Assembly (NCBI RefSeq): GCF_020447265.1 | Contig: NZ_JAJADR010000003.1 | Coordinates: 124,001-188,000, forward strand | Source of the DNA: Hymenobacter lucidus | Lineage (GTDB): Bacteria > Bacteroidota > Bacteroidia > Cytophagales > Hymenobacteraceae | Length of the DNA stretch: 64,000 nucleotides | Direction of reading: 5' to 3' | Notes under the pieces: generated by a model | The model's input: the letters and a program-made list of their open reading frames with translations, nothing else | What the model was told of the DNA's origin: nothing | The model's database searches: none | Position numbers and translations under genes: made by a program | Shown here: positions 1 to 64,000 of the stretch, piece by piece | How positions within the stretch are numbered: position 1 is the first letter of the stretch | Layout: the number at the start of each line of letters is the position of its first letter

Positions 1-1
1 C

Positions 2-466
2 AGCGCCGCCGTGGATCTGGCCGCCATCATCAGCGATGTGCGCCTCGACCTGGCCCCGCTGCTGCAGGAAAGCGGAGCCGAGCTGCTGGTAGAAGTAGCC
101 CACTGCCCTTCCATTCTGTTTCCGGAGAAGAACCTGCGCAGCATCGTGTACAACCTGCTTAGCAATGCTCTTAAGTACCGCGCCCCCGACCGGCCGCTCC
201 GCATCGGGCTGCGCTGCCACACCACTGCCCAGCAGATAGTACTGGAAGTGCGCGACAATGGCCTGGGCATCGACGAAACCCAGCAGGCGCGGCTTTTCAC
301 GATGTTCCAGCGCTTTCACGCCCACGTCGAAGGCTCCGGCATCGGGCTCTACATGGTCAAGAAGATGGTGGAAAACGCCGGGGGCCGCATCGAAGTCAGC
401 AGCCAGCCCGGCGTGGGCACCACCTTCTCCGTCTATTTCAAGCTCAATTCCTCCCCTATTGCCTAG
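2..466 (+). CDS. Sensor histidine kinase, C-terminal ATPase part (5' end outside window)
   Basis: Only the C-terminal catalytic domain is in the window; the frame is open to the left edge, so the GTG at 11 is not a true start. The HATPase_c motifs are in order: N-box NLLSNALKY, G1 box DNGLGI, F box MFQRFH and G2 box GSGIGLYMVKKM. The protein ends right after the ATPase fold (VGTTFSVYF). It should autophosphorylate a histidine encoded upstream of the window. The stand-alone receiver gene 33 bp downstream is the likely partner, in the same transcript. What signal it senses cannot be read here. Confidence 0.9.
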   Translation, partial: SAAVDLAAIISDVRLDLAPLLQESGAELLVEVAHCPSILFPEKNLRSIVYNLLSNALKYRAPDRPLRIGLRCHTTAQQIVLEVRDNGLGIDETQQARLFTMFQRFHAHVEGSGIGLYMVKKMVENAGGRIEVSSQPGVGTTFSVYFKLNSSPIA

Positions 467-499
467 CCCGCTCCCGGCGGCTCCCTATCATCCGATTCA

Positions 500-916
500 A
501 TGCGTAAACTACCCGCCATCCTGCTGGTCGACGACGACGACACGACTAACTACCTCAACCAGCTACTATTTCACCGCCTTGAGGTGACGGAGCAGCTGCT
601 CGTGGCCCTGAACGGGCAGCAGGCCCTGGCGGTGCTGCAGAGTTGTCAGCCCACCGGCCCCGTGCCCTTTCCCAGCCTTATTCTGCTGGACATGAAGATG
701 CCGGTAATGGACGGCTTCGACTTTCTGGAAGCCTACACCCTGCTGCCCGACGAGCAGCAAAACGCCGTCATCATTATGCTCACCACCTCGCTCAATCTGC
801 TGGACGTGGAGCGGGTACAGGATTTGCCCATTGCCGGCTTCCTCACCAAGCCGCTTACCAAAGAGAAAATATACGACGTACTCCACACGCATTTTGGCCA
901 CCCACTGCCCAACTAG
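500..916 (+). CDS. Single-domain response regulator (receiver)
   Basis: A 138-residue protein made of one receiver domain and no output domain. It shows the acidic cluster VDDDDT near residue 10, the phosphoacceptor context LILLDMKMPVMDG and the conserved lysine in LTKPLTKEK. The loop before the phospho-Asp is rather long, as in Rcp1-type receivers that partner phytochrome-like kinases (family knowledge, not proof). The gene follows the histidine kinase by 33 bp on the same strand and is closed by a strong hairpin, so the pair forms the end of an operon. It probably acts by phosphotransfer or protein contact. Confidence 0.9.
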   Translation: MRKLPAILLVDDDDTTNYLNQLLFHRLEVTEQLLVALNGQQALAVLQSCQPTGPVPFPSLILLDMKMPVMDGFDFLEAYTLLPDEQQNAVIIMLTTSLNLLDVERVQDLPIAGFLTKPLTKEKIYDVLHTHFGHPLPN

Positions 917-925
917 CCAGGGAAA

Positions 926-990
926 GCCCCACATAAAACAGCCCCGCCCCTACCGGATTCCGGCAACGGCGGGGCTGTTTTATGTGGGGC
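926..990. terminator. Bidirectional terminator between convergent genes
   Basis: Two perfect 23-nt arms at 926-948 and 968-990 (ACATAAAACAGCCCCGCC and its complement) enclose a 19-nt loop. A and T runs on both sides let it work in either direction. It lies between the receiver gene and the convergent S1/P1 nuclease gene. Confidence 0.85.
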
Positions 991-1024
991 AGTGCAACAG
1001 TATTACTGCCGCCGGACGGGCTTG

Positions 1025-1807
1025 TTAGATAAACACGCCGTTCAGAATGCCGGCCAGCCGGATACCGGCCTGCAGCAGCCGGTCTTCCACGGTGGGCAGG
1101 TGGGCCGGCACGTATTTATAGTCGAAAGTGGCGCTCTTCTCGGTTTCGGCATAGAGCTGCTGGCTGATGGTGTAGGACTCCCAGAGCCACTTGGTTATGT
1201 CGTCTTTCTGCCACTGCTGCACCTGCATGGGCGTGGGCTTGTCGAGCAGCACGGCCAGCTCGGAGTAGGTCATGCCCTCGTAGTCGAGCAGGCCACTGTC
1301 CCAGAGGCTGTGCAGGTTGGTGTCTTTGCCCTGGTACTTCACCGTAATGGCATTGCCGCCCTTGTCTTCGGCCCGGCTTACGTGCATGGGCTGGTGCACG
1401 TCGCCCACGATGTGCACTACAAACTTAAGGGCTACCAGCTTCTGTTCCTTGGTCTTAGAAGGGTCTTTCAAATCCTTCAGGTTCTGGTTCAGCGCCACGT
1501 AGGCGTTGGGGTCCTTCAAGTCCTTTACGAAAGCCGTATACTGGTCCATGGGCAAGCCCAGGGGCGTATTGATGAAGTGCCAGGGCCCGGTGCCTTCGTA
1601 CTCAGGGGCATTGCGCACTTCATCAGCCCAGCTGGCCGTCAGCGGAAACCGCTCGGGGCCCAGCAGCAGGGCAATCTGGTCTTTGGCCTTTTTGGTGAGG
1701 TGGTTTTCGGCAATCTTGGCTACTACCCGGTGGCCCTGCACACCCCAGGCCATGAGGCTAAAGGGCAAAACGCTCAGGCAAAACAGGGCAACACACTTTT
1801 TCAGCAT
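1025..1807 (-). CDS. S1/P1-family secreted nuclease
   Basis: A 260-residue zinc-dependent nuclease that cleaves single-stranded nucleic acids, and in many family members also has 3'-nucleotidase activity, outside the cytoplasm. The signal peptide (MLKKCVALFCLSVLPFSLMA) ends just before Trp21, giving mature WGVQGHR. In this family the N-terminal Trp and the following His are zinc ligands, so the predicted cleavage site fits well. Further ligand motifs are HIVGDVHQPMH and the LHSLWDSG loop. The ATG at 1807 is preferred to the in-frame TTG six bases upstream. A TAnnTTTG promoter element lies about 70 bp upstream. Confidence 0.92.
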   Translation of the reverse strand: MLKKCVALFCLSVLPFSLMAWGVQGHRVVAKIAENHLTKKAKDQIALLLGPERFPLTASWADEVRNAPEYEGTGPWHFINTPLGLPMDQYTAFVKDLKDPNAYVALNQNLKDLKDPSKTKEQKLVALKFVVHIVGDVHQPMHVSRAEDKGGNAITVKYQGKDTNLHSLWDSGLLDYEGMTYSELAVLLDKPTPMQVQQWQKDDITKWLWESYTISQQLYAETEKSATFDYKYVPAHLPTVEDRLLQAGIRLAGILNGVFI

Positions 1808-1874
1808 AATCAAGGGAAAAGGGAAAGACGACTAGGTCGCCAGGAAAAGAATCAACAGCAAGTTGGGGAAACCA

Positions 1875-1882
1875 CAAAAGTA
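1875..1882 (-). promoter_or_regulatory. Bacteroidota -7 element for the S1/P1 nuclease gene
   Basis: TACTTTTG on the minus strand matches the Bacteroidota -7 consensus TAnnTTTG and would place the transcript start about 60 nt before the ATG. No clear -33 TTTG was found at the usual 19-20 bp spacing. The rest of 1808-2043 shows no gene. Confidence 0.4.
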
Positions 1883-2043
1883 GCACGAAAGCCAGAAATC
1901 CGCCCCTTGTGCAGGTTGCTCATTTTGGCTCCACCCCGAAAAGCCGGTTGGCAGCCAATAACCCGGAAAGCCCGCCCCGGTTGCACCGAAGCCGGCGCCA
2001 GGGCCGAAAAATCGGGTGAGTCCGCGGAAAGCCGCCGGGCAGG

Positions 2044-4671
2044 CTATTTCACCGAGTAGCTCACCGACAGATAGTACAACCCACCAATGCTCGGACCGCC
2101 CAGGAATGAGGCATAGTAGGTATTCAGCACATTGGTAGCGCCCAGCTTGAAGCGCAGCTCGGGCTGGGCCACGGTGCAGGTAATCTGGGCGTCGAGGCTG
2201 CCGTAAGCGGGTACTTCGCCGCTCACCAGAAACGTCTGGGAGTAGTAGTGCTGCTGCCAGTGGTAGCTCACCCCGAAGCCCAGGCTGCGGTACACTTTCT
2301 CGTGGCCCAGGCTCAGGTTCAGCATCCAGCGCGGGGTGTTGAAGCCGTCCTCCAGCCCGTCGCCCGACTCGGTGCGGGCCAGGCGGGCGTAGGTAGTATT
2401 GGCCCCGGCCAGCAGGCCACCCGGCAGCTCGTAGCGCAGCCCCAACGAGCCACCGTAGTTGTACACCCGGCTCCGGGCGTTGGTCCAGAGGCGGTAGCGG
2501 TGCTGCGTGTCCTTGTTGTTGAGGTAAATGGCGGCCGAGTCGGGGTTCAGCGTTTTGGGCATGTAGGCTTCCACCTGGGCAATAAAGTCGCGGTAGGCAT
2601 TGTAGTAAAAATCTACGTCGAGCAGCAGTTGGCCGCCGGGCAGCAGCGCCGCCTTGTAGCCCATTTCCAAGGACCTGATTCGCTCGGGCCGCAAATACGT
2701 GTAGGGGTTGCGCTGTAACAAGCGCTGGTTCTGCGCAATGGCCTGGCTCTGCTTCTGGGCCGGCGTGAGCGTGGTGGAGGTATTGGCATTTACACTGGCC
2801 GTTACGGCGGCGTTAAACGCGTCGATGCTGCTGCGCAGGTAGCTGTTCTCAAACACGCCGTCCGACATTACCATTAGCCCACCGATGCGCTTTACCTGTC
2901 CGCTGTTCACGTTGGAAAACCCCTCGAACAAGCTCGGGAAACGGTAGCCGCGCTGGTAGCTCACCCGAAAGTTGTGCCGCGCCGTGGGCGAGTACACCGC
3001 CGTAAAGCGCGGGTTGAAGCGCAGATCGAAGTAGTCGTTCTTATCGGCCCGCAGCGTGGCCGTGAGGCGCACTTGCTGCTCGAACAGCCGTGCTCCGGCC
3101 TGCACGAAGCCGCCGGTTTTGGAGTAGAGCAGGTTGCTGTAGGGGTCTTTATTTCGCGCCGGGTTGATGAAGTAATTTCCATCGGGCACGATGATATAAG
3201 TACGGTGGTCGGCCCCGGCCAGCAGGTCTACCGTAGCCGGAAACGCGCTGCCCCCCCGCCGCAGGGCTTCGGCCACGTTCACCTGGGCCTCGGCGTGCGC
3301 CAGGTTGGCCTGCACGCGTAGGGCCGCGCCCTGGTCCCAGTTGTTGATGTTCTGCAGCTCGCTCAGCTTCTGCCTGAACTGCGCCGTGCCGGGCTGGTAG
3401 CGGCCCGCGTCGGCCAGCCCCCGACCCGCCGCGTGGGCCTGGGCCACGGCTTGGCCGGCTCCGATGGCCTGGTCGTAGCCTCGGCCGTAATCGGTAATCC
3501 AGGTGGCGTCGGGCTTGTAGGTGCGGTCCAGGTTTTCGGCCATGGAGCGCAGGTTGTAGCTTTTGCCGGTGTTTTCGCGGGTGAGGTAGGCGCGGGCCTG
3601 CACCACGGGGCTCAGCAGCTGCAGGGCGTGCTGCTGCAGGCGGTAATCCTGGAGCTGAAACCGGTTGGAGCGCTGATACACGTTGTCGAGCACGGCCAGA
3701 CGGTAGGTGTAGGCCAGCTCGGCCCGGCCCAGTTTGTAGTGCAGCGCGGCATCGGCCTTGATGGTTTGCAGGCGGTAGTTTACCACGTCCTTTTCGTTGT
3801 AGCCGGTGCGGGCCACCGAGTAGGTTTTGCCGCCGCGCCGGAACATAATCTGGTCCGACGACTCGTTGCCGTAGCTGTTCACCGGGTCACGGGCCGGGTT
3901 TTCGGCGCCCAGCAGGCCCGTGGTAGCGTTGCCGTTGGGGTTCAGCTCGGTCTGGTCGTTGGCCAGCCAGTCGTAGCCCCGGCTGTAGGTGCCGTTTACC
4001 TTCACCGCCAGCCTCGGAGTCAGTGCTTTGGCATAGCGCATACTGGTTTCGGAATACGCCTTTGCACCCACGCTCGGGTCGTTCAGGTGGTTCAGGCCTG
4101 TCTTCTGCTGCACGCTCATTCCCTCCGACATAAACGGGTTGTGGGTGCTGAAATTGGCCAGGCCGTTAATGGCATTGAGCCCGTACAGCGCGGCGGCTGT
4201 GCCGGGCACTATTTCCACGCTGGCAATGTCCAAATCACTTGGCCCCAGCCCGTTGCCAATAGGCCCGCCGATGTGGGGCGCCTGCTGGTCGATGCCGTCC
4301 ACGAGCTGCACGAAACGCACGTTGGTAGTGTTGGCAAAGCCCCGCGCGTTCAGCACTTTAAAGCCCAGACTGGGCGTAATTACCTGTACGCCCTTCACGC
4401 TTTCCAGCGCCTCGAAAAACGACGGCGCGGGCGTGAGCCGCAGGGCCCGCGCGTTCAGCTTTTCCACCGTCACCGGCGACTGTAATATGCTTTCCTCCAC
4501 CCGCGAGGCGGCTACCACTACTTCGCTTAGCTCAATGGCCTGCTCCTGCGTGGTATCGGAAGCGGCGGCCGGAGCTTGCGCCCAGGCTTCGGGGCCGGCG
4601 CCGACCAGCCCCAGCAGCAAGCCCGCTAGTACGTTATACTTTTTACTTACCCGCAGTGTACAATTCGGCAT
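2044..4671 (-). CDS. TonB-dependent outer-membrane receptor, predicted molybdate-responsive
   Basis: An 875-residue TonB-dependent transporter. After a signal peptide ending near AWAQA comes a short lead with a TonB-box-like stretch (IELSEVVVAASR), a plug domain (roughly residues 50-160, with ARGF, LVDGIDQQ and VEIVPGTAAALYG) and a long beta-barrel ending YLSVSYSVK. It lacks the N-terminal carboxypeptidase-like domain seen in the second receptor of this window. The ATG at 4671 is preferred to a GTG six bases upstream. The gene lies just downstream of a modE-like gene, and a ModE-type operator covers its promoter. Import of molybdate or a molybdate-chelator complex is therefore inferred; the substrate is not visible in the protein itself. 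Confidence 0.9.
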   Translation of the reverse strand: MPNCTLRVSKKYNVLAGLLLGLVGAGPEAWAQAPAAASDTTQEQAIELSEVVVAASRVEESILQSPVTVEKLNARALRLTPAPSFFEALESVKGVQVITPSLGFKVLNARGFANTTNVRFVQLVDGIDQQAPHIGGPIGNGLGPSDLDIASVEIVPGTAAALYGLNAINGLANFSTHNPFMSEGMSVQQKTGLNHLNDPSVGAKAYSETSMRYAKALTPRLAVKVNGTYSRGYDWLANDQTELNPNGNATTGLLGAENPARDPVNSYGNESSDQIMFRRGGKTYSVARTGYNEKDVVNYRLQTIKADAALHYKLGRAELAYTYRLAVLDNVYQRSNRFQLQDYRLQQHALQLLSPVVQARAYLTRENTGKSYNLRSMAENLDRTYKPDATWITDYGRGYDQAIGAGQAVAQAHAAGRGLADAGRYQPGTAQFRQKLSELQNINNWDQGAALRVQANLAHAEAQVNVAEALRRGGSAFPATVDLLAGADHRTYIIVPDGNYFINPARNKDPYSNLLYSKTGGFVQAGARLFEQQVRLTATLRADKNDYFDLRFNPRFTAVYSPTARHNFRVSYQRGYRFPSLFEGFSNVNSGQVKRIGGLMVMSDGVFENSYLRSSIDAFNAAVTASVNANTSTTLTPAQKQSQAIAQNQRLLQRNPYTYLRPERIRSLEMGYKAALLPGGQLLLDVDFYYNAYRDFIAQVEAYMPKTLNPDSAAIYLNNKDTQHRYRLWTNARSRVYNYGGSLGLRYELPGGLLAGANTTYARLARTESGDGLEDGFNTPRWMLNLSLGHEKVYRSLGFGVSYHWQQHYYSQTFLVSGEVPAYGSLDAQITCTVAQPELRFKLGATNVLNTYYASFLGGPSIGGLYYLSVSYSVK

Positions 4672-4699
4672 ACGCACCCAAATAGAAGTCGAAATCAGT

Positions 4700-4723
4700 C
4701 GTTATATTTCTTCAAACATAACG
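4700..4723. promoter_or_regulatory. ModE-type operator
   Basis: A 24-bp inverted repeat with arms CGTTATATT (4700-4708) and AACATAACG (4715-4723) and a 6-bp spacer. From memory this matches the E. coli modA operator arms (CGTTATATT and TACATAACG, same 24-bp length) at all but one arm position. It lies 28 bp before the ATG of the TonB receptor gene and 103 bp from the modE-like gene. Confidence 0.75.
4713..4720 (-). promoter_or_regulatory. -7 promoter element inside the ModE operator
   Basis: On the minus strand TATGTTTG fits the Bacteroidota TAnnTTTG consensus. It lies wholly inside the ModE-type operator, so bound ModE would block RNA polymerase. The predicted transcript start is near 4706, about 35 nt before the ATG. 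No good -33 element was seen. Confidence 0.5.
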
Positions 4724-4826
4724 CTTATCTATCCGAATGGTTTTGGTGCAGCCGGAGGTTGCTGTGGTGCATTACCCGGCCCCATTCCAGTCGCAGCGGT
4801 ACTTGCTGGGCTGGTTCAGTGCGTCC

Positions 4827-5186
4827 TTATTCCAGCAGCCGGGCGGTTTCGGCGGCCAGGAAGGTTTGGAACCGCGCCTGCAGTTCCTCAAACTCGTGCA
4901 GCAGTTGCTGGCCTTCGGGGGTAACCAGGGCCCCACCGCCCCGCTTGCCGCCGGTTTGGGTACTTACCAGCGGCTGCCGCGCCTGCTGGTTCATGGAACT
5001 CACCAGCTCCCAGGCCCGCTTGTACGACATCTGCATTTCCTGCGCGGCCCGGGAAATAGAGCCCAGCCGGTGAATCTTTTCCAGCAATTCCAGCCGCCCA
5101 ATGCCCATAAATCGGTCGGTGGGTCCTTCAATCCACAGGCGGCCGTTCAGGCGAAAAGTCAGGTCGGGGTGCAGCAAATCTTTCAT
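4827..5186 (-). CDS. modE: ModE-like winged-helix regulator, DNA-binding domain only
   Basis: A 119-residue protein matching the N-terminal DNA-binding half of ModE, the molybdate-responsive regulator. The LysR-type winged helix-turn-helix is seen in LLEKIHRLGSISRAAQEM followed by SYKRAWELVSSM, then the ModE-typical wing (TGGKRGGGALVTPEG) and a C-terminal helix for dimerisation. Full ModE has two C-terminal molbindin domains that bind molybdate; they are absent here and the frame ends cleanly. The ATG at 5186 is chosen over an upstream TTG. The gene lies 155 bp upstream of the TonB receptor on the same strand, with a ModE operator between them. How molybdate would be sensed is not clear. Confidence 0.82.
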   Translation of the reverse strand: MKDLLHPDLTFRLNGRLWIEGPTDRFMGIGRLELLEKIHRLGSISRAAQEMQMSYKRAWELVSSMNQQARQPLVSTQTGGKRGGGALVTPEGQQLLHEFEELQARFQTFLAAETARLLE

Positions 5187-5300
5187 AGCTGCAATCTTAG
5201 GCAAAAGCCGTCGGCTTTGGCGGCGCCGGCTGTGTTACATGCCAATTCCGGCCAGCAGCCTATATTCAGCCTCTATTTCAGTCGTTCTCCTCCCTTTTTC

Positions 5301-5801
5301 ATGAACTATCAACACTTCCTCGGCGGCCTGCTGGCCGGCGCGGCCCTGCTTGCAGCCTGTAGCCACGATCAGCCGCAGCAGCAACACACTGCTCCCACCA
5401 CCAGCACTATTACCAGCCCGGCCGATTCGGCCACAGCAGTTACTGCTGCTACGCCGGCAACTGTTTCCACACCACCAGTTGCTACCACGACTGGTACCCG
5501 CACAGTATACCAGTTGCTGCAGGGCAAATGGCAAAGCACGGCGGACGAGAAGGCCGTTGTTGAGTTCCAAGGCCACCAGTACATCGACTACTATGACAAT
5601 GAGCGGCTGACCAGCAACCCGTTCGTACTCGACAAAGCCTGCGCCGGTGAAAACGGCGCTGGCAGCCCGGGAGACAATGAGCGGTACTTGGTGGTGGCCG
5701 CCGACGATATGTGCTGGCACATTGCCGTGGTCGACGACAGCAGCCTGGAGCTGGAATACATTGCCGGTGGCAAAGTACTGACGTACCAAAAAATCCAATA
5801 G
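5301..5801 (+). CDS. Small lipoprotein of unknown function
   Basis: A 166-residue lipoprotein. The signal peptide ends in a lipobox (LLAAC, Cys20), followed by a Thr/Ser/Ala/Pro-rich linker of about 50 residues and a compact C-terminal domain. That domain starts QLLQGKWQSTADEKAVVEF and resembles lipocalin-like or META-type small beta-barrel folds that begin with an LxGxW motif (weak resemblance only). The open frame extends upstream to 4737, but that part is antisense to modE and lacks a signal peptide. It stands alone and is closed by a strong hairpin. Confidence 0.8.
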   Translation: MNYQHFLGGLLAGAALLAACSHDQPQQQHTAPTTSTITSPADSATAVTAATPATVSTPPVATTTGTRTVYQLLQGKWQSTADEKAVVEFQGHQYIDYYDNERLTSNPFVLDKACAGENGAGSPGDNERYLVVAADDMCWHIAVVDDSSLELEYIAGGKVLTYQKIQ

Positions 5802-5849
5802 GGGACGACTCCTTAAATCAGCCCATTGCCAGCCATTTCACAGCATCTC

Positions 5850-5904
5850 CCCGCCGCAAAAAGCCCCGTACTACAGTGTGTAGTACGGGGCTTTTTGCGG
5901 CGGG
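5850..5904. terminator. Bidirectional terminator
   Basis: Perfect 24-nt arms at 5850-5873 and 5881-5904 (core AAAAAGCCCCGTACTA) with a 7-nt loop, between the convergent lipoprotein and dioxygenase genes. Confidence 0.88.
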
Positions 5905-5926
5905 CACATTGAAAGCAGCGGACTAA

Positions 5927-6814
5927 TTAGCCAGCCATAAACGTGCGCATGCTCAGGCCGCCGTAGCTTACTTCCTCAAAGGTGTGCACAATGTTTTCGT
6001 CCTTATCAGCGAGGCCCAGGCTGTAGAGCACCGGCAGATAATGGTCGGTGGTGGGCACCGAAAGCTGGGCACTGCTGCCGCCGGCCTGCTGGTAATTGAC
6101 GAGGCTGGCAAAGTCGCGCTGGTCGATTTTGACCTTCACCCACTCGTCGAACTCGGTGGCCCAGTCGTAGGGCGTCGCGTCGCCCTGCATCAGCTTGGGC
6201 ATACTCTGGCGCAGGTTGTGCACGATGTTGCCGCTACCGATAATGAGCACGCCCCGCTCACGCAGAAACTGCAGCTGCCGGGCCAGATCGAAGTGCTGCT
6301 GCATGGATTTAGTCACGTCCAGGCTCAGCTGAAATACCGGAATAGTAGCCTCGGGAAACAGATGGTGCAGTACCGTCCAGGTGCCGTGGTCGAGGCCCCA
6401 CTCGTCGGAGCCGTGCACGTCGGCTACGTGCTCGATGATGGAGCGGGCAAAGTCGGGCGCGCCAGGCGCCGGGTACTGCATGGCAAACAGCTCCTGCGGG
6501 AAGCCGCCGAAATCGTGAATGGTTTCGGGCTTCTCATTGATGCCGGCCAGCGTGCCGCGGGTGAGCCAGTGGGCCGATACCACCAGAATGGCGTTGGGCG
6601 TCTGGCGCTGCCGGATTTCGCGACCCAGCTGCTTCATGCGGCGGGTAAAGGCATTGTCTTCCAGCGCGTTCATCGGGGAGCCGTGGCCCACGAAGAGCAC
6701 CGGCATCCGCTCGGTTTTGGAGAAGGAAGTGGCGGTTTTATGAATGTCGTGCAGGTTCATGGCAGAAGCAAAAGGAAGGATGGCCAGCCTTTTCAAAAAA
6801 GATAAGCGGTTCAT
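5927..6814 (-). CDS. DODA-type extradiol ring-cleavage dioxygenase (YgiD-like)
   Basis: A 295-residue member of the LigB/DODA superfamily, which opens catechol rings such as L-DOPA with a single metal ion. Conserved blocks are VLFVGHGSPMNA (His44), LVVSAHW (His82), the HGTWTVLHHLFP block and SGNIVHNL. The start at 6814 gives a short hydrophobic, signal-like segment (FLKRLAILPFASAM) before the catalytic domain, as I recall for Bacteroidota homologues. A start at 6760 (MNLHDIH) is possible if the enzyme is cytosolic. A TACTTTTG promoter element sits 22 bp upstream. No pathway partner is adjacent, so the natural substrate is unknown. Confidence 0.88.
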   Translation of the reverse strand: MNRLSFLKRLAILPFASAMNLHDIHKTATSFSKTERMPVLFVGHGSPMNALEDNAFTRRMKQLGREIRQRQTPNAILVVSAHWLTRGTLAGINEKPETIHDFGGFPQELFAMQYPAPGAPDFARSIIEHVADVHGSDEWGLDHGTWTVLHHLFPEATIPVFQLSLDVTKSMQQHFDLARQLQFLRERGVLIIGSGNIVHNLRQSMPKLMQGDATPYDWATEFDEWVKVKIDQRDFASLVNYQQAGGSSAQLSVPTTDHYLPVLYSLGLADKDENIVHTFEEVSYGGLSMRTFMAG

Positions 6815-6835
6815 ACTACTTCCGTGGGTACCATA

Positions 6836-6843
6836 CAAAAGTA
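6836..6843 (-). promoter_or_regulatory. -7 element for the dioxygenase gene
   Basis: TACTTTTG on the minus strand matches TAnnTTTG, 22 bp before the ATG at 6814, which predicts a short leader. No clear -33 element. Confidence 0.4.
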
Positions 6844-6888
6844 CCCTCCTCGCCAGCCCCACGCCTTGATGTAGGATAAGAAATGGTT

Positions 6889-6950
6889 GATGTGCTCAGG
6901 TGCTAATGTGTTTTGAATGTGCTAAATGTGGAAAAATGTGTCATTGCGAG
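6889..6950. repeat. Truncated copy of the TGTGCTAATGTG fold-back repeat
   Basis: Contains GATGTGCTCAGGTGCTAATG, AATGTGCTAAATGTGG and GTGTCATTGCGAG. These are the left-end blocks of the two larger elements at 29116-29375 and 48248-48514. The right half and the central hairpin are missing. It lies between the dioxygenase and Crp/Fnr genes. Confidence 0.65.
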
Positions 6951-6963
6951 ACGCAGCCAAAGG

Positions 6964-7551
6964 TTACTTACTTATCCCCCGCGTCAGCTCCTTGCGGATG
7001 CGGCTCAGCGACTCGGGCGTGATGCCCAGGTAGGCGGCAATCAGGCGCTGGGGCAGGCGCTGCGCCAGCGACGGGTAGGTACGCAGAAAATCGAGGTAGC
7101 GCTCCTCGGCCGGGGCGCTGAGCGTGGCAATGAGGCGCTTTTGCATGGCCTGCAGGCTGTTTTGCTGCAACTCGTAGAAGAAGGCCTGAAACGCGGGGCC
7201 CAGCTGGGGCAGCTGCTGGTAGAAGCCCGGACCAAACAGCAACACCTGCGAATCTTCCAGGGCATCAATGGAAAACATGGCCGGCTCGTGGTGAATCAGG
7301 CCGTGCTGGTCGGCAATCCACCAATTTTCGGGCGCAAACTGCAGCACGTGCTCCTTGCCTTTCTTATCGACGACAAAGCTGCGCAGGCAGCCCTGGGCCA
7401 CGAAAGCGCCGTAGCGGCCTACCTCGCCCTGCCGCACCAGCACCTGCTGCCGGGCCAGCGTTTTGGGCTCCAGGGTGTGGGCCAGGGCCGCAAACTGCTG
7501 GTCGGTGAGCGGCAGCTTGGCTTGCAGGTACTCCTTCAGGTGAGCCAGCAT
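6964..7551 (-). CDS. Crp/Fnr-family transcriptional regulator
   Basis: A 195-residue regulator with an N-terminal cyclic-nucleotide-binding beta-barrel (about residues 20-110) and a C-terminal helix-turn-helix (about 145-190, PQRLIAAYLGITPESLSRIRKEL). No cysteine cluster for an Fe-S centre is visible, so it is not a classical Fnr. The barrel also lacks an obvious cAMP phosphate-binding motif, as in many Bacteroidota members. The ATG at 7551 is the conserved family start (MLAHLKEYL...); the frame upstream has no coding character. It is divergent from the siderophore receptor gene, 241 bp away, and might regulate it; this is inference from position only. Confidence 0.88.
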   Translation of the reverse strand: MLAHLKEYLQAKLPLTDQQFAALAHTLEPKTLARQQVLVRQGEVGRYGAFVAQGCLRSFVVDKKGKEHVLQFAPENWWIADQHGLIHHEPAMFSIDALEDSQVLLFGPGFYQQLPQLGPAFQAFFYELQQNSLQAMQKRLIATLSAPAEERYLDFLRTYPSLAQRLPQRLIAAYLGITPESLSRIRKELTRGISK

Positions 7552-7709
7552 ATATAAGGGGTGTAGAAAGCGGACGGCCGCAAGTTTACGCCGGTAACGG
7601 AAAACCACCTTCCTGCCGCCGGCCCGAAAGTCTACAATCCTGATTGGCGGCGGAAAAGGGCCGACTTTATGCCCCCGAAAGCGGCATACAACATTCACGA
7701 AAGTAGATT

Positions 7710-7786
7710 CATTCTAAAAAACCGATATTTTATTTGGATGCATTCTAAACTAGCCCCACCTTTGTCTTAAGTTTAATCATTCTAAA
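7710..7786. promoter_or_regulatory. Three direct repeats CATTCTAAA, putative metalloregulator sites
   Basis: CATTCTAAA occurs at 7710-7718, 7741-7749 and 7778-7786, with start-to-start spacings of 31 and 37 bp. The middle copy lies between the -33 and -7 elements and the third covers the predicted transcript start. Each copy can be read as half of an imperfect palindrome. They lie directly upstream of an iron-siderophore-type receptor gene, so a Fur-like or DtxR-like iron repressor is a reasonable guess. Confidence 0.5.
7733..7764 (+). promoter_or_regulatory. Promoter of the siderophore receptor gene
   Basis: TTTG (7733-7736), 20 bp, then CACCTTTG (7757-7764), one mismatch from the TAnnTTTG -7 consensus with the expected spacing. 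Predicted start near 7770, about 23 nt before the ATG. Confidence 0.5.
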
Positions 7787-7792
7787 TAACCA

Positions 7793-10276
7793 ATGCGCCG
7801 TTCCCTACTCCTACCGCTCCTGCTTCTCACCTTGTTTTTACCGGCTGCTAGCTGGGCACAAACGTTGAATGGCTTGATTGCGGGTAAGCTGGTAGGTACC
7901 GACGGCGCGCCGCTGGAAAACATTTCGGTGAGCCTGAAAAAGGCCGGCACGGGCGTTAATACGTCGGCCGATGGCTCGTTCAAGCTGAAGGCGGAAGCCG
8001 GCACGCAGCTGCTGCACATCAGCGGCCTGGGCTACGTAACGCAGGAAACGTCGGTGGAAGTGGTAGCCGGCAAAACGACCACCTTGCCCACGCTCACGCT
8101 GGCCATCAACAAGCACGAACTGGCCGAGGTGAAGATTATGGAGTCGCGGGGCCTGAACCAGCGGCCCGCCAGCGTGAGCAAGATGCCTATTGCTCCGCTC
8201 GACCTGCCCCAGGCCGCTGTTACCATCGACCGGCAGGTGCTGGAGCAGCAGCAGGTGTTGCGCCTGAGCGACGCGCTGGTGAACGTGAGCGGCCTGTACG
8301 TGACCAGCGCTACCGGCGGCACACAGGAAGAGCTGGGCAGCCGGGGCTTTGCCTACGGCTCGAACAATACCTTTAAAAACGGGGTGCGCTTCAACAACGG
8401 CGTAATGCCCGAAGCCAGCTCGCTGGAGCGCATGGAAGTGCTGAAAGGCAGCGCGGCCATTCTGTATGGCAACGTGGCCGCCGGCGGCGTGCTGAACCTG
8501 GTAACCAAGAAGCCGCAGTTTGAGCGCGGCGGCTCAGTAGGGTTGCGCGTGGGCTCGTTCGGCTTGTGGAAGCCAACGGTGGACGTGTACGGCGCCGTGG
8601 GCAAGAGCGACAAAGTAGCTTTCCGCCTGAATGGCACCTTTGAAAAGGCCAACAGCTACCGCGACGAGGTGAAATCGGACCGGGTGTATGTCAACCCCTC
8701 GCTGCTGTTTGAGCTGACGCCCAAAACGACCCTGGTGCTGGAAGGCGACTACCTACGCGACAACCGCACGCCCGATTTCGGCGTGGGTGCCATCGACTAC
8801 AACGTGTTGGACTCGCGCACCCGGTTTCTGAACGTGCCTGGTGCCCAGTATACCACCAACCAGACCAGCACTACCGCTACTATCACCAGCCGCCTGAACG
8901 ACGCCTGGCAGGTGCGGGGCGTGGCCGGCTTCCAGCGCTACGACAACGACCAGCGCACTGGCAACCGCCCCACGGGCATCAACAACGGTACCATCACCAA
9001 AGGTGGCAAAGTGTATCCCCGGCCGCTGATGTACGGCAACTGGCAGCGCAGCCTGGCCCGCACCCAGGCCGCCGAGAACTACTATAGCGCCCAGCTCGAC
9101 CTGATTGGCAAGTTCAGCACCGGCTTCATCAGCCACACACTGCTGCTGGGCGCCGATGCTGACCAGTACCAGACCAACTCGCTCACCTACGCCACCCAGC
9201 TCTACGACTCCATCAACGTATTTGACCGTTCGAGAGTAGTAGCCTCGCCAGCCAAGCGCGTCAGCGGCTTCGATGAGCTGTATGCCGGCTCCCGCGCCCT
9301 GGGTAGCACCCGGCGCGCCGGTTTCTACGCCCAGGATTTGTTGAGCCTGACCGAGAAAATCAAAGTGCTGGCCGGCCTGCGCTGGAGCTACCTCGAAACG
9401 CCCATCACCAACTACGCCTACACCGCCCCCAATGCCAAGGGTGAGCAGACCATTATGGCCACCGAAGCTAAAACGCGTTACGACAACGCCTTTTCGCCCC
9501 GCGTAGGCCTGGTGTTCCAGCCCATCAAAACGATGTCGCTGTTTGCCTCCTACTCCAACTCCTTCGTGCCCAATACCGGTGCCACAGCCTTCGATATCAA
9601 CAACAAGCCATTGGCTCCTTCCATTATCGACCAAGTGGAAGTAGGTATCAAGAACGACCTGTTCAAAGGAGCGCTTTCGGCCAACGTAACGGCTTACCAG
9701 ATTGTCAACAGCAACCAGATTCAGGCCGTGCTGGCTGCCGATATTCCGAAGGATGCGCCTAACCAAACCAGCCCCCAGGAACTGGCCGGCCAGGTAACCA
9801 GCAAAGGCGTGGAAGTGGACGTGCAGAGCAAGCCTATGTACGGCGTGTCGGTCATTGCAGGCTATAGCTACAACAACACGGCCTACACCAAGAGCAACAT
9901 CTACGAAAACGGCAGCCGCCTGCGCTACAACCCCGCCCACACCGCCAACCTGAGCGTGTTCTACAACTTCAGCAGCGCCTTCGGCAACAACACCTTCCTG
10001 CGGGGTCTGAGCGCCGGCTTTACCACCTACTACGTGGGCGACAAGCTGGCCGGCCGCAACACCCGCACCACGGTAGCCAACGATGCTTTCCGTCTGATTT
10101 CGATTCCCAACTACACGCAGTTCGATGCCTCGCTGGGCTACAGCTACGAGCGTTTCTCGCTGCGGGTGAAGCTGGCCAACATTCTTGATGAGCTCAGCTA
10201 CAACATGCACGACGACAACAGCGTGAACCCCATTGCGCCCCGCAACTTCTCGGCTACGGCCAGCTACCGGCTGTAG
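7793..10276 (+). CDS. TonB-dependent siderophore receptor
   Basis: An 827-residue outer-membrane receptor. It has a signal peptide (to about residue 22, SWAQ), an N-terminal carboxypeptidase-regulatory-like beta-sandwich (about 28-108, IAGKLVGTDGAPLENISVSL), then a plug (about 125-235: QAAVTIDRQVLEQQ, LGSRGF, MEVLKGSAAILYGNVAAGGVLNLVTKKP) and a 22-strand-type barrel. LVTKKP and the barrel motifs match the FhuA/FoxA/ferrichrome-type siderophore receptors. The promoter contains three CATTCTAAA boxes. A PepSY membrane protein follows 125 bp downstream, the usual arrangement in which uptake is coupled to reductive iron release. Confidence 0.93.
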   Translation: MRRSLLLPLLLLTLFLPAASWAQTLNGLIAGKLVGTDGAPLENISVSLKKAGTGVNTSADGSFKLKAEAGTQLLHISGLGYVTQETSVEVVAGKTTTLPTLTLAINKHELAEVKIMESRGLNQRPASVSKMPIAPLDLPQAAVTIDRQVLEQQQVLRLSDALVNVSGLYVTSATGGTQEELGSRGFAYGSNNTFKNGVRFNNGVMPEASSLERMEVLKGSAAILYGNVAAGGVLNLVTKKPQFERGGSVGLRVGSFGLWKPTVDVYGAVGKSDKVAFRLNGTFEKANSYRDEVKSDRVYVNPSLLFELTPKTTLVLEGDYLRDNRTPDFGVGAIDYNVLDSRTRFLNVPGAQYTTNQTSTTATITSRLNDAWQVRGVAGFQRYDNDQRTGNRPTGINNGTITKGGKVYPRPLMYGNWQRSLARTQAAENYYSAQLDLIGKFSTGFISHTLLLGADADQYQTNSLTYATQLYDSINVFDRSRVVASPAKRVSGFDELYAGSRALGSTRRAGFYAQDLLSLTEKIKVLAGLRWSYLETPITNYAYTAPNAKGEQTIMATEAKTRYDNAFSPRVGLVFQPIKTMSLFASYSNSFVPNTGATAFDINNKPLAPSIIDQVEVGIKNDLFKGALSANVTAYQIVNSNQIQAVLAADIPKDAPNQTSPQELAGQVTSKGVEVDVQSKPMYGVSVIAGYSYNNTAYTKSNIYENGSRLRYNPAHTANLSVFYNFSSAFGNNTFLRGLSAGFTTYYVGDKLAGRNTRTTVANDAFRLISIPNYTQFDASLGYSYERFSLRVKLANILDELSYNMHDDNSVNPIAPRNFSATASYRL

Positions 10277-10353
10277 AAGGCGCTATACCTAGTGAATTGG
10301 TGAGGTAAGCCCGGGAGGTTCCAGCTGCAACTGGTGGCCTTCCGGGTTTATGG

Positions 10354-10380
10354 TTGAAACCCGGCTCCGTCTTATCTTTG
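10354..10380 (+). promoter_or_regulatory. Promoter of the PepSY protein gene
   Basis: TTG (10354-10356) and TATCTTTG (10373-10380), a full TAnnTTTG match with slightly short spacing (16 bp). It lies 21 bp before the ATG at 10402, which suggests the gene is transcribed on its own as well as with the receptor. Confidence 0.45.
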
Positions 10381-10401
10381 TTTTTTGCCCCGTTTGCCTC
10401 T

Positions 10402-11679
10402 ATGAAAATCCTGTTTCGCAACATTCACCTGTATCTGAGTCTGGCTTCGGGCCTGGTCATTGCCATTGTCTGCTTCACGGGCGGCGTGCTGGTATTCGAG
10501 AAAGAGCTGGACCAAGCCTGGCACCCCGAGCGGTTCTTTGTGACGCCGCCCGCCACGGCCCAGCGCCTGCCCCTGGCCCAGTTGATTGAAGCCGTAAAAG
10601 CTACCGACCCCAAGGCCAAGGTAGGCGGCGTGAAAGTATACGCCGACCCCACCCGCACCGTGGAAATCAGCTTGGCGGGTGGTCCGGGTGGCCCGGGTGG
10701 CAAGCCCGAAGGCGGCCGCGAAGGCAAAGCGGAGGGCGGCAAAGCCCACGCCGGCCAAGGCGGCGGGGAGCATGGCCCGAAAGCCGGCGAAAAGGGTGGA
10801 GAAAGAGGCAAAGGTGAAAAAGGCAAAGGCGGCGGCGAAGGCGGCCGGGGTCCCACGGTGTATGCCAACCCCTACACCGGCGCCATTATCGACAGGGTAA
10901 ATTACCGCGACACGTTTTTCTTCACTATGATGGCCCTGCACCGCGGCATGGTGGGCGGGGCCATCGGCAAGCTCATCGTGGGCGTGAGCACGCTCATGTT
11001 TCTGTTTATCATCGGTACGGGCATCGTGCTGTGGTGGCCCGCTTCGCGCAAGGTTATTAAACAGCGCCTGACGGTGAAGTGGGATGCCAGCTTTAAGCGC
11101 CTCAACCACGATTTACACATCGTACTGGGCTTTTACAGCGCCCTGTTTCTGTTCGTGTTTGCCTTTACGGGCCTGGCCTGGTCGTTCGAGTGGTTCAACA
11201 ACGGCATCTTCGCCGTCACCAGCTCCGACCCCAAAGGCCCCGAAGCGCCAAAGTCGACACTGAACCTGACTGGCGGCAAGCTCACCTTCGACCAGGCCTA
11301 CACCGTGGCCCGGCAGCAGGTGCCCGGCGCGCTGTCGTACGCCGTTTCCCTGCCCAAAGACTCGACGGAGGCCGTGCGGGTGAATACGACTTCCGCCAAT
11401 GCCGCCTACGAAGGCGCTACCGACGAGTTGTACCTCGACCAGTATACCGGCCAGCCGCTGGGCAAACTAAACTTCGAGGACCGCAACCTGGGCCAGCGTG
11501 TGCGCCGCACCTTCAAGCCCGTGCATACCGGGGCCATCTTCGGCACGCCGTCCAAAATCGTGGCGGTAGTGGTGTGTCTGCTGGGCGTCACCTTCCCGGT
11601 TACTGGCGTCATTATGTGGCTCAACCGGCTTAAAAAGGGCAAGAAAAAGCAGCAGAAGCAAGCCGCTATGGCCGCGTAG
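10402..11679 (+). CDS. PepSY-associated transmembrane protein (putative siderophore-iron reductase)
   Basis: A 425-residue inner-membrane protein of the PepSY_TM family. The first helix is at about residues 13-33 (SLASGLVIAIVCFTGGVLVF), then a periplasmic PepSY region, helices near 190-215 and 240-265, a second periplasmic domain and a final helix (IVAVVVCLLGVTFPVTGVIMW). Conserved histidines (LHRGM, NHDLH) may bind haem in this family. A Gly/Lys/Glu-rich insert covers about residues 92-152, within the first periplasmic region, and looks disordered. The start at 10402 is the conserved family start (MKILFRNIHLYL). It sits downstream of the siderophore receptor, which supports a role in iron release. 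Confidence 0.88.
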   Translation: MKILFRNIHLYLSLASGLVIAIVCFTGGVLVFEKELDQAWHPERFFVTPPATAQRLPLAQLIEAVKATDPKAKVGGVKVYADPTRTVEISLAGGPGGPGGKPEGGREGKAEGGKAHAGQGGGEHGPKAGEKGGERGKGEKGKGGGEGGRGPTVYANPYTGAIIDRVNYRDTFFFTMMALHRGMVGGAIGKLIVGVSTLMFLFIIGTGIVLWWPASRKVIKQRLTVKWDASFKRLNHDLHIVLGFYSALFLFVFAFTGLAWSFEWFNNGIFAVTSSDPKGPEAPKSTLNLTGGKLTFDQAYTVARQQVPGALSYAVSLPKDSTEAVRVNTTSANAAYEGATDELYLDQYTGQPLGKLNFEDRNLGQRVRRTFKPVHTGAIFGTPSKIVAVVVCLLGVTFPVTGVIMWLNRLKKGKKKQQKQAAMAA

Positions 11680-11701
11680 GCACCCTCCCGTTTCCCCTTC
11701 C

Positions 11702-11741
11702 CAGCCAGGCATGAACAACCCGCTTTGTTCATGCCTGGCTG
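11702..11741. terminator. Terminator after the PepSY gene
   Basis: Perfect 17-nt arms at 11702-11718 and 11725-11741 (CAGCCAGGCATGAACAA and complement) with a 6-nt loop, followed by CTTTATG. Confidence 0.8.
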
Positions 11742-11869
11742 CTTTATGAGCTGGGCCTAACGCGCTGCTGCCTTTCTTGCCGGCAAGTGTGGCTATTTCA
11801 GCTCAACCGATATTACCGGGCAGTTACCCTGCTTTTCAAGGCAGCTCGCCCGAATACGACTCTTCACTA

Positions 11870-14287
11870 ATGCTCTACCGCTTCGTTACCGCACTTTTCC
11901 GGCAATACCTACTAGCTCTTCGGCACGCTTTACGAGGAAACCTGCCGCACTACGGCCACCCATGGGCGGGCAGCCTGCTGCTCTGCTTGGCCTGCTGGCT
12001 GCTGCCCGTGCCGGCGGCCTGGGCTCAGGATTCCGTAGCCGCCCGGCCGGCTGTGGTGCCCGCACCCTCGGCCGAGCTGGATGCGGCCCAACGCGTGGAG
12101 CAGGCCTACATCGTGCTGGGCCGCATCAGCGGTGGGGCCCGCCGCGGCGCCGATACTGAGGAACTAGCTGCCGAGCTGCCCACGGTGGAGGAAAACCTGA
12201 AAACCATCCGCCAAAACCTCACCCAGTACAGCAGCGTCATCAATCTGAAGCAGATTCGCATGTTTCAGGTGCTGCTCACCGACATGCAGGCCCAGCTGGG
12301 TGGCTGGCGTACCGAGCTGGCCACCCAGGGCCAGCGCCTCACCCGCATGCAGGCCCAGCTCGATTCCCTGACCCAGCACGCCATTCCGGCCCCCGCCGAT
12401 ACCACTACCGCTCTGGGGCGCAGCACGGCCCGCCTGGGCCGCAAGCAGCAGCGGGCCACCAAGCTGCTGGCCCGCAACCAGCAAACCGTGACCCAGCTGC
12501 AAACCCGCGTATCGGACGGCTACATCCAGGCCCTGGAGCTGCAGGACGAGGTGCGCGAACAGTCCCGGCGCTTTAACCGCCGCACGCTGGCACCGGGGAG
12601 TCCGCCGCTGTGGCGGGCCGCCGCCGTAGATGCCGGGCAGCAGGCCGCCGCCGGGCAGCTCGTGCGCGAATCCTACGCCAGTCAGCGCCGGCTGATGCGC
12701 TACTACTTCGGGCAAAACTGGCATTTCGGCGTCTGGATGGCCGTGTTGGGACTGGGCTTTTTCACCTGGGTATTCCGCAATTTCCGGCTGGTAAATCAGG
12801 CTGCGGCAGCTCCCACGCCCGAGCAGCAGCCGTTTCGGTACTTGCGGCCAGTGCCCCTGGCCGGCACGCTGGTGGTCGTGTTCAGCCTGGCGCCCTTTTT
12901 CGATCTGAACCCGCCCGCCGCCTATACCGACTTGCTGGAGCTGCTGCTGGTGGTGGCGCTCAGCGTACTGCTGGGGCGCAGCTGGCCCCGCCGCCAATAC
13001 CTCTACTGGCTGGGCATCGTGGGACTGTTTCTGGGCCTTACGTTCGTGTACGCAGCCAACGAGCCCAGTCCCGGCCTGCGCTGGGCCATGCTGGCCCTGA
13101 ATCTGGCGGCTATGGGCGTAGGCTACGGCCTGCTGCGCGAGCTGCGCCGGGGTCCCAGGCTGGCCGCGTTTGTGCCGCCGGTGCTAGTACTCTTCATCCT
13201 GCTCAACGCGCTGGCCTTGCTTTGCAATCTGACGGGCCGCCTGAGTTTGGCCAAAGTGTGGAGCAGCAGCGCCATCCTGGGCCTCACCCAGATTATTTCC
13301 CTCTCGGTGCTGGTGCGGCTGCTCACCGAGGCCTTTCACCTACAGATGCAGCGCAGCCGCCTGGCCGGCGGGGCTGCCGCCCGCTTCAACTTCCACGAAA
13401 TCGAGCGGGGCCTGCGCATGGTGCTCTCGGTGCTGGTGTGCGGACTGTGGCTGATGACGTTTACCACGAACCTGGACATCTTCCGGCCCATTTACCGCTT
13501 TCTGGAAGTGCTCCTGACCACCCCGCACGGCCTGGGCAGCATCCGCTTCAGCCTCGGCAACATCGTGCTGTTCTTCGCCATCATCTACGCCTCGGTGCTG
13601 CTGCAGCGCTACGTAGGGCACTTTTTTGGCGAGACTGACGACGAAATCACCGCCGACCACGACCGGAAAGGCTCCTGGCTGGTGGCCATCCGGCTGGTGC
13701 TGCTGGCCGTGGGCTTCCTGCTGGCTACGCTGGCCTCGGGCCTGCCACTCGACAAGATTACCATCGTGGTCGGGGCCTTGGGTGTGGGCGTCGGGCTGGG
13801 TTTGCAGAACATCATCAACAACCTGGTTTCGGGGATTATCCTGATTTTCGAGCGGCCCTTTCAGGTCGGCGACTTTATTGAGGTGACCGGCAAAACCGGC
13901 CGGGTCAAGGATATCGGCATCCGGGCCAGCAAGCTGATTTCCCTGTCGGGCTCCGAAATCATTGTGCCCAACGGCGACCTGCTTTCGGGCCACGTTATCA
14001 ACTGGACGCTGAGCAACAACCACATCCGCGTCGAGCTGGGCCTCAAGCTCGGTCCCGACACCGACCTGGACAAGGCCCGGCAGCTCATTGGGGAGGAAAT
14101 TCTGGCCAATGCCAACACCCTGCACAAAGTGGCCCCCGAAATCCTGCTCAGCGCCGTCAATGGGCAGGTGTATGACCTGAAGGTGCTGTTCTGGATCAAC
14201 AATATCCGGCAGGAGCAGATGCTGAAAAGCGAAATTCTGGCCGGCATCCACCGCCGCTTTATGCAGGAGGGCATCAAGATGAACTAA
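11870..14287 (+). CDS. Large mechanosensitive ion channel, MscS/MscK family
   Basis: An 805-residue channel. The ATG at 11870 gives an N-terminal region with a signal-like helix ending AAWAQDS. This is followed by a large periplasmic domain with coiled-coil heptads (about residues 55-240), about ten membrane helices, and the C-terminal MscS core. The pore-lining helix is clear (VVGALGVGVGLGLQNIINNL), followed by the beta-domain start FERPFQVGDFIEV. It should open under membrane tension and release solutes. Its length and extra helices make it closer to MscK or MscM-like proteins than to the 286-residue MscS. It is not in an obvious operon. Confidence 0.92.
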   Translation: MLYRFVTALFRQYLLALRHALRGNLPHYGHPWAGSLLLCLACWLLPVPAAWAQDSVAARPAVVPAPSAELDAAQRVEQAYIVLGRISGGARRGADTEELAAELPTVEENLKTIRQNLTQYSSVINLKQIRMFQVLLTDMQAQLGGWRTELATQGQRLTRMQAQLDSLTQHAIPAPADTTTALGRSTARLGRKQQRATKLLARNQQTVTQLQTRVSDGYIQALELQDEVREQSRRFNRRTLAPGSPPLWRAAAVDAGQQAAAGQLVRESYASQRRLMRYYFGQNWHFGVWMAVLGLGFFTWVFRNFRLVNQAAAAPTPEQQPFRYLRPVPLAGTLVVVFSLAPFFDLNPPAAYTDLLELLLVVALSVLLGRSWPRRQYLYWLGIVGLFLGLTFVYAANEPSPGLRWAMLALNLAAMGVGYGLLRELRRGPRLAAFVPPVLVLFILLNALALLCNLTGRLSLAKVWSSSAILGLTQIISLSVLVRLLTEAFHLQMQRSRLAGGAAARFNFHEIERGLRMVLSVLVCGLWLMTFTTNLDIFRPIYRFLEVLLTTPHGLGSIRFSLGNIVLFFAIIYASVLLQRYVGHFFGETDDEITADHDRKGSWLVAIRLVLLAVGFLLATLASGLPLDKITIVVGALGVGVGLGLQNIINNLVSGIILIFERPFQVGDFIEVTGKTGRVKDIGIRASKLISLSGSEIIVPNGDLLSGHVINWTLSNNHIRVELGLKLGPDTDLDKARQLIGEEILANANTLHKVAPEILLSAVNGQVYDLKVLFWINNIRQEQMLKSEILAGIHRRFMQEGIKMN

Positions 14288-14492
14288 AGGCTCCTTCCGA
14301 AAGCCCGGGCTTCGGTCGGCACACTTTGCCCATCTGTCGATTGATCCGGGCCACTATATTCAATAAATATCTAACTATCAGCATTTTACCTGAAATTAGC
14401 AAACCCGTAAAATACAGGACTGGCACAGGGCTTGTCTTGAGGAAGGCAGACGCGTCCTTCAAAACTTTCTCCCTCTCAACCCTGATTTTGCC

Positions 14493-14852
14493 ATGAAAAC
14501 CTCCCTGCTTTCCGTTGTAGCCGCCGTTGCCCTGCTGGCTTCTACCGCCGCTTCCGCCGCCCCTATATTCGACCATTCCAACGACCGGCGCACCGAAGAT
14601 ACCCGCCGTATGTCGGCTGCCGAGCGCAAGCGCCACGAAGCGGCCCAGCTCAAGGTTCAGCGCGAAAAAGAGCGTAAGCTCGCCCTGGAAAAAGCCCGCT
14701 ACGAAGAGCAGCAGCGTAAGCTGGCCCAGGAACGGGCCCGGCTGGAGGCCCAGCGCCGCGCAGACCAGCAAAAGGCCGCCGAACGGGCCCGCTGGGAAGC
14801 TCAGCACCGCTCCGATAGCAAAGGCCGCGACTATGGCCACCAGGGCCGCTAA
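14493..14852 (+). CDS. Small secreted coiled-coil protein, highly charged
   Basis: A 119-residue protein with a clear signal peptide (MKTSLLSVVAAVALLASTAASA) and a mature part of about 97 residues, almost entirely Arg/Lys/Glu/Ala/Gln-rich helix (KREKERKLALEK-type repeats, residues 38-108). It probably forms a long single helix or coiled coil in the periplasm. No enzyme motif or lipobox. A hairpin terminator follows 18 bp after the stop. Function unknown. Confidence 0.75.
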   Translation: MKTSLLSVVAAVALLASTAASAAPIFDHSNDRRTEDTRRMSAAERKRHEAAQLKVQREKERKLALEKARYEEQQRKLAQERARLEAQRRADQQKAAERARWEAQHRSDSKGRDYGHQGR

Positions 14853-14870
14853 GCGCCCCCTCCCTTCTAC

Positions 14871-14908
14871 CACCGGCCCCGGATTTCAGCTGAAGTCCGG
14901 GGCCGGTG
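14871..14908. terminator. Hairpin terminator
   Basis: Perfect 13-nt arms CACCGGCCCCGGA (14871-14883) and TCCGGGGCCGGTG (14896-14908), 12-nt loop, no strong T run. Confidence 0.6.
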
Positions 14909-15251
14909 CCGTGTTGGGCGCAACCGTGCCGCTACGCCATTACTGCGTGGTTTTGGCCCACTAGCCTCCGTCTAAAATCGTAGCGGGATACGCGGATTTA
15001 GGGACAATACCCCCAAGCAAAGCGGCCGGCGCACTAGCAACGGGAAGGGCTGAGCCAAAGTAGGACCACTGACTTAAGCCGTTTAGCATGAAGTATTTTA
15101 TGGTGCGGCGCAGGCGCTTTCAACCGTTGGCGGCGGGCTGTTTTCATGCTGAATGCCGCACTATGCCGTTGGTAGCCGCATTGTGCCGCCGGGGTCGGTA
15201 GAAATCATAAGCGCGGGGCAATTAAAACCGGCGCACAAAACGTGCTGCCCC
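14909..15251. other. Intergenic stretch without a recognisable gene
   Basis: About 340 bp between the hairpin and the aminotransferase promoter. Codon patterns here are not coding-like. No RNA gene or long repeat was recognised. Confidence 0.5.
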
Positions 15252-15259
15252 TATATTTG
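15252..15259 (+). promoter_or_regulatory. -7 element for the aminotransferase gene
   Basis: TATATTTG fits TAnnTTTG and lies 15 bp before the ATG at 15275, which predicts a very short leader. Confidence 0.4.
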
Positions 15260-15274
15260 GCAAAAAACGACGTA

Positions 15275-16531
15275 ATGATGGTTTCTAAAATGGCCGGCAG
15301 CCTGATTGGCTCCGAGATTATCAAAATCGGCAACGAGGTCAACGACATGATCCGCAAGGGCGAGGAAATCTGCAACCTCACCATCGGCGACTTCGACCCG
15401 AAGATTTTCCCCATTCCGGAAGGGCTCCAAACGGCCATTGCCGCCGCCTACGAGGCCGGCAACACCAACTACCCGCCCGCCAACGGCATGGCCGACCTGC
15501 GCGCCGCCGTGGCCGAATTCACCACCGAGCGGCTGGGCCTCACCTACTCCGTCAACGATATTCTGGTGGCCGGCGGCTCCCGGCCCCTCATCTACGCCAC
15601 CTACCTAGCCCTGATTGACGCCGGCGACAAGGTGGTGTTTCCGGTGCCCTCCTGGAACAACAACCACTACTGCCACCTCTCCGGCGCCGAGCCCGTTATG
15701 GTGGAAACCACGGTGGAAAATAACTTTATGCCCACCGCAGCCGAGGTAGCGCCCCACCTGAAAGGCGCCACGCTACTGGCGCTGTGCTCTCCGCTGAACC
15801 CGACCGGCACCGTGTTTTCCCGGGAAGATCTGGAGGCCATCTGCGACCTGGTTATTGCCGAAAACAAAACCCGCGCCGCCGGTGAAAAGCCGCTCTACAT
15901 CATGTACGACCAGATTTACTGGATGCTGACCTTCGGCGAAACCCAGCATTACGACCCGGTAAACCTGCGCCCCGAGCTGCGCGACTACGTCATCTACATC
16001 GATGGTATTTCCAAGTGCTTTGCCGCCACCGGCGTGCGGGTGGGCTATGCCTTCGGCCCCAGCAACGTCATCGACAAGATGAAGTCTATTCTGGGCCATG
16101 TGGGTGCCTGGGCGCCCAAGGCCGAGCAGGTGGCTACCGCCAATTTCCTCAAGCAGGGCGCGGCTGTCGATGAGTTCCTGACCGGCTTCAAGGTGAAGGT
16201 GCAGCACAGCCTCGACGCGCTCTACAACGGCCTGCAAGACCTCAAAAAGCAGGGTTACCCCGTGGATGCTGTGGTGCCCCAGGGCGCTATCTACCTCACC
16301 GCCCGCATTGATGCCATCGGCAAAACCACGCCCGAGGGCAAGCTGCTGGCTACCAATAAGGACATCACCTTCTACATGATTTCGCAGGCCCGGCTGGCCA
16401 TCGTGCCCTTCGGCGCTTTTGGCACCGACGAAACCTCGACCTGGTTTCGGATGTCGGTGGGCGGCGCTTCCCTGGAAAGCATGCAAGCCGCCCTGCCCCG
16501 CCTGAAACAAGCCCTGGACGCGCTGAAGTAG
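15275..16531 (+). CDS. Aminotransferase class I/II (PLP-dependent)
   Basis: A 418-residue fold-type I PLP enzyme. Conserved features are the substrate-loop start NLTIGDFDPKIFPIP, PVPSWNNNHY (aromatic residue that stacks on PLP), SPLNPTGTVFS, MYDQIYW and the Schiff-base lysine Lys247 in GISKCFAATGVRVGYAFGP, ending with the carboxylate-binding Arg in FRMSVGG. This fits aspartate/aromatic aminotransferase-like enzymes; the exact amino acid cannot be read. ATGs at 15275 and 15278 are both possible; the GTG at 15242 lies upstream of the promoter element and is rejected. Confidence 0.92.
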   Translation: MMVSKMAGSLIGSEIIKIGNEVNDMIRKGEEICNLTIGDFDPKIFPIPEGLQTAIAAAYEAGNTNYPPANGMADLRAAVAEFTTERLGLTYSVNDILVAGGSRPLIYATYLALIDAGDKVVFPVPSWNNNHYCHLSGAEPVMVETTVENNFMPTAAEVAPHLKGATLLALCSPLNPTGTVFSREDLEAICDLVIAENKTRAAGEKPLYIMYDQIYWMLTFGETQHYDPVNLRPELRDYVIYIDGISKCFAATGVRVGYAFGPSNVIDKMKSILGHVGAWAPKAEQVATANFLKQGAAVDEFLTGFKVKVQHSLDALYNGLQDLKKQGYPVDAVVPQGAIYLTARIDAIGKTTPEGKLLATNKDITFYMISQARLAIVPFGAFGTDETSTWFRMSVGGASLESMQAALPRLKQALDALK

Positions 16532-16615
16532 CCCGCCAAATTTGACTTACGATTTAAGAATGAAAGCTGGGGCAGGCCGGAAGGTTTGCTCCAGCTTTTT
16601 GCATATTTCTTCCGC

Positions 16616-17266
16616 ATGAAAGCCTTCCTTTTTGACTTGAACGGCACGATGATCCACGACATGGATTATCATACCGATGCCTGGCACCACATCTTCAACC
16701 ATGAGCTGGGCGGCCACTTCACCCGCGAGGAAGTGAAGCCCCAGATGTACGGCAAAAACCAGGAAGTGCTGGTGCGCGTCTTCGGCCCCGACCGGTTTAC
16801 CACCGCCGAAATGGACGAGCTGGCGTTGCGCAAGGAGCAGCGCTACCAGCAGGAGTTCCGGCCCCACCTGGCCCTGCTGCCCGGTCTGGCTGAATTTCTG
16901 GAACGGGCCCACCAGCGGGGCATTCACATGGCCATCGGCTCGGCTGCCATTCCCTTCAACATCGACTTCGTGCTCGATACCCTGGGCATCCGCCGCTACT
17001 TCCAGGCCATTGTCAGTGCCGACGACGTGACGAGCAGCAAGCCCCACCCCGAAACCTTCCTCAAAGCCGCCGGGCAATTGGGTGTGAAACCGGTCGACTG
17101 CCTCGTGTTCGAAGACGTACCGAAAGGGGCCGAAGCGGCGCTGAATGCCGGGATGAAGGCCGTTATCCTGACTACCACGCACGAGCAGCACGAATTTGCC
17201 CACCTGCCCAACATCCTGCACTTCGCCGCCGACTTTACCGATACAGCGGTGAAGAGCTTAATTTAA
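16616..17266 (+). CDS. HAD-superfamily hydrolase, beta-phosphoglucomutase-like, with DLNGT motif
   Basis: A 216-residue HAD subfamily IA protein with a helical cap. Motif I reads FLFDLNGT, so the usual second aspartate (acid/base) is Asn9 while the nucleophile Asp7 is kept. Motif II is AIGSAA, motif III is the Lys in SSKPHPETF and motif IV is VFEDVPKGAEAA, where the D of the usual ED pair is present. The layout resembles beta-phosphoglucomutase and sugar-phosphate phosphatases. The changed motif I should alter or weaken catalysis. Start at 16616 begins directly with the first strand. Confidence 0.85.
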   Translation: MKAFLFDLNGTMIHDMDYHTDAWHHIFNHELGGHFTREEVKPQMYGKNQEVLVRVFGPDRFTTAEMDELALRKEQRYQQEFRPHLALLPGLAEFLERAHQRGIHMAIGSAAIPFNIDFVLDTLGIRRYFQAIVSADDVTSSKPHPETFLKAAGQLGVKPVDCLVFEDVPKGAEAALNAGMKAVILTTTHEQHEFAHLPNILHFAADFTDTAVKSLI

Positions 17267-17369
17267 CAGTTCCGCTGGGCGCTGGGCTAGGTGACCCACC
17301 GCCGGAAGCTGCGCCACGGGCGGTGGAACCGACGGCCGGGTACTGAATTCTAGGGCATCTTCAACAGGG

Positions 17370-19001
17370 CTAGTGCCGGATGCTTATATGGCGTGTGTCC
17401 ATTTGCTGCTGCCCATGCTCTATTCGGAGCGTGTACTGCCCATCCGGGAGCGTTGCCGTGTTAAACCTTACCTCGGCCGGGGCCAGGGTGGGCCGAGCGG
17501 TATGCTCGGCTACCGTGTGCCCCCAGGCATCGTAGAGCGTAGCCCGCATGCCGGAGCTAAGGTGCTCAGCCGGAAAGCGTAGCGTCAGCTGATTCTGGAC
17601 CGGATTGGGAAATACGTCAACCGTCACCGCCCGACTTTCGTCAGCAGGCGGGTATAGCGGGTAACCATAGCGGCCGAGGTAGCCCTGCTCGGTGGCATTC
17701 CCATGCAAAACCAGGGAGCCAAAGCGGCAGCTGCCGGTGAAAGCGCCGGTCGTGTAAATCGTGTTGCGCCCATCAATGGCCAGGCTGAGCCCCCTGCTGG
17801 AGCCCGGCCCCATTACTTTCCGTAGCGCCCGTACCTGGCCGTTGGGCCGGACCTGGGCCAGAAACGCCTGGGCTCGGGGCTCGGAATCCGAAGTGATGCT
17901 GCCCGTTACGAAAATCCGGCCCGAAGTCTGGTCGATTGTCAGATCATTGATGGCATCCGGGCCGGCTCCGCCCAGGGGTACTACCTGTTCCATGGTGCCC
18001 TGCTCGCTGTAGCGCGCTACAAACGCATCGGAAGAGCCGGCCTGACTGGTTACGGTAGTGGTGCCGAACGAGCCGGAAAAGCCGCCGCCCAGATACACCC
18101 GGCCGTGGCGGTCGGTGGCAAGGGCCCGCCCGCTGCCGCTGGTAAACCGCGCCGGCGAAATTGACCACGCCAGCTGCCCTTGGCGCGTATCAAACCGGGC
18201 CAGAAACAGGCCGCCGGGCTGCGCCGACATTGAGACATTATCGAGGCGCCAGTTGCCGCTGAATTGCCCGCTCAGATAGCCTGTGCCGCCACTACCCAGC
18301 GCAATGGCCCCGCCTTGGCTCTTGCTCGACCCGCCCGAGTTGTTCCAGACCCTAGCCCACCGCAGATTGCCTTGGGGCGTATAGCTGGCCAGAAAGGCGG
18401 AGTTGATGTGCGTGCTAAACCGTAGCGAGCCAAACTGCACGTCTATGCCGTTTACCTGGCCCGTTATGTAGCTGTTGCCGGCCCGGTCCAGGGCCACGCC
18501 TTCTCCGTAACAGATGCTCCCGCTGCCCATCGAGCCGCCACTGCCCTGGCGCATCCAGCGCACCGCTCCCGCAGGACCACACTTCAGCAGAAACACGTCA
18601 GAGTTACCAGTAGCAGTTAGCGCCATGGGCATCCAGGGGCTAGCATTGGCCTGTAGTATGCCTGCAAAGCTGCCCGTAACGTAGCAGTTGTCGTGGTCGT
18701 CCACGGCAATACCGTGCGGCTGCACGTCGATTGTCGCCGGCAGCTGCGTCACCCGGATTACCTGGCCGTCGGGTCGGCATTTGGCGATGTACAGGCAGGG
18801 CCCGGCACTGGTAAGCCGGGTGCCGCCCAGTTGCAGGCTGCCGCTGAAGCGGCCGGTAACGAAGAAACTGCCATCGGCACTGATGGCCACGTCCTTCACT
18901 TCATTCGGCGTATTAAAGGGCTGGGCAAAGGTCCAGGCATCGGGTTGCGCAACGGCAGCCACACTAAAGAGCAAGCAGAACGCCAAAAAAAGATTTTTCA
19001 T
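17370..19001 (-). CDS. Secreted SBBP-like beta-propeller protein with type IX sorting domain
   Basis: A 543-residue exported protein with a signal peptide (to about residue 18, VAAVAQ). About nine repeats of roughly 45-50 residues carry motifs such as YVTGSFAG, YITGQVNG, YLSGQFSG, YLGGGFSG and IFVTGSI, typical of SBBP or WD-like beta-propeller repeats. The C-terminal 80 residues start VDVFPNPVQNQLTLRF and end LPDGQYTLRIEHG..RHISI, a type A type-IX secretion (Por) sorting domain. It is therefore likely exported across the outer membrane and surface-attached or released. No enzymatic motif. The AT-rich region upstream probably holds the promoter. Confidence 0.88.
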   Translation of the reverse strand: MKNLFLAFCLLFSVAAVAQPDAWTFAQPFNTPNEVKDVAISADGSFFVTGRFSGSLQLGGTRLTSAGPCLYIAKCRPDGQVIRVTQLPATIDVQPHGIAVDDHDNCYVTGSFAGILQANASPWMPMALTATGNSDVFLLKCGPAGAVRWMRQGSGGSMGSGSICYGEGVALDRAGNSYITGQVNGIDVQFGSLRFSTHINSAFLASYTPQGNLRWARVWNNSGGSSKSQGGAIALGSGGTGYLSGQFSGNWRLDNVSMSAQPGGLFLARFDTRQGQLAWSISPARFTSGSGRALATDRHGRVYLGGGFSGSFGTTTVTSQAGSSDAFVARYSEQGTMEQVVPLGGAGPDAINDLTIDQTSGRIFVTGSITSDSEPRAQAFLAQVRPNGQVRALRKVMGPGSSRGLSLAIDGRNTIYTTGAFTGSCRFGSLVLHGNATEQGYLGRYGYPLYPPADESRAVTVDVFPNPVQNQLTLRFPAEHLSSGMRATLYDAWGHTVAEHTARPTLAPAEVRFNTATLPDGQYTLRIEHGQQQMDTRHISIRH

Positions 19002-19270
19002 GGGTAAATGATGCGTAACTGTGAATGACAGAGGTTTAGCATCCTATACAAGGCCCCGCACTTGGAACCCTCCCCATGCCCATCCACATTACCACCACAA
19101 ACTGCGCTGCCAACAAGCGGGCAGAAACAAGATAGAAATTATATGCTTTATTTTATATAAAATATATAATTATTTATATTTAAACTCAGCAATTCTATTG
19201 CGCTTATACGTGTATGTAGCGGCCAATGCCTGAGGGGCTCCGGCATTAATTCGCCCGTGGCCCGACTTGT
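19002..19270. other. AT-rich intergenic region
   Basis: Between the secreted protein gene and the dnaB terminator. The stretch 19138-19190 is strongly AT-rich (ATATATAATTATTTATATTT) against a GC-rich background and may serve as promoter or UP-type region for the gene starting at 19001. No gene or RNA recognised. Confidence 0.4.
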
Positions 19271-19318
19271 CAAAACGCAACAGCGCCGGTTGTTTCCAAC
19301 CGGCGCTGTTGCGTTTTG
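19271..19318. terminator. Terminator of dnaB
   Basis: Perfect 21-nt arms at 19271-19291 and 19298-19318 (core AACGCAACAGCGCCGG), loop GTTTCC, 15 bp after the dnaB stop on the minus strand. Confidence 0.85.
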
Positions 19319-19332
19319 ACCTTGGGAGTAGC

Positions 19333-20946
19333 TTAAAATGGCGGGTCGTCGTTGCCGAAGTTGCTCTTGGGGAAGGGCACCGGACCCGGGCCGCCCTCGT
19401 TGATTTTGCTGCCCAGCCGGATGGTGCCGGGTGTGAAGCCGGTTTGCTCGTCGAAGGTGCTGGCCGGGAAAGCACCGGTGTTGTACTCAGCATCCATGCC
19501 GAAGCCGCCGCCGTCGAGGTCGGCAAACTTGGTGAACTTGCCAATAAACTTAAGCTGTACGGTTTCCAGGGAGCCGTTCCGGTGCTTGGCAATGATAACC
19601 TCGCCGGTACCCTGGGTCGGATTGCCCATTTCGTCCTCGGTAATCTTGTAGTATTCAGGCCGGTAGAGGAACACCACCATGTCGGCGTCCTGCTCGATAG
19701 AACCCGATTCCCGCAGGTCACTGAGCTGGGGCTTTTTGTCGCCGCCGCGGGTTTCCACCGAGCGCGAAAGCTGCGACAGGGCCAGTACCGGCACATTCAG
19801 CTCCTTGGCAATACCCTTCAGGGCCCGCGAAATCGAGGCAATTTCCTGTTCGCGGTTGCCAGCGCCCTTGCCCCCATCCGAGTTACCCGTCATCAGCTGC
19901 AGGTAGTCGATGATGATCATCTGGATGTCGTGGTGGGCCTTGAGGCGGCGGCACTTGGTGCGCAATTCCCGGATGCTGAGGCCGGGCGTGTCATCGATGT
20001 AAATCGGGGCCGACGACAAGCCGGCAATCTTGTGGTTGAGCTGGGCCCACTCGTAGTCGGCCAGGTTACCCTTCTTGATTTTCTCGGAGTCTAGCTCGGC
20101 CTCGGCCGAAATCAGACGATTCACGAGCTGAATCGAAGACATTTCCAGCGAAAAGATGGCCACCGCCTTCTTGTGGTCAACGGCCGCGTTGCGCATGGCT
20201 GATACCACGAAGGCCGTTTTACCCATACCAGGGCGAGCGGCAATAATCACCAGGTCAGAGGGTTGCCAGCCCGAGGTGACGCGGTCCAGGGCTGAGAAGC
20301 CTGAGGGCACGCCGGTGAGGCCGTCCTTCTGGTTTTTCTTTTCCTCCAGCTCCTTGATGGCCTTGCCCATCAGGCTGCGCATGTCGTCGAAGTTCTTGCG
20401 GATGTTGGATTCCGAAACTTCGAACAAAGCCTGTTCCGTGCTGTCGAGCAGGTTGAAAACATCGGTGGTGTCCTCGAAAGCGTCGCGGTGAATGGTGCTG
20501 GCAATGTTGATCAGCTCCCGCTTGATGGCGTTTTCGGTGATGATACGGGCGTGGTACTCGATGTTGGCCGCCGAGTTCACCTTGAAGGTGAGGTTGGCCA
20601 CGAAGTGGGCACCGCCGCCGGCTTCGAGCTCCCCCATTTCCCGCAGCTCGTGGGTTACGGTCAGGATGTCAATTGGCTCGGACTTGTCGAACAGATTGAG
20701 GATGGCCTTGAAGATGCGGCGGTGCTTCTCGTCGTAGAAGCTCTCGGGCTTCAGGATGTCGATAACCGTGGTCAGGGCATCCTTTTCCAGCATCAAGGCC
20801 CCTAAAACAGCGGCTTCCAGCTCCCGGGCCTGGGGCGGCAGCTTGCCCGACGGCGTGCCCATGGACAGCTGCGGGGGGCGGCTGTTCCAGGCGGCTTTGG
20901 CTCGCGAGGCAGATTGTTTTAGGCGGTCATCCATCCGGTCATTCAT
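19333..20946 (-). CDS. dnaB: Replicative DNA helicase DnaB
   Basis: A 537-residue hexameric helicase that unwinds DNA at the replication fork. The N-terminal DnaB domain (about residues 38-140, PPQARELEAAVLGALMLE) is followed by a linker helix and the RecA-like ATPase. Walker A is ARPGMGKT (Lys243), Walker B is MIIIDYLQLM, and the H4 region and arginine-finger area (KHRNGSLETVQLKF) are present. No intein interrupts the Walker or KHR motifs. A C-terminal tail of about 70 residues rich in Gly, Pro and Phe ends NDDPPF, perhaps disordered. Two TAnnTTTG elements lie upstream. Confidence 0.97.
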   Translation of the reverse strand: MNDRMDDRLKQSASRAKAAWNSRPPQLSMGTPSGKLPPQARELEAAVLGALMLEKDALTTVIDILKPESFYDEKHRRIFKAILNLFDKSEPIDILTVTHELREMGELEAGGGAHFVANLTFKVNSAANIEYHARIITENAIKRELINIASTIHRDAFEDTTDVFNLLDSTEQALFEVSESNIRKNFDDMRSLMGKAIKELEEKKNQKDGLTGVPSGFSALDRVTSGWQPSDLVIIAARPGMGKTAFVVSAMRNAAVDHKKAVAIFSLEMSSIQLVNRLISAEAELDSEKIKKGNLADYEWAQLNHKIAGLSSAPIYIDDTPGLSIRELRTKCRRLKAHHDIQMIIIDYLQLMTGNSDGGKGAGNREQEIASISRALKGIAKELNVPVLALSQLSRSVETRGGDKKPQLSDLRESGSIEQDADMVVFLYRPEYYKITEDEMGNPTQGTGEVIIAKHRNGSLETVQLKFIGKFTKFADLDGGGFGMDAEYNTGAFPASTFDEQTGFTPGTIRLGSKINEGGPGPVPFPKSNFGNDDPPF

Positions 20947-20978
20947 CGGTACTCAGCAAATCTAACGCAAAAGGGGCA

Positions 20979-20986
20979 CAAAGCTA
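20979..20986 (-). promoter_or_regulatory. -7 element upstream of dnaB
   Basis: TAGCTTTG on the minus strand, 32 bp before the dnaB ATG. A second match, TAGATTTG, lies at 20957-20964. Either could be used. Confidence 0.4.
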
Positions 20987-21098
20987 ACGGCTCAGCGGCA
21001 GAATATGCCGCATGCCTCCCTCCTTTCTTTTCGGTATCTTCCCCGGCTCCTCCCCTCTCGCTCCGCAATCAGGCTCCGGTACAACGGCCCCGGTTTAT

Positions 21099-21106
21099 TA
21101 CCTTTG
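21099..21106 (+). promoter_or_regulatory. -7 element upstream of mpl
   Basis: TACCTTTG, a full TAnnTTTG match, 45 bp before the ATG at 21152. Confidence 0.45.
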
Positions 21107-21151
21107 CCGCCCGGCTCTTAAAGCCCATCCGCCCTGATTTAGTTTTAATAC

Positions 21152-22537
21152 ATGGCCCCAACGCCCGATTCCCTCCAGCGCCTGCACCTGATTGCCACCG
21201 GTGGCAGCATCATGCACAACCTGGCCCTGGCCCTGCACCGCCGCGGTGCCCAGGTTACCGGCTCCGACGACGAAATCTTTGAGCCCGCCAAAAGCCGCCT
21301 AGCCGCCGCCGGCCTGCTGCCCGCCGAGGAAGGCTGGTTTCCGGAGAAAGTAACGGCTGACCTCGATGCCGTGATTGTAGGCATGCACGCCCGCGCCGAC
21401 AACCCCGAGCTACTCCGGGCCCAGGAGCTGGGGCTGCGCATCTACTCCTTCCCCGAGTTTATCTACGAGGCTTCCCGGGACAAGCAGCGGGTAGTTATCG
21501 GCGGCTCACACGGTAAAACCAGCATTACCTCGCTGATTCTGCACGTGCTGCGCTACCACGGCCGCAAGTTCGACTACGCCGTGGGCGCGCAATTAGAAGG
21601 CTTCGACCTGATGGTACAACTGTCGGAGGATGCGCCCATCATCATCATCGAGGGCGACGAGTACCTGTCGTCGCCGATTGACCGGCGGCCCAAGTTTCAC
21701 CTGTACCAGCACCACATCGGGGTTATTTCCGGTATTAGCTGGGACCATATCAACGTGTTTCCGACCGAGGAAGACTACCGGGAGCAGTTCCGCATCTTCG
21801 CCGAGATGACGCCCAAGGCTGGCGTGCTCATCTACGACCAGCACGACGAGCAGGTGCAGCTCGTGACCGTGCCCACCAGCCCCGACGTGAAGTACATCGG
21901 CTACGGTCCGCACGAGAACAAGGTGCGCAAGGGCAAGACGGTGCTCATTACCAAGAAAGACGAGGAGGTGCCGATTCAGGTGTTTGGCGAGCATAACCTG
22001 CGCAACATCTCGGCCGCCAAGGAAGTCTGCAAGCAGCTGGGCATTAAGGGCAAGGACTTCTACGAAGCCCTGGCCACGTTCAAGGGCGCGGCCAGGCGGC
22101 TGGAACTGGTGCGCGAAGGTGAAACGTCGGTGGTCTACAAGGACTTTGCCCACGCGCCCTCCAAGCTCAAGGCTACGGCCACGGCGTTTAAAAAGCAGTT
22201 TCCGAAGCGCCGTCTGGTGGCTTGTCTGGAGCTGCACACCTTCAGCTCGCTGAACCCGGCGTTTCTGCCCCAGTACGCCCACACCTTCGACGCGCCCGAC
22301 GCGGCCGTGGTGTATTTCAACCCCCACGTGCTGGAGCACAAGCGCCTGCCCGCCCTGCCGCCTGAGGCCGTGCAGCAAGCTTTCCAGCGCCCCGACCTTA
22401 AAGTCTTCACCGACAGCAAGGCCCTGGCGGAGTTTCTGCACCAGCAAAACTGGCAGGACGCCAACCTGCTCATGATGTCGTCGGGCACCTTCGACGGGCT
22501 AGACCTGGCCCAGCTGGCGGCGGAGGTGACGAAGTAA
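21152..22537 (+). CDS. mpl: UDP-N-acetylmuramate:L-alanyl-gamma-D-glutamyl-meso-diaminopimelate ligase
   Basis: A 461-residue Mur ligase that attaches recycled tripeptide to UDP-MurNAc in peptidoglycan recycling. The N-terminal Rossmann domain has LIATGGSIMHNLA; the usual Mpl motif has GxCGTxM-like spacing. The ATP site is IGGSHGKTS (Lys122), followed by the central domain EGDEYLSS with the metal-binding residues and the C-terminal domain with KDFAHAPSKL, typical of Mpl rather than MurC. The missing D-Ala-D-Ala addition step and the stand-alone position fit recycling. A hairpin terminator follows at once. Confidence 0.92.
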   Translation: MAPTPDSLQRLHLIATGGSIMHNLALALHRRGAQVTGSDDEIFEPAKSRLAAAGLLPAEEGWFPEKVTADLDAVIVGMHARADNPELLRAQELGLRIYSFPEFIYEASRDKQRVVIGGSHGKTSITSLILHVLRYHGRKFDYAVGAQLEGFDLMVQLSEDAPIIIIEGDEYLSSPIDRRPKFHLYQHHIGVISGISWDHINVFPTEEDYREQFRIFAEMTPKAGVLIYDQHDEQVQLVTVPTSPDVKYIGYGPHENKVRKGKTVLITKKDEEVPIQVFGEHNLRNISAAKEVCKQLGIKGKDFYEALATFKGAARRLELVREGETSVVYKDFAHAPSKLKATATAFKKQFPKRRLVACLELHTFSSLNPAFLPQYAHTFDAPDAAVVYFNPHVLEHKRLPALPPEAVQQAFQRPDLKVFTDSKALAEFLHQQNWQDANLLMMSSGTFDGLDLAQLAAEVTK

Positions 22538-22547
22538 TACTTCTGTT

Positions 22548-22593
22548 AAAAAGAACGTCATTCCTCGGCTTCGCTTGGAATGACGTTCTTTTT
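22548..22593. terminator. Terminator after mpl
   Basis: Perfect 17-nt arms AAAAAGAACGTCATTCC (22548-22564) and complement (22577-22593) with a T run. The loop contains CTTCG and the stem carries the CGTCATTCC word also seen in other intergenic repeats. Confidence 0.8.
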
Positions 22594-22627
22594 ATTTCCA
22601 TACTTCCCTAACCCACCCTTAACTACT

Positions 22628-23326
22628 ATGAAAGAACACCTCCTGCTGCTCCACGGCGCACTGGGCTCCGACAAGCAGCTCCGGGCCCTGGCCCGCGACT
22701 TGTCGCAGTTCTACCAAGTGCATACGTTTTCATTCAGCGGCCACGGCGGCCGGGCACTGGAGCCGGCCTCGTTCAGTATGGCGGCCTTTGCGCAGGAGGT
22801 GCAAGACTATATTCAGAGCCAAAACCTGTCGGCAGTGCACGTATTTGGCTACAGCATGGGCGGCTACGCGGCCGTACTGGCAGCAGCCGACATGCCGGGG
22901 CCCATCAAAACGATAACGACGCTGGGCACTAAGTTTGACTGGTCGCCGGAGGCAGCGCTGGCTGAAACCAAGATGCTGGACGCGGCCAAAATTCAGGAGA
23001 AAGTGCCGCAGTTTGCCGAGCAGCTTGCCCAAACCCACGCGCCCACCGAGTGGACAGCCGTGCTGGAGGCTACCCGGAAAATGATGCTGGAGCTGGGCAA
23101 CGAGCCGCCCCTGACGCCGGCCCGGCTCACCAAAATCACGATTCCGGTGCAGGTGCTGGTGGGTGAGCTGGACAAGACGGCCGGCGTGGATGGCTCGTCG
23201 CTCTACGCGTCGTATCTGCCAAAAGCCACGTTTGAAATTCTGATGAACACGCCCCACCCGCTGGAGCGCGTCAACCCGGATGAGCTGGTTAAGCGCATCA
23301 CACGCTTTATTGAAAGCGCAGCCTGA
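22628..23326 (+). CDS. Alpha/beta hydrolase
   Basis: A 232-residue alpha/beta-hydrolase-fold protein. The oxyanion-hole motif LLHGALGS follows the first strand, the nucleophile elbow is GYSMGGY (Ser near residue 90), the acidic residue is probably in VGELDKT, and the catalytic His is in NTPHPLERV. No signal peptide with the ATG at 22628, so it is cytosolic. The family covers esterases and C-C hydrolases, and the substrate is unknown. It is alone between two hairpins. Confidence 0.88.
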   Translation: MKEHLLLLHGALGSDKQLRALARDLSQFYQVHTFSFSGHGGRALEPASFSMAAFAQEVQDYIQSQNLSAVHVFGYSMGGYAAVLAAADMPGPIKTITTLGTKFDWSPEAALAETKMLDAAKIQEKVPQFAEQLAQTHAPTEWTAVLEATRKMMLELGNEPPLTPARLTKITIPVQVLVGELDKTAGVDGSSLYASYLPKATFEILMNTPHPLERVNPDELVKRITRFIESAA

Positions 23327-23380
23327 TACCCCCGACCCAGCTACGCCTCATTCGGTGAGTGACACCAAGTATTAATCATA

Positions 23381-23414
23381 AAAAAGGGCCGCTACGTACG
23401 TAGCGGCCCTTTTT
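23381..23414. terminator. Perfect 34-bp palindromic terminator
   Basis: A perfect palindrome with 17-bp arms (AAAAAGGGCCGCTACGT then its complement) and no loop bases between the arms. A and T runs at the two ends make it bidirectional for the hydrolase and the convergent small-protein/lipoprotein unit. It overlaps the last codons of the small minus-strand gene. Confidence 0.85.
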
Positions 23415-23532
23415 CGTTGTCTTCCGGCTTCGGCGGCTCCGTCGGTGGCTTGGGCTTCGGGCGCCGTCGGTCGGTGGTAACTAAGAGCGCCAGCGCGGTG
23501 AGGCCCAGGCGCAGAATCCACTTGCGGTTCAT
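23392..23532 (-). CDS. Small putative membrane protein, coupled to the upstream lipoprotein gene
   Basis: A 46-residue frame starting at ATG 23532, which overlaps the TGA of the preceding lipoprotein gene (ATGA), the usual sign of translational coupling. It has one hydrophobic segment (ILRLGLTALALLVTT) followed by a basic, Pro/Lys-rich tail (RRRPKPKPPTEPPKPED). Its last codons lie inside the palindromic terminator. No family recognised. It could be a spurious frame, but the overlap and the helix-plus-tail layout argue for a real protein. Confidence 0.45.
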   Translation of the reverse strand: MNRKWILRLGLTALALLVTTDRRRPKPKPPTEPPKPEDNEKGPLRT

Positions 23533-24098
23533 CGGCGGCGGAAAAGCGTGTTGCTGGGGCCTACTACCATGTCGCAACGGCTGCCGCCGCTGTCGTCGCC
23601 GCAGGTAGTGCCGGTAATCTGGTTTTTCTCGAAGGAAAAGTAGCAGAACGAGCAGCCGACGCTGGTAATAGTGTAGCGCTCCGAGTTGGAGCTCAGATAC
23701 AGGCTCTGGTCGGTGGAGGTGATGAGCGGAATAGCCATGGAGCGGAACATTCCGTCGCGCAGGCCCAGGCCCACCAGATAGTAAACCGGCTTGTCCTTAG
23801 CGCTTTCCTGCACCTTGCGGATCATGGTTTTGTCGACCACGGTACCATCGTTGAACTCCCGGATAAAGGCCGTGGCCAGTTGAGCCCGGGGCATGATGTA
23901 TTCTACTTTGCCTTCGTTGAGGCGGGCCAGCTGGGTGCTGGTAGCTTCCAGCTTGCGGCGGTTGGCCTCATCGGGGTCGTTGGAAGGCGAGCTTACTTCG
24001 GGAAAGCCCCGCTTAGAGGTTTCGCAGGACGACAAAGAGCCCAGGACCGGCAAGGTCAGCAGGGCCGCGTAGAGAACAGAACGGGGGGAGAATTTCAT
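23529..24098 (-). CDS. Lipoprotein of unknown function
   Basis: A 189-residue lipoprotein: the signal peptide (MKFSPRSVLYAALLTLPVLG) is followed by the lipobox LSSC. The mature part has a Ser/Pro/Asp-rich linker, a helical segment (EANRRKLEATSTQLARLNEGK) and a beta-rich domain with four cysteines (VGCSFCYF, TTCGDD, RCDMV) that may form disulfides or bind a metal. No known domain recognised. It follows the M48 protease gene by 24 bp on the same strand and probably shares its transcript. Confidence 0.75.
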   Translation of the reverse strand: MKFSPRSVLYAALLTLPVLGSLSSCETSKRGFPEVSSPSNDPDEANRRKLEATSTQLARLNEGKVEYIMPRAQLATAFIREFNDGTVVDKTMIRKVQESAKDKPVYYLVGLGLRDGMFRSMAIPLITSTDQSLYLSSNSERYTITSVGCSFCYFSFEKNQITGTTCGDDSGGSRCDMVVGPSNTLFRRR

Positions 24099-24122
24099 TA
24101 GAGTTGGGCGCAAACCCGGCAA

Positions 24123-24917
24123 TTAGCGGGCTTTGTAATACTTACGGGCTTCGGGCAATTCGCGCTGAATATCCGCAATGCGGGTGCCGTTGGAGGGGTG
24201 AGTCGAGAGGAATTCCGGGGGTGAGGCCTGGTTTTCGCGGGCATCCATGCGCTGCCAGAACGCCAGGGCGCCGTCGGGGTTGTAGCCAGCCATGGCCATG
24301 AAGATAAGGCCCAGATGGTCGGCTTCGGTTTCCTGGTTGCGGCCGTACTTCAGCAAGCCCACCGAGCTTCCCACGCCAAACGCCTGCAGGGCCAGTTGCT
24401 GGGTGGCTTCGGGCCGGGTGGAAAGCGCGGCCGACAATGCCTGCCCGCCGTAGTCCTGGAGCAAGCCCTGGCTCATGCGCTCCGAGCCGTGCTTGGCTAC
24501 GGCGTGGGCAATTTCGTGGGCCATGACCACCGCCAGGCCGTTTTCGTCCTGGGTGATGGGCAGAATGCCCGTGTATACGGCCACTTTGCCACCGGGCATG
24601 CACCAGGCATTTTCCTGCTTGTCCTCAATTACGTTGAACTCCCAGGCATAGCCGGCCAGGGCGGCCTGCTGGTTCTGGCTCAGAAAGTAGGTTTCGACGG
24701 CCTGCTGAATGCGCTGCCCCACGCGCCGCACCATGGCTACCTGGTTGGCATCGGTGGAAAGCTTGCTGGTTTTGAGCACTTCCTGATATTGCTGCACGGC
24801 CAGGGAGTTGATTTCCGCGTCGGACACCAGGCTGAGCTGGCGGCGGCCGGTAATCGGGACGGTGGAGCAGGCGGCCGCCACAAACAGGCAGCTGGCCAGC
24901 ATGAGCTTCTTGATCAT
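24123..24917 (-). CDS. M48-family zinc metalloprotease lipoprotein
   Basis: A 264-residue periplasmic lipoprotein protease (BepA/LoiP/Oma1-like). The signal peptide ends in the lipobox AAAC (Cys17), followed by the family motif ITGRRQLSLVSDAEI. The zinc site is HEIAH (His134, Glu135, His138) with the third ligand in the ETEADHLG motif, and the C-terminal part keeps FLSTHPSNGTRIADI, which is typical. It probably degrades misfolded or unassembled envelope proteins. ATG 24917 is the only start giving a signal peptide. Confidence 0.92.
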   Translation of the reverse strand: MIKKLMLASCLFVAAACSTVPITGRRQLSLVSDAEINSLAVQQYQEVLKTSKLSTDANQVAMVRRVGQRIQQAVETYFLSQNQQAALAGYAWEFNVIEDKQENAWCMPGGKVAVYTGILPITQDENGLAVVMAHEIAHAVAKHGSERMSQGLLQDYGGQALSAALSTRPEATQQLALQAFGVGSSVGLLKYGRNQETEADHLGLIFMAMAGYNPDGALAFWQRMDARENQASPPEFLSTHPSNGTRIADIQRELPEARKYYKAR

Positions 24918-25098
24918 GGTAGCAAGTCGGTGTGGGAAAGAAGAACGGACCGGGCGGGCGGCGTAAAGAAGCTCTACCGCGGGCGGCTGTGCTGCTATAC
25001 GACGAGCGGCGGGTAAAATGTTTAGGCCTGCATAGTTCAACACCGCCTTCCCGCGTTACGTAGGCGCTATTTTGATTTTCCGGGCCGCGAATTAGCGC

Positions 25099-25106
25099 TA
25101 TTTTTG
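25099..25106 (+). promoter_or_regulatory. -7 element for the FAH-family gene
   Basis: TATTTTTG matches TAnnTTTG, 33 bp before the ATG at 25140. A TTTG at 25071-25074 is a possible -33 element with longer than usual spacing (24 bp). Confidence 0.4.
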
Positions 25107-25139
25107 GCCAAATACCTTTTCCTCCTCTGCCTTCCCTCC

Positions 25140-25754
25140 ATGAAAATACTTTGCATAGGCCGTAACTACGCCGAACATATTGCCGAACTCAACAACGAGA
25201 CGCCCGACGAGCCCGTCATCTTTACTAAGCCCGAAACGGCCCTGTTGCAGCGCGGCATGCCGTTTTTCTACCCCGACTTCTCCACCGACATCCACCACGA
25301 AATCGAGTTGGTGCTGCGCGTGAGCAAAAACGGCAAGAACATCGACCCCAAGTTTGCCCACACCTACTTCGACGCCATCGGCCTGGGCATCGACTTCACC
25401 GCCCGCGACCTGCAAAGCAAGGCCAAAGCCAAAGGCCTGCCCTGGGACCTAGCCAAGGGCTTCGACGGCTCGGCACCCTTGTCGCCCACATTCAAGCCGG
25501 TGGCCGAGTTTGCCGATCTGGCCAACATCAACTTCCACCTCGAAGTAAACGGCGAGGTGAAGCAGCGCGGCAACTCGGGCATGATGCTGCACAACTTCGC
25601 GGCTCAGATTGCCTACATTTCGCGCTTTATTACCCTGAAAATGGGCGACTTAATCTTTACCGGCACGCCCAGTGGCGTGGGTCCGGTCAAGATTGGCGAC
25701 CAGCTCACGGGCTACCTGGAGGATGAGAAGGTGTTGGAACTGGCGGTAAAATAG
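25140..25754 (+). CDS. Fumarylacetoacetate hydrolase family protein
   Basis: A 204-residue FAH-fold enzyme, of the size seen in YcgM/FAHD1-type acylpyruvate hydrolases and oxaloacetate decarboxylases. It starts MKILCIGRNYAEH and shows the metal-binding pattern with E in HHEIELVLR and D in IGLGIDFTARDLQ, then KGFDGSAPLSPT and the C-terminal block GDLIFTGTPSGVGPV. It cleaves a C-C bond in a beta-diketo acid; the exact substrate is unknown. The M23 gene starts 6 bp after its stop, so the two are co-transcribed. Confidence 0.9.
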   Translation: MKILCIGRNYAEHIAELNNETPDEPVIFTKPETALLQRGMPFFYPDFSTDIHHEIELVLRVSKNGKNIDPKFAHTYFDAIGLGIDFTARDLQSKAKAKGLPWDLAKGFDGSAPLSPTFKPVAEFADLANINFHLEVNGEVKQRGNSGMMLHNFAAQIAYISRFITLKMGDLIFTGTPSGVGPVKIGDQLTGYLEDEKVLELAVK

Positions 25755-25760
25755 AATCGA

Positions 25761-27752
25761 GTGCTGAATACGTCTTTTCGGGGGAAAACCTCCGTTTTAT
25801 TGCTTACGCTGCTCACCACCATGAGCCTGCGGCCCGCGCCCATGGCCGGCCAGGAGCCCGACTCCCTGCCCAAGCCCGCCGCGAAAAACGGCCCCACGGA
25901 CCGCCCCACGGTGGAACCGGGCTATTTCCTGTTCCCCATCAAGCCCGGCAAGCCCAACTTTCTGGCCGCCAGCATGGGCGAGCTGCGGCCCAACCACTTC
26001 CACGGCGGCCTCGACATCAAAACCGACGGCCGCACCGACTTGCCGGTGTACGCCTCAGCCGAGGGTTATATTTCGCGCCTGAAGCAGTCGGCTTTCGGCT
26101 ACGGCAATGTACTCTACATTACCCACCCCAACGGGCTGACGACCGTGTACGGCCACCTGAACCGCTTTATGGGGCCGGCCGGGGCCTTTCTGCGAGAAAA
26201 GCAGTACGAAAAGCAGACTTACGAACTGGAGCTGTTCTTCAACAAGGACCAGTTTCCGGTGAAGCGTGGCGAAGTGGTGGCCCTCTCGGGCAACACCGGC
26301 GGCTCGGCCGGTCCGCACGTGCACTGGGAAGTGCGCGACGCCCACGACAACCAGCTGAACCCGCTGCAGTGGGGCGGCTTCAGCGAAATTCAGGACCACA
26401 TTGCCCCCACCCTGCAGGCCTTCGCCCTGGAACCGCTCAGCATCGATGCCCGGGTGCAGGGCCGCTTCGACAAGGCCGTGCTGGTGCCCAAAGTGGCCCC
26501 GGCGGCCGGCGTGGCTACCACTTGGCCCGATACTATTGCCGCCTACGGCACCGTGGGCGTGCTGCTTCAGGCCTTCGACCGGTACGACAACGCTTGGAAC
26601 AAAAACGGGCTGCAGAAGGTGGAAGTGAAGGTAAACGGGCAGCCGCTATATTCGCACACGGTGGATAACGTGCCCTTCCCGACCGGCACGCGCACCGTGA
26701 ACCAGCACGTAGACTACGAGTGGATGATGACTCAGGGCCGCACGTTGCAGAAGCTGTTCGTAGACGACGGCAACGAGCTGACGATGTACACCACCGGCCC
26801 CGACAAGGGCAAGCTGCGGGTGGAAGACGGTAAGCTCTACGCGGTGGAAGTGCTGATGAGCGACTCCTACGGCAACACCACGCCCTTGAGCTTCGTGCTG
26901 CGTGGGCAGAAGCCGGAGTATACCAAAACCCGTAGCGCAGCCGTGAAAAAGCCGGCCTTGCGCTGGGAAATAACCCGCAACATCCTCAAAGTAATTGCCG
27001 CCGACCCCGATACGGCCCGCCAGAGTGGCAACGCGGTGCTGCTGCGCGGCTCCCGCCGCCTGGAGCTCAAACCCAGCTACACTACGCAGAGCCAGAACGT
27101 ATACCTCTACGACCTGCGCGCCGGCCTACCCGATTCCATCCGCTTCGGGGGCATCACCCGGCGCTTCGACCGGCAGGCCCGGATTCCGGCCGGCACCGAG
27201 CAGGGCTTCGCCGACAACTATCTGAACCTGAGCTTCGCGCCCCAAACGTTGTTCGACACTTTGTACCTGCAAACCAGCTATAAGGACGGCGCCTGGACCG
27301 TGCACAATCCCCGGCAGTCGTTATATCTGCCGCTGCGCATCACGCTCAAGCCTCAGACCGAAGTGGCCGATAAGGAGCACTCGGCCGTGTACCTGGTGAA
27401 TGCCCGCGGGGGCCGCAGCTACGTGGGTGGCAAGTGGGACGGCAATCAGGTGAGCTTTCCGGCCAAAGTGTTCGGGCAGTTCCGCATCTTCGCCGACACC
27501 ATCGCGCCCTCGGCCCGGCTGGTGCGCAAAGGTGCCGGCGGCCTCACCTTCCAGGTCGGCGACAACCTCTCGGGCCTGAACAGCTACACGCTCATGGTGG
27601 GCGGCCGGTTCCGGCTGTTGCGCTACGAATACAAGAACTCCACCCTCTTCACCGAGCCCAACGATACCGTGGGGCCGCCCCTGCGCGGGCCAGCCACGCT
27701 GCGCATCACCGACCAGGCCGGCAATGAAAAGGTGCTGAGCTTTAATCTGTAG
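25761..27752 (+). CDS. M23-family metallopeptidase (LytM-type), secreted
   Basis: A 663-residue envelope protein. The GTG start at 25761 gives a hydrophobic signal segment (TSVLLLTLLTTM), while the first ATG (25821) would remove it, so GTG is preferred. The LytM domain lies at about residues 60-215: HFHGGLD (His81, Asp85) and GPHVHWEV (His186, His188) give the zinc ligands. The remaining 450 residues form beta-rich domains without a recognised name. Members cut peptide cross-links in peptidoglycan or act as activators of amidases. It is co-transcribed with the FAH gene, and a hairpin follows. Confidence 0.88.
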   Translation: MLNTSFRGKTSVLLLTLLTTMSLRPAPMAGQEPDSLPKPAAKNGPTDRPTVEPGYFLFPIKPGKPNFLAASMGELRPNHFHGGLDIKTDGRTDLPVYASAEGYISRLKQSAFGYGNVLYITHPNGLTTVYGHLNRFMGPAGAFLREKQYEKQTYELELFFNKDQFPVKRGEVVALSGNTGGSAGPHVHWEVRDAHDNQLNPLQWGGFSEIQDHIAPTLQAFALEPLSIDARVQGRFDKAVLVPKVAPAAGVATTWPDTIAAYGTVGVLLQAFDRYDNAWNKNGLQKVEVKVNGQPLYSHTVDNVPFPTGTRTVNQHVDYEWMMTQGRTLQKLFVDDGNELTMYTTGPDKGKLRVEDGKLYAVEVLMSDSYGNTTPLSFVLRGQKPEYTKTRSAAVKKPALRWEITRNILKVIAADPDTARQSGNAVLLRGSRRLELKPSYTTQSQNVYLYDLRAGLPDSIRFGGITRRFDRQARIPAGTEQGFADNYLNLSFAPQTLFDTLYLQTSYKDGAWTVHNPRQSLYLPLRITLKPQTEVADKEHSAVYLVNARGGRSYVGGKWDGNQVSFPAKVFGQFRIFADTIAPSARLVRKGAGGLTFQVGDNLSGLNSYTLMVGGRFRLLRYEYKNSTLFTEPNDTVGPPLRGPATLRITDQAGNEKVLSFNL

Positions 27753-27765
27753 GAGGAATATGTTG

Positions 27766-27795
27766 AAAAAGGCGGGCCGCGTGGCCCGCCTTTTT
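27766..27795. terminator. Terminator after the M23 gene
   Basis: 13-nt perfect arms AAAAAGGCGGGCC (27766-27778) and GGCCCGCCTTTTT (27783-27795), 4-nt loop, then further T-rich sequence. Confidence 0.88.
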
Positions 27796-27843
27796 CTTTT
27801 AGCAGCTGTTTGAGGTATAACGCAAATAGGTGCAAGGGGTGTA

Positions 27844-27863
27844 GAGACGCATATTTGCGTCTC
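27844..27863. repeat. GAGACGCA palindrome (single-arm copy)
   Basis: GAGACGCA-TATT-TGCGTCTC preceded by GTA. A further half-word, TTGAGACGCAAG, starts at 27899. The same word forms the ends of the larger element at 58901-59000. The gene-free stretch 27753-28085 holds the terminator, this copy and the GCGAACT element only. Confidence 0.6.
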
Positions 27864-27991
27864 GTCGTCCGCGCCGTATGGCCAGTTTTGTTCACCGCTT
27901 GAGACGCAAGGCTACGTCCTTACCCCGTTCTGGCCTTGTATCCTGACGCCAGCTTCTTCGGAATCTATGCCAAGGCTCTGCCCGTAGAGCA

Positions 27992-28074
27992 GTAGCGCGA
28001 ACTTTGTAGTTCGCGTGGCCCGCGCCTCTACAACGATTTTCGTTCTGCCAAGCGAACTACATAGTTCGCGCTAC
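27992..28074. repeat. MITE-like fold-back element with GCGAACTAC ends
   Basis: Near-identical 24-bp inverted ends at 27992-28015 and 28051-28074 (GTAGCGCGAACTNTGTAGTTCG), each palindromic in itself. Between them is a small central hairpin, AACGATTTTCGTT, near 28032. It ends 11 bp before the lipocalin ATG and so may carry or disturb that promoter. Related to 45165-45247 and, by layout, to 58901-59000. Confidence 0.7.
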
Positions 28075-28085
28075 ATCTTTCTACT

Positions 28086-28652
28086 ATGCCCAAACGCCGC
28101 CAACCCATCATCCTCGGAGCCGCCGTAGCTACTGTGGCCACCGGTATTGCCGCCTTCACCTATATCCGCCGCAAGCTGCACGCCCCGCTGCCCGTGTCGC
28201 CCCACGTGGATGTACACCGCTACATGGGCTTGTGGTACGAAATAGCCCGCCTGCCTACCCGCTTCGAGAAAGGCTGCGAGCATGTAACGGCCCGCTACAA
28301 GCTGCTGCCCAACGGCAAAGTAAGCGTACTGAACACCTGCCACAAGGAAGACGTGAATGGCCCCGTGGAAACGGTGGAAGGCACCGCCCGTATCGTGGAC
28401 ACTACCACCAACGCCAAGCTGCGCGTAAGCTTTTTCTGGCCCTTCGAGGGCGACTACTGGATTCTGGACCACGACCCGGAATACCGCTACGCTTTAGTAG
28501 GTGAGCCGGGCCGCAAAAACCTCTGGCTGCTGTGCCGCACCCCCCACCTGGAGCGGCCCGTGCGCGACCGGCTCGTAGGCCTGGCCCACTCGCTCGGATT
28601 TCCGACGGAAAACCTGATTTTTACGCCCCAACCCGTCACCGACAAACCCTAA
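28086..28652 (+). CDS. Bacterial lipocalin (Blc-like)
   Basis: A 188-residue protein with an N-terminal membrane anchor (ILGAAVATVATGIAAFTYI) without a lipobox cysteine, then a lipocalin domain. The diagnostic motif is YMGLWYEIARLPTRFEKGC (GxW), followed by NTCHKEDVNGPVETVEGTARI and SFFWPFEGDYWILDHDPEYRYALVGEP, matching Blc and apolipoprotein-D-type lipocalins. These bind fatty acids or lysophospholipids and help maintain membranes. Unlike E. coli Blc it looks anchored by a transmembrane helix or an uncleaved signal. The Bcp gene follows 19 bp later and is probably co-transcribed. Confidence 0.9.
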   Translation: MPKRRQPIILGAAVATVATGIAAFTYIRRKLHAPLPVSPHVDVHRYMGLWYEIARLPTRFEKGCEHVTARYKLLPNGKVSVLNTCHKEDVNGPVETVEGTARIVDTTTNAKLRVSFFWPFEGDYWILDHDPEYRYALVGEPGRKNLWLLCRTPHLERPVRDRLVGLAHSLGFPTENLIFTPQPVTDKP

Positions 28653-28671
28653 CTGCCCTTATTCACCCATT

Positions 28672-29118
28672 ATGGCCCTTACTCCCGGCACCCCCGCCCC
28701 CGATTTTGAAGCCCTCGACCAGGACGGCAACCTCATCCGCCTCCAGGACCTGCGCGGCAAGAAAGTCGCTCTGTATTTCTACCCCAAAGATGATACGCCC
28801 GGCTGCACCGCCCAGGCCTGTAACCTGCGCGACCATCAGGAAGAGTTGACCGCCAAGAACGTGCAGGTTATCGGGGTGAGCATCGACAGCGGCAAGTCGC
28901 ACCAGAAGTTTGCCCTGAAATACGAACTGCCCTTTCCCCTGCTGGTCGATACCGACAAGAAAATCGTGGAAGCGTACGGCGTGTGGCAGGAGAAATCCAT
29001 GTACGGCCGCAAGTACATGGGCACTATGCGCCACACGTTCCTGATTGACGAGCAGGGCATCATCGAAAAAGTCATCGAGAAAGTCGACACCAAAAACCAC
29101 GCAGCACAGCTGGTTTAA
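28672..29118 (+). CDS. bcp: Thioredoxin-dependent thiol peroxidase (Bcp/PrxQ)
   Basis: A 148-residue peroxiredoxin that reduces hydrogen peroxide and lipid hydroperoxides. The peroxidatic Cys45 lies in DDTPGCTAQAC and the resolving Cys50 is five residues on, the PrxQ two-cysteine arrangement. Further family blocks are FYPKDDTPG, VIGVSIDSGKSHQKF and YMGTMRHTFLID. The stop codon TAA at 29116-29118 is the first base triplet of a fold-back repeat (TAATGTGCT). It lies in a likely operon with the lipocalin, a sensible pairing for lipid peroxide repair. Confidence 0.95.
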   Translation: MALTPGTPAPDFEALDQDGNLIRLQDLRGKKVALYFYPKDDTPGCTAQACNLRDHQEELTAKNVQVIGVSIDSGKSHQKFALKYELPFPLLVDTDKKIVEAYGVWQEKSMYGRKYMGTMRHTFLIDEQGIIEKVIEKVDTKNHAAQLV

Positions 29119-29375
29119 TGTGCTCAGGTGAGGAATGTGCTGATGCCCGTGTCATTGCGAGGCACGAAGCAATTCGTCCTCTGCTAGTGGCAAATGCCCT
29201 TTTACCAGAAAGCCCTTTTCCGTTGCGACGGGAAAGGGCTTTCCAGTTATGGACACTCAGCACATTTCAGAGGACGGATTGCTTCGTCGTGCCTCCTCGC
29301 AACGACACATCCTCCCCGCATTCCCCACATTAATAATTAGCACATTCAACCCCATTAGCACACTCGCACATTAAA
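29116..29375. repeat. TGTGCTAATGTG fold-back repeat, copy A
   Basis: About 260 bp starting at the bcp stop codon. Outer blocks (TAATGTGCT, GAATGTGCTGATG on the left; ATTAGCACATTC, GCACATTA on the right) pair loosely. Middle arms 29149-29183 and 29268-29308 pair well (GTGTCATTGCGAGGCACGA, CAGAGGACGGATTGCTTCG). The core is a terminator-like hairpin with AAAGCCCTTT/AAAGGGCTTT near 29209-29242. Copy B lies at 48248-48514. The rest of the gap to the transketolase gene holds only its promoter. Confidence 0.8.
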
Positions 29376-29444
29376 ACCCGCCTATCGTTATCGGTTCCGG
29401 TAAGAAGCCTTTGCTTTCCGGCTGGGTCCCTTCGCCAAGACCAT

Positions 29445-29452
29445 TACCTTTG
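29445..29452 (+). promoter_or_regulatory. -7 element for the transketolase N-terminal subunit gene
   Basis: TACCTTTG, a full TAnnTTTG match, 27 bp before the ATG at 29480. Confidence 0.45.
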
Positions 29453-29479
29453 CCTGCGTAAACCCTCTTCCTCATTTCC

Positions 29480-30364
29480 ATGTCCCAGGAAAACACCCTT
29501 ACCTCCCCCGCCACCGAGCAGAAATCCGTGGCGGAGCTGAAGCAGATTGCCTCCCAAGTGCGCCGCGACATCGTGCGCATGGTACACGCCGTCAATTCGG
29601 GCCACCCCGGCGGCTCCCTCGGCTGCACCGATCTGCTGGTCGCCCTCTACTTCCGCATCATGAAGCACAACCCCAGCTTCAGCATGAAAGGCGAAGGGGA
29701 AGACTTGTTTTTCCTGTCGAACGGCCACATTTCGCCCGTGTTCTATTCGGTGCTGGCCCGCTCGGGCTACTTTCCGGTGAGTGAGCTGGCTACCTTCCGC
29801 AAGCTCAATTCCCGCCTGCAGGGCCACCCCGCCACCCACGAGCACCTGCCCGGTATCCGCATTGCCTCGGGCTCGTTGGGCCAGGGCATGAGCGTGGCCA
29901 TCGGTGCGGCCCAGGCCAAGAAGCTTGATGGCGACAAAAGCCTCGTGTACGTGCTCATGGGCGACGGTGAGCTGGAAGAAGGCCAGGTGTGGGAAGCCGC
30001 TATGTACGCGCCCCACTGCAAAGTCGACAACCTGATTGCCATTGTAGACCGCAACGGCCAGCAGATTGACGGCTCGACCGACGAAATCATGCACCTGGGC
30101 AACCTGCGCGCGAAGTTCGAAGCCTTCGGCTGGCGCGTGCTCGAAACCGACGGCAACGACCTCGAAAAGCTGCTGCCAACCCTGGAAGAAGCTGGTAAGC
30201 TCAGCGGCCAGGGCCAGCCCACCATGATCCTGATGGATACCCAGATGGGCTTCGGCGTGGACTACATGATGGGCACCCACAAGTGGCACGGCACCGCCCC
30301 CAACGACGAGCAGCTGGAAAAAGCCCTGCAGCAGCTGCTGGTAGAGCAAGCCGCCGACTACTAA
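29480..30364 (+). CDS. Transketolase, N-terminal (thiamine-diphosphate) subunit
   Basis: A 294-residue subunit equal to the first domain of full transketolase. It shows the ThDP/Mg site GDGELEEGQVWEAAM, substrate histidines in VNSGHPGGSLG and PGIRIASGSLGQG, and MGTHKWHGTAPN near the end. With the C-terminal subunit it forms the two-chain transketolase that exchanges two-carbon units in the pentose phosphate pathway. In most bacteria with split transketolase the two genes touch; here the partner starts 2.19 kb downstream at 32555. The gap holds a repeat and two unrelated genes. Confidence 0.94.
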   Translation: MSQENTLTSPATEQKSVAELKQIASQVRRDIVRMVHAVNSGHPGGSLGCTDLLVALYFRIMKHNPSFSMKGEGEDLFFLSNGHISPVFYSVLARSGYFPVSELATFRKLNSRLQGHPATHEHLPGIRIASGSLGQGMSVAIGAAQAKKLDGDKSLVYVLMGDGELEEGQVWEAAMYAPHCKVDNLIAIVDRNGQQIDGSTDEIMHLGNLRAKFEAFGWRVLETDGNDLEKLLPTLEEAGKLSGQGQPTMILMDTQMGFGVDYMMGTHKWHGTAPNDEQLEKALQQLLVEQAADY

Positions 30365-30461
30365 ATCGCCGATTCCGCTGATTCAGTGCTGATTTCAGTG
30401 GGGCGGGTGGCAGGTAGTAATAAGGGCCACAGGAGGTCGTTTCAATAAAAGCCGTTCGGCT

Positions 30462-30496
30462 CCCCTCTCCTTAGGGAGAGGGGCCGGGGTGAGGTT
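30462..30496. repeat. REP-like CCCCTCTCC hairpin
   Basis: CCCCTCTCC (30462-30470) and GGAGAGGGG (30475-30483), then CCGGGGTGAGGT. A word of this kind is a common interspersed repeat in many bacterial genomes. It sits just 5' of the VWA gene and supplies a spurious in-frame GTG at 30489. Confidence 0.65.
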
Positions 30497-30500
30497 TCGT

Positions 30501-31901
30501 ATGCGCCGCTTAACCGTTCTTCTGCGCTGGGTGCTGTTGCTGGCTTTCGGGCCGGCCTCGGCCACCTACGCCCAGAACGTGCCGCCGCAGAAACCCCGCG
30601 TCACGCGCATCCTGTTCTTGCTCGATGCCTCGGGCTCGATGCTGGCGCCTTGGGAAGGCCGGGCCCGGATGGACGTAGCCAAAAGCTTGCTGGCCAAAAT
30701 GGCCGACTCGCTCAACGCCTACCCCAACCTTGAGCTGGCCCTCAGGCCCTACGGCCACTTGTACGGCAAGGAGGAAAACAACTGCGAAGACTCGCGCCTG
30801 GAAGTACCCTTCGCGGCCAAAAACGCCAAGGCCATTAAGGATAAGCTTCAGCAGATCGAGCCCCGCGGCAACACTCCTATTACCTACTCCCTGCAACAGG
30901 CCGCCAACGACTTCCCGGCGGACAAAACGGCCCGCAACGTGCTCATCCTGATTACCGACGGCCTCGAATCCTGTAAAGGGGACCCGTGTGCCACCTCGAT
31001 TGCGCTCCAGCGGAAGCATATTTTCCTGAAGCCGTTCGTCATCGGTATCGGGGCCGAAAAGGAGTTTGGTAAGCAGCTCGAATGCCTGGGTCAGTACTAC
31101 AACGCGGCCGACGTGAAGACCTTTCGCCAGGTGCTCGACAACGTCATTGCCCAGACGCTGAACAAGACCACGGTCAGCATCAACCTCACCGACGAGGCGG
31201 GCAAGCCGGTGGAAAGCAACGTGAATATGACCTTCGTTAACAACGTCACGGAAACGCCAGAGTACAACTACGTGCATTACCGCGACGCGCAAGGCAAGCC
31301 CGACGTGCTCGACATCGACGCGCTGCAGAGCTACGACCTGGTCATCAACACGGTGCCGCCGGTGCGGCAAGCCAACCTGGCCATCCGGCCCGGCAAGGCC
31401 AACGTGCTGACCTACAAAACGCCGCAGGGTACCCTGGCTTTGCAGTCACCGAACATTACGCCGAATCCTTACGGCAAGGTGCAGGCGGTGGTGCGGGCCC
31501 AGGGCAACCCAGCTACGGTGGTCAGCTTGGGCTTTGGCACCAGGCAAAAGCTGCTGGCCGGCAACTACGAGGTGGAGCTGCTTACGCTGCCCCGCATCGT
31601 GCGCCGCATCAGCATCAAGCAGGGCCAGGAAACGGCCGTAACCTACGACGCGCCCGGCACGCTCAACATCGTGACGGACCTGAAAGGCTACGGCAGCATT
31701 TACCGCCTCAACAACGATGAGTCGCAGACCTGGGTGTATAACCTGCCCGAAGGCAGCAGCAAAGTGAACCTGCCCATGCAGCCGGGAGCCTACCGCTTGG
31801 TGTTCCGCACCGCCACGGCCACCGGCAGCAAGTTCACCGATGTGCGCAACTTCACCATCCGCTCCGGGCAGACCAGCTCGGTGAGTATGTTTGGCAAATG
31901 A
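30501..31901 (+). CDS. Secreted von Willebrand factor type A domain protein
   Basis: A 466-residue exported protein with signal peptide MRRLTVLLRWVLLLAFGPASATYAQ. The VWA domain lies at about residues 36-215 with a complete metal-ion site: DASGS (Asp42), the Thr in RGNTPITYSL and Asp in ILITDGLESC. This fits a Mg-dependent protein-binding surface. Three or more beta-sandwich segments follow (VSINLTDEAGKPVESNV and similar). The ATG at 30501 is preferred to the GTG at 30489, which lies in a REP repeat. Its stop overlaps the next start (ATGA), so the two are coupled. Both genes sit between the two transketolase subunit genes. Confidence 0.88.
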   Translation: MRRLTVLLRWVLLLAFGPASATYAQNVPPQKPRVTRILFLLDASGSMLAPWEGRARMDVAKSLLAKMADSLNAYPNLELALRPYGHLYGKEENNCEDSRLEVPFAAKNAKAIKDKLQQIEPRGNTPITYSLQQAANDFPADKTARNVLILITDGLESCKGDPCATSIALQRKHIFLKPFVIGIGAEKEFGKQLECLGQYYNAADVKTFRQVLDNVIAQTLNKTTVSINLTDEAGKPVESNVNMTFVNNVTETPEYNYVHYRDAQGKPDVLDIDALQSYDLVINTVPPVRQANLAIRPGKANVLTYKTPQGTLALQSPNITPNPYGKVQAVVRAQGNPATVVSLGFGTRQKLLAGNYEVELLTLPRIVRRISIKQGQETAVTYDAPGTLNIVTDLKGYGSIYRLNNDESQTWVYNLPEGSSKVNLPMQPGAYRLVFRTATATGSKFTDVRNFTIRSGQTSSVSMFGK

Positions 31902-32485
31902 GCTTTACTCACTTTGGCCAATTCAATTCCTCCAGCATGAACAACTACAGGATTTTGCCTAGAATAATTACCCTGCTTACTCTGATATATGTTCTTGCTT
32001 CGGCAACCTACAAGGGTATTGAGCTAGAGTCAAAATCTTTCATCAACAAGAAGGTTGAGCTAAAAATCCCAAAGGGATTTGAGGTTATGAAGGAGGAAAT
32101 GATGAAAATGAAATACCCATCTGAGAGAAGGCCAACATTGGTTTACACCAATGAAACCGGTGGAATTAACGTTGCTCTGAACCTCACCAAAAACAAGGCA
32201 AGTCAGGACTTAATTAGCCCTCACAAAGACAACTTTGTCAAGGTCTTCAAAAACATCTACCCTTCGGCTGAGTGGAAGAGTAGCGGTATAAAATCCATTA
32301 ATGGCCGAAAGGTTGGCTACCTGGAGTTGGTTACTCCGGCCATTGATACCAAGATTTACAACTTGATGTTTTTCACTGACCTAGACGGCCAGTTGCTTCT
32401 ATGCACTTTCAACTGCACAGAAAAAAGCATCAAGGAATGGCAACCTGTAGCTCAGGAAATTATGGGCTCTCTGAAAGTAAAGTAG
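31898..32485 (+). CDS. Membrane-anchored protein of unknown function, AT-richer than neighbours
   Basis: A 195-residue protein whose ATG overlaps the VWA gene stop (ATGA). An alternative start at 31937 (MNNYRILPRI) gives a cleaner signal or anchor helix (IITLLTLIYVLASATY). The mature part looks like a single alpha/beta domain (KKVELKIPKGFEV, VYTNETGGINVALNL, KVGYLELVTPAIDTKIYNLMFF), somewhat like PsbP/DUF1795-type proteins that bind lipids or serve as immunity-like factors (weak). Codon use is visibly AT-rich (AAA, ATT, AAC-rich lysine and asparagine content) compared with flanking genes, suggesting later acquisition. Confidence 0.75.
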   Translation: MSFTHFGQFNSSSMNNYRILPRIITLLTLIYVLASATYKGIELESKSFINKKVELKIPKGFEVMKEEMMKMKYPSERRPTLVYTNETGGINVALNLTKNKASQDLISPHKDNFVKVFKNIYPSAEWKSSGIKSINGRKVGYLELVTPAIDTKIYNLMFFTDLDGQLLLCTFNCTEKSIKEWQPVAQEIMGSLKVK

Positions 32486-32554
32486 AACAACTGCTTTCTG
32501 AACAGAACAAATAACGAAACCAACAGAAACATAAAACTTCCCTTCCCATACCGA

Positions 32555-33514
32555 ATGAAAGATTTCCCCTACACCGAATCAAAAGACACCCGCTCCGGCT
32601 TTGGCGTGGGTTTGCACGAGCTGGGCAAAACCAACCCCAACGTGGTAGCACTGACGGCCGACCTCACCGGCTCGCTCAAAATGGATGCCTTCAAGAAGGA
32701 CTTCCCCGAGCGGTTTTTCCAGGTGGGCATTGCCGAAGCCAACATGATGGGCATTGCGGCCGGCCTCACCATCGGCGGCAAGATTCCCTTCACCGGCACG
32801 TTTGCCAACTTCAGCACCGGCCGCGTCTACGACCAGATCCGCCAGAGCATTGCCTACTCGGATAAGAACGTGAAGATCTGCGCTTCGCACGCCGGCGTAA
32901 CGCTGGGCGAGGACGGCGCCACGCACCAGATTCTGGAAGACCTGGGCATGATGAAGATGCTGCCCCACATGACGGTCATCAACCCCTGCGACTTCAACCA
33001 GACCAAGGCCGCGACCATTGCCATTGCCGAGCACGAAGGCCCGGTGTATCTGCGCTTCGGCCGCCCGGTGGTGCCCAACTTCACCCCCGCCGACCAGAAG
33101 TTTGAAATCGGCAAGGCGGTGATGCTGAACGAAGGCACCGACGTGAGCATCTTCGCCACCGGCCACCTGGTGTGGAAGGCCATCCTGGCTGGCCATATTC
33201 TGGCCGAGAAAGGCATTAACGCCGAAATCATCAACATCCACACCATCAAGCCCCTCGATGCCCAGGCCATCTTGGAGTCGGTGCGCAAGACGCGTTGCGT
33301 GGTATCGGCCGAGGAGCACCAGATGAACGGCGGCCTCGGCGACAGCATCGCCCAGCTGCTGGCCCGCGAAGAGCCCCTGCCCCTGGAAATGGTAGCCGTG
33401 AACGACTCCTTCGGCGAGTCGGGCACCCCCGACCAGCTCATGGAGAAATACGGCTTGATGGAAAACGACATCGTAGCGGCCGTGGAGAAAGTGCTGGCCC
33501 GCAAGGCCAAGTAG
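32555..33514 (+). CDS. Transketolase, C-terminal (pyrimidine-binding) subunit
   Basis: A 319-residue subunit equal to the middle and last domains of transketolase. It shows the conserved catalytic Glu in VGIAEANMMGIAAGL, the ThDP pyrimidine region FTGTFANFSTGRVYDQIRQS, SHAGVTLGEDGATHQ and VYLRFGRP, and a C-terminal domain VVSAEEHQMNGGLGDSIAQLL. It must pair with the subunit encoded at 29480-30364. A strong hairpin follows 20 bp after the stop. See the finding on the split operon. Confidence 0.94.
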   Translation: MKDFPYTESKDTRSGFGVGLHELGKTNPNVVALTADLTGSLKMDAFKKDFPERFFQVGIAEANMMGIAAGLTIGGKIPFTGTFANFSTGRVYDQIRQSIAYSDKNVKICASHAGVTLGEDGATHQILEDLGMMKMLPHMTVINPCDFNQTKAATIAIAEHEGPVYLRFGRPVVPNFTPADQKFEIGKAVMLNEGTDVSIFATGHLVWKAILAGHILAEKGINAEIINIHTIKPLDAQAILESVRKTRCVVSAEEHQMNGGLGDSIAQLLAREEPLPLEMVAVNDSFGESGTPDQLMEKYGLMENDIVAAVEKVLARKAK

Positions 33515-33534
33515 GTTCTGCTTACCACTTGTAT

Positions 33535-33574
33535 AAAGAAGCCCCCGCAGCTAGGTAGCTGCGGGGGCTTCTTT
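33535..33574. terminator. Bidirectional terminator
   Basis: Perfect 18-nt arms AAAGAAGCCCCCGCAGCT (33535-33552) and complement (33557-33574), 4-nt loop, between convergent genes. Confidence 0.9.
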
Positions 33575-33625
33575 ATATAGGCTCATACAGTCCCAGCCAG
33601 TAGTACCATCTGGCCCGCCGTGGTC

Positions 33626-34207
33626 TTAGCCATTGGGCTTACTTACCGGCCCCAGCACCCCCAGCTTCGAGACGCCATACAGCAGAGCGCGCCGGATACC
33701 ACCGTGCAGCACCAGCCCAACCAACCCCAACACCGTTCCGATTATCATGGGCAGTACGGCCCCGAAAGTATAGGTCATGGCCAGCACGAAGCCCAGCAAA
33801 CACTCAGGCCGGTAAATTGGCACGAAGAAGGCAAACACGAACAAGCCCAGCATCACATTGCCCGCCATATCCGACTCGCCGGCCGTAAACAGCACCGCTA
33901 TCAACACCCCGAACGACAAAGCCCCGACGAACCCGACCAGGGCGCGCCGCAAGGCCCGGGGCGCGGCCGAATACGAATTGGTTGTACCAAAGGCCTGCCG
34001 CCGGATGCGGGCCAGTAGAAACCAGGTGAGCACCGGCAGCAACAGTCCGCCCCACCAGTTAGAAATAGCGGGCATGTCCGGGCGGGCCAGCAGGTGGTGA
34101 CTGGGTACGCCGCCGTGGTAGTGGCTCCAGGCCAACAGCGCCCAAATAGCCACCGTTACGAGTAGGGTGCCATACAGGCTGAAGGTAGAAAAGCGCTTTT
34201 CCGTCAT
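33626..34207 (-). CDS. Integral membrane protein of unknown function
   Basis: A 193-residue protein with about five hydrophobic helices: LYGTLLVTVAIWALLAW, WGGLLLPVLTWFLLA, LVGFVGALSFGVLIAVLF, VMLGLFVFAFFVPIY and a long C-terminal pair with AVLPMIIGTVLGLVGLVL. No catalytic motif recognised. ATG start at 34207. It stands alone between two hairpin terminators. Confidence 0.75.
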   Translation of the reverse strand: MTEKRFSTFSLYGTLLVTVAIWALLAWSHYHGGVPSHHLLARPDMPAISNWWGGLLLPVLTWFLLARIRRQAFGTTNSYSAAPRALRRALVGFVGALSFGVLIAVLFTAGESDMAGNVMLGLFVFAFFVPIYRPECLLGFVLAMTYTFGAVLPMIIGTVLGLVGLVLHGGIRRALLYGVSKLGVLGPVSKPNG

Positions 34208-34365
34208 GCGTTTTGCCCGTGAGTAGTTTTGCCTAAAGCTCCCTACCAGCTCTAGAGGCCAGTTGCTGGGTAAGCGGCGCCAATATAGGTGAATATCGAT
34301 GCTCTACCCGCCGCCCGTTAGCACAGACAAGGTTACGCGCAAAGTAGGTTCTGAGGGCTCCAAGT

Positions 34366-34404
34366 GAAACGGCCCCGGTTGCGCACTGCATCCGGGGCCG
34401 TTTC
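34366..34404. terminator. Terminator of the sterol desaturase gene
   Basis: Perfect 13-nt arms GAAACGGCCCCGG (34366-34378) and CCGGGGCCGTTTC (34392-34404). It lies 26 bp after the sterol desaturase stop on the minus strand. Confidence 0.8.
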
Positions 34405-34429
34405 TATTTTAGTTTACTACAGTATGGTG

Positions 34430-35194
34430 TTAGCGCTTGTCGTAGACGTCTTTAAATCGAAGCATCTCCCATATCCTTCGCTCGTTATTGTTGGGAAAGC
34501 CACAATTAGGAGCAAAGTCGTCGGCCTCCTTAAAAGTTCCGAACATCCTGTCCCACCACGTTATATCGCCGTAATTGTATTTATGAACATCGAGCTGATG
34601 GTGGATAGAATGGTGTTCGGGCCTCTGCAAAAAGTAACCAAACCATTTAGGCGTTCTGATATTTGAGTGATAAAAATATTCTCCTGTAGCACCAAAAAAT
34701 GATGTCCAAGCTGCTGCTTCGGCAGTGGCCCCAAAAATAAAGAATAGAAAAAAGCTAGTAATAACCGAATCTGCTAGTATTTCAACAGGGTGCTTATAAA
34801 ATGAGGTCAATAGTTCTATTCTGGTTGGGCTATGATGGATTTGGTGAAAAACAACCCAAAACCCATTGGCGTGCCGTAAACGATGCCACCAGTAGAAAAC
34901 AAAGGTTCCAAAGAACCAGTAGGTCAATCCCTCGGTAATAGGGGTATGCCAATTACCCAATTGTACCAAGGAATATTGTCTAAAGTGTGTATTCCATGTC
35001 AAACCACCGATGCCAATAAGCGTGATTTGAACAATATTCATAAGCACAGCCCGAAGATACCATCCCTTCGTTTCAGGGAGTTCTCTGCCAGGAAATCGTC
35101 GTTCCAAAATAAAGAACATCAAAGTTGACAGAAAAATCAGGATCACCTGAATTCCTTGCGTTGCCAAAATTTTGCTAATATTTATCTCATTCAT
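34430..35194 (-). CDS. Sterol desaturase / fatty acid hydroxylase family protein
   Basis: A 254-residue integral-membrane di-iron enzyme. The eight-histidine signature is present: HRLRHANGF, FHQIHHSP, and EHHSIHHQLD with a further His in the first region. Hydrophobic helices are at about residues 8-28, 45-70, 85-105 and 140-165. It hydroxylates or desaturates a lipid chain or ring. The gene and its 5' region are distinctly AT-richer than the surroundings, which suggests horizontal acquisition. Substrate unknown; carotenoid, sterol-like and fatty-acid substrates all occur in the family. Confidence 0.9.
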   Translation of the reverse strand: MNEINISKILATQGIQVILIFLSTLMFFILERRFPGRELPETKGWYLRAVLMNIVQITLIGIGGLTWNTHFRQYSLVQLGNWHTPITEGLTYWFFGTFVFYWWHRLRHANGFWVVFHQIHHSPTRIELLTSFYKHPVEILADSVITSFFLFFIFGATAEAAAWTSFFGATGEYFYHSNIRTPKWFGYFLQRPEHHSIHHQLDVHKYNYGDITWWDRMFGTFKEADDFAPNCGFPNNNERRIWEMLRFKDVYDKR

Positions 35195-35316
35195 AGCAAA
35201 GGCGCTTACAGAGTATTAGGAATGCTTCTGAATAGTTCATGAAGTTATTACAAGCAAAAGAGTGCGAGCCAACTAATTAATAAAATTAATATATTAATTA
35301 TCGTCTCAACAGCTTG

Positions 35317-35916
35317 CTACGCTACATACATAGCACTCAAATAGTGGTCGTGGCCTGTTACGTAGAGCGGAATAGACGCCCAGGCGAACCCCTTGACTTT
35401 GGCTGATTCTTTGGCAGCTTTGAAAAGCTCCTGCAAGCGCAGCACAATCAGAACGGCGGCATCCTCCGCGGCCTTTTCGTGGGCTCTCTTTTCCCACTTT
35501 TCCGTGTCCATATAGTCTTCGTACACCGACTGAATTTCTTCCAGCCCGGTAATAGGCAGGCCCTCTACCGGAACGGCAAAATTGGAGTAATTATAGTCTG
35601 CCAGCCAATCGGTATCTGCCGATCCTTCGTCCCGGTCGAAGGCAAATACATCAACAAACCACAAGTCATAGTTGATGGTAAACCCGTTCATTTCCGCGTA
35701 CAGGGCTTGCACTGTTAACTCCTGAGAAGCCTTGGCATAGAAGGCATCCAAGTACGCTACCAAACTATCCGTCAGCTGCAGCAGGTTTTTCCCTAGCAAG
35801 CCGTGGAAATCCGCGACTTTCTGCTTTTGCACTACGTCTTCCACGAAGACAATAGCCGCCTCAAGTTTATCCTGGGTCACGAGTTTCTGTATTTTCTCGG
35901 CGTGTTTGTCGGTCAT
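35317..35916 (-). CDS. Hypothetical soluble protein
   Basis: A 199-residue acidic protein, no signal peptide with the ATG at 35916 (MTDKHAEKIQKL). The N-terminal third is helical (KLEAAIVFVEDVVQKQK), the middle is rich in Asp and aromatic residues (NYDLWFVDVFAFDRDEG) and the end has a VTGHDHYLSAM segment. No family recognised. Immunity-type or SMI1-like proteins look somewhat similar in composition, but no toxin gene is nearby, so no function is assigned. Confidence 0.65.
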   Translation of the reverse strand: MTDKHAEKIQKLVTQDKLEAAIVFVEDVVQKQKVADFHGLLGKNLLQLTDSLVAYLDAFYAKASQELTVQALYAEMNGFTINYDLWFVDVFAFDRDEGSADTDWLADYNYSNFAVPVEGLPITGLEEIQSVYEDYMDTEKWEKRAHEKAAEDAAVLIVLRLQELFKAAKESAKVKGFAWASIPLYVTGHDHYLSAMYVA

Positions 35917-36118
35917 GAGTATCGTTAGGCCGTGTGCGGTAGTGCTCCTTGCGTGTATTTGCTGGTGAAAGGTAGCCACAAGGCCTGAGCTTACTGCGGC
36001 TTGCCATACCACTACATCCATCAGGACTAAGAAAGCTCTGCAGCAGTATCTAAAACGGCTATACACTCCCAAAACCCCGCCCCTACCCATCACAGTTAAG
36101 GTGACTGTCGTGGCTGAG

Positions 36119-36775
36119 TTACACTTGCTCGGAAGCGACGCTGGCCACAGCCGGTTTTTTGCGACCTACAAACCGTATTACCGAGCCGTATCCATTATGG
36201 AATAACCCCTCCTTTAATTCGATTTCTTTCTCTTCTAATTCCAGCGGTTCATAGTTGCTGAAGTCCGCCCGTATTTCGTCAATCGAGAACAGCATATCCA
36301 CTTCTTTCGGACCACCTACTTTTTCGTTCTTCGCCAGATAGCGCAGGTGCTGTTTGCTAAATGCCTCGAATATAATTACCCCGCCAGGTCGCAGATAGTT
36401 ATCCAGGCTCTGGTGATAGAACGATTTGACATCGGCCGGAAAGTGAGCATAAATCAGGGCAATTGCATCAAACTGCTCGTTGCCAAACCCTAAAGTCTGT
36501 AACTCCCCCACCCGGTAGTCGATGGAAACCTGGTTGGCTTCAGCCAGCTGCAAGGCCTTATTGCGGCCTTCCACACTTATGTCAAAGGCCGAAACTACCC
36601 ACCCCAGCTTAGCGGCAAAAACAGCATTGCGCCCCTCGCCTTCCGCCGCGAAAAGTATTGCTCCGGGTGCCAACTGTTCCAGTTGTTCTTTTAAGTAGTT
36701 GTTGGGCTCTTTGCCATACGCAAACTCCTCGCCGCTATATCTCTCATCCCACCGCTTGGTCCATACATCCGTCAT
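36119..36775 (-). CDS. SAM-dependent methyltransferase, TehB-like
   Basis: A 218-residue class I methyltransferase. It starts [23 protein letters not shown], which is characteristic of the TehB/thiopurine-methyltransferase-like group. The SAM-binding glycine-rich loop is [14 protein letters not shown], then [15 protein letters not shown] (acidic residue for the ribose) and [15 protein letters not shown]. Targets in this group are tellurite, selenite, thiols or small molecules; none can be chosen from the sequence. ATG at 36775 matches the family start. Confidence 0.88.
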
Positions 36776-36806
36776 GTCTTCACTTGATTTAGATTTCCGC
36801 AAGAAT

Positions 36807-36953
36807 TTAGCTTGCTACCATGTCCGTTGCTCGGTAGCCATCCAGCAGGATTTTGAGGTTGTCTACTACCGGTACAGCCCGCTCAAATGTAGCAGTAAGT
36901 CCAGAATCGGCTAAAGCTTCTGCCGGGCCTGGAGTTACCGCTACTACAGGCCG
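36807..36953 (-). other. Open frame continuing in phase past the ABC-F stop codon
   Basis: After the TAG of the ABC-F gene (36954-36956) the same frame stays open for 48 codons to a TAA at 36807-36809, with coding-like composition (segments AVTPGPAEALADSG and VVDNLKILLDGYRATD). It has no own ATG near the start and no recognised homologue. It could be a remnant of a degraded gene or an open frame by chance in GC-rich DNA. Confidence 0.3.
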
Positions 36954-38564
36954 CTATACCGGGCCAATATTACCCAGCTCGATGGTGCGCGCCACGCCAA
37001 TCTGCGCCAGGAAAACCAGGTCGTGGGAGACGACGATGAGCGTGCCCTGGTAGTCATTGAGGGCGGCGGTGAGAATGTCGATATTCTGGAGGTCGAGGTT
37101 GTTGGTGGGCTCGTCGAGGACGATAATATCGGGGGCCTGGCTGCCGATGGTGAGGCAACAGAGCATGAGGCGCATCTTTTCGCCCCCGCTCAGGGTGTGG
37201 CCGGGCTTGTCCCAATCGTCTTTGGAGAAGAGGAAGCGGTTGAGCCGGATTTTTATTTCGTGCTCCTGCAGGGCCGTGTGGTTGAAGCTCTGGGCCTGCT
37301 CATACACACTCAGCTGGTTGTCGATGAGAGAATATTCCTGGTCAACGTAGACCGTCTTGTTCGCGGCCCGCACGATGGTGCCGGTCGTTGGCTCCGCCGC
37401 CCCGAGCAGAAGCTTAATCAGGGTGGTTTTGCCCGCGCCGTTGTGGCCCTTTAGCGCAATTCGCTCCCCGCTGGTCAGCTGCAGGCTCAGGGGTTGGGGC
37501 CACAGCGGCTGCTCTGCGTAACCGTAGTTCACCGCCACCGCCGTAACCAGGATTTTGCCCATATGCAGGCCGGAATGGTCAAAACCGAACCGCATCTTGT
37601 CCACATCGGGCAGCTCCTGACGCAGCTCGTGCAGCTCCCGGGAAATAGCGCCCAACTTCTCGGCGTGCACGCCCTTGAGCCGGGAAGATGTTTTCTCGGC
37701 GTTGTTGCGCAGCGTGTTGAGCATAATGGTCGGTACGCCCGCCTTCTCCTGCTTTTTCCGGCCCCGGGCATCCAGCTTCTGCTGCCGCTCGGCGGTTTCG
37801 CGCTCTACTTCCTTGGCTTTGCGCAGGGCTTTTTCCTTGCTGCGCACGTCTTCGCTCAGAGCGTTGCTTTCGAGGTGCTTCTGCTCCTGGTAGAAGTCGA
37901 AGTTGCCGCCGTACACGGCCAGGCCGCGCCGGCTCAGCTCCACTACCGTATCGAGCAGGTTGAGCAGCGTCCGGTCGTGGCTCACAACGAGCAGCGTGGC
38001 GGAGCTTTGCTGGATAAAGTCGTAGAGCAGTTGCCGGCCGGCCGTATCGAGGTGGTTGCTGGGCTCATCGAGCAGGATAAGCGCGGGCTGGTGAATGGTA
38101 ATTCCGGCCAGAAACACCCGGGTTTTCTGCCCGCCACTTAGGGCCGCCAGCGGCTGCGTCAGGTCCAGGCCGGCTAAGCCCCAGTGGGCCAGGGCATCGG
38201 CGCACCTTTCTTCGATGGTCCAGTCGTCGTTGAGCACGGCCAGGTTGGCTTCGGTGACGGTGCCGGCCAGAATTTGGTGCAAGGCCGTGAGCTTATCGGC
38301 CACGCGCAGGGCCTGGGCAATGGTCAGGGCGTTGAACTGCCCGAAGATCTGGGGTACGTAGTACGGTGGCGCGTCGGGCCTGACCAGACCGGTGGCTGGC
38401 GGCAGTACGCCCGCTATAATCTGGAGCAGGGTCGATTTGCCGACGCCATTGTTGCCGATCAGGGCCAGCTTCTGGTGTTTGGTAACGCTAAGATTGAGGT
38501 TGTCGAGCAACACGTCCCCATTGGGATGCACGTAGCCCACGTTCTGGAGAACCAGCATAGCCAT
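36954..38564 (-). CDS. ABC-F family ATPase (ribosome-associated)
   Basis: A 536-residue soluble protein with two ABC ATPase cassettes and no membrane domain. Cassette 1 has Walker A GNNGVGKST and signature LSGGQKTR with LILLDEPSNHLD; cassette 2 has GHNGAGKTT, LSGGEKMR and IIVLDEPTNNLD. They are joined by a charged linker (about residues 245-310, EKALRKAKEVERE) that in ABC-F proteins enters the ribosomal exit site. Members act as translation factors (EttA, YbiT) or antibiotic-protection factors; nothing here shows resistance. A near-perfect promoter lies about 110 bp upstream, leaving a long leader that could hold an attenuator. Confidence 0.92.
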   Translation of the reverse strand: MAMLVLQNVGYVHPNGDVLLDNLNLSVTKHQKLALIGNNGVGKSTLLQIIAGVLPPATGLVRPDAPPYYVPQIFGQFNALTIAQALRVADKLTALHQILAGTVTEANLAVLNDDWTIEERCADALAHWGLAGLDLTQPLAALSGGQKTRVFLAGITIHQPALILLDEPSNHLDTAGRQLLYDFIQQSSATLLVVSHDRTLLNLLDTVVELSRRGLAVYGGNFDFYQEQKHLESNALSEDVRSKEKALRKAKEVERETAERQQKLDARGRKKQEKAGVPTIMLNTLRNNAEKTSSRLKGVHAEKLGAISRELHELRQELPDVDKMRFGFDHSGLHMGKILVTAVAVNYGYAEQPLWPQPLSLQLTSGERIALKGHNGAGKTTLIKLLLGAAEPTTGTIVRAANKTVYVDQEYSLIDNQLSVYEQAQSFNHTALQEHEIKIRLNRFLFSKDDWDKPGHTLSGGEKMRLMLCCLTIGSQAPDIIVLDEPTNNLDLQNIDILTAALNDYQGTLIVVSHDLVFLAQIGVARTIELGNIGPV

Positions 38565-38676
38565 TTCTTTCTTCCGGTGAATGAATAGGAACCGCGCCGC
38601 CGCACAGGACCGGGCGTTCCGTTTTTCCTTGAAAGAAATTGGCTATTACATCCAGTAGCGTCTATAAATACGGGGG

Positions 38677-38707
38677 CAAATTTACGGCAAAAGCCCGTTT
38701 AGTCAAA
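38677..38707 (-). promoter_or_regulatory. Consensus Bacteroidota promoter for the ABC-F gene
   Basis: On the minus strand TTTG (38704-38707), 19 bp, TAAATTTG (38677-38684): both elements and the spacing match the TTTG-N19-TAnnTTTG consensus. The predicted leader is about 105 nt, including a possible GGAAC/GTTCC stem. Confidence 0.6.
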
Positions 38708-38797
38708 GTAGCCGTACGACTGCAAAATCAGCCCCGACCTGAACAGCGCATAAATCAGCAAGGCCCTGGAATTACTACCGTACCAGCTTTGGGCAGC

Positions 38798-39385
38798 TTA
38801 GTGCATGCAGCCGATAAACATATTCGACTTAATCTTAAACACGTTTCGGCTGGCAGGGCGCAGCACGGCCAGGGCGCTGTCGGCCGCGGCTTCCTGCTCG
38901 TAAATACCGGTTACTAGGGCTATGGTCTGCTTGCCGGCCGCTGCCTGGTAGGCATCCAGGTACTCCAGACTGAGGCTATGGGCTGGAAACCGGCGCAGGA
39001 AATAGTCGCCGGCATACATTTCGTCGCTCGACGTATCGGGCAGGATTATCCGGTTTTTGGCGGTATCAAAATACCGGCCCATAGTGTCGATACCAATGGC
39101 AAATTGCTTGTTCAGGCCCATCATCTTGCGGTGCAGCGCCGCGTAGGAAGCACTGGTATCGGCTACTACCACGTAGTACGTTTCGTACTCGTCGTTGGCG
39201 CTGTCGGCCGGTGCTACCGGCTGCGCTGCTGCTGTTGCTGGAGCGTCAACCGTGGTTGCCGCATGCCTGCGGGCCGCTGTAGCTACCGGATGATTCTCGG
39301 CTTTACTGGTGGGTGAGGAAGTGGTATTTGGCTGGCAGGATGTTAGAGAATATAACCCGAGCAGAATGGCGGTGAGCTGTTTCAT
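38798..39385 (-). CDS. Lipoprotein with a possible SPOR-like domain
   Basis: A 195-residue lipoprotein: signal peptide MKQLTAILLGLYS with lipobox LTSC, then an Ala/Thr/Pro-rich linker (to about residue 65). The C-terminal domain has two similar halves starting YETYYVVVADTSASYAALHRK and KQTIALVTGIYEQEAAADSAL, which recall SPOR-type peptidoglycan-binding repeats (weak, by eye). Function unknown. Stands alone, antisense to nothing recognised. Confidence 0.7.
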   Translation of the reverse strand: MKQLTAILLGLYSLTSCQPNTTSSPTSKAENHPVATAARRHAATTVDAPATAAAQPVAPADSANDEYETYYVVVADTSASYAALHRKMMGLNKQFAIGIDTMGRYFDTAKNRIILPDTSSDEMYAGDYFLRRFPAHSLSLEYLDAYQAAAGKQTIALVTGIYEQEAAADSALAVLRPASRNVFKIKSNMFIGCMH

Positions 39386-39496
39386 AGTAGTTAGGGCGGG
39401 ACGTATTCTATTTGACGGAATAGTCTTAGGCGGCACAGTCGCAAAAAGGCAAACCACCGTCATGTGGCGGCGGCGCCTGTGTATGACGGGCTGCTA

Positions 39497-40009
39497 TTAG
39501 CACGGCTCCCAGAAGTCGAGTTGGGCCAGCTTGCCGCCTTCAAAGTAAAGCTGCACCTGCCCCTCACATTCCTTGCAGGGCGCTAGGATTACCATTTGGC
39601 CTTTTGGGGTTTTGGCGGCCGCTTTGGTGGCGGCCGGGTACACTTTCTGCACGTCGGCCAGAGTCGTTTTGCCCGACAGATTGATGCGGGGCGTTTTGTA
39701 GGAAAGCTTACCAGTCCGGAAATCCAGGCTCATCAGGTCAGCTTTGGTGTCGTAGATGTAAAACACCGTGTTGCCGTAGTGGTACACCTTCTGCACTTTG
39801 GCTTCGCTCTGCTCTTTGGTCAGGCCGCACTCGTATTCGGCATTCTTGATGAGCGTGGGCTTACCAAACTGCCGGAGCACCTGCTGCCGGGTGGAGAAAG
39901 TAGGCAGCGTGGCGTTTATCGACGACTTGGTGGGGTCCAGCACCGGCAGGTTGATCTGGCCAAAGGCGGCGGTAGAGCTAAGTAAAGAAAGGGCAACGAG
40001 TAAGCGCAT
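39497..40009 (-). CDS. Periplasmic protein of unknown function
   Basis: A 170-residue exported protein with signal peptide MRLLVALSLLSSTAAFGQ. The mature domain begins with a linker and TFSTRQQVLRQFGKPTLIKN, reminiscent of the SmpA/OmlA (BamE-like) repeat in which a helix is followed by FGKP. Four cysteines occur (YECGL, APCKECEG, EPC at the C-terminus). No function assigned. Confidence 0.72.
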   Translation of the reverse strand: MRLLVALSLLSSTAAFGQINLPVLDPTKSSINATLPTFSTRQQVLRQFGKPTLIKNAEYECGLTKEQSEAKVQKVYHYGNTVFYIYDTKADLMSLDFRTGKLSYKTPRINLSGKTTLADVQKVYPAATKAAAKTPKGQMVILAPCKECEGQVQLYFEGGKLAQLDFWEPC

Positions 40010-40092
40010 AGTGGGGCGGTAGAAATGAGGATGATAAAGGAAAGCTGGGGCAATATGCGAAGAAAACGATGCTTACGGCAGCTTCGGGAAAG

Positions 40093-40100
40093 TACCTTTG
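40093..40100 (+). promoter_or_regulatory. -7 element for the DUF481-like gene
   Basis: TACCTTTG, a full TAnnTTTG match, 34 bp before the preferred ATG at 40135. Confidence 0.45.
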
Positions 40101-40134
40101 CGGCCTAGCTATGTGCCACCTGTGCCCTGCCCGG

Positions 40135-40863
40135 ATGCTTTTTCGTCGTCTGCTCCTGCCCGTCTGCCTGATTCTGTGGGCTTTACCCGCCCGGGCCCAG
40201 AAGCCCGATACCACCATCATTCGCTACAGCGGACAGCTGGCGGGCCAGTATTCGGCCGGGGGCGTCAACCGGACGCTGTTTTCGACCACGCACTCTGCCA
40301 CGCTGCTGCGGGGGCTGCACTTCGGCGCGCCCGTGACGGGCAGCTTCCTGTTTGGCAAGCAGGAGCGGCTGCTTAAGGAACGCGAATGGCTGTTCAATGC
40401 CACGCCCTACTACTGGAAAGGGCGTTTCCGCTTCTACGGCATCGGGGGCTATGAGCGCAGCAACCTGCGCGGTATCAACAACCGGTTTCAGCTGGGCCTG
40501 GGACCGGGCTGGGCTTTCTACTCCGATTCGCTGGGGCGGGAAGTGGCCGTAAGCAACCTGTTGATTCGGGAGGCGACGTACTTCCAGGGCAGCACCGAGC
40601 GACTCGTGTCGCGCAGCTCTACGCGGCTGAAAGTGGTGTATTCCTACCGGGTATTTTCGCTCAACTCCACCACGCTCTACCAGCCGAATCTGGCGAAATT
40701 CGCCGACTACCGTGCTACCCAGCTTACCACGCTGGCGTTACGCTTCAGCACGCGCTTTGCCATAACGGGCACCTATTCCTACACCTTCGAAAGCCGTGTA
40801 CTGGAAGGCAAGCCCACCGACAATACCAACGTAACGTTGGGCGTAGCTTTTAGCACTAAGTAA
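40135..40863 (+). CDS. Exported DUF481-like outer-membrane beta-barrel protein
   Basis: A 242-residue protein with signal peptide MLFRRLLLPVCLILWALPARAQ followed by alternating amphipathic strands (GQLAGQYSAGGVNRTLFSTTH, FRFYGIGGYERSNLRG, LKVVYSYRVF, RFAITGTYSYTFESRVL). It resembles the DUF481 / salt-induced outer-membrane family, which forms a small barrel. ATG 40135 is preferred; ATGs at 40111 would add a few residues before the signal. Function unknown. Confidence 0.78.
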   Translation: MLFRRLLLPVCLILWALPARAQKPDTTIIRYSGQLAGQYSAGGVNRTLFSTTHSATLLRGLHFGAPVTGSFLFGKQERLLKEREWLFNATPYYWKGRFRFYGIGGYERSNLRGINNRFQLGLGPGWAFYSDSLGREVAVSNLLIREATYFQGSTERLVSRSSTRLKVVYSYRVFSLNSTTLYQPNLAKFADYRATQLTTLALRFSTRFAITGTYSYTFESRVLEGKPTDNTNVTLGVAFSTK

Positions 40864-40881
40864 GCAACACGTTTTGTCCTT

Positions 40882-40943
40882 ACAGTTGTTTATCCTGTCA
40901 TTGCGAGGACCCCGCGCGATGCAATGACAGGATAAACAACTGT
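40882..40943. repeat. Perfect 23-bp inverted repeat with TGTCATTGC ends
   Basis: Arms at 40882-40904 and 40921-40943 (ACAGTTGTTTATCCTGTCAT plus TGC and complement) with a 16-nt loop containing GAGGACCCCGCGCGAT. It lies between convergent genes and may terminate both, though no T run follows. The word TGTCATTGCGAGG is shared with the fold-back repeats at 29149 and 48294. Confidence 0.75.
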
Positions 40944-40950
40944 CCTTTCC

Positions 40951-41643
40951 CTACAGCGCCAGGCGCCGCAGCGTAGGCACGCCCTGCCAGCCGGCTACGG
41001 GCTTGCCGGTAGCGTCGTACACGCCCAGCTCGGCTTTATTCACATCCGGGCCCAGGCCCACCAGAATAGAAAAGTTGCGCGTGGGGGTTTCGCTCAGGTA
41101 CTCGGTGGCGCCATAGGCAGTCTGGCTTTCGGTATCTTCGGGCACTTCAGCGGCCAGATAAAACCCGGGGTTCAAGTCGGCCACGCCTTCCTCACGCACC
41201 TCCCCATTCTTGCCGCCTACGATTTCGGCCGCGAAGCGAATACTCGTGTAGTTGAGCCGCGTAAGAGTAAGCGTGACGGTTTGGGCGCCCTGGCGGCCGG
41301 AGTAGGTCACGGGCTTGCCAGCGGGCAAATCGGTGGGAAACTCCACGGGCTCCTGCTGGTCGAGCAGCAGTTGATTGCCGCGCAGCTTGTAGCCCGCACT
41401 GCCCGCCATTTCCCGCAAGCCCTTCAGAAACACCGGCGACACGCCAGCCGAATCCGTGCTTACTGCCGCAGTAGCCACCGAATCGGGGGCGGGCGGGGTG
41501 GCGGCCGCGCTATCAGAAGCAGCCAGGGGCTTTCCGGGTGAGGAGGTGGCCTGGTTATCGGCTTTTTTGGGGGAGCAGGCGGCCAGCACGCTTAGGATAC
41601 ACAGGGCGCTGAACACGCCCGACTTGCGGAAGGATGACGACAC
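40951..41643 (-). CDS. Lipoprotein of unknown function
   Basis: A 230-residue lipoprotein read from a GTG start (41643) that gives signal peptide SSSFRKSGVFSALCILSVL and lipobox LAAC. A Ser/Ala/Pro-rich linker runs to about residue 65, followed by a beta-rich domain (VTYSGRQGAQTVTLTLTRLNY, SIRFAAEIVGG, NFSILVGLGPDVNKAELGVYD). No known family recognised. No ATG offers an alternative with a signal peptide. Confidence 0.7.
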   Translation of the reverse strand: MSSSFRKSGVFSALCILSVLAACSPKKADNQATSSPGKPLAASDSAAATPPAPDSVATAAVSTDSAGVSPVFLKGLREMAGSAGYKLRGNQLLLDQQEPVEFPTDLPAGKPVTYSGRQGAQTVTLTLTRLNYTSIRFAAEIVGGKNGEVREEGVADLNPGFYLAAEVPEDTESQTAYGATEYLSETPTRNFSILVGLGPDVNKAELGVYDATGKPVAGWQGVPTLRRLAL

Positions 41644-41720
41644 GGAGCGGGTTGAATTAATAATGCAGGAAAGCAGCTAGGCAGCCGGCAAGGTCGCCAG
41701 ATGGCCTTTCGGGCCGCAAC

Positions 41721-42584
41721 TTACTCATCAAACAGCATCCCGAGGCGGCCCATACGGTAGTCCCGCATGGCTTCCATGATTTCGGTCTGGGTGTTCATCA
41801 CGTAGGGCCCCTGCCACACCAGCGGCTCGTGGTAGGGCTCCCCGGTGCAAAACAGAATGGTGGCAGCAGCTGTGGCCTCGACCTCGATGCGGCCGGCTTC
41901 CGGCTCAAACTCGACCAAAGTGCGCTCCTCAATGGCGCGGCCGTTGACCTGCACCGCGCCGTGCAGCACGTAGAAGAGCACGGTGCGCCCGGGCTCTACC
42001 TCAGTTTGTAGCGTACCGCCCGCCGTTAGCTCGATAGTCAGGGCCTGAATGCCGGTAATGGACTCCACCGGCCCTGTGGTGCCTTGCCAGCTGCCGGCTA
42101 CCACGCGCACCGTGCCACCACCATCGGGCAATGCCACTACCGGAATCTGAGTGGCGGCTACGCCCTGGTAGCGCGGCGGGGTGCGTTTGAGGCGAGCCGG
42201 CAGGTTTATCCAGAGCTGCACGTACTCAATGACGCCGCCCGCCTCGCGCAGCTCCCGGGAGATATTTTCGCTGTGCACGATGCCCAATCCGGCCGTCATC
42301 CACTGCACCCCTCCCGCCCCAATAACGCCGGTATTGCCCCGCGAATCATGGTGGCGCACGTCGCCGGCAAAAATGAAGGTGACGGTTTCAAAGCCCCGGT
42401 GCGGGTGGGGCACGAAGGGCAGGCCGCGGCCATGAGGCTCCAGCTCTTCGGGGCCGGTGTGGTGCAGCAGCAGAAACGGGTCGAGCTGCTCGATGAAGCG
42501 GCTGGGCAGCGGCTGGTAGGTCGTGAGGTGTTCCTGCTCGAGGCGCTCGGCCACGATGCGGCGGCGAATGGGTTTCAAGGACAT
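41721..42584 (-). CDS. Pirin family protein
   Basis: A 287-residue bicupin. The N-terminal cupin carries the metal-binding signature PHPHRGFETVTFIFAG, HHDSRGN and AGLGIVHSE (His, His, His, Glu), and the C-terminal pirin_C cupin is complete. Bacterial pirins include YhhW-like quercetinases and metabolic regulators; which applies is not visible. A full TAnnTTTG element ends only 6 bp before the ATG, so the transcript may have no leader. Confidence 0.92.
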   Translation of the reverse strand: MSLKPIRRRIVAERLEQEHLTTYQPLPSRFIEQLDPFLLLHHTGPEELEPHGRGLPFVPHPHRGFETVTFIFAGDVRHHDSRGNTGVIGAGGVQWMTAGLGIVHSENISRELREAGGVIEYVQLWINLPARLKRTPPRYQGVAATQIPVVALPDGGGTVRVVAGSWQGTTGPVESITGIQALTIELTAGGTLQTEVEPGRTVLFYVLHGAVQVNGRAIEERTLVEFEPEAGRIEVEATAAATILFCTGEPYHEPLVWQGPYVMNTQTEIMEAMRDYRMGRLGMLFDE

Positions 42585-42589
42585 GAGGA

Positions 42590-42597
42590 CAAAGGTA
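42590..42597 (-). promoter_or_regulatory. -7 element adjoining the pirin start codon
   Basis: TACCTTTG on the minus strand ends 5 bp before the A of the ATG at 42584. The expected transcript start is at or within a few bases of the ATG, suggesting leaderless or near-leaderless translation. Confidence 0.45.
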
Positions 42598-42654
42598 GCG
42601 TGGGACCTGGGCAGCCCGGGTTGAGGGGTGAGCCAAGTGAAAGCAGGAGGTGAG

Positions 42655-43362
42655 CTATAACTTCCGGAAAGTGAATTTCAGACGCTGCCCGGTTTGCTGC
42701 CGGCGCAGCACCAGCGTATCCGAGAATTTGGGTTTGATAACAGAATCCCCCAAAGCGGCCAGCTCCGAAACCCGCTGGCCGGTGGCGTTGGGGATGGTGG
42801 TGAACGTGTATTGCCAGTCCCGGTCGTTGAGCACCATCCGCTCGATAGTATCCCTCTTTCTGGTCGCGCCTTCCACCACCAACGGATTTTGGACGTCGGT
42901 AATAACGCCCCGGAGCCGGCTTCCGTTGAATTCCCGATACGCCTTTTGCGGCTCGGTGTACACCCGGCGCAACACTGCCTGCGTGCCCATTTTATCGTAT
43001 TCCACCAGCTCGTCGCCATCAATGCGGTAGTCAAACCGAAACTGGTCGGTTAGCACCCAAATGGAAGTCGAGTCGTGGTAGCCCATTGTGGCCTTTGAGG
43101 CCGCGTAATAGTACTCCGCATCCTCACCTGAGCTTTGCTGGCCGTAGCTATAATAGCGCACGTGGGCCGTATCCTGGATTTCGAGCAGGGTAAAGCCGGT
43201 CTTGTTTTTTTCGACCCAAGTACCCCGCAGATAAGGATACGGAGCCGCTGGGGCCGCTTTTGCAGCAGCGGCAGCACTGGTAGCAGCCTCCTGCGGCTGG
43301 GAGTTGCAGGCCGAAACCAGCAGGAACGCCAGCCAGTAGAGCCGGAAATGGAAGTTGGGCAT
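42655..43362 (-). CDS. Lipoprotein of unknown function
   Basis: A 235-residue lipoprotein: signal peptide with WLAFLLV and lipobox VSAC, then an Ala-rich linker (residues 24-40). The mature domain starts YLRGTWVEKNKTGFTLLEIQD, an LxGxW-type opening of lipocalin-like small barrels, and continues with alternating strands ending RLKFTFRKL. Function unknown. ATG at 43362 is preferred to a TTG six bases upstream. Confidence 0.72.
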   Translation of the reverse strand: MPNFHFRLYWLAFLLVSACNSQPQEAATSAAAAAKAAPAAPYPYLRGTWVEKNKTGFTLLEIQDTAHVRYYSYGQQSSGEDAEYYYAASKATMGYHDSTSIWVLTDQFRFDYRIDGDELVEYDKMGTQAVLRRVYTEPQKAYREFNGSRLRGVITDVQNPLVVEGATRKRDTIERMVLNDRDWQYTFTTIPNATGQRVSELAALGDSVIKPKFSDTLVLRRQQTGQRLKFTFRKL

Positions 43363-43523
43363 GGGCAAACGGTCTATTATTGGGGGCGTTTGGCACGAAA
43401 ATATTCTACTTCCCCGCTTCTACTGCCCCGGCTCCGCAAATTTTCTGACCGGCCGGCTAAACCCTGCCGTACTTTTCCGCTCTAACCCCGCACAGCCCCG
43501 CCGCTCCTAACCCGCTCCCCTGC

Positions 43524-44075
43524 TTGGAAGACCAGGAAATCCTCGCCAAGTTCGCCGACCCCGCTGCTCGTAACGTGGCTTTCAACCAGCTGGTGCGCAA
43601 GTATCAGTCGAAGATCTATTGGCACGTGCGCAAGATGGTTATCGACCACAACGATGCCGACGACCTGACCCAGGATACCTTCGTGAAAGTGTGGAACCAT
43701 TTGGAAAATTTCCGCCGCGACGCCTCACTCTATACCTGGATTTACCGCATTGCCACCAACGAGTGCCTGAACTTTCTGTCGTCGAAGCGCCGCAAGTTTT
43801 TTATGCCGCTCCACGACGTGGGCACCGAGCTGCTCCAGAAAGTGGAAGCCGACCCCGGCCTGGCCGGCGACGAAATCGAGCTGCGCCTGCAAAAAGCCAT
43901 TCTGCGCCTGCCCGACAAGCAGCGGCTGGTGTTCAACATGAAGTACTACGACGACATAACCTACGAGCAGATGGCCGAAATAACCGGCACCAGCGTAGGC
44001 GCGCTGAAGGCCTCCTACCACCATGCCGTCAAGAAAATTGAGCAATACGTCAACGAAGAGTCTCACCTGAATTAA
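43524..44075 (+). CDS. ECF-type RNA polymerase sigma factor
   Basis: A 183-residue sigma-70 family protein. Region 2 spans about residues 20-90 (YQSKIYWHVRKMVIDHNDADDLTQDTFVKVW) and region 4 about 125-175 (LPDKQRLVFNMKYYDDITYEQMAEITGTSVGALKASYHHAVKKI). The start is TTG (43524), giving MEDQEIL as in related proteins; no ATG lies upstream in frame. The next gene, 30 bp on, encodes a one-helix membrane protein and the third a Spy-like periplasmic protein, which together look like a sigma / anti-sigma / sensor unit. Confidence 0.92.
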   Translation: MEDQEILAKFADPAARNVAFNQLVRKYQSKIYWHVRKMVIDHNDADDLTQDTFVKVWNHLENFRRDASLYTWIYRIATNECLNFLSSKRRKFFMPLHDVGTELLQKVEADPGLAGDEIELRLQKAILRLPDKQRLVFNMKYYDDITYEQMAEITGTSVGALKASYHHAVKKIEQYVNEESHLN

Positions 44076-44105
44076 ACCTCCCGGCCCGCGCCGTATCTAA
44101 GCCCT

Positions 44106-44567
44106 ATGAACACTCCTTTCCGTCTGGATGAGCACAAGCGCCGGCCCCAGCCGCTGGCTCCGCCGCCCGCCGACTACTTCGAGCGGCTGCCCCGCCAATT
44201 GATGGCGCGGGTGCAGCCCGCGGCTGGCCGCAGCGAAGCGGCGTTTGGCTGGCTGGCCGCCCTGTCGATGCCGCTGCGCACGGCCCTGGCCTCGGTAGTG
44301 GTGCTGGGCGGGTTTGCCACCAGCTTTCTGCTGAGCCAGTCGGCCGTCACCAGCGTGACACCCGCTGCCACCGTGGCTTCGCTGGAAGCCGTGCCCCGCA
44401 CCGAAATGATGCAGTACCTGCTGGCCTCCGACTCCCGCGTGACGCTCACCGACCTGGCCGAGCTATCCACCGCCGACCACAGCCTGACCGACAGCTTCCT
44501 GCAGGCTTCCCCCGACGAGTTGCAGGACGCCCTCGATGCCCAGCCCACCGACGACACCTATCTGTAA
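44106..44567 (+). CDS. Putative membrane anti-sigma factor
   Basis: A 153-residue protein with a cytoplasmic N-terminal part (FRLDEHKRRPQPLAPPPADYFERLPRQLMARV), one transmembrane helix at about residues 58-75 (ALASVVVLGGFATSFLL) and a periplasmic acidic tail. No zinc anti-sigma HxxxCxxC motif is present. The role as anti-sigma factor is inferred from position directly after the sigma gene and from topology. The YFERLPRQL motif is common in such Bacteroidota proteins as I recall them. Confidence 0.65.
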   Translation: MNTPFRLDEHKRRPQPLAPPPADYFERLPRQLMARVQPAAGRSEAAFGWLAALSMPLRTALASVVVLGGFATSFLLSQSAVTSVTPAATVASLEAVPRTEMMQYLLASDSRVTLTDLAELSTADHSLTDSFLQASPDELQDALDAQPTDDTYL

Positions 44568-44602
44568 TTTGTAGTTTAGCCTTGTCTTTGCCTTTCTCTC
44601 CC

Positions 44603-45100
44603 ATGAAATATCTTCTCCGTAGTCTTCTGGCCGTGCTGCTGCTGGCGGCCGTGCAGAGTGCCAGCTTCGCCCAGGGTGGCCGCCGCCAGGGGGACCGTCT
44701 GAGCCAGCTGGAAAACGCCAAAATTGCGTACCTGACTGATAAAATAGCGCTGACTCAGGACCAGGCCCAGCGCTTCTGGCCGGTCTACAACGAGTTTTCA
44801 GACAAGCGCCGCGACGTGGCCCGCCGTATGCGGCAGTTGCGCAATGCCAGCCCCGACGGCCTCTCCGACCAGCAGATCAAGGAAAATCTGACCCAGGCCC
44901 TGAGCTTGCGTCAGAGTGAAGTAAACCTGGAAAAGGAGTACTTCGAGAAATTCCAGAAAGTACTGACCATCCGCCAGGTGGGCAAGCTCTTCATTGCCGA
45001 GCGCGACTTCACCAAAGAGGTCCTCAAGCGCGTAGCTGACCGGCGCGGCGGTCCTGGCCCGGCCGGTGCCGGCCAGTTGGCTGGTCCGCCCGAAGAATAA
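44603..45100 (+). CDS. Spy/CpxP-like periplasmic sensor or chaperone protein
   Basis: A 165-residue exported protein, signal peptide MKYLLRSLLAVLLLAAVQSASFA. The mature part is helical and charged: LENAKIAYLTDKIALTQDQAQRFWPVYNEF, then KRRDVARRMRQLR and VNLEKEYFEKFQKVLTIRQVGKLFIAERDFTKEVLKRV. This is the layout of the CpxP/Spy/CnrX superfamily (LTxx-Q motifs, helical hairpin). As the third gene of the sigma operon it may sense periplasmic metals or unfolded protein. ATG 44603 is preferred to the TTG at 44582. A hairpin closes the operon. Confidence 0.75.
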   Translation: MKYLLRSLLAVLLLAAVQSASFAQGGRRQGDRLSQLENAKIAYLTDKIALTQDQAQRFWPVYNEFSDKRRDVARRMRQLRNASPDGLSDQQIKENLTQALSLRQSEVNLEKEYFEKFQKVLTIRQVGKLFIAERDFTKEVLKRVADRRGGPGPAGAGQLAGPPEE

Positions 45101-45123
45101 TTTTCCGCACTCCCTATTGCATC

Positions 45124-45149
45124 AAACAGGCTGCCCCGGCAGCCTGTTT
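45124..45149. terminator. Terminator of the sigma-factor operon
   Basis: 12-nt arms AAACAGGCTGCC (45124-45135) and GGCAGCCTGTTT (45138-45149), 2-nt loop, then TTGGTTTT. Confidence 0.82.
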
Positions 45150-45164
45150 TGGTTTTCGGGCGGG

Positions 45165-45247
45165 TGTAGCAGCGCCATCTGTATAGTTCGCGTAAATGAA
45201 CGACAATCATTCTGGCACGCGAACTACACAGTTAAAGTTCGCGCTAC
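45165..45247. repeat. MITE-like fold-back element with GCGAACTAC ends, second copy
   Basis: Left end GTAGCAGCGCCATCTGTATAGTTCGCG with right end CGCGAACTACACAGTTAAAGTTCGCGCTAC, and a central GAACGACAATCATTC. Ends and central hairpin match the copy at 27992-28074. It lies 20 bp upstream of the TACCTTTG element of the next gene, so it may contribute its promoter -33 region. Confidence 0.68.
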
Positions 45248-45267
45248 GGCCAGCCAGCTTGGCTGCG

Positions 45268-45275
45268 TACCTTTG
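45268..45275 (+). promoter_or_regulatory. -7 element for the class III aminotransferase gene
   Basis: TACCTTTG, a full TAnnTTTG match, 26 bp before the ATG at 45302. Confidence 0.45.
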
Positions 45276-45301
45276 CGCCCCGCTTCCGAATCCGCTTTGC
45301 T

Positions 45302-46492
45302 ATGCTTACTACGCGCCAGCTCTTTCTCCGCCACCAGGCCCAGACCTCCGATTTTCCCCTGCTGCTCGAAATTGAGCGGGCCGAAGGGGTATATATGTAC
45401 GGTACCGACGGCCGCCGCTATCTGGATCTGATTTCCGGCATCGGGGTGAGCAACGTGGGCCACCGTCACCCGCGCGTGGTGCAGGCCATCAAAGACCAGG
45501 TCGATAAATACCTGCACCTGATGGTGTACGGCGAACTAGTGCAGGCCCCACCGGCCGAGCTGGCCCATGCCCTGCACCAAACCCTGCCCGTGCACCTCGA
45601 CAGCGTATACTTCACCAATTCCGGCACCGAGGCCATTGAAGGCGCGCTGAAGCTGGCCAAGCGCCACACCGGCCGCACCGGGCTGGTTTCCTGCCACAAT
45701 GCCTACCACGGCTCCACTCACGGCGCGCTGTCCATCACCGGCTCCGAGGGCTTCAAGAACAGCTACCGGCCGCTACTGCCCGACGTGCAGCACATCCACT
45801 TCAACAGCCTGCCCGACCTGGAGCTGATAACGGAACACACCGCCGCCGTGGTCGTCGAAACGGTGCAGGGCGAGGCGGGCGTGCGGGTGCCCGAGCCCGG
45901 CTATCTGCCGGCCCTGCGCCGGCGCTGCCAGCAAGTTGGGGCACTGCTCATTCTGGACGAAATACAGTGCGGCTTTGGGCGCACGGGCTCATTCTGGGCC
46001 TTCGAGCAGTTCGGTATTGAGCCCGATATTCTGGTGTGTGCCAAGGGTATGGGCGGCGGTATGCCCATTGGGGCCTTTATTTCGTCGCAGGCAATAATGG
46101 CTGGCTTTAAAACCAACCCGATTCTGGGCCACTGCACCACCTTTGGCGGCCACCCGGTGTCGTGCGCGGCTTCCTTGGCCACGCTGCGGGTCATTCAGGA
46201 GGAAAATCTGCTGGCCGGCGTGCACGAAAAAGCCGCCTTGTTCCGGCGGCTTCTGCAGCATACGGCTATTCGGGAAGTACGGGGGCACGGCCTGCTATTG
46301 GCCGTAGAATTTGACTCCTACGCGGTGCTGAAGCCCATCATCGACCACGCCCTGGCCCACGAAGGTATCCTGACCGACTGGTTCCTGTTCTGCGACAATT
46401 CCCTGCGCATCGCACCACCACTGACCATTTCCCCCGCCGAAATCGAGGAAAGCTGCGCGGCTTTGTTGCGGGCTATTGATAGTTGTTGTTAG
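45302..46492 (+). CDS. Class III aminotransferase (acetylornithine / GABA-transaminase-like)
   Basis: A 396-residue PLP enzyme. Conserved blocks are YLDLISGIGVSNVGHRHP, FTNSGTEAIEGALKLAKRHTGR, the PLP-binding aromatic pair in SCHNAYHGST, VQGEAGVR, LDEIQCGFGRTGSFWA and the Schiff-base Lys248 in VCAKGMGGGMP. It transfers an omega- or alpha-amino group to 2-oxoglutarate; the acetylornithine type fits best in length, but no arginine-synthesis gene is nearby. The final codons (SCC, stop TAG) lie inside the fold-back repeat at 46480-46563, so the C-terminus may be repeat-derived. Confidence 0.88.
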   Translation: MLTTRQLFLRHQAQTSDFPLLLEIERAEGVYMYGTDGRRYLDLISGIGVSNVGHRHPRVVQAIKDQVDKYLHLMVYGELVQAPPAELAHALHQTLPVHLDSVYFTNSGTEAIEGALKLAKRHTGRTGLVSCHNAYHGSTHGALSITGSEGFKNSYRPLLPDVQHIHFNSLPDLELITEHTAAVVVETVQGEAGVRVPEPGYLPALRRRCQQVGALLILDEIQCGFGRTGSFWAFEQFGIEPDILVCAKGMGGGMPIGAFISSQAIMAGFKTNPILGHCTTFGGHPVSCAASLATLRVIQEENLLAGVHEKAALFRRLLQHTAIREVRGHGLLLAVEFDSYAVLKPIIDHALAHEGILTDWFLFCDNSLRIAPPLTISPAEIEESCAALLRAIDSCC

Positions 46493-46563
46493 TTGCTCGT
46501 TGTCAGTTGTTAGAGGCAGTCGTCAGCACAAACTAACAACTAACAACGAGCAACTAACAACTA
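46480..46563. repeat. Long inverted repeat of TAGTTGTTAGTTGCTCGTTG type
   Basis: Left arm 46480-46513 and right arm 46533-46563 pair almost perfectly (TAGTTGTTAGTTGCTCGTTG and complement), with a loop of about 19 nt. Within each arm the word AGTTGTTAG is repeated. It starts within the last codons of the aminotransferase gene and ends 7 bp before the stop of the convergent TerB-like gene, so it probably works as a transcription end for both. Confidence 0.78.
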
Positions 46564-46569
46564 AAACCT

Positions 46570-47028
46570 CTACAGCCCACTGCCTTTCGGGTGGGTGCCG
46601 TTGTAGTTGAGGAATGATTCCGACTCGGTTTTGATTTGCTCCCGGGGCAGGCCGTCTTTCACCCCAACGGATATTTTGCGCACCAGCACGCCCACAATGG
46701 CTTTACGGAAGCCCAGCTTTTCGGCCATGCCGATACAGAAATCCATTTCGTGGTCGTCCACGATGCCGTCGGCCAGCATCATGTCCACGAGGTCGAAAAT
46801 CTGGTCGAACCGCTCTGAGTCGTTGTCGGGCAGCACCAGGTTGATGCTTCCCGAATTGGCCACGATGGACCGGACATCATCGGGCCGCATCCCGTTCTTC
46901 TTCCCCACAGCCACGATAAAGCTCATTTCCCGCTCATCAATGTGGCCGTCGGCTTTGGCCAGCGCTGCCAGATTCATGAGGTGACTCTTCACTTTCTTGG
47001 TTTGCTCATTTTCAAAAAAGCCAAACAT
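46570..47028 (-). CDS. TerB-like (tellurite resistance) protein
   Basis: A 152-residue all-helical cytosolic protein of the TerB family: LMNLAALAKADGHIDEREMSFIV, with the acidic ADGHIDERE and ADGIVDDHEMDF segments that bind metal in this fold, and a third helix pair with IGMAEKLGFRK. Members occur in tellurite-resistance and stress systems, and stand-alone copies like this one have no defined role. No other ter gene is present in the window. Confidence 0.85.
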   Translation of the reverse strand: MFGFFENEQTKKVKSHLMNLAALAKADGHIDEREMSFIVAVGKKNGMRPDDVRSIVANSGSINLVLPDNDSERFDQIFDLVDMMLADGIVDDHEMDFCIGMAEKLGFRKAIVGVLVRKISVGVKDGLPREQIKTESESFLNYNGTHPKGSGL

Positions 47029-47209
47029 ATGGGGCGTTGCTTAAGTAACGGTGAAGGAAAAGAACAGGACCGGCAGCCTGCAAATAAGCGCCGGTGGGGC
47101 GGTTAAGATACTCGGCTGGGAGCGTTCCTGCAATACGCAGTTCCAAAAAAAACAGCCAGACAGCCGCTATAATCTGCGTTGTTTTTTTGCCTTTCCTGGC
47201 TTTGGAGAC

Positions 47210-47239
47210 TTTGTTTTCAATTTGGATTTACCACCTTTG
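47210..47239 (+). promoter_or_regulatory. Promoter of pfkA
   Basis: TTTG (47210-47213), 18 bp, CACCTTTG (47232-47239), one mismatch from TAnnTTTG. Predicted leader about 30 nt. Confidence 0.45.
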
Positions 47240-47275
47240 CCCCGCCCGCTTTGGGCAGTTCTGAATACCTGAATT

Positions 47276-48250
47276 ATGATGAAACGTATTGCAGTTTTCA
47301 CCAGCGGCGGCGACTCGCCGGGTATGAACGCCTGCATCCGGGCCGTGGTGCGCACGGCCGTGTATCACGGCATTGAAGTGTACGGCATCATGCGCGGCTA
47401 CAGCGGCATGATTAAAGGCGAATTCGTGAAGCTCGACTCGGCTTCTGTGGCCAACACCGTGCAGAAGGGCGGCACTATTCTAAAGTCGGCCCGCAGCCAG
47501 AAATTTCAAACCAAGGAAGGCCGGCAGCAGGCTTTCGACCAGCTCGTTAACAACGGAATTGATGGCCTCGTGGCCATTGGCGGCAATGGTACCTTCACCG
47601 GCGCCACCATTTTCGAGCAGGAGTTTGGCATTCCCACCGTGGGCGCGCCCGGCACCATCGACAACGACCTCTACGGCACCGACTACACCATCGGCTACGA
47701 TACAGCCGTAAATACGGCCCTCGAAGCCATCGACAAAATCCGGGACACTGCCGACTCCCACGACCGTTGCTTCTTTATCGAGGTAATGGGCCGCGACTCG
47801 GGCTACATCGCCATTCCCTGCGCCATCGGCGGCGGGGCCGAAATTGTGATGATTCCGGAAACCCAGATGTCGACCGAAGCGGTAATTGAAACCCTACAGG
47901 CTGGCTGGAAACGCTCCAAAACGTCGTTTATCGTGATTGTGGCCGAAGGCGACGAGGAAGGCAACGCCCAGGCCGTGGCCAAGCAAGTGAAGGAAGCTAT
48001 TCCCGAGCTCGACACCCGCGTAACCATCATCGGGCATGTGCAGCGCGGAGGCTCCCCCACCGCTGCCGACCGCCTGTTGGGCTCCCAAATCGGCATTGCC
48101 GCCGTGGAAGGCCTCATGAACGGCATGCGCAACGTCATGGCCGGCATCGTGGACCGCAAGCTGGTTTACACTCCCTTCAGCGACACCATCCACAAGAAAA
48201 AACTCATCAACCAGACGTTCATGCGCATGGTCGAGATTCTCTCTGTTTAA
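47276..48250 (+). CDS. pfkA: 6-phosphofructokinase (ATP-dependent)
   Basis: A 324-residue glycolytic enzyme that phosphorylates fructose 6-phosphate. ATP-site motif TSGGDSPGMNA, GIDGLVAIGGNGT, catalytic VGAPGTIDNDLYGTD, substrate loop FFIEVMGRDSGYIAI and IIGHVQRGGSPTAADR. The Gly after GG-D/N at the ATP site (GGNGT) and general length fit the PfkA family; ATP versus pyrophosphate use is judged from the Gly in GGDSPG and GGNGT and is fairly safe. ATG at 47276 or 47279. The stop codon TAA (48248-48250) is the start of fold-back repeat copy B. Confidence 0.95.
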   Translation: MMKRIAVFTSGGDSPGMNACIRAVVRTAVYHGIEVYGIMRGYSGMIKGEFVKLDSASVANTVQKGGTILKSARSQKFQTKEGRQQAFDQLVNNGIDGLVAIGGNGTFTGATIFEQEFGIPTVGAPGTIDNDLYGTDYTIGYDTAVNTALEAIDKIRDTADSHDRCFFIEVMGRDSGYIAIPCAIGGGAEIVMIPETQMSTEAVIETLQAGWKRSKTSFIVIVAEGDEEGNAQAVAKQVKEAIPELDTRVTIIGHVQRGGSPTAADRLLGSQIGIAAVEGLMNGMRNVMAGIVDRKLVYTPFSDTIHKKKLINQTFMRMVEILSV

Positions 48251-48514
48251 TGTGCTAATGTGGGGAATGTGCTGAAGTGCTAATGCCTTAGTGTGTCATT
48301 GCGAAGCAATCCGTCTTCTGGCAGGTAGTCACGTCCTTTTACCAGAAAGCCCTTTATTCCCGCCAGAGTAAAGGGCTTTTCAGTGAAGGCCACTCAGCAC
48401 ATTTCAGAGGACGGATTGCTTCGCAAGCTCGCAATGACACATTACCCACATTCTACCACATTCCTCACATTGAGCATTAGCACATTGAAACCACATTAGC
48501 ACCTGAGCACATTA
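48248..48514. repeat. TGTGCTAATGTG fold-back repeat, copy B
   Basis: A 267-bp element that fills the whole gap between two convergent genes. Both ends read TAATGTGCT outward-in, and those TAAs are the stop codons of pfkA (48248-48250) and miaA (48512-48514). Middle arms GTGTCATTGCGAAGCAATCC (from 48292) and the CAGAGGACGGATTGCTTCGC / GCTCGCAATGACAC block (48405-48440) pair. The core is AAAGCCCTTTA / TAAAGGGCTTT (48346-48380). It is close to copy A at 29116-29375. Confidence 0.85.
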
Positions 48515-49417
48515 CACCTTCACTTCCTCTGGGTGCATCCACTGGTACGCAGCGTCGCGGCGGAGCCAGGTGAGTTGGCGCTTGGCGTAGTGGCGGGTAT
48601 TGCGTTTGAGCAGGCGCACGGCCTCGGGCCAGTCGTAAAGGCCGTCGAGGTAGCCGAATATTTCCTGGTAGCCCACGGTTTGCAGCGCGTTGTGGTGGCG
48701 GTAGGGCAGCAGCGCGGTGGCTTCGGCCAGCAGGCCCTGCGCCAGCATCTGCTCCACGCGTAAATCGATGCGCTGGTAGAGCTCTTCCCGCTCCCGGGTG
48801 AGGGCAATTTTGATGGTATCGAACGGCCGCTCCTTGGCTACTTTGGGTGTGTGGAAGCTGGAAAACGGCTGCCCCGTGCTGCGCGTTACTTCTAGGGCCC
48901 GCACCACGCGCTGGTGGTTCTGCCGGTCAATGCGGGCGTGGGTTACCGGGTCGAGGCGGGCCAGCTCAGCCACCAGCGGCTCCAGGCCGTGCGCGGCCAG
49001 CTCCTGCTGCAAAGCGGTCCGCACGGTAAGGTCGGCCAGGGGCATTTCGTCGAGGCCTTCCGTAACGGCCTGCAGATACAGGCCCGAGCCGCCGGTCAGA
49101 ATCACGAGCGGGTGCTTCCGGAACAGCTCATCGAGCAGGGCCAGGCAGTCGGCTTCGAAGCGGCCGGCGTTGTAGTCTTGCGTAATGCTGTGCGAATCAA
49201 TAAAATGGTGTGTTACGCCCTGCATTTCGGCGGGCGTAGGCTTGGCCGTACCGATGCTTAGCTCCCGGAAAAACTGGCGAGAGTCGGCCGAAATAATGTC
49301 GGTTTGGTAGTGTTGGGCCAGCTGCACGCACAGGGCCGTTTTGCCCACGGCCGTCGGCCCTGTAATCACGAGCAGCGTGGGTTTGGCGGGCAAAGTATCG
49401 GGAAGTGGAAAGGTCAT
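48512..49417 (-). CDS. miaA: tRNA dimethylallyltransferase
   Basis: A 301-residue enzyme that adds an isopentenyl group to A37 of tRNAs reading codons starting with U. The P-loop is ITGPTAVGKTAL, followed by DIISADSRQFFRELSIGTAKP (substrate aspartate and arginine), LTGGSGLYLQAV, RIDRQNHQRVVRALEV, and the C-terminal QTVGYQEIFGYLDG and RNTRHYAKRQLTWLRRD. The ATG overlaps the TGA of the glycosyltransferase gene (ATGA), so the two are translationally coupled. Its stop codon is part of the repeat copy B. Confidence 0.95.
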   Translation of the reverse strand: MTFPLPDTLPAKPTLLVITGPTAVGKTALCVQLAQHYQTDIISADSRQFFRELSIGTAKPTPAEMQGVTHHFIDSHSITQDYNAGRFEADCLALLDELFRKHPLVILTGGSGLYLQAVTEGLDEMPLADLTVRTALQQELAAHGLEPLVAELARLDPVTHARIDRQNHQRVVRALEVTRSTGQPFSSFHTPKVAKERPFDTIKIALTREREELYQRIDLRVEQMLAQGLLAEATALLPYRHHNALQTVGYQEIFGYLDGLYDWPEAVRLLKRNTRHYAKRQLTWLRRDAAYQWMHPEEVKV

Positions 49418-50541
49418 GCGGGAATGGTTTGGGGAACCCAGAGGCTCTGGTAAAGCGCCACGAGCTGCTGCTCCTCGTGCTGCCAGTTAAAGGCCAGCCG
49501 GGCGCGGCGGCAATTTTGGGCCAGTTCATGGTAGCGGGCCGGGTTGTCGCGCAGCAGCCCGTTGAGGGCCGTAGTAATTGAGTCCGGCGTTAGTTCTACC
49601 ACTTCGGCTACTTCATATTGCTGGTTGAGGTGACGATATTCCGGAAAATCAACGATAAGCTGCGGAATGCCGGCGTGCAGATAGTCGAAAAATTTATTGG
49701 CCAGGGAATAGTAATAGCTCAGGCCCTGATTTTCGAGCAGCATAATGCCCACCGCGGCGTGACTAGTAACCTCGCGCAGTTCGGCGGGCAGCACGTAACC
49801 GCGAAAGTCAACCTTACCGGAATCCAGCAAGCCCAGCCGGACTGCCCGTTCCCGCAAGGCTGCCGATAAATCTCCTTCTCCACACACCACCAACCGGCCC
49901 GCTACTTGGGGCATGGCATCGAGCAAAGCCTCCAGGCCCCGGCCTGCGTTTAAGGCACCCTGGTACAGAATGTAGCCGCCAGCCGGCGCGGCCGGGGGAG
50001 CCGGCGGCAGCTCGCTGGCCTCCAGCCGGCTGATGTTGCGGATTACCGAGAAGGGGCGTCCATAGCGCTGCTCAAATACCTGGGCCAGCGCTGGCCCCAC
50101 AGTGTAGGCGAGGGCAGCCCGCGGTACAATAAAGCTCTCCACGGCCCGCCAGAGGCGCTGCACGGCCGGCCGGGCCACTACTTCGGGCACTTCCGTAAAT
50201 AGCTCATGGGCATCGTACACGAAAGGCTGGCCCGCCAGCCGGGCCCGCAGCCACACGGGTAGAGCCGTATCCAAGTCGATGGCGCACCAGGCGGCGGCCC
50301 GCTGACTGAGTAGATAGGCAAATAGTCTTATATTGAACTCCAGATAGAATAATTTGCCTTTATTGTACCAGCAGCGCAACCGGTGCTGCCGGTACGCCTG
50401 GGCTGTGAGCGGCCGCGACGCGGCCCACTCCCGGCCTACCAGGAGTACGTCGTAGCCATGCCCGGCCAGGCTGCCGCAAATGCGCTGCATCCGCTGGTCG
50501 TAGTTTAAATCGGTGGTAACCGTGAAGATGAGGGTGCACAT
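49414..50541 (-). CDS. Glycosyltransferase, GT4-like (GT-B fold)
   Basis: A 375-residue glycosyltransferase. The N-terminal domain starts MCTLIFTVTTDLNYDQRMQR and has the acceptor region FVYDAHELFTEVPE; the C-terminal domain has ILYQGALNAGRGLEALLDA, VVCGEGD and the nucleotide-sugar Glu region YSLANKFFDYLHAGIPQL. This matches GT4-like proteins acting in capsule, LPS or exopolysaccharide synthesis. ATG 50541 is preferred to GTG 50556. It is followed and overlapped by miaA, an unexpected partner, and divergent from the giant kinase. Confidence 0.86.
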   Translation of the reverse strand: MCTLIFTVTTDLNYDQRMQRICGSLAGHGYDVLLVGREWAASRPLTAQAYRQHRLRCWYNKGKLFYLEFNIRLFAYLLSQRAAAWCAIDLDTALPVWLRARLAGQPFVYDAHELFTEVPEVVARPAVQRLWRAVESFIVPRAALAYTVGPALAQVFEQRYGRPFSVIRNISRLEASELPPAPPAAPAGGYILYQGALNAGRGLEALLDAMPQVAGRLVVCGEGDLSAALRERAVRLGLLDSGKVDFRGYVLPAELREVTSHAAVGIMLLENQGLSYYYSLANKFFDYLHAGIPQLIVDFPEYRHLNQQYEVAEVVELTPDSITTALNGLLRDNPARYHELAQNCRRARLAFNWQHEEQQLVALYQSLWVPQTIPA

Positions 50542-50608
50542 ACGGAAGCAAGCCACCTTTTTCCGGGATGAATTACCCGCAAAAACGCGCTATCTGGGAT
50601 ATTTTTGA

Positions 50609-50616
50609 CAAATTTA
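50609..50616 (-). promoter_or_regulatory. -7 element for the glycosyltransferase-miaA operon
   Basis: TAAATTTG on the minus strand matches TAnnTTTG, 67 bp before the ATG at 50541. Its position inside the longest possible frame of the divergent kinase supports the later kinase start at 50685. Confidence 0.4.
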
Positions 50617-50684
50617 AGGAGTTAAAACTCGCGTACTGGTCAGTAGTGGTGGGCGAAGCTCCCACGGACCGCCTATCCTACCCG

Positions 50685-54791
<4,107 letters not shown>

Positions 54792-54850
54792 TTCCCGTAG
54801 TAGTTTTCACCGACCCTTCCTTTCCATTCCGACCCTAAAACTTCTTTCCC

Positions 54851-55228
54851 ATGGCCGATTCTAAAACGATCCTGATTGCAGAGGACAGCTCTGTTATTCT
54901 GAACCTGACCAAAAAGATTCTGGAGCTCCAGAAATACCGCATCGTGTCGGCTAAAAACGGGGGCGAAGTCATTAAACAGGTGGAAAGCCAGCCCATCGAC
55001 TGCGTGCTGATGGACATCAACATTCCGGTGAAAGATGGCATGGAATGCACCCGCGAAATTCGGCGCAACGCCGACCCGCGCATCGCCCAAATTCCGATTA
55101 TTGCCATCACGGGCAACGCCAACAACTACTCGATGGAGCAGTTCCGCGAAGCCGGCGTAACCGACTACCTGCCCAAGCCCCTCGACTTCGACGCCCTGGT
55201 GCGCGTGGTGAAGCAGTACGTTGGATAG
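54851..55228 (+). CDS. Single-domain response regulator
   Basis: A 125-residue CheY-like receiver with AEDSSVI acidic pocket, phosphoacceptor in DCVLMDINIPVKDGM, Thr in AITGNAN and Lys in YLPKPLDF. No output domain. It follows the hybrid kinase by 59 bp and is the probable final acceptor from its HPt domain. Confidence 0.93.
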   Translation: MADSKTILIAEDSSVILNLTKKILELQKYRIVSAKNGGEVIKQVESQPIDCVLMDINIPVKDGMECTREIRRNADPRIAQIPIIAITGNANNYSMEQFREAGVTDYLPKPLDFDALVRVVKQYVG

Positions 55229-55231
55229 TTT

Positions 55232-55330
55232 TTAATTAATAATTAAGGAATTAGCAAGTAAGAATTGGTGGTTCTTTCCCGGCTTTTTCGTCTGGAATAA
55301 TTACTGATTCTTGCTTGCTGATTACGAATT
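55232..55330. repeat. Imperfect AT-rich fold-back region
   Basis: Left AATTAAGGAATTAGCAAGTAAGAATT (as two overlapping words, near 55245-55270) pairs imperfectly with GATTCTTGCTTGC and TGATTACGAATTC (55306-55331). It fills the gap between the receiver and MBL genes. It resembles intergenic fold-back repeats elsewhere in the window in layout, not in sequence. Confidence 0.5.
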
Positions 55331-55338
55331 CAGAAATA

Positions 55339-56106
55339 GTGCAAGTTACTTTTCTCGGTACCGGTACGTCACAGGGAGTACCCATGATTGGGTGTCATTG
55401 CCCGGTGTGCAGCTCCGTGGACTACCGCGACAAGCGCCTGCGCGTGTCAGTACACGTGCAAACCCAGGGCAAAAGCCTGATTATCGACTCCGGACCCGAC
55501 TTCCGGCAGCAGGTGCTGCGTGCCCGCATCGACCACCTGGATGCCCTGGTGTTTACGCACGAGCACAAAGACCATACGGCCGGTATGGACGATATCCGGG
55601 CCTACAACTTCAAGCAGCAGCAGGATATGCCCGTGTATGCCGAGCCCCGGGTGCTGGAGCAACTGCGGCGCGAGTACGCCTACATCTTTGCCGAGCACAA
55701 GTACCCCGGCGTGCCCAAGGTGCAGACCATGCCCATTCTGAGCGACACCGACAGCTTTGAGGTGGAAGGCGTGCTGGTGCAGCCCATCCGGGCCATGCAC
55801 TACAAGCTACCCGTACTGGGCTTCCGCATCGGCAACTTCACTTACATCACCGACGCCAACTACCTGTCCGAAGAATCGTTGGAGCGGGTGCGGGGTTCGG
55901 AGGTGATTGTGCTGAATGCCCTGCGCCACGAAGAGCACATTTCGCACTATTCCCTGCCCGAGGCTGTGGATATTCTCACCGATCTGGCCCCGCGCGTGGG
56001 CTACATCACCCACATCGGCCACCAGCTGGGCAAGCACCGCGAAGTGGAAGCCACCCTGCCTGCGTTTATCCGGTTGGCGTACGACGGGCTGCAGGTGACG
56101 CTTTAA
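55339..56106 (+). CDS. MBL-fold metallo-hydrolase, PhnP-like
   Basis: A 255-residue metallo-beta-lactamase-fold phosphodiesterase-type protein. It starts at GTG 55339 with VQVTFLGTGTSQGVPMIGCHCPVC, the family opening. The TTG at 55315 lies in repeat DNA and is rejected. Metal ligands are in FTHEHKDHTAG (HxHxDH), the His in RAMHYKLP, the Asp in YITDANYLS and the His of GHQLG. A CxCxxC-type cluster (GCHCPVC) near the start may bind zinc, as in PhnP. The small membrane protein gene starts 4 bp after its stop. Confidence 0.9.
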   Translation: MQVTFLGTGTSQGVPMIGCHCPVCSSVDYRDKRLRVSVHVQTQGKSLIIDSGPDFRQQVLRARIDHLDALVFTHEHKDHTAGMDDIRAYNFKQQQDMPVYAEPRVLEQLRREYAYIFAEHKYPGVPKVQTMPILSDTDSFEVEGVLVQPIRAMHYKLPVLGFRIGNFTYITDANYLSEESLERVRGSEVIVLNALRHEEHISHYSLPEAVDILTDLAPRVGYITHIGHQLGKHREVEATLPAFIRLAYDGLQVTL

Positions 56107-56110
56107 GTGG

Positions 56111-56587
56111 ATGCGCCTGTATCCTTCCGTTACCGAGCAGTTTTATTCGCCGCTGCCTCCCGAGCAGTTGCTGCAACGCATACAGGCTAATACCGCATCG
56201 GGCTTTTCCTGGGGATGGCGGGCAGAGCCTTTTCGGGGACGTATCGTCTATAACCGGTTTGAGCTGTGCCATCTGAGCTGGTATACCAGTCCTACAGCCC
56301 GGCCTCAGATTACGGGTTGGGTTGAATTCTCATCCTCGGCAGCAGGAAGTGTGCTACGGCTGCGCTACCGGCTGCAGTCTTTTGGTATAATAGGATTCAG
56401 TGTTGTGCTACTGATCAGCCTTGTAATACTGGGAGTTCTAATTGATATCGGCACTCCAAACTACCTGTTCTACCTCGTCCCCGTTGCCATCACCGGCTTC
56501 GCCGCTGCCTCGTTACTTATACCGTTCTGGATTGCGGTACGCCATACAAAAGGCATACTCATGCCGCTTCTGGAACTGCAGCAGTAA
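56111..56587 (+). CDS. Small membrane protein of unknown function
   Basis: A 158-residue protein with a soluble N-terminal part (MRLYPSVTEQFYSPLPPEQLLQRIQ) and two hydrophobic helices (IIGFSVVLLISLVILGVLI and YLFYLVPVAITGFAAASLLI). It starts 4 bp after the MBL gene stop and is probably co-transcribed. No family recognised. Confidence 0.7.
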   Translation: MRLYPSVTEQFYSPLPPEQLLQRIQANTASGFSWGWRAEPFRGRIVYNRFELCHLSWYTSPTARPQITGWVEFSSSAAGSVLRLRYRLQSFGIIGFSVVLLISLVILGVLIDIGTPNYLFYLVPVAITGFAAASLLIPFWIAVRHTKGILMPLLELQQ

Positions 56588-56670
56588 GGCGCGGCTTAAC
56601 CTCGGTTGGGCATTCTGGCGCCGACAGAAGCCTCACGATTCAGATTATACTTTTCTCAATAACGGCGGCG

Positions 56671-57153
56671 CTACTTATTAGCCGCGGCGGCTACGGTGAA
56701 CCACAAGGCAAAATCCTGCTTGACGGGCATTTCCTGCTTATCCAGAGTCCGCTCGATTTCCCACAGGGTGTAGGTGAGCAGGTAGCGGCGGCCGTTGGCC
56801 CGCACGCTGGTCGTATCGAGCCAGGCGGCGCTGTAGGGCCGCGGGCCGTGGTGCGGCAGGCTGAGCTGCTGCTTGTGGCCCTGGGCATCAGTAATGGTCA
56901 GCACCGGCCAGGCCATGCTGCCGACCACGCAGGTCACGGCCTCGGGGCAGTAGCTGTATTTCACTTCATCGAGGCGCACGGTCAGCTCGGGGCTGGTGGC
57001 GGTGGGCAGCGACGCCTGCTGCTGGTAGTGCAGGGCGAAGTCGCGGCTGAAGTCAATGCCGAAATCCTGGGGCGCAATGGCAGGGTCGACGGTTGATTTC
57101 TGGCAGGCACCCAGGCTGAGGGCGGCAATAAGGAACAGTAGCGTTGATTTCAT
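56671..57153 (-). CDS. Lipoprotein of unknown function
   Basis: A 160-residue lipoprotein with signal MKSTLLFLIAALS and lipobox LGAC. The mature domain is a beta-sandwich-like region (ELTVRLDEVKYSYCPEAVTCVVG, WPVLTITDAQGHKQQLSL) with a pair of cysteines. No known family. Convergent with the small membrane protein gene. Confidence 0.72.
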   Translation of the reverse strand: MKSTLLFLIAALSLGACQKSTVDPAIAPQDFGIDFSRDFALHYQQQASLPTATSPELTVRLDEVKYSYCPEAVTCVVGSMAWPVLTITDAQGHKQQLSLPHHGPRPYSAAWLDTTSVRANGRRYLLTYTLWEIERTLDKQEMPVKQDFALWFTVAAAANK

Positions 57154-57339
57154 TGAACAGACAATAAGTACTTTCACCAGTAGCATCGGTTAATCACCGC
57201 CCGACCCGATGAGCCGGTTGCCGGCCCAATGGTTGCACCGGCAATTCATAAGTTTTTCGCGGCTACTTTTCCGACTTCGTTTCCGGCCTTGCCGGAGCTG
57301 CCCTACCCGGCCGCTTGCCCGCTTTTCTTCGCTTACCCA

Positions 57340-58896
57340 ATGCACAACAACTATTATTTCCTGCGCCAGCTGGCTCCTGCTCTCACCCGGCAGCTGGCCG
57401 GCTTTCGGGTCGTTACCTGCTTTTCCCAGGAAAAAGACGAGCTGGTTATCGGCCTGACGAATGGCGAGGCCGAGTACTGGCTCAAGGCCCAGCTCTCAGC
57501 GGCCTGGCCGGTGCTGGCCCTGCCCGAAACGTTTCACCGGGCCCGGACCAATTCCGTGGACCTGCTGCCGGGCCTGCTGGGCAAGGTGGTGATGCGCGCC
57601 AGCGTGTTTCTGAACGACCGGGTGCTGCAGTTGCACTTCCAGGGCGACGCCACCCTGCTTTTCAAGCTCTATGGCCCCCGCCCCAACGCCATTTTCCGCC
57701 CCGGGCCCGCCGCGCCGGCCGAACTGTTTCACCAGCGCTATACCGCCGATACCGACCTGGCTCCCGCCCCCACCGAGCCCCTACCCGACCCGCTGAACCC
57801 CTTGCGCAGCTACCCGGCCCTCGGCGACGTGCCCCCGCGCTACCTGCGCACCCACGGTTACGACGCGGCCGACGCCGCTACCCGCCAGCAGCTGGTGCAG
57901 GACGTGGTGGCTCAGCTGAACAACCCACCCCAATTTTACCTCACGGCCATTGAGGGCAAAACCCGCCTGACGCTGCTGCCGGTGGGTGAAATCGAGCAGA
58001 CCCTGCCCCCCGACCCGGTGGCGGCACTACGCCTGTTTGTGCCCCTCACGCTGGGCCGCCGCGCCTACGAAACCGAGCTGCGCCAGGTGCGGCAGCTACT
58101 GGAAAAGCGGGCCGAGGAAGCTACCATCAGTGCCAGCCAGGCCCGCACCCGCCTGTATGCCCTGGAGCACACGGCCGGCTACCGCCAAACCGCCGACCTG
58201 ATTATGGCCAACCTGACGCACATTCCGGCCGGGGCCGCGCAGGTAGAGGTGCTGGACTTTTACCAGAACGACCAGCCCCGCGTTATCAAGCTCAAGCCCA
58301 CGGAAACGCCCCAGCGCACGGCCCAGAACCTCTACCGCAAGGCCAAAAACCAGAAAATAGAAACCGAGCAGCTGCAGGAGCGCATCGAGCGGCGCGAAAC
58401 TGAAGCCCTCTGGTGCCTGGAGCGGCTGGAGGAGCTGGCCGCCATTACCGAGCTGCGGGCCCTGCGCACCTGGCGCAAAACCCACGAGCTACTACCCGCC
58501 ACCAAGACCCAGGAGGCGGCCGAGCTGCCCTTCAAGGTATTTACCGACAGCGGTTATACCATTCTGGTGGGCCGCAACGCCCAGAACAACGACCTGCTCA
58601 CCCAGCGCTACGCCCACAAGGACGACCTGTGGCTGCACGCCAAGGACGTGACGGGCTCCCACGTGGTTATTAAGCAGAAAGCCGGGCAGCCCGTGCCCGA
58701 GCCGGTGGTGGAGCGGGCCGCGCAGCTGGCCGCCTGGTACTCGCGCCGCAAAAACGACTCGCTCTGCCCCGTGACCGTAACGCCCAAGAAATTCGTGCGC
58801 AAGCGCAAGGGCGCCGTGGCCGGCCAGGTGGTAGTGGAGCGGGAACGGGTGGTACTCGTAGTGCCCGCCAACCCATTTGAGCGGGTCGGCGGCTAG
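57340..58896 (+). CDS. NFACT-family ribosome quality-control protein (Rqc2/RqcH-like)
   Basis: A 518-residue protein of the NFACT (FbpA/Rqc2/RqcH) family. It starts at MHNNYYFLRQLAPAL; the 37 codons before it lack coding character. The NFACT-N domain spans about residues 1-160, the middle coiled-coil region about 255-375 (QLQERIERRETEALW), and NFACT-R about 395-500 with DDLWLHAKDVTGSHVVIK. RqcH tags stalled nascent chains on 50S subunits with alanine tails for degradation. The invariant DxR region typical of the N-domain was not located with certainty, so activity is inferred from the family. Confidence 0.85.
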   Translation: MHNNYYFLRQLAPALTRQLAGFRVVTCFSQEKDELVIGLTNGEAEYWLKAQLSAAWPVLALPETFHRARTNSVDLLPGLLGKVVMRASVFLNDRVLQLHFQGDATLLFKLYGPRPNAIFRPGPAAPAELFHQRYTADTDLAPAPTEPLPDPLNPLRSYPALGDVPPRYLRTHGYDAADAATRQQLVQDVVAQLNNPPQFYLTAIEGKTRLTLLPVGEIEQTLPPDPVAALRLFVPLTLGRRAYETELRQVRQLLEKRAEEATISASQARTRLYALEHTAGYRQTADLIMANLTHIPAGAAQVEVLDFYQNDQPRVIKLKPTETPQRTAQNLYRKAKNQKIETEQLQERIERRETEALWCLERLEELAAITELRALRTWRKTHELLPATKTQEAAELPFKVFTDSGYTILVGRNAQNNDLLTQRYAHKDDLWLHAKDVTGSHVVIKQKAGQPVPEPVVERAAQLAAWYSRRKNDSLCPVTVTPKKFVRKRKGAVAGQVVVERERVVLVVPANPFERVGG

Positions 58897-58900
58897 TGTG

Positions 58901-59000
58901 GTGCAGAGACACAACCTTGCGTCTCGTTGTTGAACGATAATTGTTCGGATTGGATAAATAGCATCAGCAACGATTGAGACGCAAGGTTGCGTCTCTACAC
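58901..59000. repeat. MITE-like fold-back element with GAGACGCAA ends
   Basis: Inverted ends GTGCAGAGACACAACCTTGC plus GTCTC (58901-58925) and the complement with two differences (58976-59000), enclosing 50 bp with a central GAACGATAATTGTTC hairpin. Each end contains the palindrome GAGACGCAAGGTTGCGTCTC or a near copy. It has the same plan as the elements at 27992-28074 and 45165-45247. It starts 5 bp after the NFACT gene stop. Confidence 0.75.
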
Positions 59001-59025
59001 CCGACCAAGCATAGGCCGAAAAAGC

Positions 59026-59061
59026 AAAAACCTGCTTCAGACGAGCTGAAGCAGGGTTTTT
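59026..59061. terminator. Terminator of the tRNA-Leu transcript
   Basis: AAAAACCTGCTTCAG (59026-59040) and CTGAAGCAGGTTTTT-type right arm (59046-59061), loop ACGAG. The right arm ends in a T run for plus-strand and an A run for minus-strand readers, so it can end both the NFACT side and the tRNA side. Confidence 0.8.
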
Positions 59062-59068
59062 CGTTGTG

Positions 59069-59150
59069 TGCGCGCGGGGAGATTCGAACTCCCACACCCG
59101 AAGGCACCACCCCCTCAAGATGGCGTGTCTACCAGTTTCACCACGTGCGC
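59069..59150 (-). tRNA. tRNA-Leu (anticodon GAG)
   Basis: An 82-nt tRNA without encoded CCA. The D-arm (GTGGTGAAACTGGTAGACAC) and anticodon arm (CCATC-TTGAGGG-GGTGG, anticodon GAG) are canonical. The long variable arm (TGCCTTCGGGTGT) marks a class II Leu tRNA, and the T-arm is GGGAG-TTCGAAT-CTCCC. The acceptor stem GCGCACG/CGCGCGC has one A-C mismatch (position 5-68). It reads CTC and CTT leucine codons. Confidence 0.93.
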
Positions 59151-59223
59151 AATTGGGCAAGGTAAGCGGTACTCACAGCAGCAGCTTTTGGCCGCTGACT
59201 TCGCTGAGGCGGCGAAGTGGGTA

Positions 59224-59254
59224 CAAAAGTAGCCGGCCAAGGCAAGCGGTGCAA
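59224..59254 (-). promoter_or_regulatory. Promoter of tRNA-Leu
   Basis: On the minus strand TTG (59252-59254), 20 bp, TACTTTTG (59224-59231), a full match with correct spacing. It lies about 75 bp before the tRNA 5' end. The stretch 59255-59517 holds no recognised gene. Confidence 0.55.
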
Positions 59255-59517
59255 GTACGGGGCCGCTTTTTCCGCAAAAAAGACTTGGCCTGCCGCCTGA
59301 CCAGCTAAGAATCAAGCACAAAGACGGCAGAAAAATTTACACCTGTTGCTTTTAGCGGTCAGCAGATGCTAGTAGCCGCTTTCGGCTGGGCTGGCTCATC
59401 CGTTGCTCATTCTCGCACCGGTAACTTTAACCGGGTCCCGGCCGGCCGGGACCCGGTTTGGCCGTAGAATTATCCGGACAATTCTGCTTCTTCTTGCTTA
59501 CGCCTACCTTTCTCCGC

Positions 59518-60027
59518 ATGAATCATATAGCTCAAACGAAAGAAGCCCTCGGGCCACCGGCTGGGCCGGCAACTGCCTTTTTTGCCCGCCTGGCCGAGCG
59601 CATCACCAAGTTTTCGGGCACTACCCTGGCTTTCTGCGTGGCTGCCGGGCTGGTGCTGGTGTGGGCCCTTACCGGGCCGCTGTTTCAGTATTCCGAAACC
59701 TGGCAGCTCGTTATCAATACCAGCACTACTATCATCACTTTTCTGATGGTATTTCTGATTCAGCGGGCCCAGAACAAGGATTCCCTGGTGCTGCACCTGA
59801 AGCTCAACGAGTTGATTGCGGCCACCAAAGGTGCCAGCAACCGCCTGATCAACGCCCAGGATTTCACGGAGGACGAAATCAACATTCTGCACCAATACTA
59901 CTGCTTGCTGGCCGAGAAGGCGCAGAAGGAAAACGACCTGGGCCGTACCCATACCGTGGAGGAAGCCGAAGAAAACCACCAGGAGAAGGTGGAGGCCCAC
60001 CAACCGAAGGCGGCCCGCCGCCGCTGA
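59518..60027 (+). CDS. Low-affinity iron permease family protein
   Basis: A 169-residue membrane protein of the low-affinity Fe/Cu permease family (Fet4-like, bacterial short form). The ATG at 59518 follows a non-coding stretch. It has an amphipathic start (FFARLAERITKFSG), a helix TTLAFCVAAGLVLVWALTG, the conserved QLVINTSTTIITFLMVFLIQRAQNKDS, LHLKLNELI and a C-terminal basic tail. The motif TxTTIITFLMVFLIQxxQNxD is diagnostic of the family. It faces the dps gene tail to tail; both handle iron. Confidence 0.88.
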   Translation: MNHIAQTKEALGPPAGPATAFFARLAERITKFSGTTLAFCVAAGLVLVWALTGPLFQYSETWQLVINTSTTIITFLMVFLIQRAQNKDSLVLHLKLNELIAATKGASNRLINAQDFTEDEINILHQYYCLLAEKAQKENDLGRTHTVEEAEENHQEKVEAHQPKAARRR

Positions 60028-60049
60028 GCCTTCCCTCTGCGGGCACAAA

Positions 60050-60082
60050 AAAGCCCGGCCTCCATTGCGGGAGCCAGGCTTT
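60050..60082. terminator. Terminator between permease and dps
   Basis: Arms AAAGCCCGGCCTCC (60050-60063) and GGAGCCAGGCTTT (60070-60082) with one mismatch or bulge, A and T runs on both sides, between convergent genes. Confidence 0.7.
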
Positions 60083-60101
60083 CTTCAGTTACCGGGTATG
60101 C

Positions 60102-60773
60102 TTACTCGGCGCGGGCCAGAGGCGTATCTACTACGTGCTCCGACACGAACCAGACCTGCATCTCGTTGGCCCGCAGCACTTCGCTGATCAGCAAGTCGTT
60201 GGTGCCATCGTCGCCGCTTTCATCGGCCTGCTCGGCGAAGTCATGGCAGTTTTTGAGGATAATCTGGTGCGCTTCCAGCAGGCGCGACACCTGAATGGGG
60301 GCCTCTTCCCGGTCGCGGGGTGGGCGCGGAATGCTGGCCAGCTCGGCCACGTCGTGGGCCATGGCCACTGCCACGCCGCCCAGGATCTGGATACGCTCAG
60401 CAATGGTATCGACCAGTACGCTCTGCTCTTCGTAGTGCTTGTCGTAGAGCAGGTGCAGCTGGTAGAAGGTAGGCCCTACTACCTGCCAGTGGTGTTTTTT
60501 GTACAGGTCGCGCAGAGTGATGGTGTCGGCCAGCATCTGGTTGAGGTTGCTCACGCTTTGCTGGCGGGTTTTCTCATCGAGGCCGATGGGCAGCCGCTGC
60601 GACACGGTACCGTATTTCTGGAGCGGAGCCGGGGCGTTGAACTGCTGGTTGAGCACGGGCTGTACGCTGGGGTGCGCTTGGCCGTTGGCACCGCTGCTGG
60701 CAGTGGGAGAATCTTTCTTGGGGGCCACGGCCTTGGCGGCAGCGGGTTTCTTGGTGGTGTCTTTGGTAGCCAT
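60102..60773 (-). CDS. dps: Dps-family DNA-binding ferritin-like protein
   Basis: A 223-residue protein, longer than a usual Dps (about 165). The ferritin-like domain lies at about residues 55-210 with the ferroxidase ligands in HHWQVVGPTFYQLHLLYDKHYEEQSVLVDTIAERI and the partner helix motif RDREEAPIQVSRLL; the second Dps subunit motif is NCHDFAEQADESGD. The first 45 residues are Ala/Lys/Pro-rich (MATKDTTKKPAAAKAV), a tail that may bind DNA. ATG at 60773 is well placed; upstream frame has no coding character. It stores iron and protects DNA from oxidation. Confidence 0.92.
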   Translation of the reverse strand: MATKDTTKKPAAAKAVAPKKDSPTASSGANGQAHPSVQPVLNQQFNAPAPLQKYGTVSQRLPIGLDEKTRQQSVSNLNQMLADTITLRDLYKKHHWQVVGPTFYQLHLLYDKHYEEQSVLVDTIAERIQILGGVAVAMAHDVAELASIPRPPRDREEAPIQVSRLLEAHQIILKNCHDFAEQADESGDDGTNDLLISEVLRANEMQVWFVSEHVVDTPLARAE

Positions 60774-60897
60774 TAGTAGAGAAGCGGAAAGTGGAAGTAG
60801 CCACAGGGCGGCCACAGCAGACTGTACGAGTGCCACGACGCTAGGTTTGGGACTGAGCCGCAAAGAGTCCAACTTCCTGTAAATTCCGGAGCCATAA

Positions 60898-60929
60898 AAA
60901 ATGCCGTGACCAGCAGGCCACGGCATTTT
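60898..60929. terminator. Terminator of the secreted protein gene
   Basis: AAAATGCCGTG (60898-60908) and CACGGCATTTT (60919-60929), 10-nt loop, placed 24 bp after the minus-strand gene stop at 60953. Confidence 0.7.
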
Positions 60930-60952
60930 CTGAGCACTCAGGCGCCGTTCTA

Positions 60953-62551
60953 CTACTGGGCGTCGGTGCGGAGCAGGCGGGCTACCTGGCGCCCATCGGC
61001 GGTGCGGGCCAGGTAGAGGCCGGCAGGAACTGAAGCGGCCGGCCGCCACTGCACCTCGCCCGTGGGCAGGCTCTGCAGCGTGGTTACCTGGCGGCCCAGC
61101 TGGTCGAATACGATGACGGCCTGTACGCCGGGCCGGGCTAGCGTGAAGCTTACCTGAGCCTGGAAAGGTGTGGGCACGGCTGCCAGAGTGGTAATTTGCC
61201 GAGGTGCCTGCGTAGCCAGCGTAGTGCCCCCCACCTGGAACGTCAGCGTCTGGGTGTGCTGGCCTTTGATGGGGCAGTTGCTGTCGGTGGTCGTCACGGT
61301 GCAGAAGTAGAGGCCGGGGCGCAAATTCGCGGGCGGAATCCAGTCGATCTGCACAGTAGGGTTCACGCTGGGCGGGGCCGGGGTAAATTCGGCATTGGTC
61401 AGCACCTGCTCGGCGTTGCTGGTCATGGTCAGTACTTGGCCGCTGTTGGCGTCGGAGCTGCTCAGGCGTACGGTTACCAGCCGGCCCGGCGTCACGGGAA
61501 TGATGTTGGTAACGGGCTGCGCCGTGGAGCTGTTGTTGACGGTGAGGGGAGCAATAACCGGGTTTTGGTTGGGGCCGCAGTCCACGACGGTAAAGAGCAT
61601 GTCGCGGCGCACGGTGCCCACCAAAAAGGCGCGGCCCGTAGCCGGCCGCCGGTATTCCGACACCTTCAGGGCCACCACGTATTTGTTGTCGGCGCTATTG
61701 ATGGCCGGGTTGAAGAGGGCCGGCTTGATAGAAATCGAGCCGTTGGCCGGGTTAAACCCGAAGAAGGCCGTCTGCTGGCGCAGGGGGCAGGCTCCGGACA
61801 CGTTGTAGGAGAGCAGCGGCAGCGTGGGCGAGTAGGTGCCGGCCGGCGCCACCGTGTAGCAGTTGGCATCTACTGGGTCCACGGTGGTCGTGCTGGCGTA
61901 CGACTTGTAGGCGGCCGGCTCGTTGCAGCCCAGCAGCGGGGCGGCCAGCTCATACACCAGCGAATCGCCGTCGGAGTCGGTGGCCAGCTGACTCAGGGTA
62001 GTTGGCAGGTTCCAGCCCACGAATGAGACGACCTGCGAGGAGCTGCTGAACACCGGCGAGGAGTTGACAACGCCGGTGCGGCTGTCCAGCATTGCCTCGG
62101 TGTAGAAGTTACCATTCCCCAGATTCACATTGCCCAGCGTGGGGCGGGCGTTGAGCACCACGCTGAGCAGCCACTGCGCGGGTGGCAGCGTTACGGTTAC
62201 CTGAAACAGGCCGGTTTCGTAGTTGGTGGGCAGGCCACTGCCGCAGGGAGCCCCCAACGCGGCGCAATAGTCGCTACCGGTGCGCATGGAGTTCGGCACC
62301 AGCGTCATTGGCACCGAGCCGGCGGCTACCCCGCCACAGGCGCCGGTGCGGTATTCCAGCTCCGGGGTAATAGCCGAAAAAGAAGCCCCGCCACAGTCGC
62401 GGTACACCCGAAATGACACCTGGTAGCGGTTGTTGCCCAGGGACGAGTACGAAATTTCGCCGGCCTGAATGTGGGTGGCAAACAGCTGCGGGGCACTCAA
62501 CACGCCCAGCAGTAGCAGCACCGCCCGAATAAAGAGTAGGAGTTTACTCAT
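60953..62551 (-). CDS. Secreted cell-surface protein with type IX-like C-terminus
   Basis: A 532-residue exported protein: signal peptide to about residue 25 (APQLFATHIQAGEI). The mature protein starts HIQAGEISYSSLGNNRYQVSFRVYRDCGG, a common opening of Bacteroidota gliding-motility or adhesin-like surface proteins with repeated beta domains and many cysteines. The last 80 residues (LATQAPRQITTLAAVPTPFQAQVSFTL, then QVTTLQSLPTGEVQWRPAASVPAGLYLARTADG) match a type IX sorting domain, though the classic PNP motif is replaced by PTP. It probably sits on the cell surface. Confidence 0.82.
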   Translation of the reverse strand: MSKLLLFIRAVLLLLGVLSAPQLFATHIQAGEISYSSLGNNRYQVSFRVYRDCGGASFSAITPELEYRTGACGGVAAGSVPMTLVPNSMRTGSDYCAALGAPCGSGLPTNYETGLFQVTVTLPPAQWLLSVVLNARPTLGNVNLGNGNFYTEAMLDSRTGVVNSSPVFSSSSQVVSFVGWNLPTTLSQLATDSDGDSLVYELAAPLLGCNEPAAYKSYASTTTVDPVDANCYTVAPAGTYSPTLPLLSYNVSGACPLRQQTAFFGFNPANGSISIKPALFNPAINSADNKYVVALKVSEYRRPATGRAFLVGTVRRDMLFTVVDCGPNQNPVIAPLTVNNSSTAQPVTNIIPVTPGRLVTVRLSSSDANSGQVLTMTSNAEQVLTNAEFTPAPPSVNPTVQIDWIPPANLRPGLYFCTVTTTDSNCPIKGQHTQTLTFQVGGTTLATQAPRQITTLAAVPTPFQAQVSFTLARPGVQAVIVFDQLGRQVTTLQSLPTGEVQWRPAASVPAGLYLARTADGRQVARLLRTDAQ

Positions 62552-62748
62552 ACATAGAGATGAAAAAGGTGAATATCAGGAATGTCGTATAGTTACGGCA
62601 AAAACTTTAGCCGATGAAAAACGGTCGGTAAAATTTCACTGCTCAGCGTCTTAGCCGTATTTCGCCGCCCTTTATGGCGAGCTGGGCCTTATCCCAAAGA
62701 GGCGGCCGGACGTAGTAGTATTCGGCTTTTCACTCTAGCGGCTTTCCC

Positions 62749-63276
62749 ATGGCATTCCCCTTCTTCGGCGACGATAAATCGAAAATTGCGCAGATGCTGG
62801 CTACGCTGCCCCAGCAGGGCCGCCTCGAGTGGATTGGCATCCGGCCGGTGCGCCGCGAGCCGCTCGTGAGTCTGCCCGAAGCCCAGGCCCTGACCGACGC
62901 CCGCCTCGACGGCGACCATGCCCGGGTGAAGGCCGGCGGTAAGCGCCAGATTACCCTGATTCAGCACGAGCACCTGACGGCCGTGGCCGGCTTTCTGGGC
63001 CAGCCCGAACCCGTAGACCCGGGCCGCCTGCGTCGCAACCTGGCCGTGAGCGGCCTGAACCTGCTGGCCTTGAAAAACCGGCGGGTGCAGTTCGGCGACG
63101 AGGTTGTTCTGGAAATAACTGGGGAGTGCCACCCCTGCTCCCGCATGGAAGAAGAGCTGGGCCCCGGCGGCTACAACGCCATGCGCGGCCACGGCGGCCT
63201 CACGGCCCGCATCATTCAGGGCGGCCGGCTGCGGGTGGGCGACGCGGTGCGCGTGCTGCCATCGGAAAGCGCCTAG
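62749..63276 (+). CDS. MOSC-domain protein
   Basis: A 175-residue cytosolic protein of the MOSC (Moco sulfurase C-terminal) superfamily, stand-alone type (YiiM/YuaD-like). Conserved parts are IGIRPVRREP, ARVKAGGKRQITLIQHEHL, the motif RRNLAVSGLNLLALKNRRVQFGDEVVLEITGECHPCSRMEEELG with the conserved cysteine, and GGRLRVGDAV. Such proteins are thought to carry sulfur or molybdenum-cofactor intermediates. Together with the ModE/TonB unit at 2-5 kb it shows that molybdenum use is likely, but the two are not linked. Confidence 0.9.
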   Translation: MAFPFFGDDKSKIAQMLATLPQQGRLEWIGIRPVRREPLVSLPEAQALTDARLDGDHARVKAGGKRQITLIQHEHLTAVAGFLGQPEPVDPGRLRRNLAVSGLNLLALKNRRVQFGDEVVLEITGECHPCSRMEEELGPGGYNAMRGHGGLTARIIQGGRLRVGDAVRVLPSESA

Positions 63277-63350
63277 CGTCTGTCCTGCTGCCTCTGGCAT
63301 GCGCCCTTGCACAGGAACGTGCCCGTTCCACTACAGCTTATTGCCAACGT

Positions 63351-63391
63351 GCAAAAGCCCTTTCCCGCGCAGGCAGAAAAGGGCTTTGTGC
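63351..63391. terminator. Terminator between MOSC and sulfurtransferase genes
   Basis: GCAAAAGCCCTTT (63351-63363) with AAAGGGCTTTGTGC (ends 63391), carrying the same AAAGCCCTTT core as the fold-back repeats at 29 and 48 kb. Downstream, TCCTTCGCGCGGCTCAGGAT is another word of common interspersed-repeat type. Confidence 0.7.
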
Positions 63392-63485
63392 ATTTAGCGG
63401 CGTTTCTCACTCAGGCGAGGCAGGTCCTTCGCGCGGCTCAGGATGACAGCTGTAACAACGCAAATAGTTCTGCCCCATTTTATCC

Positions 63486-64000
63486 TTACGCTCCCGTGGC
63501 CATGGGCCAGTCGTTGCGCGACCATTCGCTCCAGGAGCCTACGTAGAGCTGGGGTACTTCGAGGCCGGCCTGGGCAAAGGCCAGCAGCGTGTGGCAGGCC
63601 GTGACGCCCGAGCCGCAGTGCACGATAACGTCTTTGGGGGCCCGCCCGGCCAGTACCGCATCGTACTTTTCCCGCAACTCGGTGGCCGGCAGGTAGTGGC
63701 CGGTGGCGTCGAGGTTGCCGGCGAAGGGCACGTTCACAGCCCCGGGAATATGGCCCGCAACAAGGTCGATGGGCTCGGTTTCGCCCCGGTACCGGGCTGC
63801 TTCGCGCACGTCGATAACCAGCTGGGTGCCTTTGGCGGATGCTTTTTGCACCTGTGCCACCGGCGCCACCGGCAACTGCCAGTGACTTACCGGGTAGGGG
63901 GCCACGGGCACGGACTGCTCGGCGGCATCGGTGAGCGTGAAGCCGGCCGCCTCGGCCGCAGCCAGGCCGCCATCGAGCACCTGCGCAGTGGTGTGGCCGG
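63486..64000 (-). CDS. Rhodanese-type sulfurtransferase, C-terminal part (5' end outside window)
   Basis: The gene runs off the right edge; 171 residues are visible. The frame is open to 64000 (GHTTAQVLDGGLAAAEAAG), so the GTG at 63980 is internal. The C-terminal rhodanese domain shows VIDVREAARYRGETEP, AGHIPGAVNVPFAGN and the active-site loop HCGSGVTACHT, where the catalytic Cys begins CGSGVTA, as in thiosulfate/3-mercaptopyruvate sulfurtransferases (SseA type), ending YVGSWSEWSRNDWPMATG. It transfers sulfane sulfur to a thiol acceptor. Confidence 0.9.
   Translation of the reverse strand, partial: GHTTAQVLDGGLAAAEAAGFTLTDAAEQSVPVAPYPVSHWQLPVAPVAQVQKASAKGTQLVIDVREAARYRGETEPIDLVAGHIPGAVNVPFAGNLDATGHYLPATELREKYDAVLAGRAPKDVIVHCGSGVTACHTLLAFAQAGLEVPQLYVGSWSEWSRNDWPMATGA

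Follow-up and report, generated by a model that had tools for sequence, protein, structure and literature searches.

In Hymenobacter lucidus, a ModE-type operator is located directly upstream of a gene encoding a TonB-dependent receptor, TBDR1, and the association of operator and receptor is conserved among related bacteria. As the best explanation, to which we assign a probability of about 0.8, the arrangement would work as a molybdenum-acquisition switch, in which TBDR1, repressed by ModE, would import a molybdenum species across the outer membrane, and a permease of the MOT1 family would provide the inner step.

Operator, promoter and regulator

The palindrome found at positions 4700-4723 of the window (the whole stretch of 64,000 nucleotides analyzed, from contig NZ_JAJADR010000003.1) is 24 bp long, is assigned to neither strand, and is made up by the arms CGTTATATT and AACATAACG flanking the 6-bp spacer TCTTCA, exactly as described in the sequence-only reading. 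The same reading had remarked on its likeness to the E. coli ModE operator, and the likeness is complete: all 17 arm bases (9 in the left arm, 8 in the right) are the same in the modA operator of strain MG1655, which reads CGTTATATTGTCGCCTACATAACG in the genome record (NC_000913.3:795046-795069). Distances from the start codon are also similar, the gap between operator and modA ATG being 19 bp in MG1655, that between the end of the operator and the receptor start 28 bp in the window, if measured to the ATG at 4671, or 22 bp, if measured to the GTG at 4677. The motif occurs once in the window at up to three mismatches (0.04 sites expected from shuffles), and the degenerate box, with up to one mismatch allowed, matches nowhere else in the 5.94-Mb genome; the reversed motif, used as control, has no site in the whole genome. 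Uniqueness in window and genome, together with family-wide conservation, rules out a chance palindrome. As an E. coli-type sequence near the start of its target gene, the repeat is assigned by identity and conservation to the ModE operators, and the 125-aa regulator described below would bind it.

The receptor strand of the box carries TATGTTTG (4720 to 4713, minus strand), a candidate -7 element fitting TAnnTTTG. At box positions 4-11, 23 of the 47 boxes show this consensus on the receptor strand and 4 of 47 on the opposite one; in 4 more boxes it is displaced by two bases. The excess resides in spacer bases which are not fixed by the palindrome, and TAnnTTTG is hence probably a promoter element. 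A candidate -33/-35 element, possibly of the ECF type (AAC-N16-CGTT), is the AAC at 4740-4742 (minus strand), 16 nt upstream of the operator. In 29 of 51 loci AAC stands at precisely this distance from the box; each of the other offsets from -26 to -11 has it in 0 to 2 loci. Promoters read by ECF sigma factors resemble AAC-N16-CGTT, and more than one sigma factor could therefore read this promoter. The full Bacteroidota -7 element noticed earlier in the box fits the consensus, on the receptor strand, but is less general than supposed, given its presence in 23 of 47 boxes and the AAC-N16 alternative. Whether of the -7 or of the ECF type, the candidate promoter is covered by the operator.

The modE-like gene expected directly upstream is in place (4827-5204, minus strand, the same direction as the receptor, with an internal ATG at 5186), but codes for a DNA-binding domain alone. 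Its 125-aa product matches NCBIfam TIGR00637 with 88 bits (E 3e-25), just below the cut-off of 98.5, and in Pfam HTH_1 alone; matches in the PDB are 2ijl (E 1e-19) and the ModE chains 1o7l and 1b9m (E 2e-13). The N-terminal winged-helix domain of ModE regulators is present, at a score under the TIGR00637 cut-off, whereas neither of the two C-terminal Mop/TOBE molybdate-binding domains expected of ModE was detected by Pfam in the 125-aa protein, which is accordingly classed as a single-domain, ModE-like regulator rather than a full ModE. Homologues in Hymenobacteraceae are mostly 117-147 aa long. The missing Mop/TOBE domains, which leave molybdate sensing by this regulator unexplained, and the score under the cut-off count against the proposed switch. 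Desulfovibrio and D. psychrophila likewise have single-domain ModE proteins consisting of the HTH alone, as does PDB entry 2ijl, and the sensing mechanism of the Desulfovibrio protein has been called unclear (PMC545781). The Desulfovibrio operator, CGGTCACG-N14-CGTGACCG, precedes mod operons (PMC545781), whereas the window features an E. coli-type operator with a receptor as target. The system differs from E. coli ModE-modABC in the target, an outer-membrane TonB receptor, in the regulator devoid of Mop domains and in the genome devoid of ModA; base-for-base identity of the arms is shared, and in relatives the box precedes modABC and other molybdenum genes.

The receptor and its distribution

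The frame at 2044-4677 (minus strand, 877 aa) encodes TBDR1, the proposed molybdenum importer. It lies directly downstream of the operator, as reported by the sequence-only reading, yet translation more likely starts at the ATG at 4671 than at the GTG at 4677. Plug (E 2e-11) and TonB_dep_Rec barrel (E 1.5e-25) matches in Pfam place the protein among TonB-dependent receptors, and the N-terminal AIELSEVVVAASRV is TonB-box-like by eye. The AlphaFold model, based on 37 orthologues, has a plug-barrel fold (mean pLDDT 81.9), closest to BtuB (Z 34) and Cir (Z 33); a structure search for the ligand retrieved the general TonB-receptor fold only, no substrate being indicated. Paralogues of TBDR1 are 40-43% identical, measure about 960-1020 aa and form a separate clade (support 100/100). 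Neither modE nor the box was found at any of six paralogue loci, which rules out that box and modE are a trait of TonB receptors generally.

Box and regulator gene were surveyed in 120 Hymenobacteraceae genomes plus H. lucidus. Out of 121 genomes, 44 have both modE and box, 7 modE only (no box at up to one mismatch), 2 the box only, 68 neither. The co-occurrence has a Fisher P of about 5e-23, a figure which overstates the association, the genomes being related and non-independent. Most box sites (42/57) lie 18-502 bp downstream of the modE stop codon, and the gene next, or next but one, to the modE-adjacent box is a TBDR1 orthologue in nearly all cases. In one genome (G016) box and TBDR1 reside 3.2 Mb away from modE, which ties the box to the receptor, and not merely to the regulator gene. 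Conservation of the palindrome upstream of orthologous receptors, on which the sequence-only reading had made its proposal depend, is thus found in Hymenobacteraceae, and extends to several other families. Two Hymenobacter genomes lack both modE and box yet carry moaA; using molybdenum therefore does not require the system.

Additional genes are preceded by the box in the family. These include a SUOX-fold gene that heads a run of modA-modB-modC (L115, L117), Fe-S/FAD/Mo-hydroxylase operons (L068, L070-L072, L078, L082, L119, L120) and moaA (L093), and a degenerate box precedes modA in other Hymenobacter. The distance from box to start codon is mostly less than 90 bp at TBDR1 and SUOX-fold genes, 179-270 bp at Mo-hydroxylase operons. 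In E. coli, modA is repressed by ModE bound at the promoter, and other operons are activated by ModE from upstream positions. By analogy, the geometry of the boxes suggests that ModE would repress the receptor and activate the Mo-hydroxylase operons. ModE sites were reportedly surveyed earlier by Studholme and Pau in 2003.

In the phylum at large, genera with TBDR1 orthologues include Flavobacterium, Mucilaginibacter, Runella, Chitinophaga, Niastella and Adhaeribacter. A scan detected 356 related stretches, the best 80 of which were examined as loci. A modE-like gene resides in the same locus as TBDR1 in 63 of these best 80; most of the remaining ones bear the box or have moaA, Mo-hydroxylase or mod genes close by. 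In Flavobacterium sp. HJJ the gene order is modE-TBDR1-TBDR2-MauG-SUOX-fold-modA-modB-modC. A moaA frame overlaps TBDR1 in one locus (L211, genome G417), and moaA is near TBDR1 in L283, L284, L289 and L300. The link between receptor and molybdenum, earlier proposed from the operator, is independently backed by these modABC, moaA and Mo-hydroxylase neighbours, and by the complete run from modE through TBDR1 and TBDR2 to modABC.

The E. coli-type box is absent in Flavobacterium. Nearly all loci feature, just before TBDR1, a 24-bp palindrome, CAGTATTC-N8-ACATACTG, found again before TBDR2 in seven of them (L222, L231, L233, L240, L241, L254, L264); the L222 copies lie at 8964-8987 and 11812-11835. 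From its sequence and position the palindrome is a candidate lineage-specific ModE operator. The exact E. coli-type box was detected in the phylum scan in 36 of 395 genomes, mostly of family f18, the reversed control giving about 1. In f18 it precedes TBDR2, which belongs to a different receptor family from TBDR1, together with the SUOX-fold partner of TBDR2; further genes behind the box are modA, modD-modABC, one for a Mop protein and a NifB-like radical-SAM gene (Radical_SAM and Nitro_FeMo-Co domains). The ModE of f18 is full length, its two Mop-like repeats lying in a frame of 274 residues. A box that precedes molybdenum genes and occurs together with full-length ModE very probably belongs to ModE in f18 as well, and ModE-controlled receptors very probably arose or spread more than once. 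In L312-L323, mostly f18, E. coli-type boxes (sometimes two, 144 bp apart) are found between the TonB receptor/SUOX-fold partner and the NifB-like gene, full-length ModE being nearby.

The SUOX-fold partner is an exported protein of about 170 aa matching Oxidored_molyb (sulfite oxidase molybdopterin-binding fold). No cysteine able to ligate molybdenum is conserved in the alignment of these proteins, which may possibly bind molybdate or cofactor in the periplasm. SUOX-fold genes travel with ModE-linked receptors and modABC (L115 9033-9542, L204 4452-4967, and others), and a gene for a MauG/di-haem cytochrome c peroxidase is found within molybdenum receptor runs (L204 4970-6073, L116 9566-10693).

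That Bacteroidota share a phylum-wide TonB route for molybdenum, comprising TBDR1 and TBDR2, at least two ModE operator types, the pairing with MOT1 in Hymenobacter and a Mop-less ModE, is somewhat favoured by these data. If so, either molybdate would pass a TonB receptor as the free oxyanion, or there would be a molybdophore; moreover, molybdenum would be sensed in an undescribed manner in Hymenobacter without ModABC, where ModE has no molybdate-binding domain.

Molybdenum genes and the proposed switch

ModA is absent from the H. lucidus genome, having no match to TIGR01256 and a best match to PF13531 of 21 bits (cut-off 25), and ModABC elsewhere in the genome is thereby ruled out. ModA scores above cut-off in about a third of Hymenobacter genomes. 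Six Mo-hydroxylase genes are found in H. lucidus, along with a Moco cluster (fdhD, moeB, moaA, moaE, mobA-like, moaC, moeA) at about 232.5-244.1 kb of contig C11 (G000:C11; L221 3035-14636). Directly after moeB the cluster hosts a gene for a 393-aa permease assigned to the MOT1 family (PF16983, 186 bits, above the curated cut-off). No SUOX-fold partner was found in this genome. In Caldithrix abyssi a MOT1/PF16983 molybdate permease of the Moco locus is tied to a Moco riboswitch (PMC5317091). Also in H. lucidus the PF16983 gene is beside moeB and near moaA, but no Rfam match is found at the Moco locus. Control by a Moco riboswitch in place of ModE was ruled out, as neither the window nor the Moco locus has an Rfam match.

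According to the proposed switch, the single-domain ModE-like repressor (4827-5204) would bind 4700-4723, overlapping the TBDR1 promoter. The promoter would be covered when the cell has sufficient molybdenum, and TBDR1 made when the metal is scarce. By using TonB energy, TBDR1 would carry a molybdenum species across the outer membrane, as molybdate itself or in complex with a small chelator. Since the genome lacks ModA, passage of the inner membrane would then probably be through the MOT1-family permease encoded beside moeB, near moaA, moaE, moaC and moeA, and the imported molybdenum would feed the six Mo-hydroxylases. As ModE lacks molybdate-binding domains, both the substrate, which the gene company of TBDR1 suggests to be a molybdenum species, and the shut-off at plentiful molybdate are inferences.

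The imported species may be a molybdophore, in which a catecholate or a different kind of chelator, made by the cell itself or by others, holds the molybdate, a tentative refinement of the switch to which slightly less than even odds are given. Receptors of the TonB type more often serve large, scarce ligands than small anions able to pass porins, a secreted SUOX-fold protein and a MauG-like protein accompany the receptors, and the nearest solved folds include the catecholate receptors Cir, FepA and PfeA, the latter also solved with protochelin. The fold likeness, however, at about 13-18% identity, fits BtuB, FhuA and OprC equally and does not indicate the ligand, and OprC and MnoT are TonB receptors serving bare metals (PMC8602904). 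Import of the molybdenum cofactor, or of molybdopterin-type compounds, with the SUOX-fold protein as periplasmic carrier, would account for the Oxidored_molyb match of the exported partner, though this has no conserved Mo-ligating cysteine; it is quite improbable, as Moco synthesis is retained in the genomes, H. lucidus has TBDR1 without a SUOX-fold protein, and the operons run on into the molybdate transport genes modABC.

Phylum-wide linkage to modE, modABC and moa genes, with no iron-uptake genes seen as regular partners, makes it unlikely that TBDR1 serves siderophores or heme and is only incidentally regulated by ModE, perhaps so that Fe-S molybdenum enzymes receive iron, even if demands for iron and molybdenum are coupled in Fe-S Mo-hydroxylases and the top NCBIfam matches, far below cut-offs, are to heme/siderophore receptor families. 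Tungstate is a very improbable main substrate: ModE and related carriers often bind either oxyanion, but the partners found for TBDR1 are ModA proteins scoring above the curated cut-off, moaA and Mo-hydroxylases of the xanthine-dehydrogenase type. ModE, a dual regulator in E. coli, could also activate TBDR1 from the box instead of repressing it. This is hardly to be expected from a box which overlaps the candidate -7 element and is near the start codon, as is the repressed modA operator of E. coli, boxes of the Mo-hydroxylase operons being found 179-270 bp upstream instead.

Known metal receptors and additional TonB frames

Known ligands of TonB receptors are iron chelates, heme, cobalamin, nickel, zinc, copper and manganese. 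The zinc receptor ZnuD is governed by a metal regulator or low-metal signal. Further metal-linked receptors are OprC/CueR (copper), MnoT (manganese) and the NikR-linked receptor of Caldithrix (nickel) (PMC8602904, PMC5317091). TBDR1 would follow the logic common to all four, a metal regulator or low-metal signal governing a TonB receptor, yet their substrates are cations, whereas molybdenum usually occurs as an oxyanion. Searches of open-licence papers, in which "ModE" cannot be distinguished from "mode", turned up no TonB receptor for molybdenum, and an earlier mention is possible. The sole outer-membrane molybdate route met there is T6SS-ModA-IcmP of P. aeruginosa, which uses secreted ModA and an outer-membrane metalloproteinase-type protein (PMC8602904), whereas the route proposed here uses a TonB receptor. 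The same searches yielded no description of active molybdenum uptake through the outer membrane of Bacteroidota, a route which the sequence-only reading had called not well described in the phylum.

If the switch operates as proposed, a conserved molybdenum receptor would add an oxyanion metal to the substrates of TonB systems, and would hint at what hundreds of receptors with no assigned substrate carry (a single scan gave 356 related stretches). It becomes testable in culturable strains whether TonB energy is spent on molybdate or molybdophores are used, and how molybdenum is sensed by a single-domain ModE, which is unexplained in Desulfovibrio (PMC545781).

TBDR1 is split in two frames in one draft genome (L112 632-3256, G041), by a frameshift or an assembly error. 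At 7793-11679 the window hosts a further TonB receptor frame, of 827 aa, and behind it the frame of a membrane protein of 441 aa, PepSY-like by eye; the two are probably an ordinary siderophore system.
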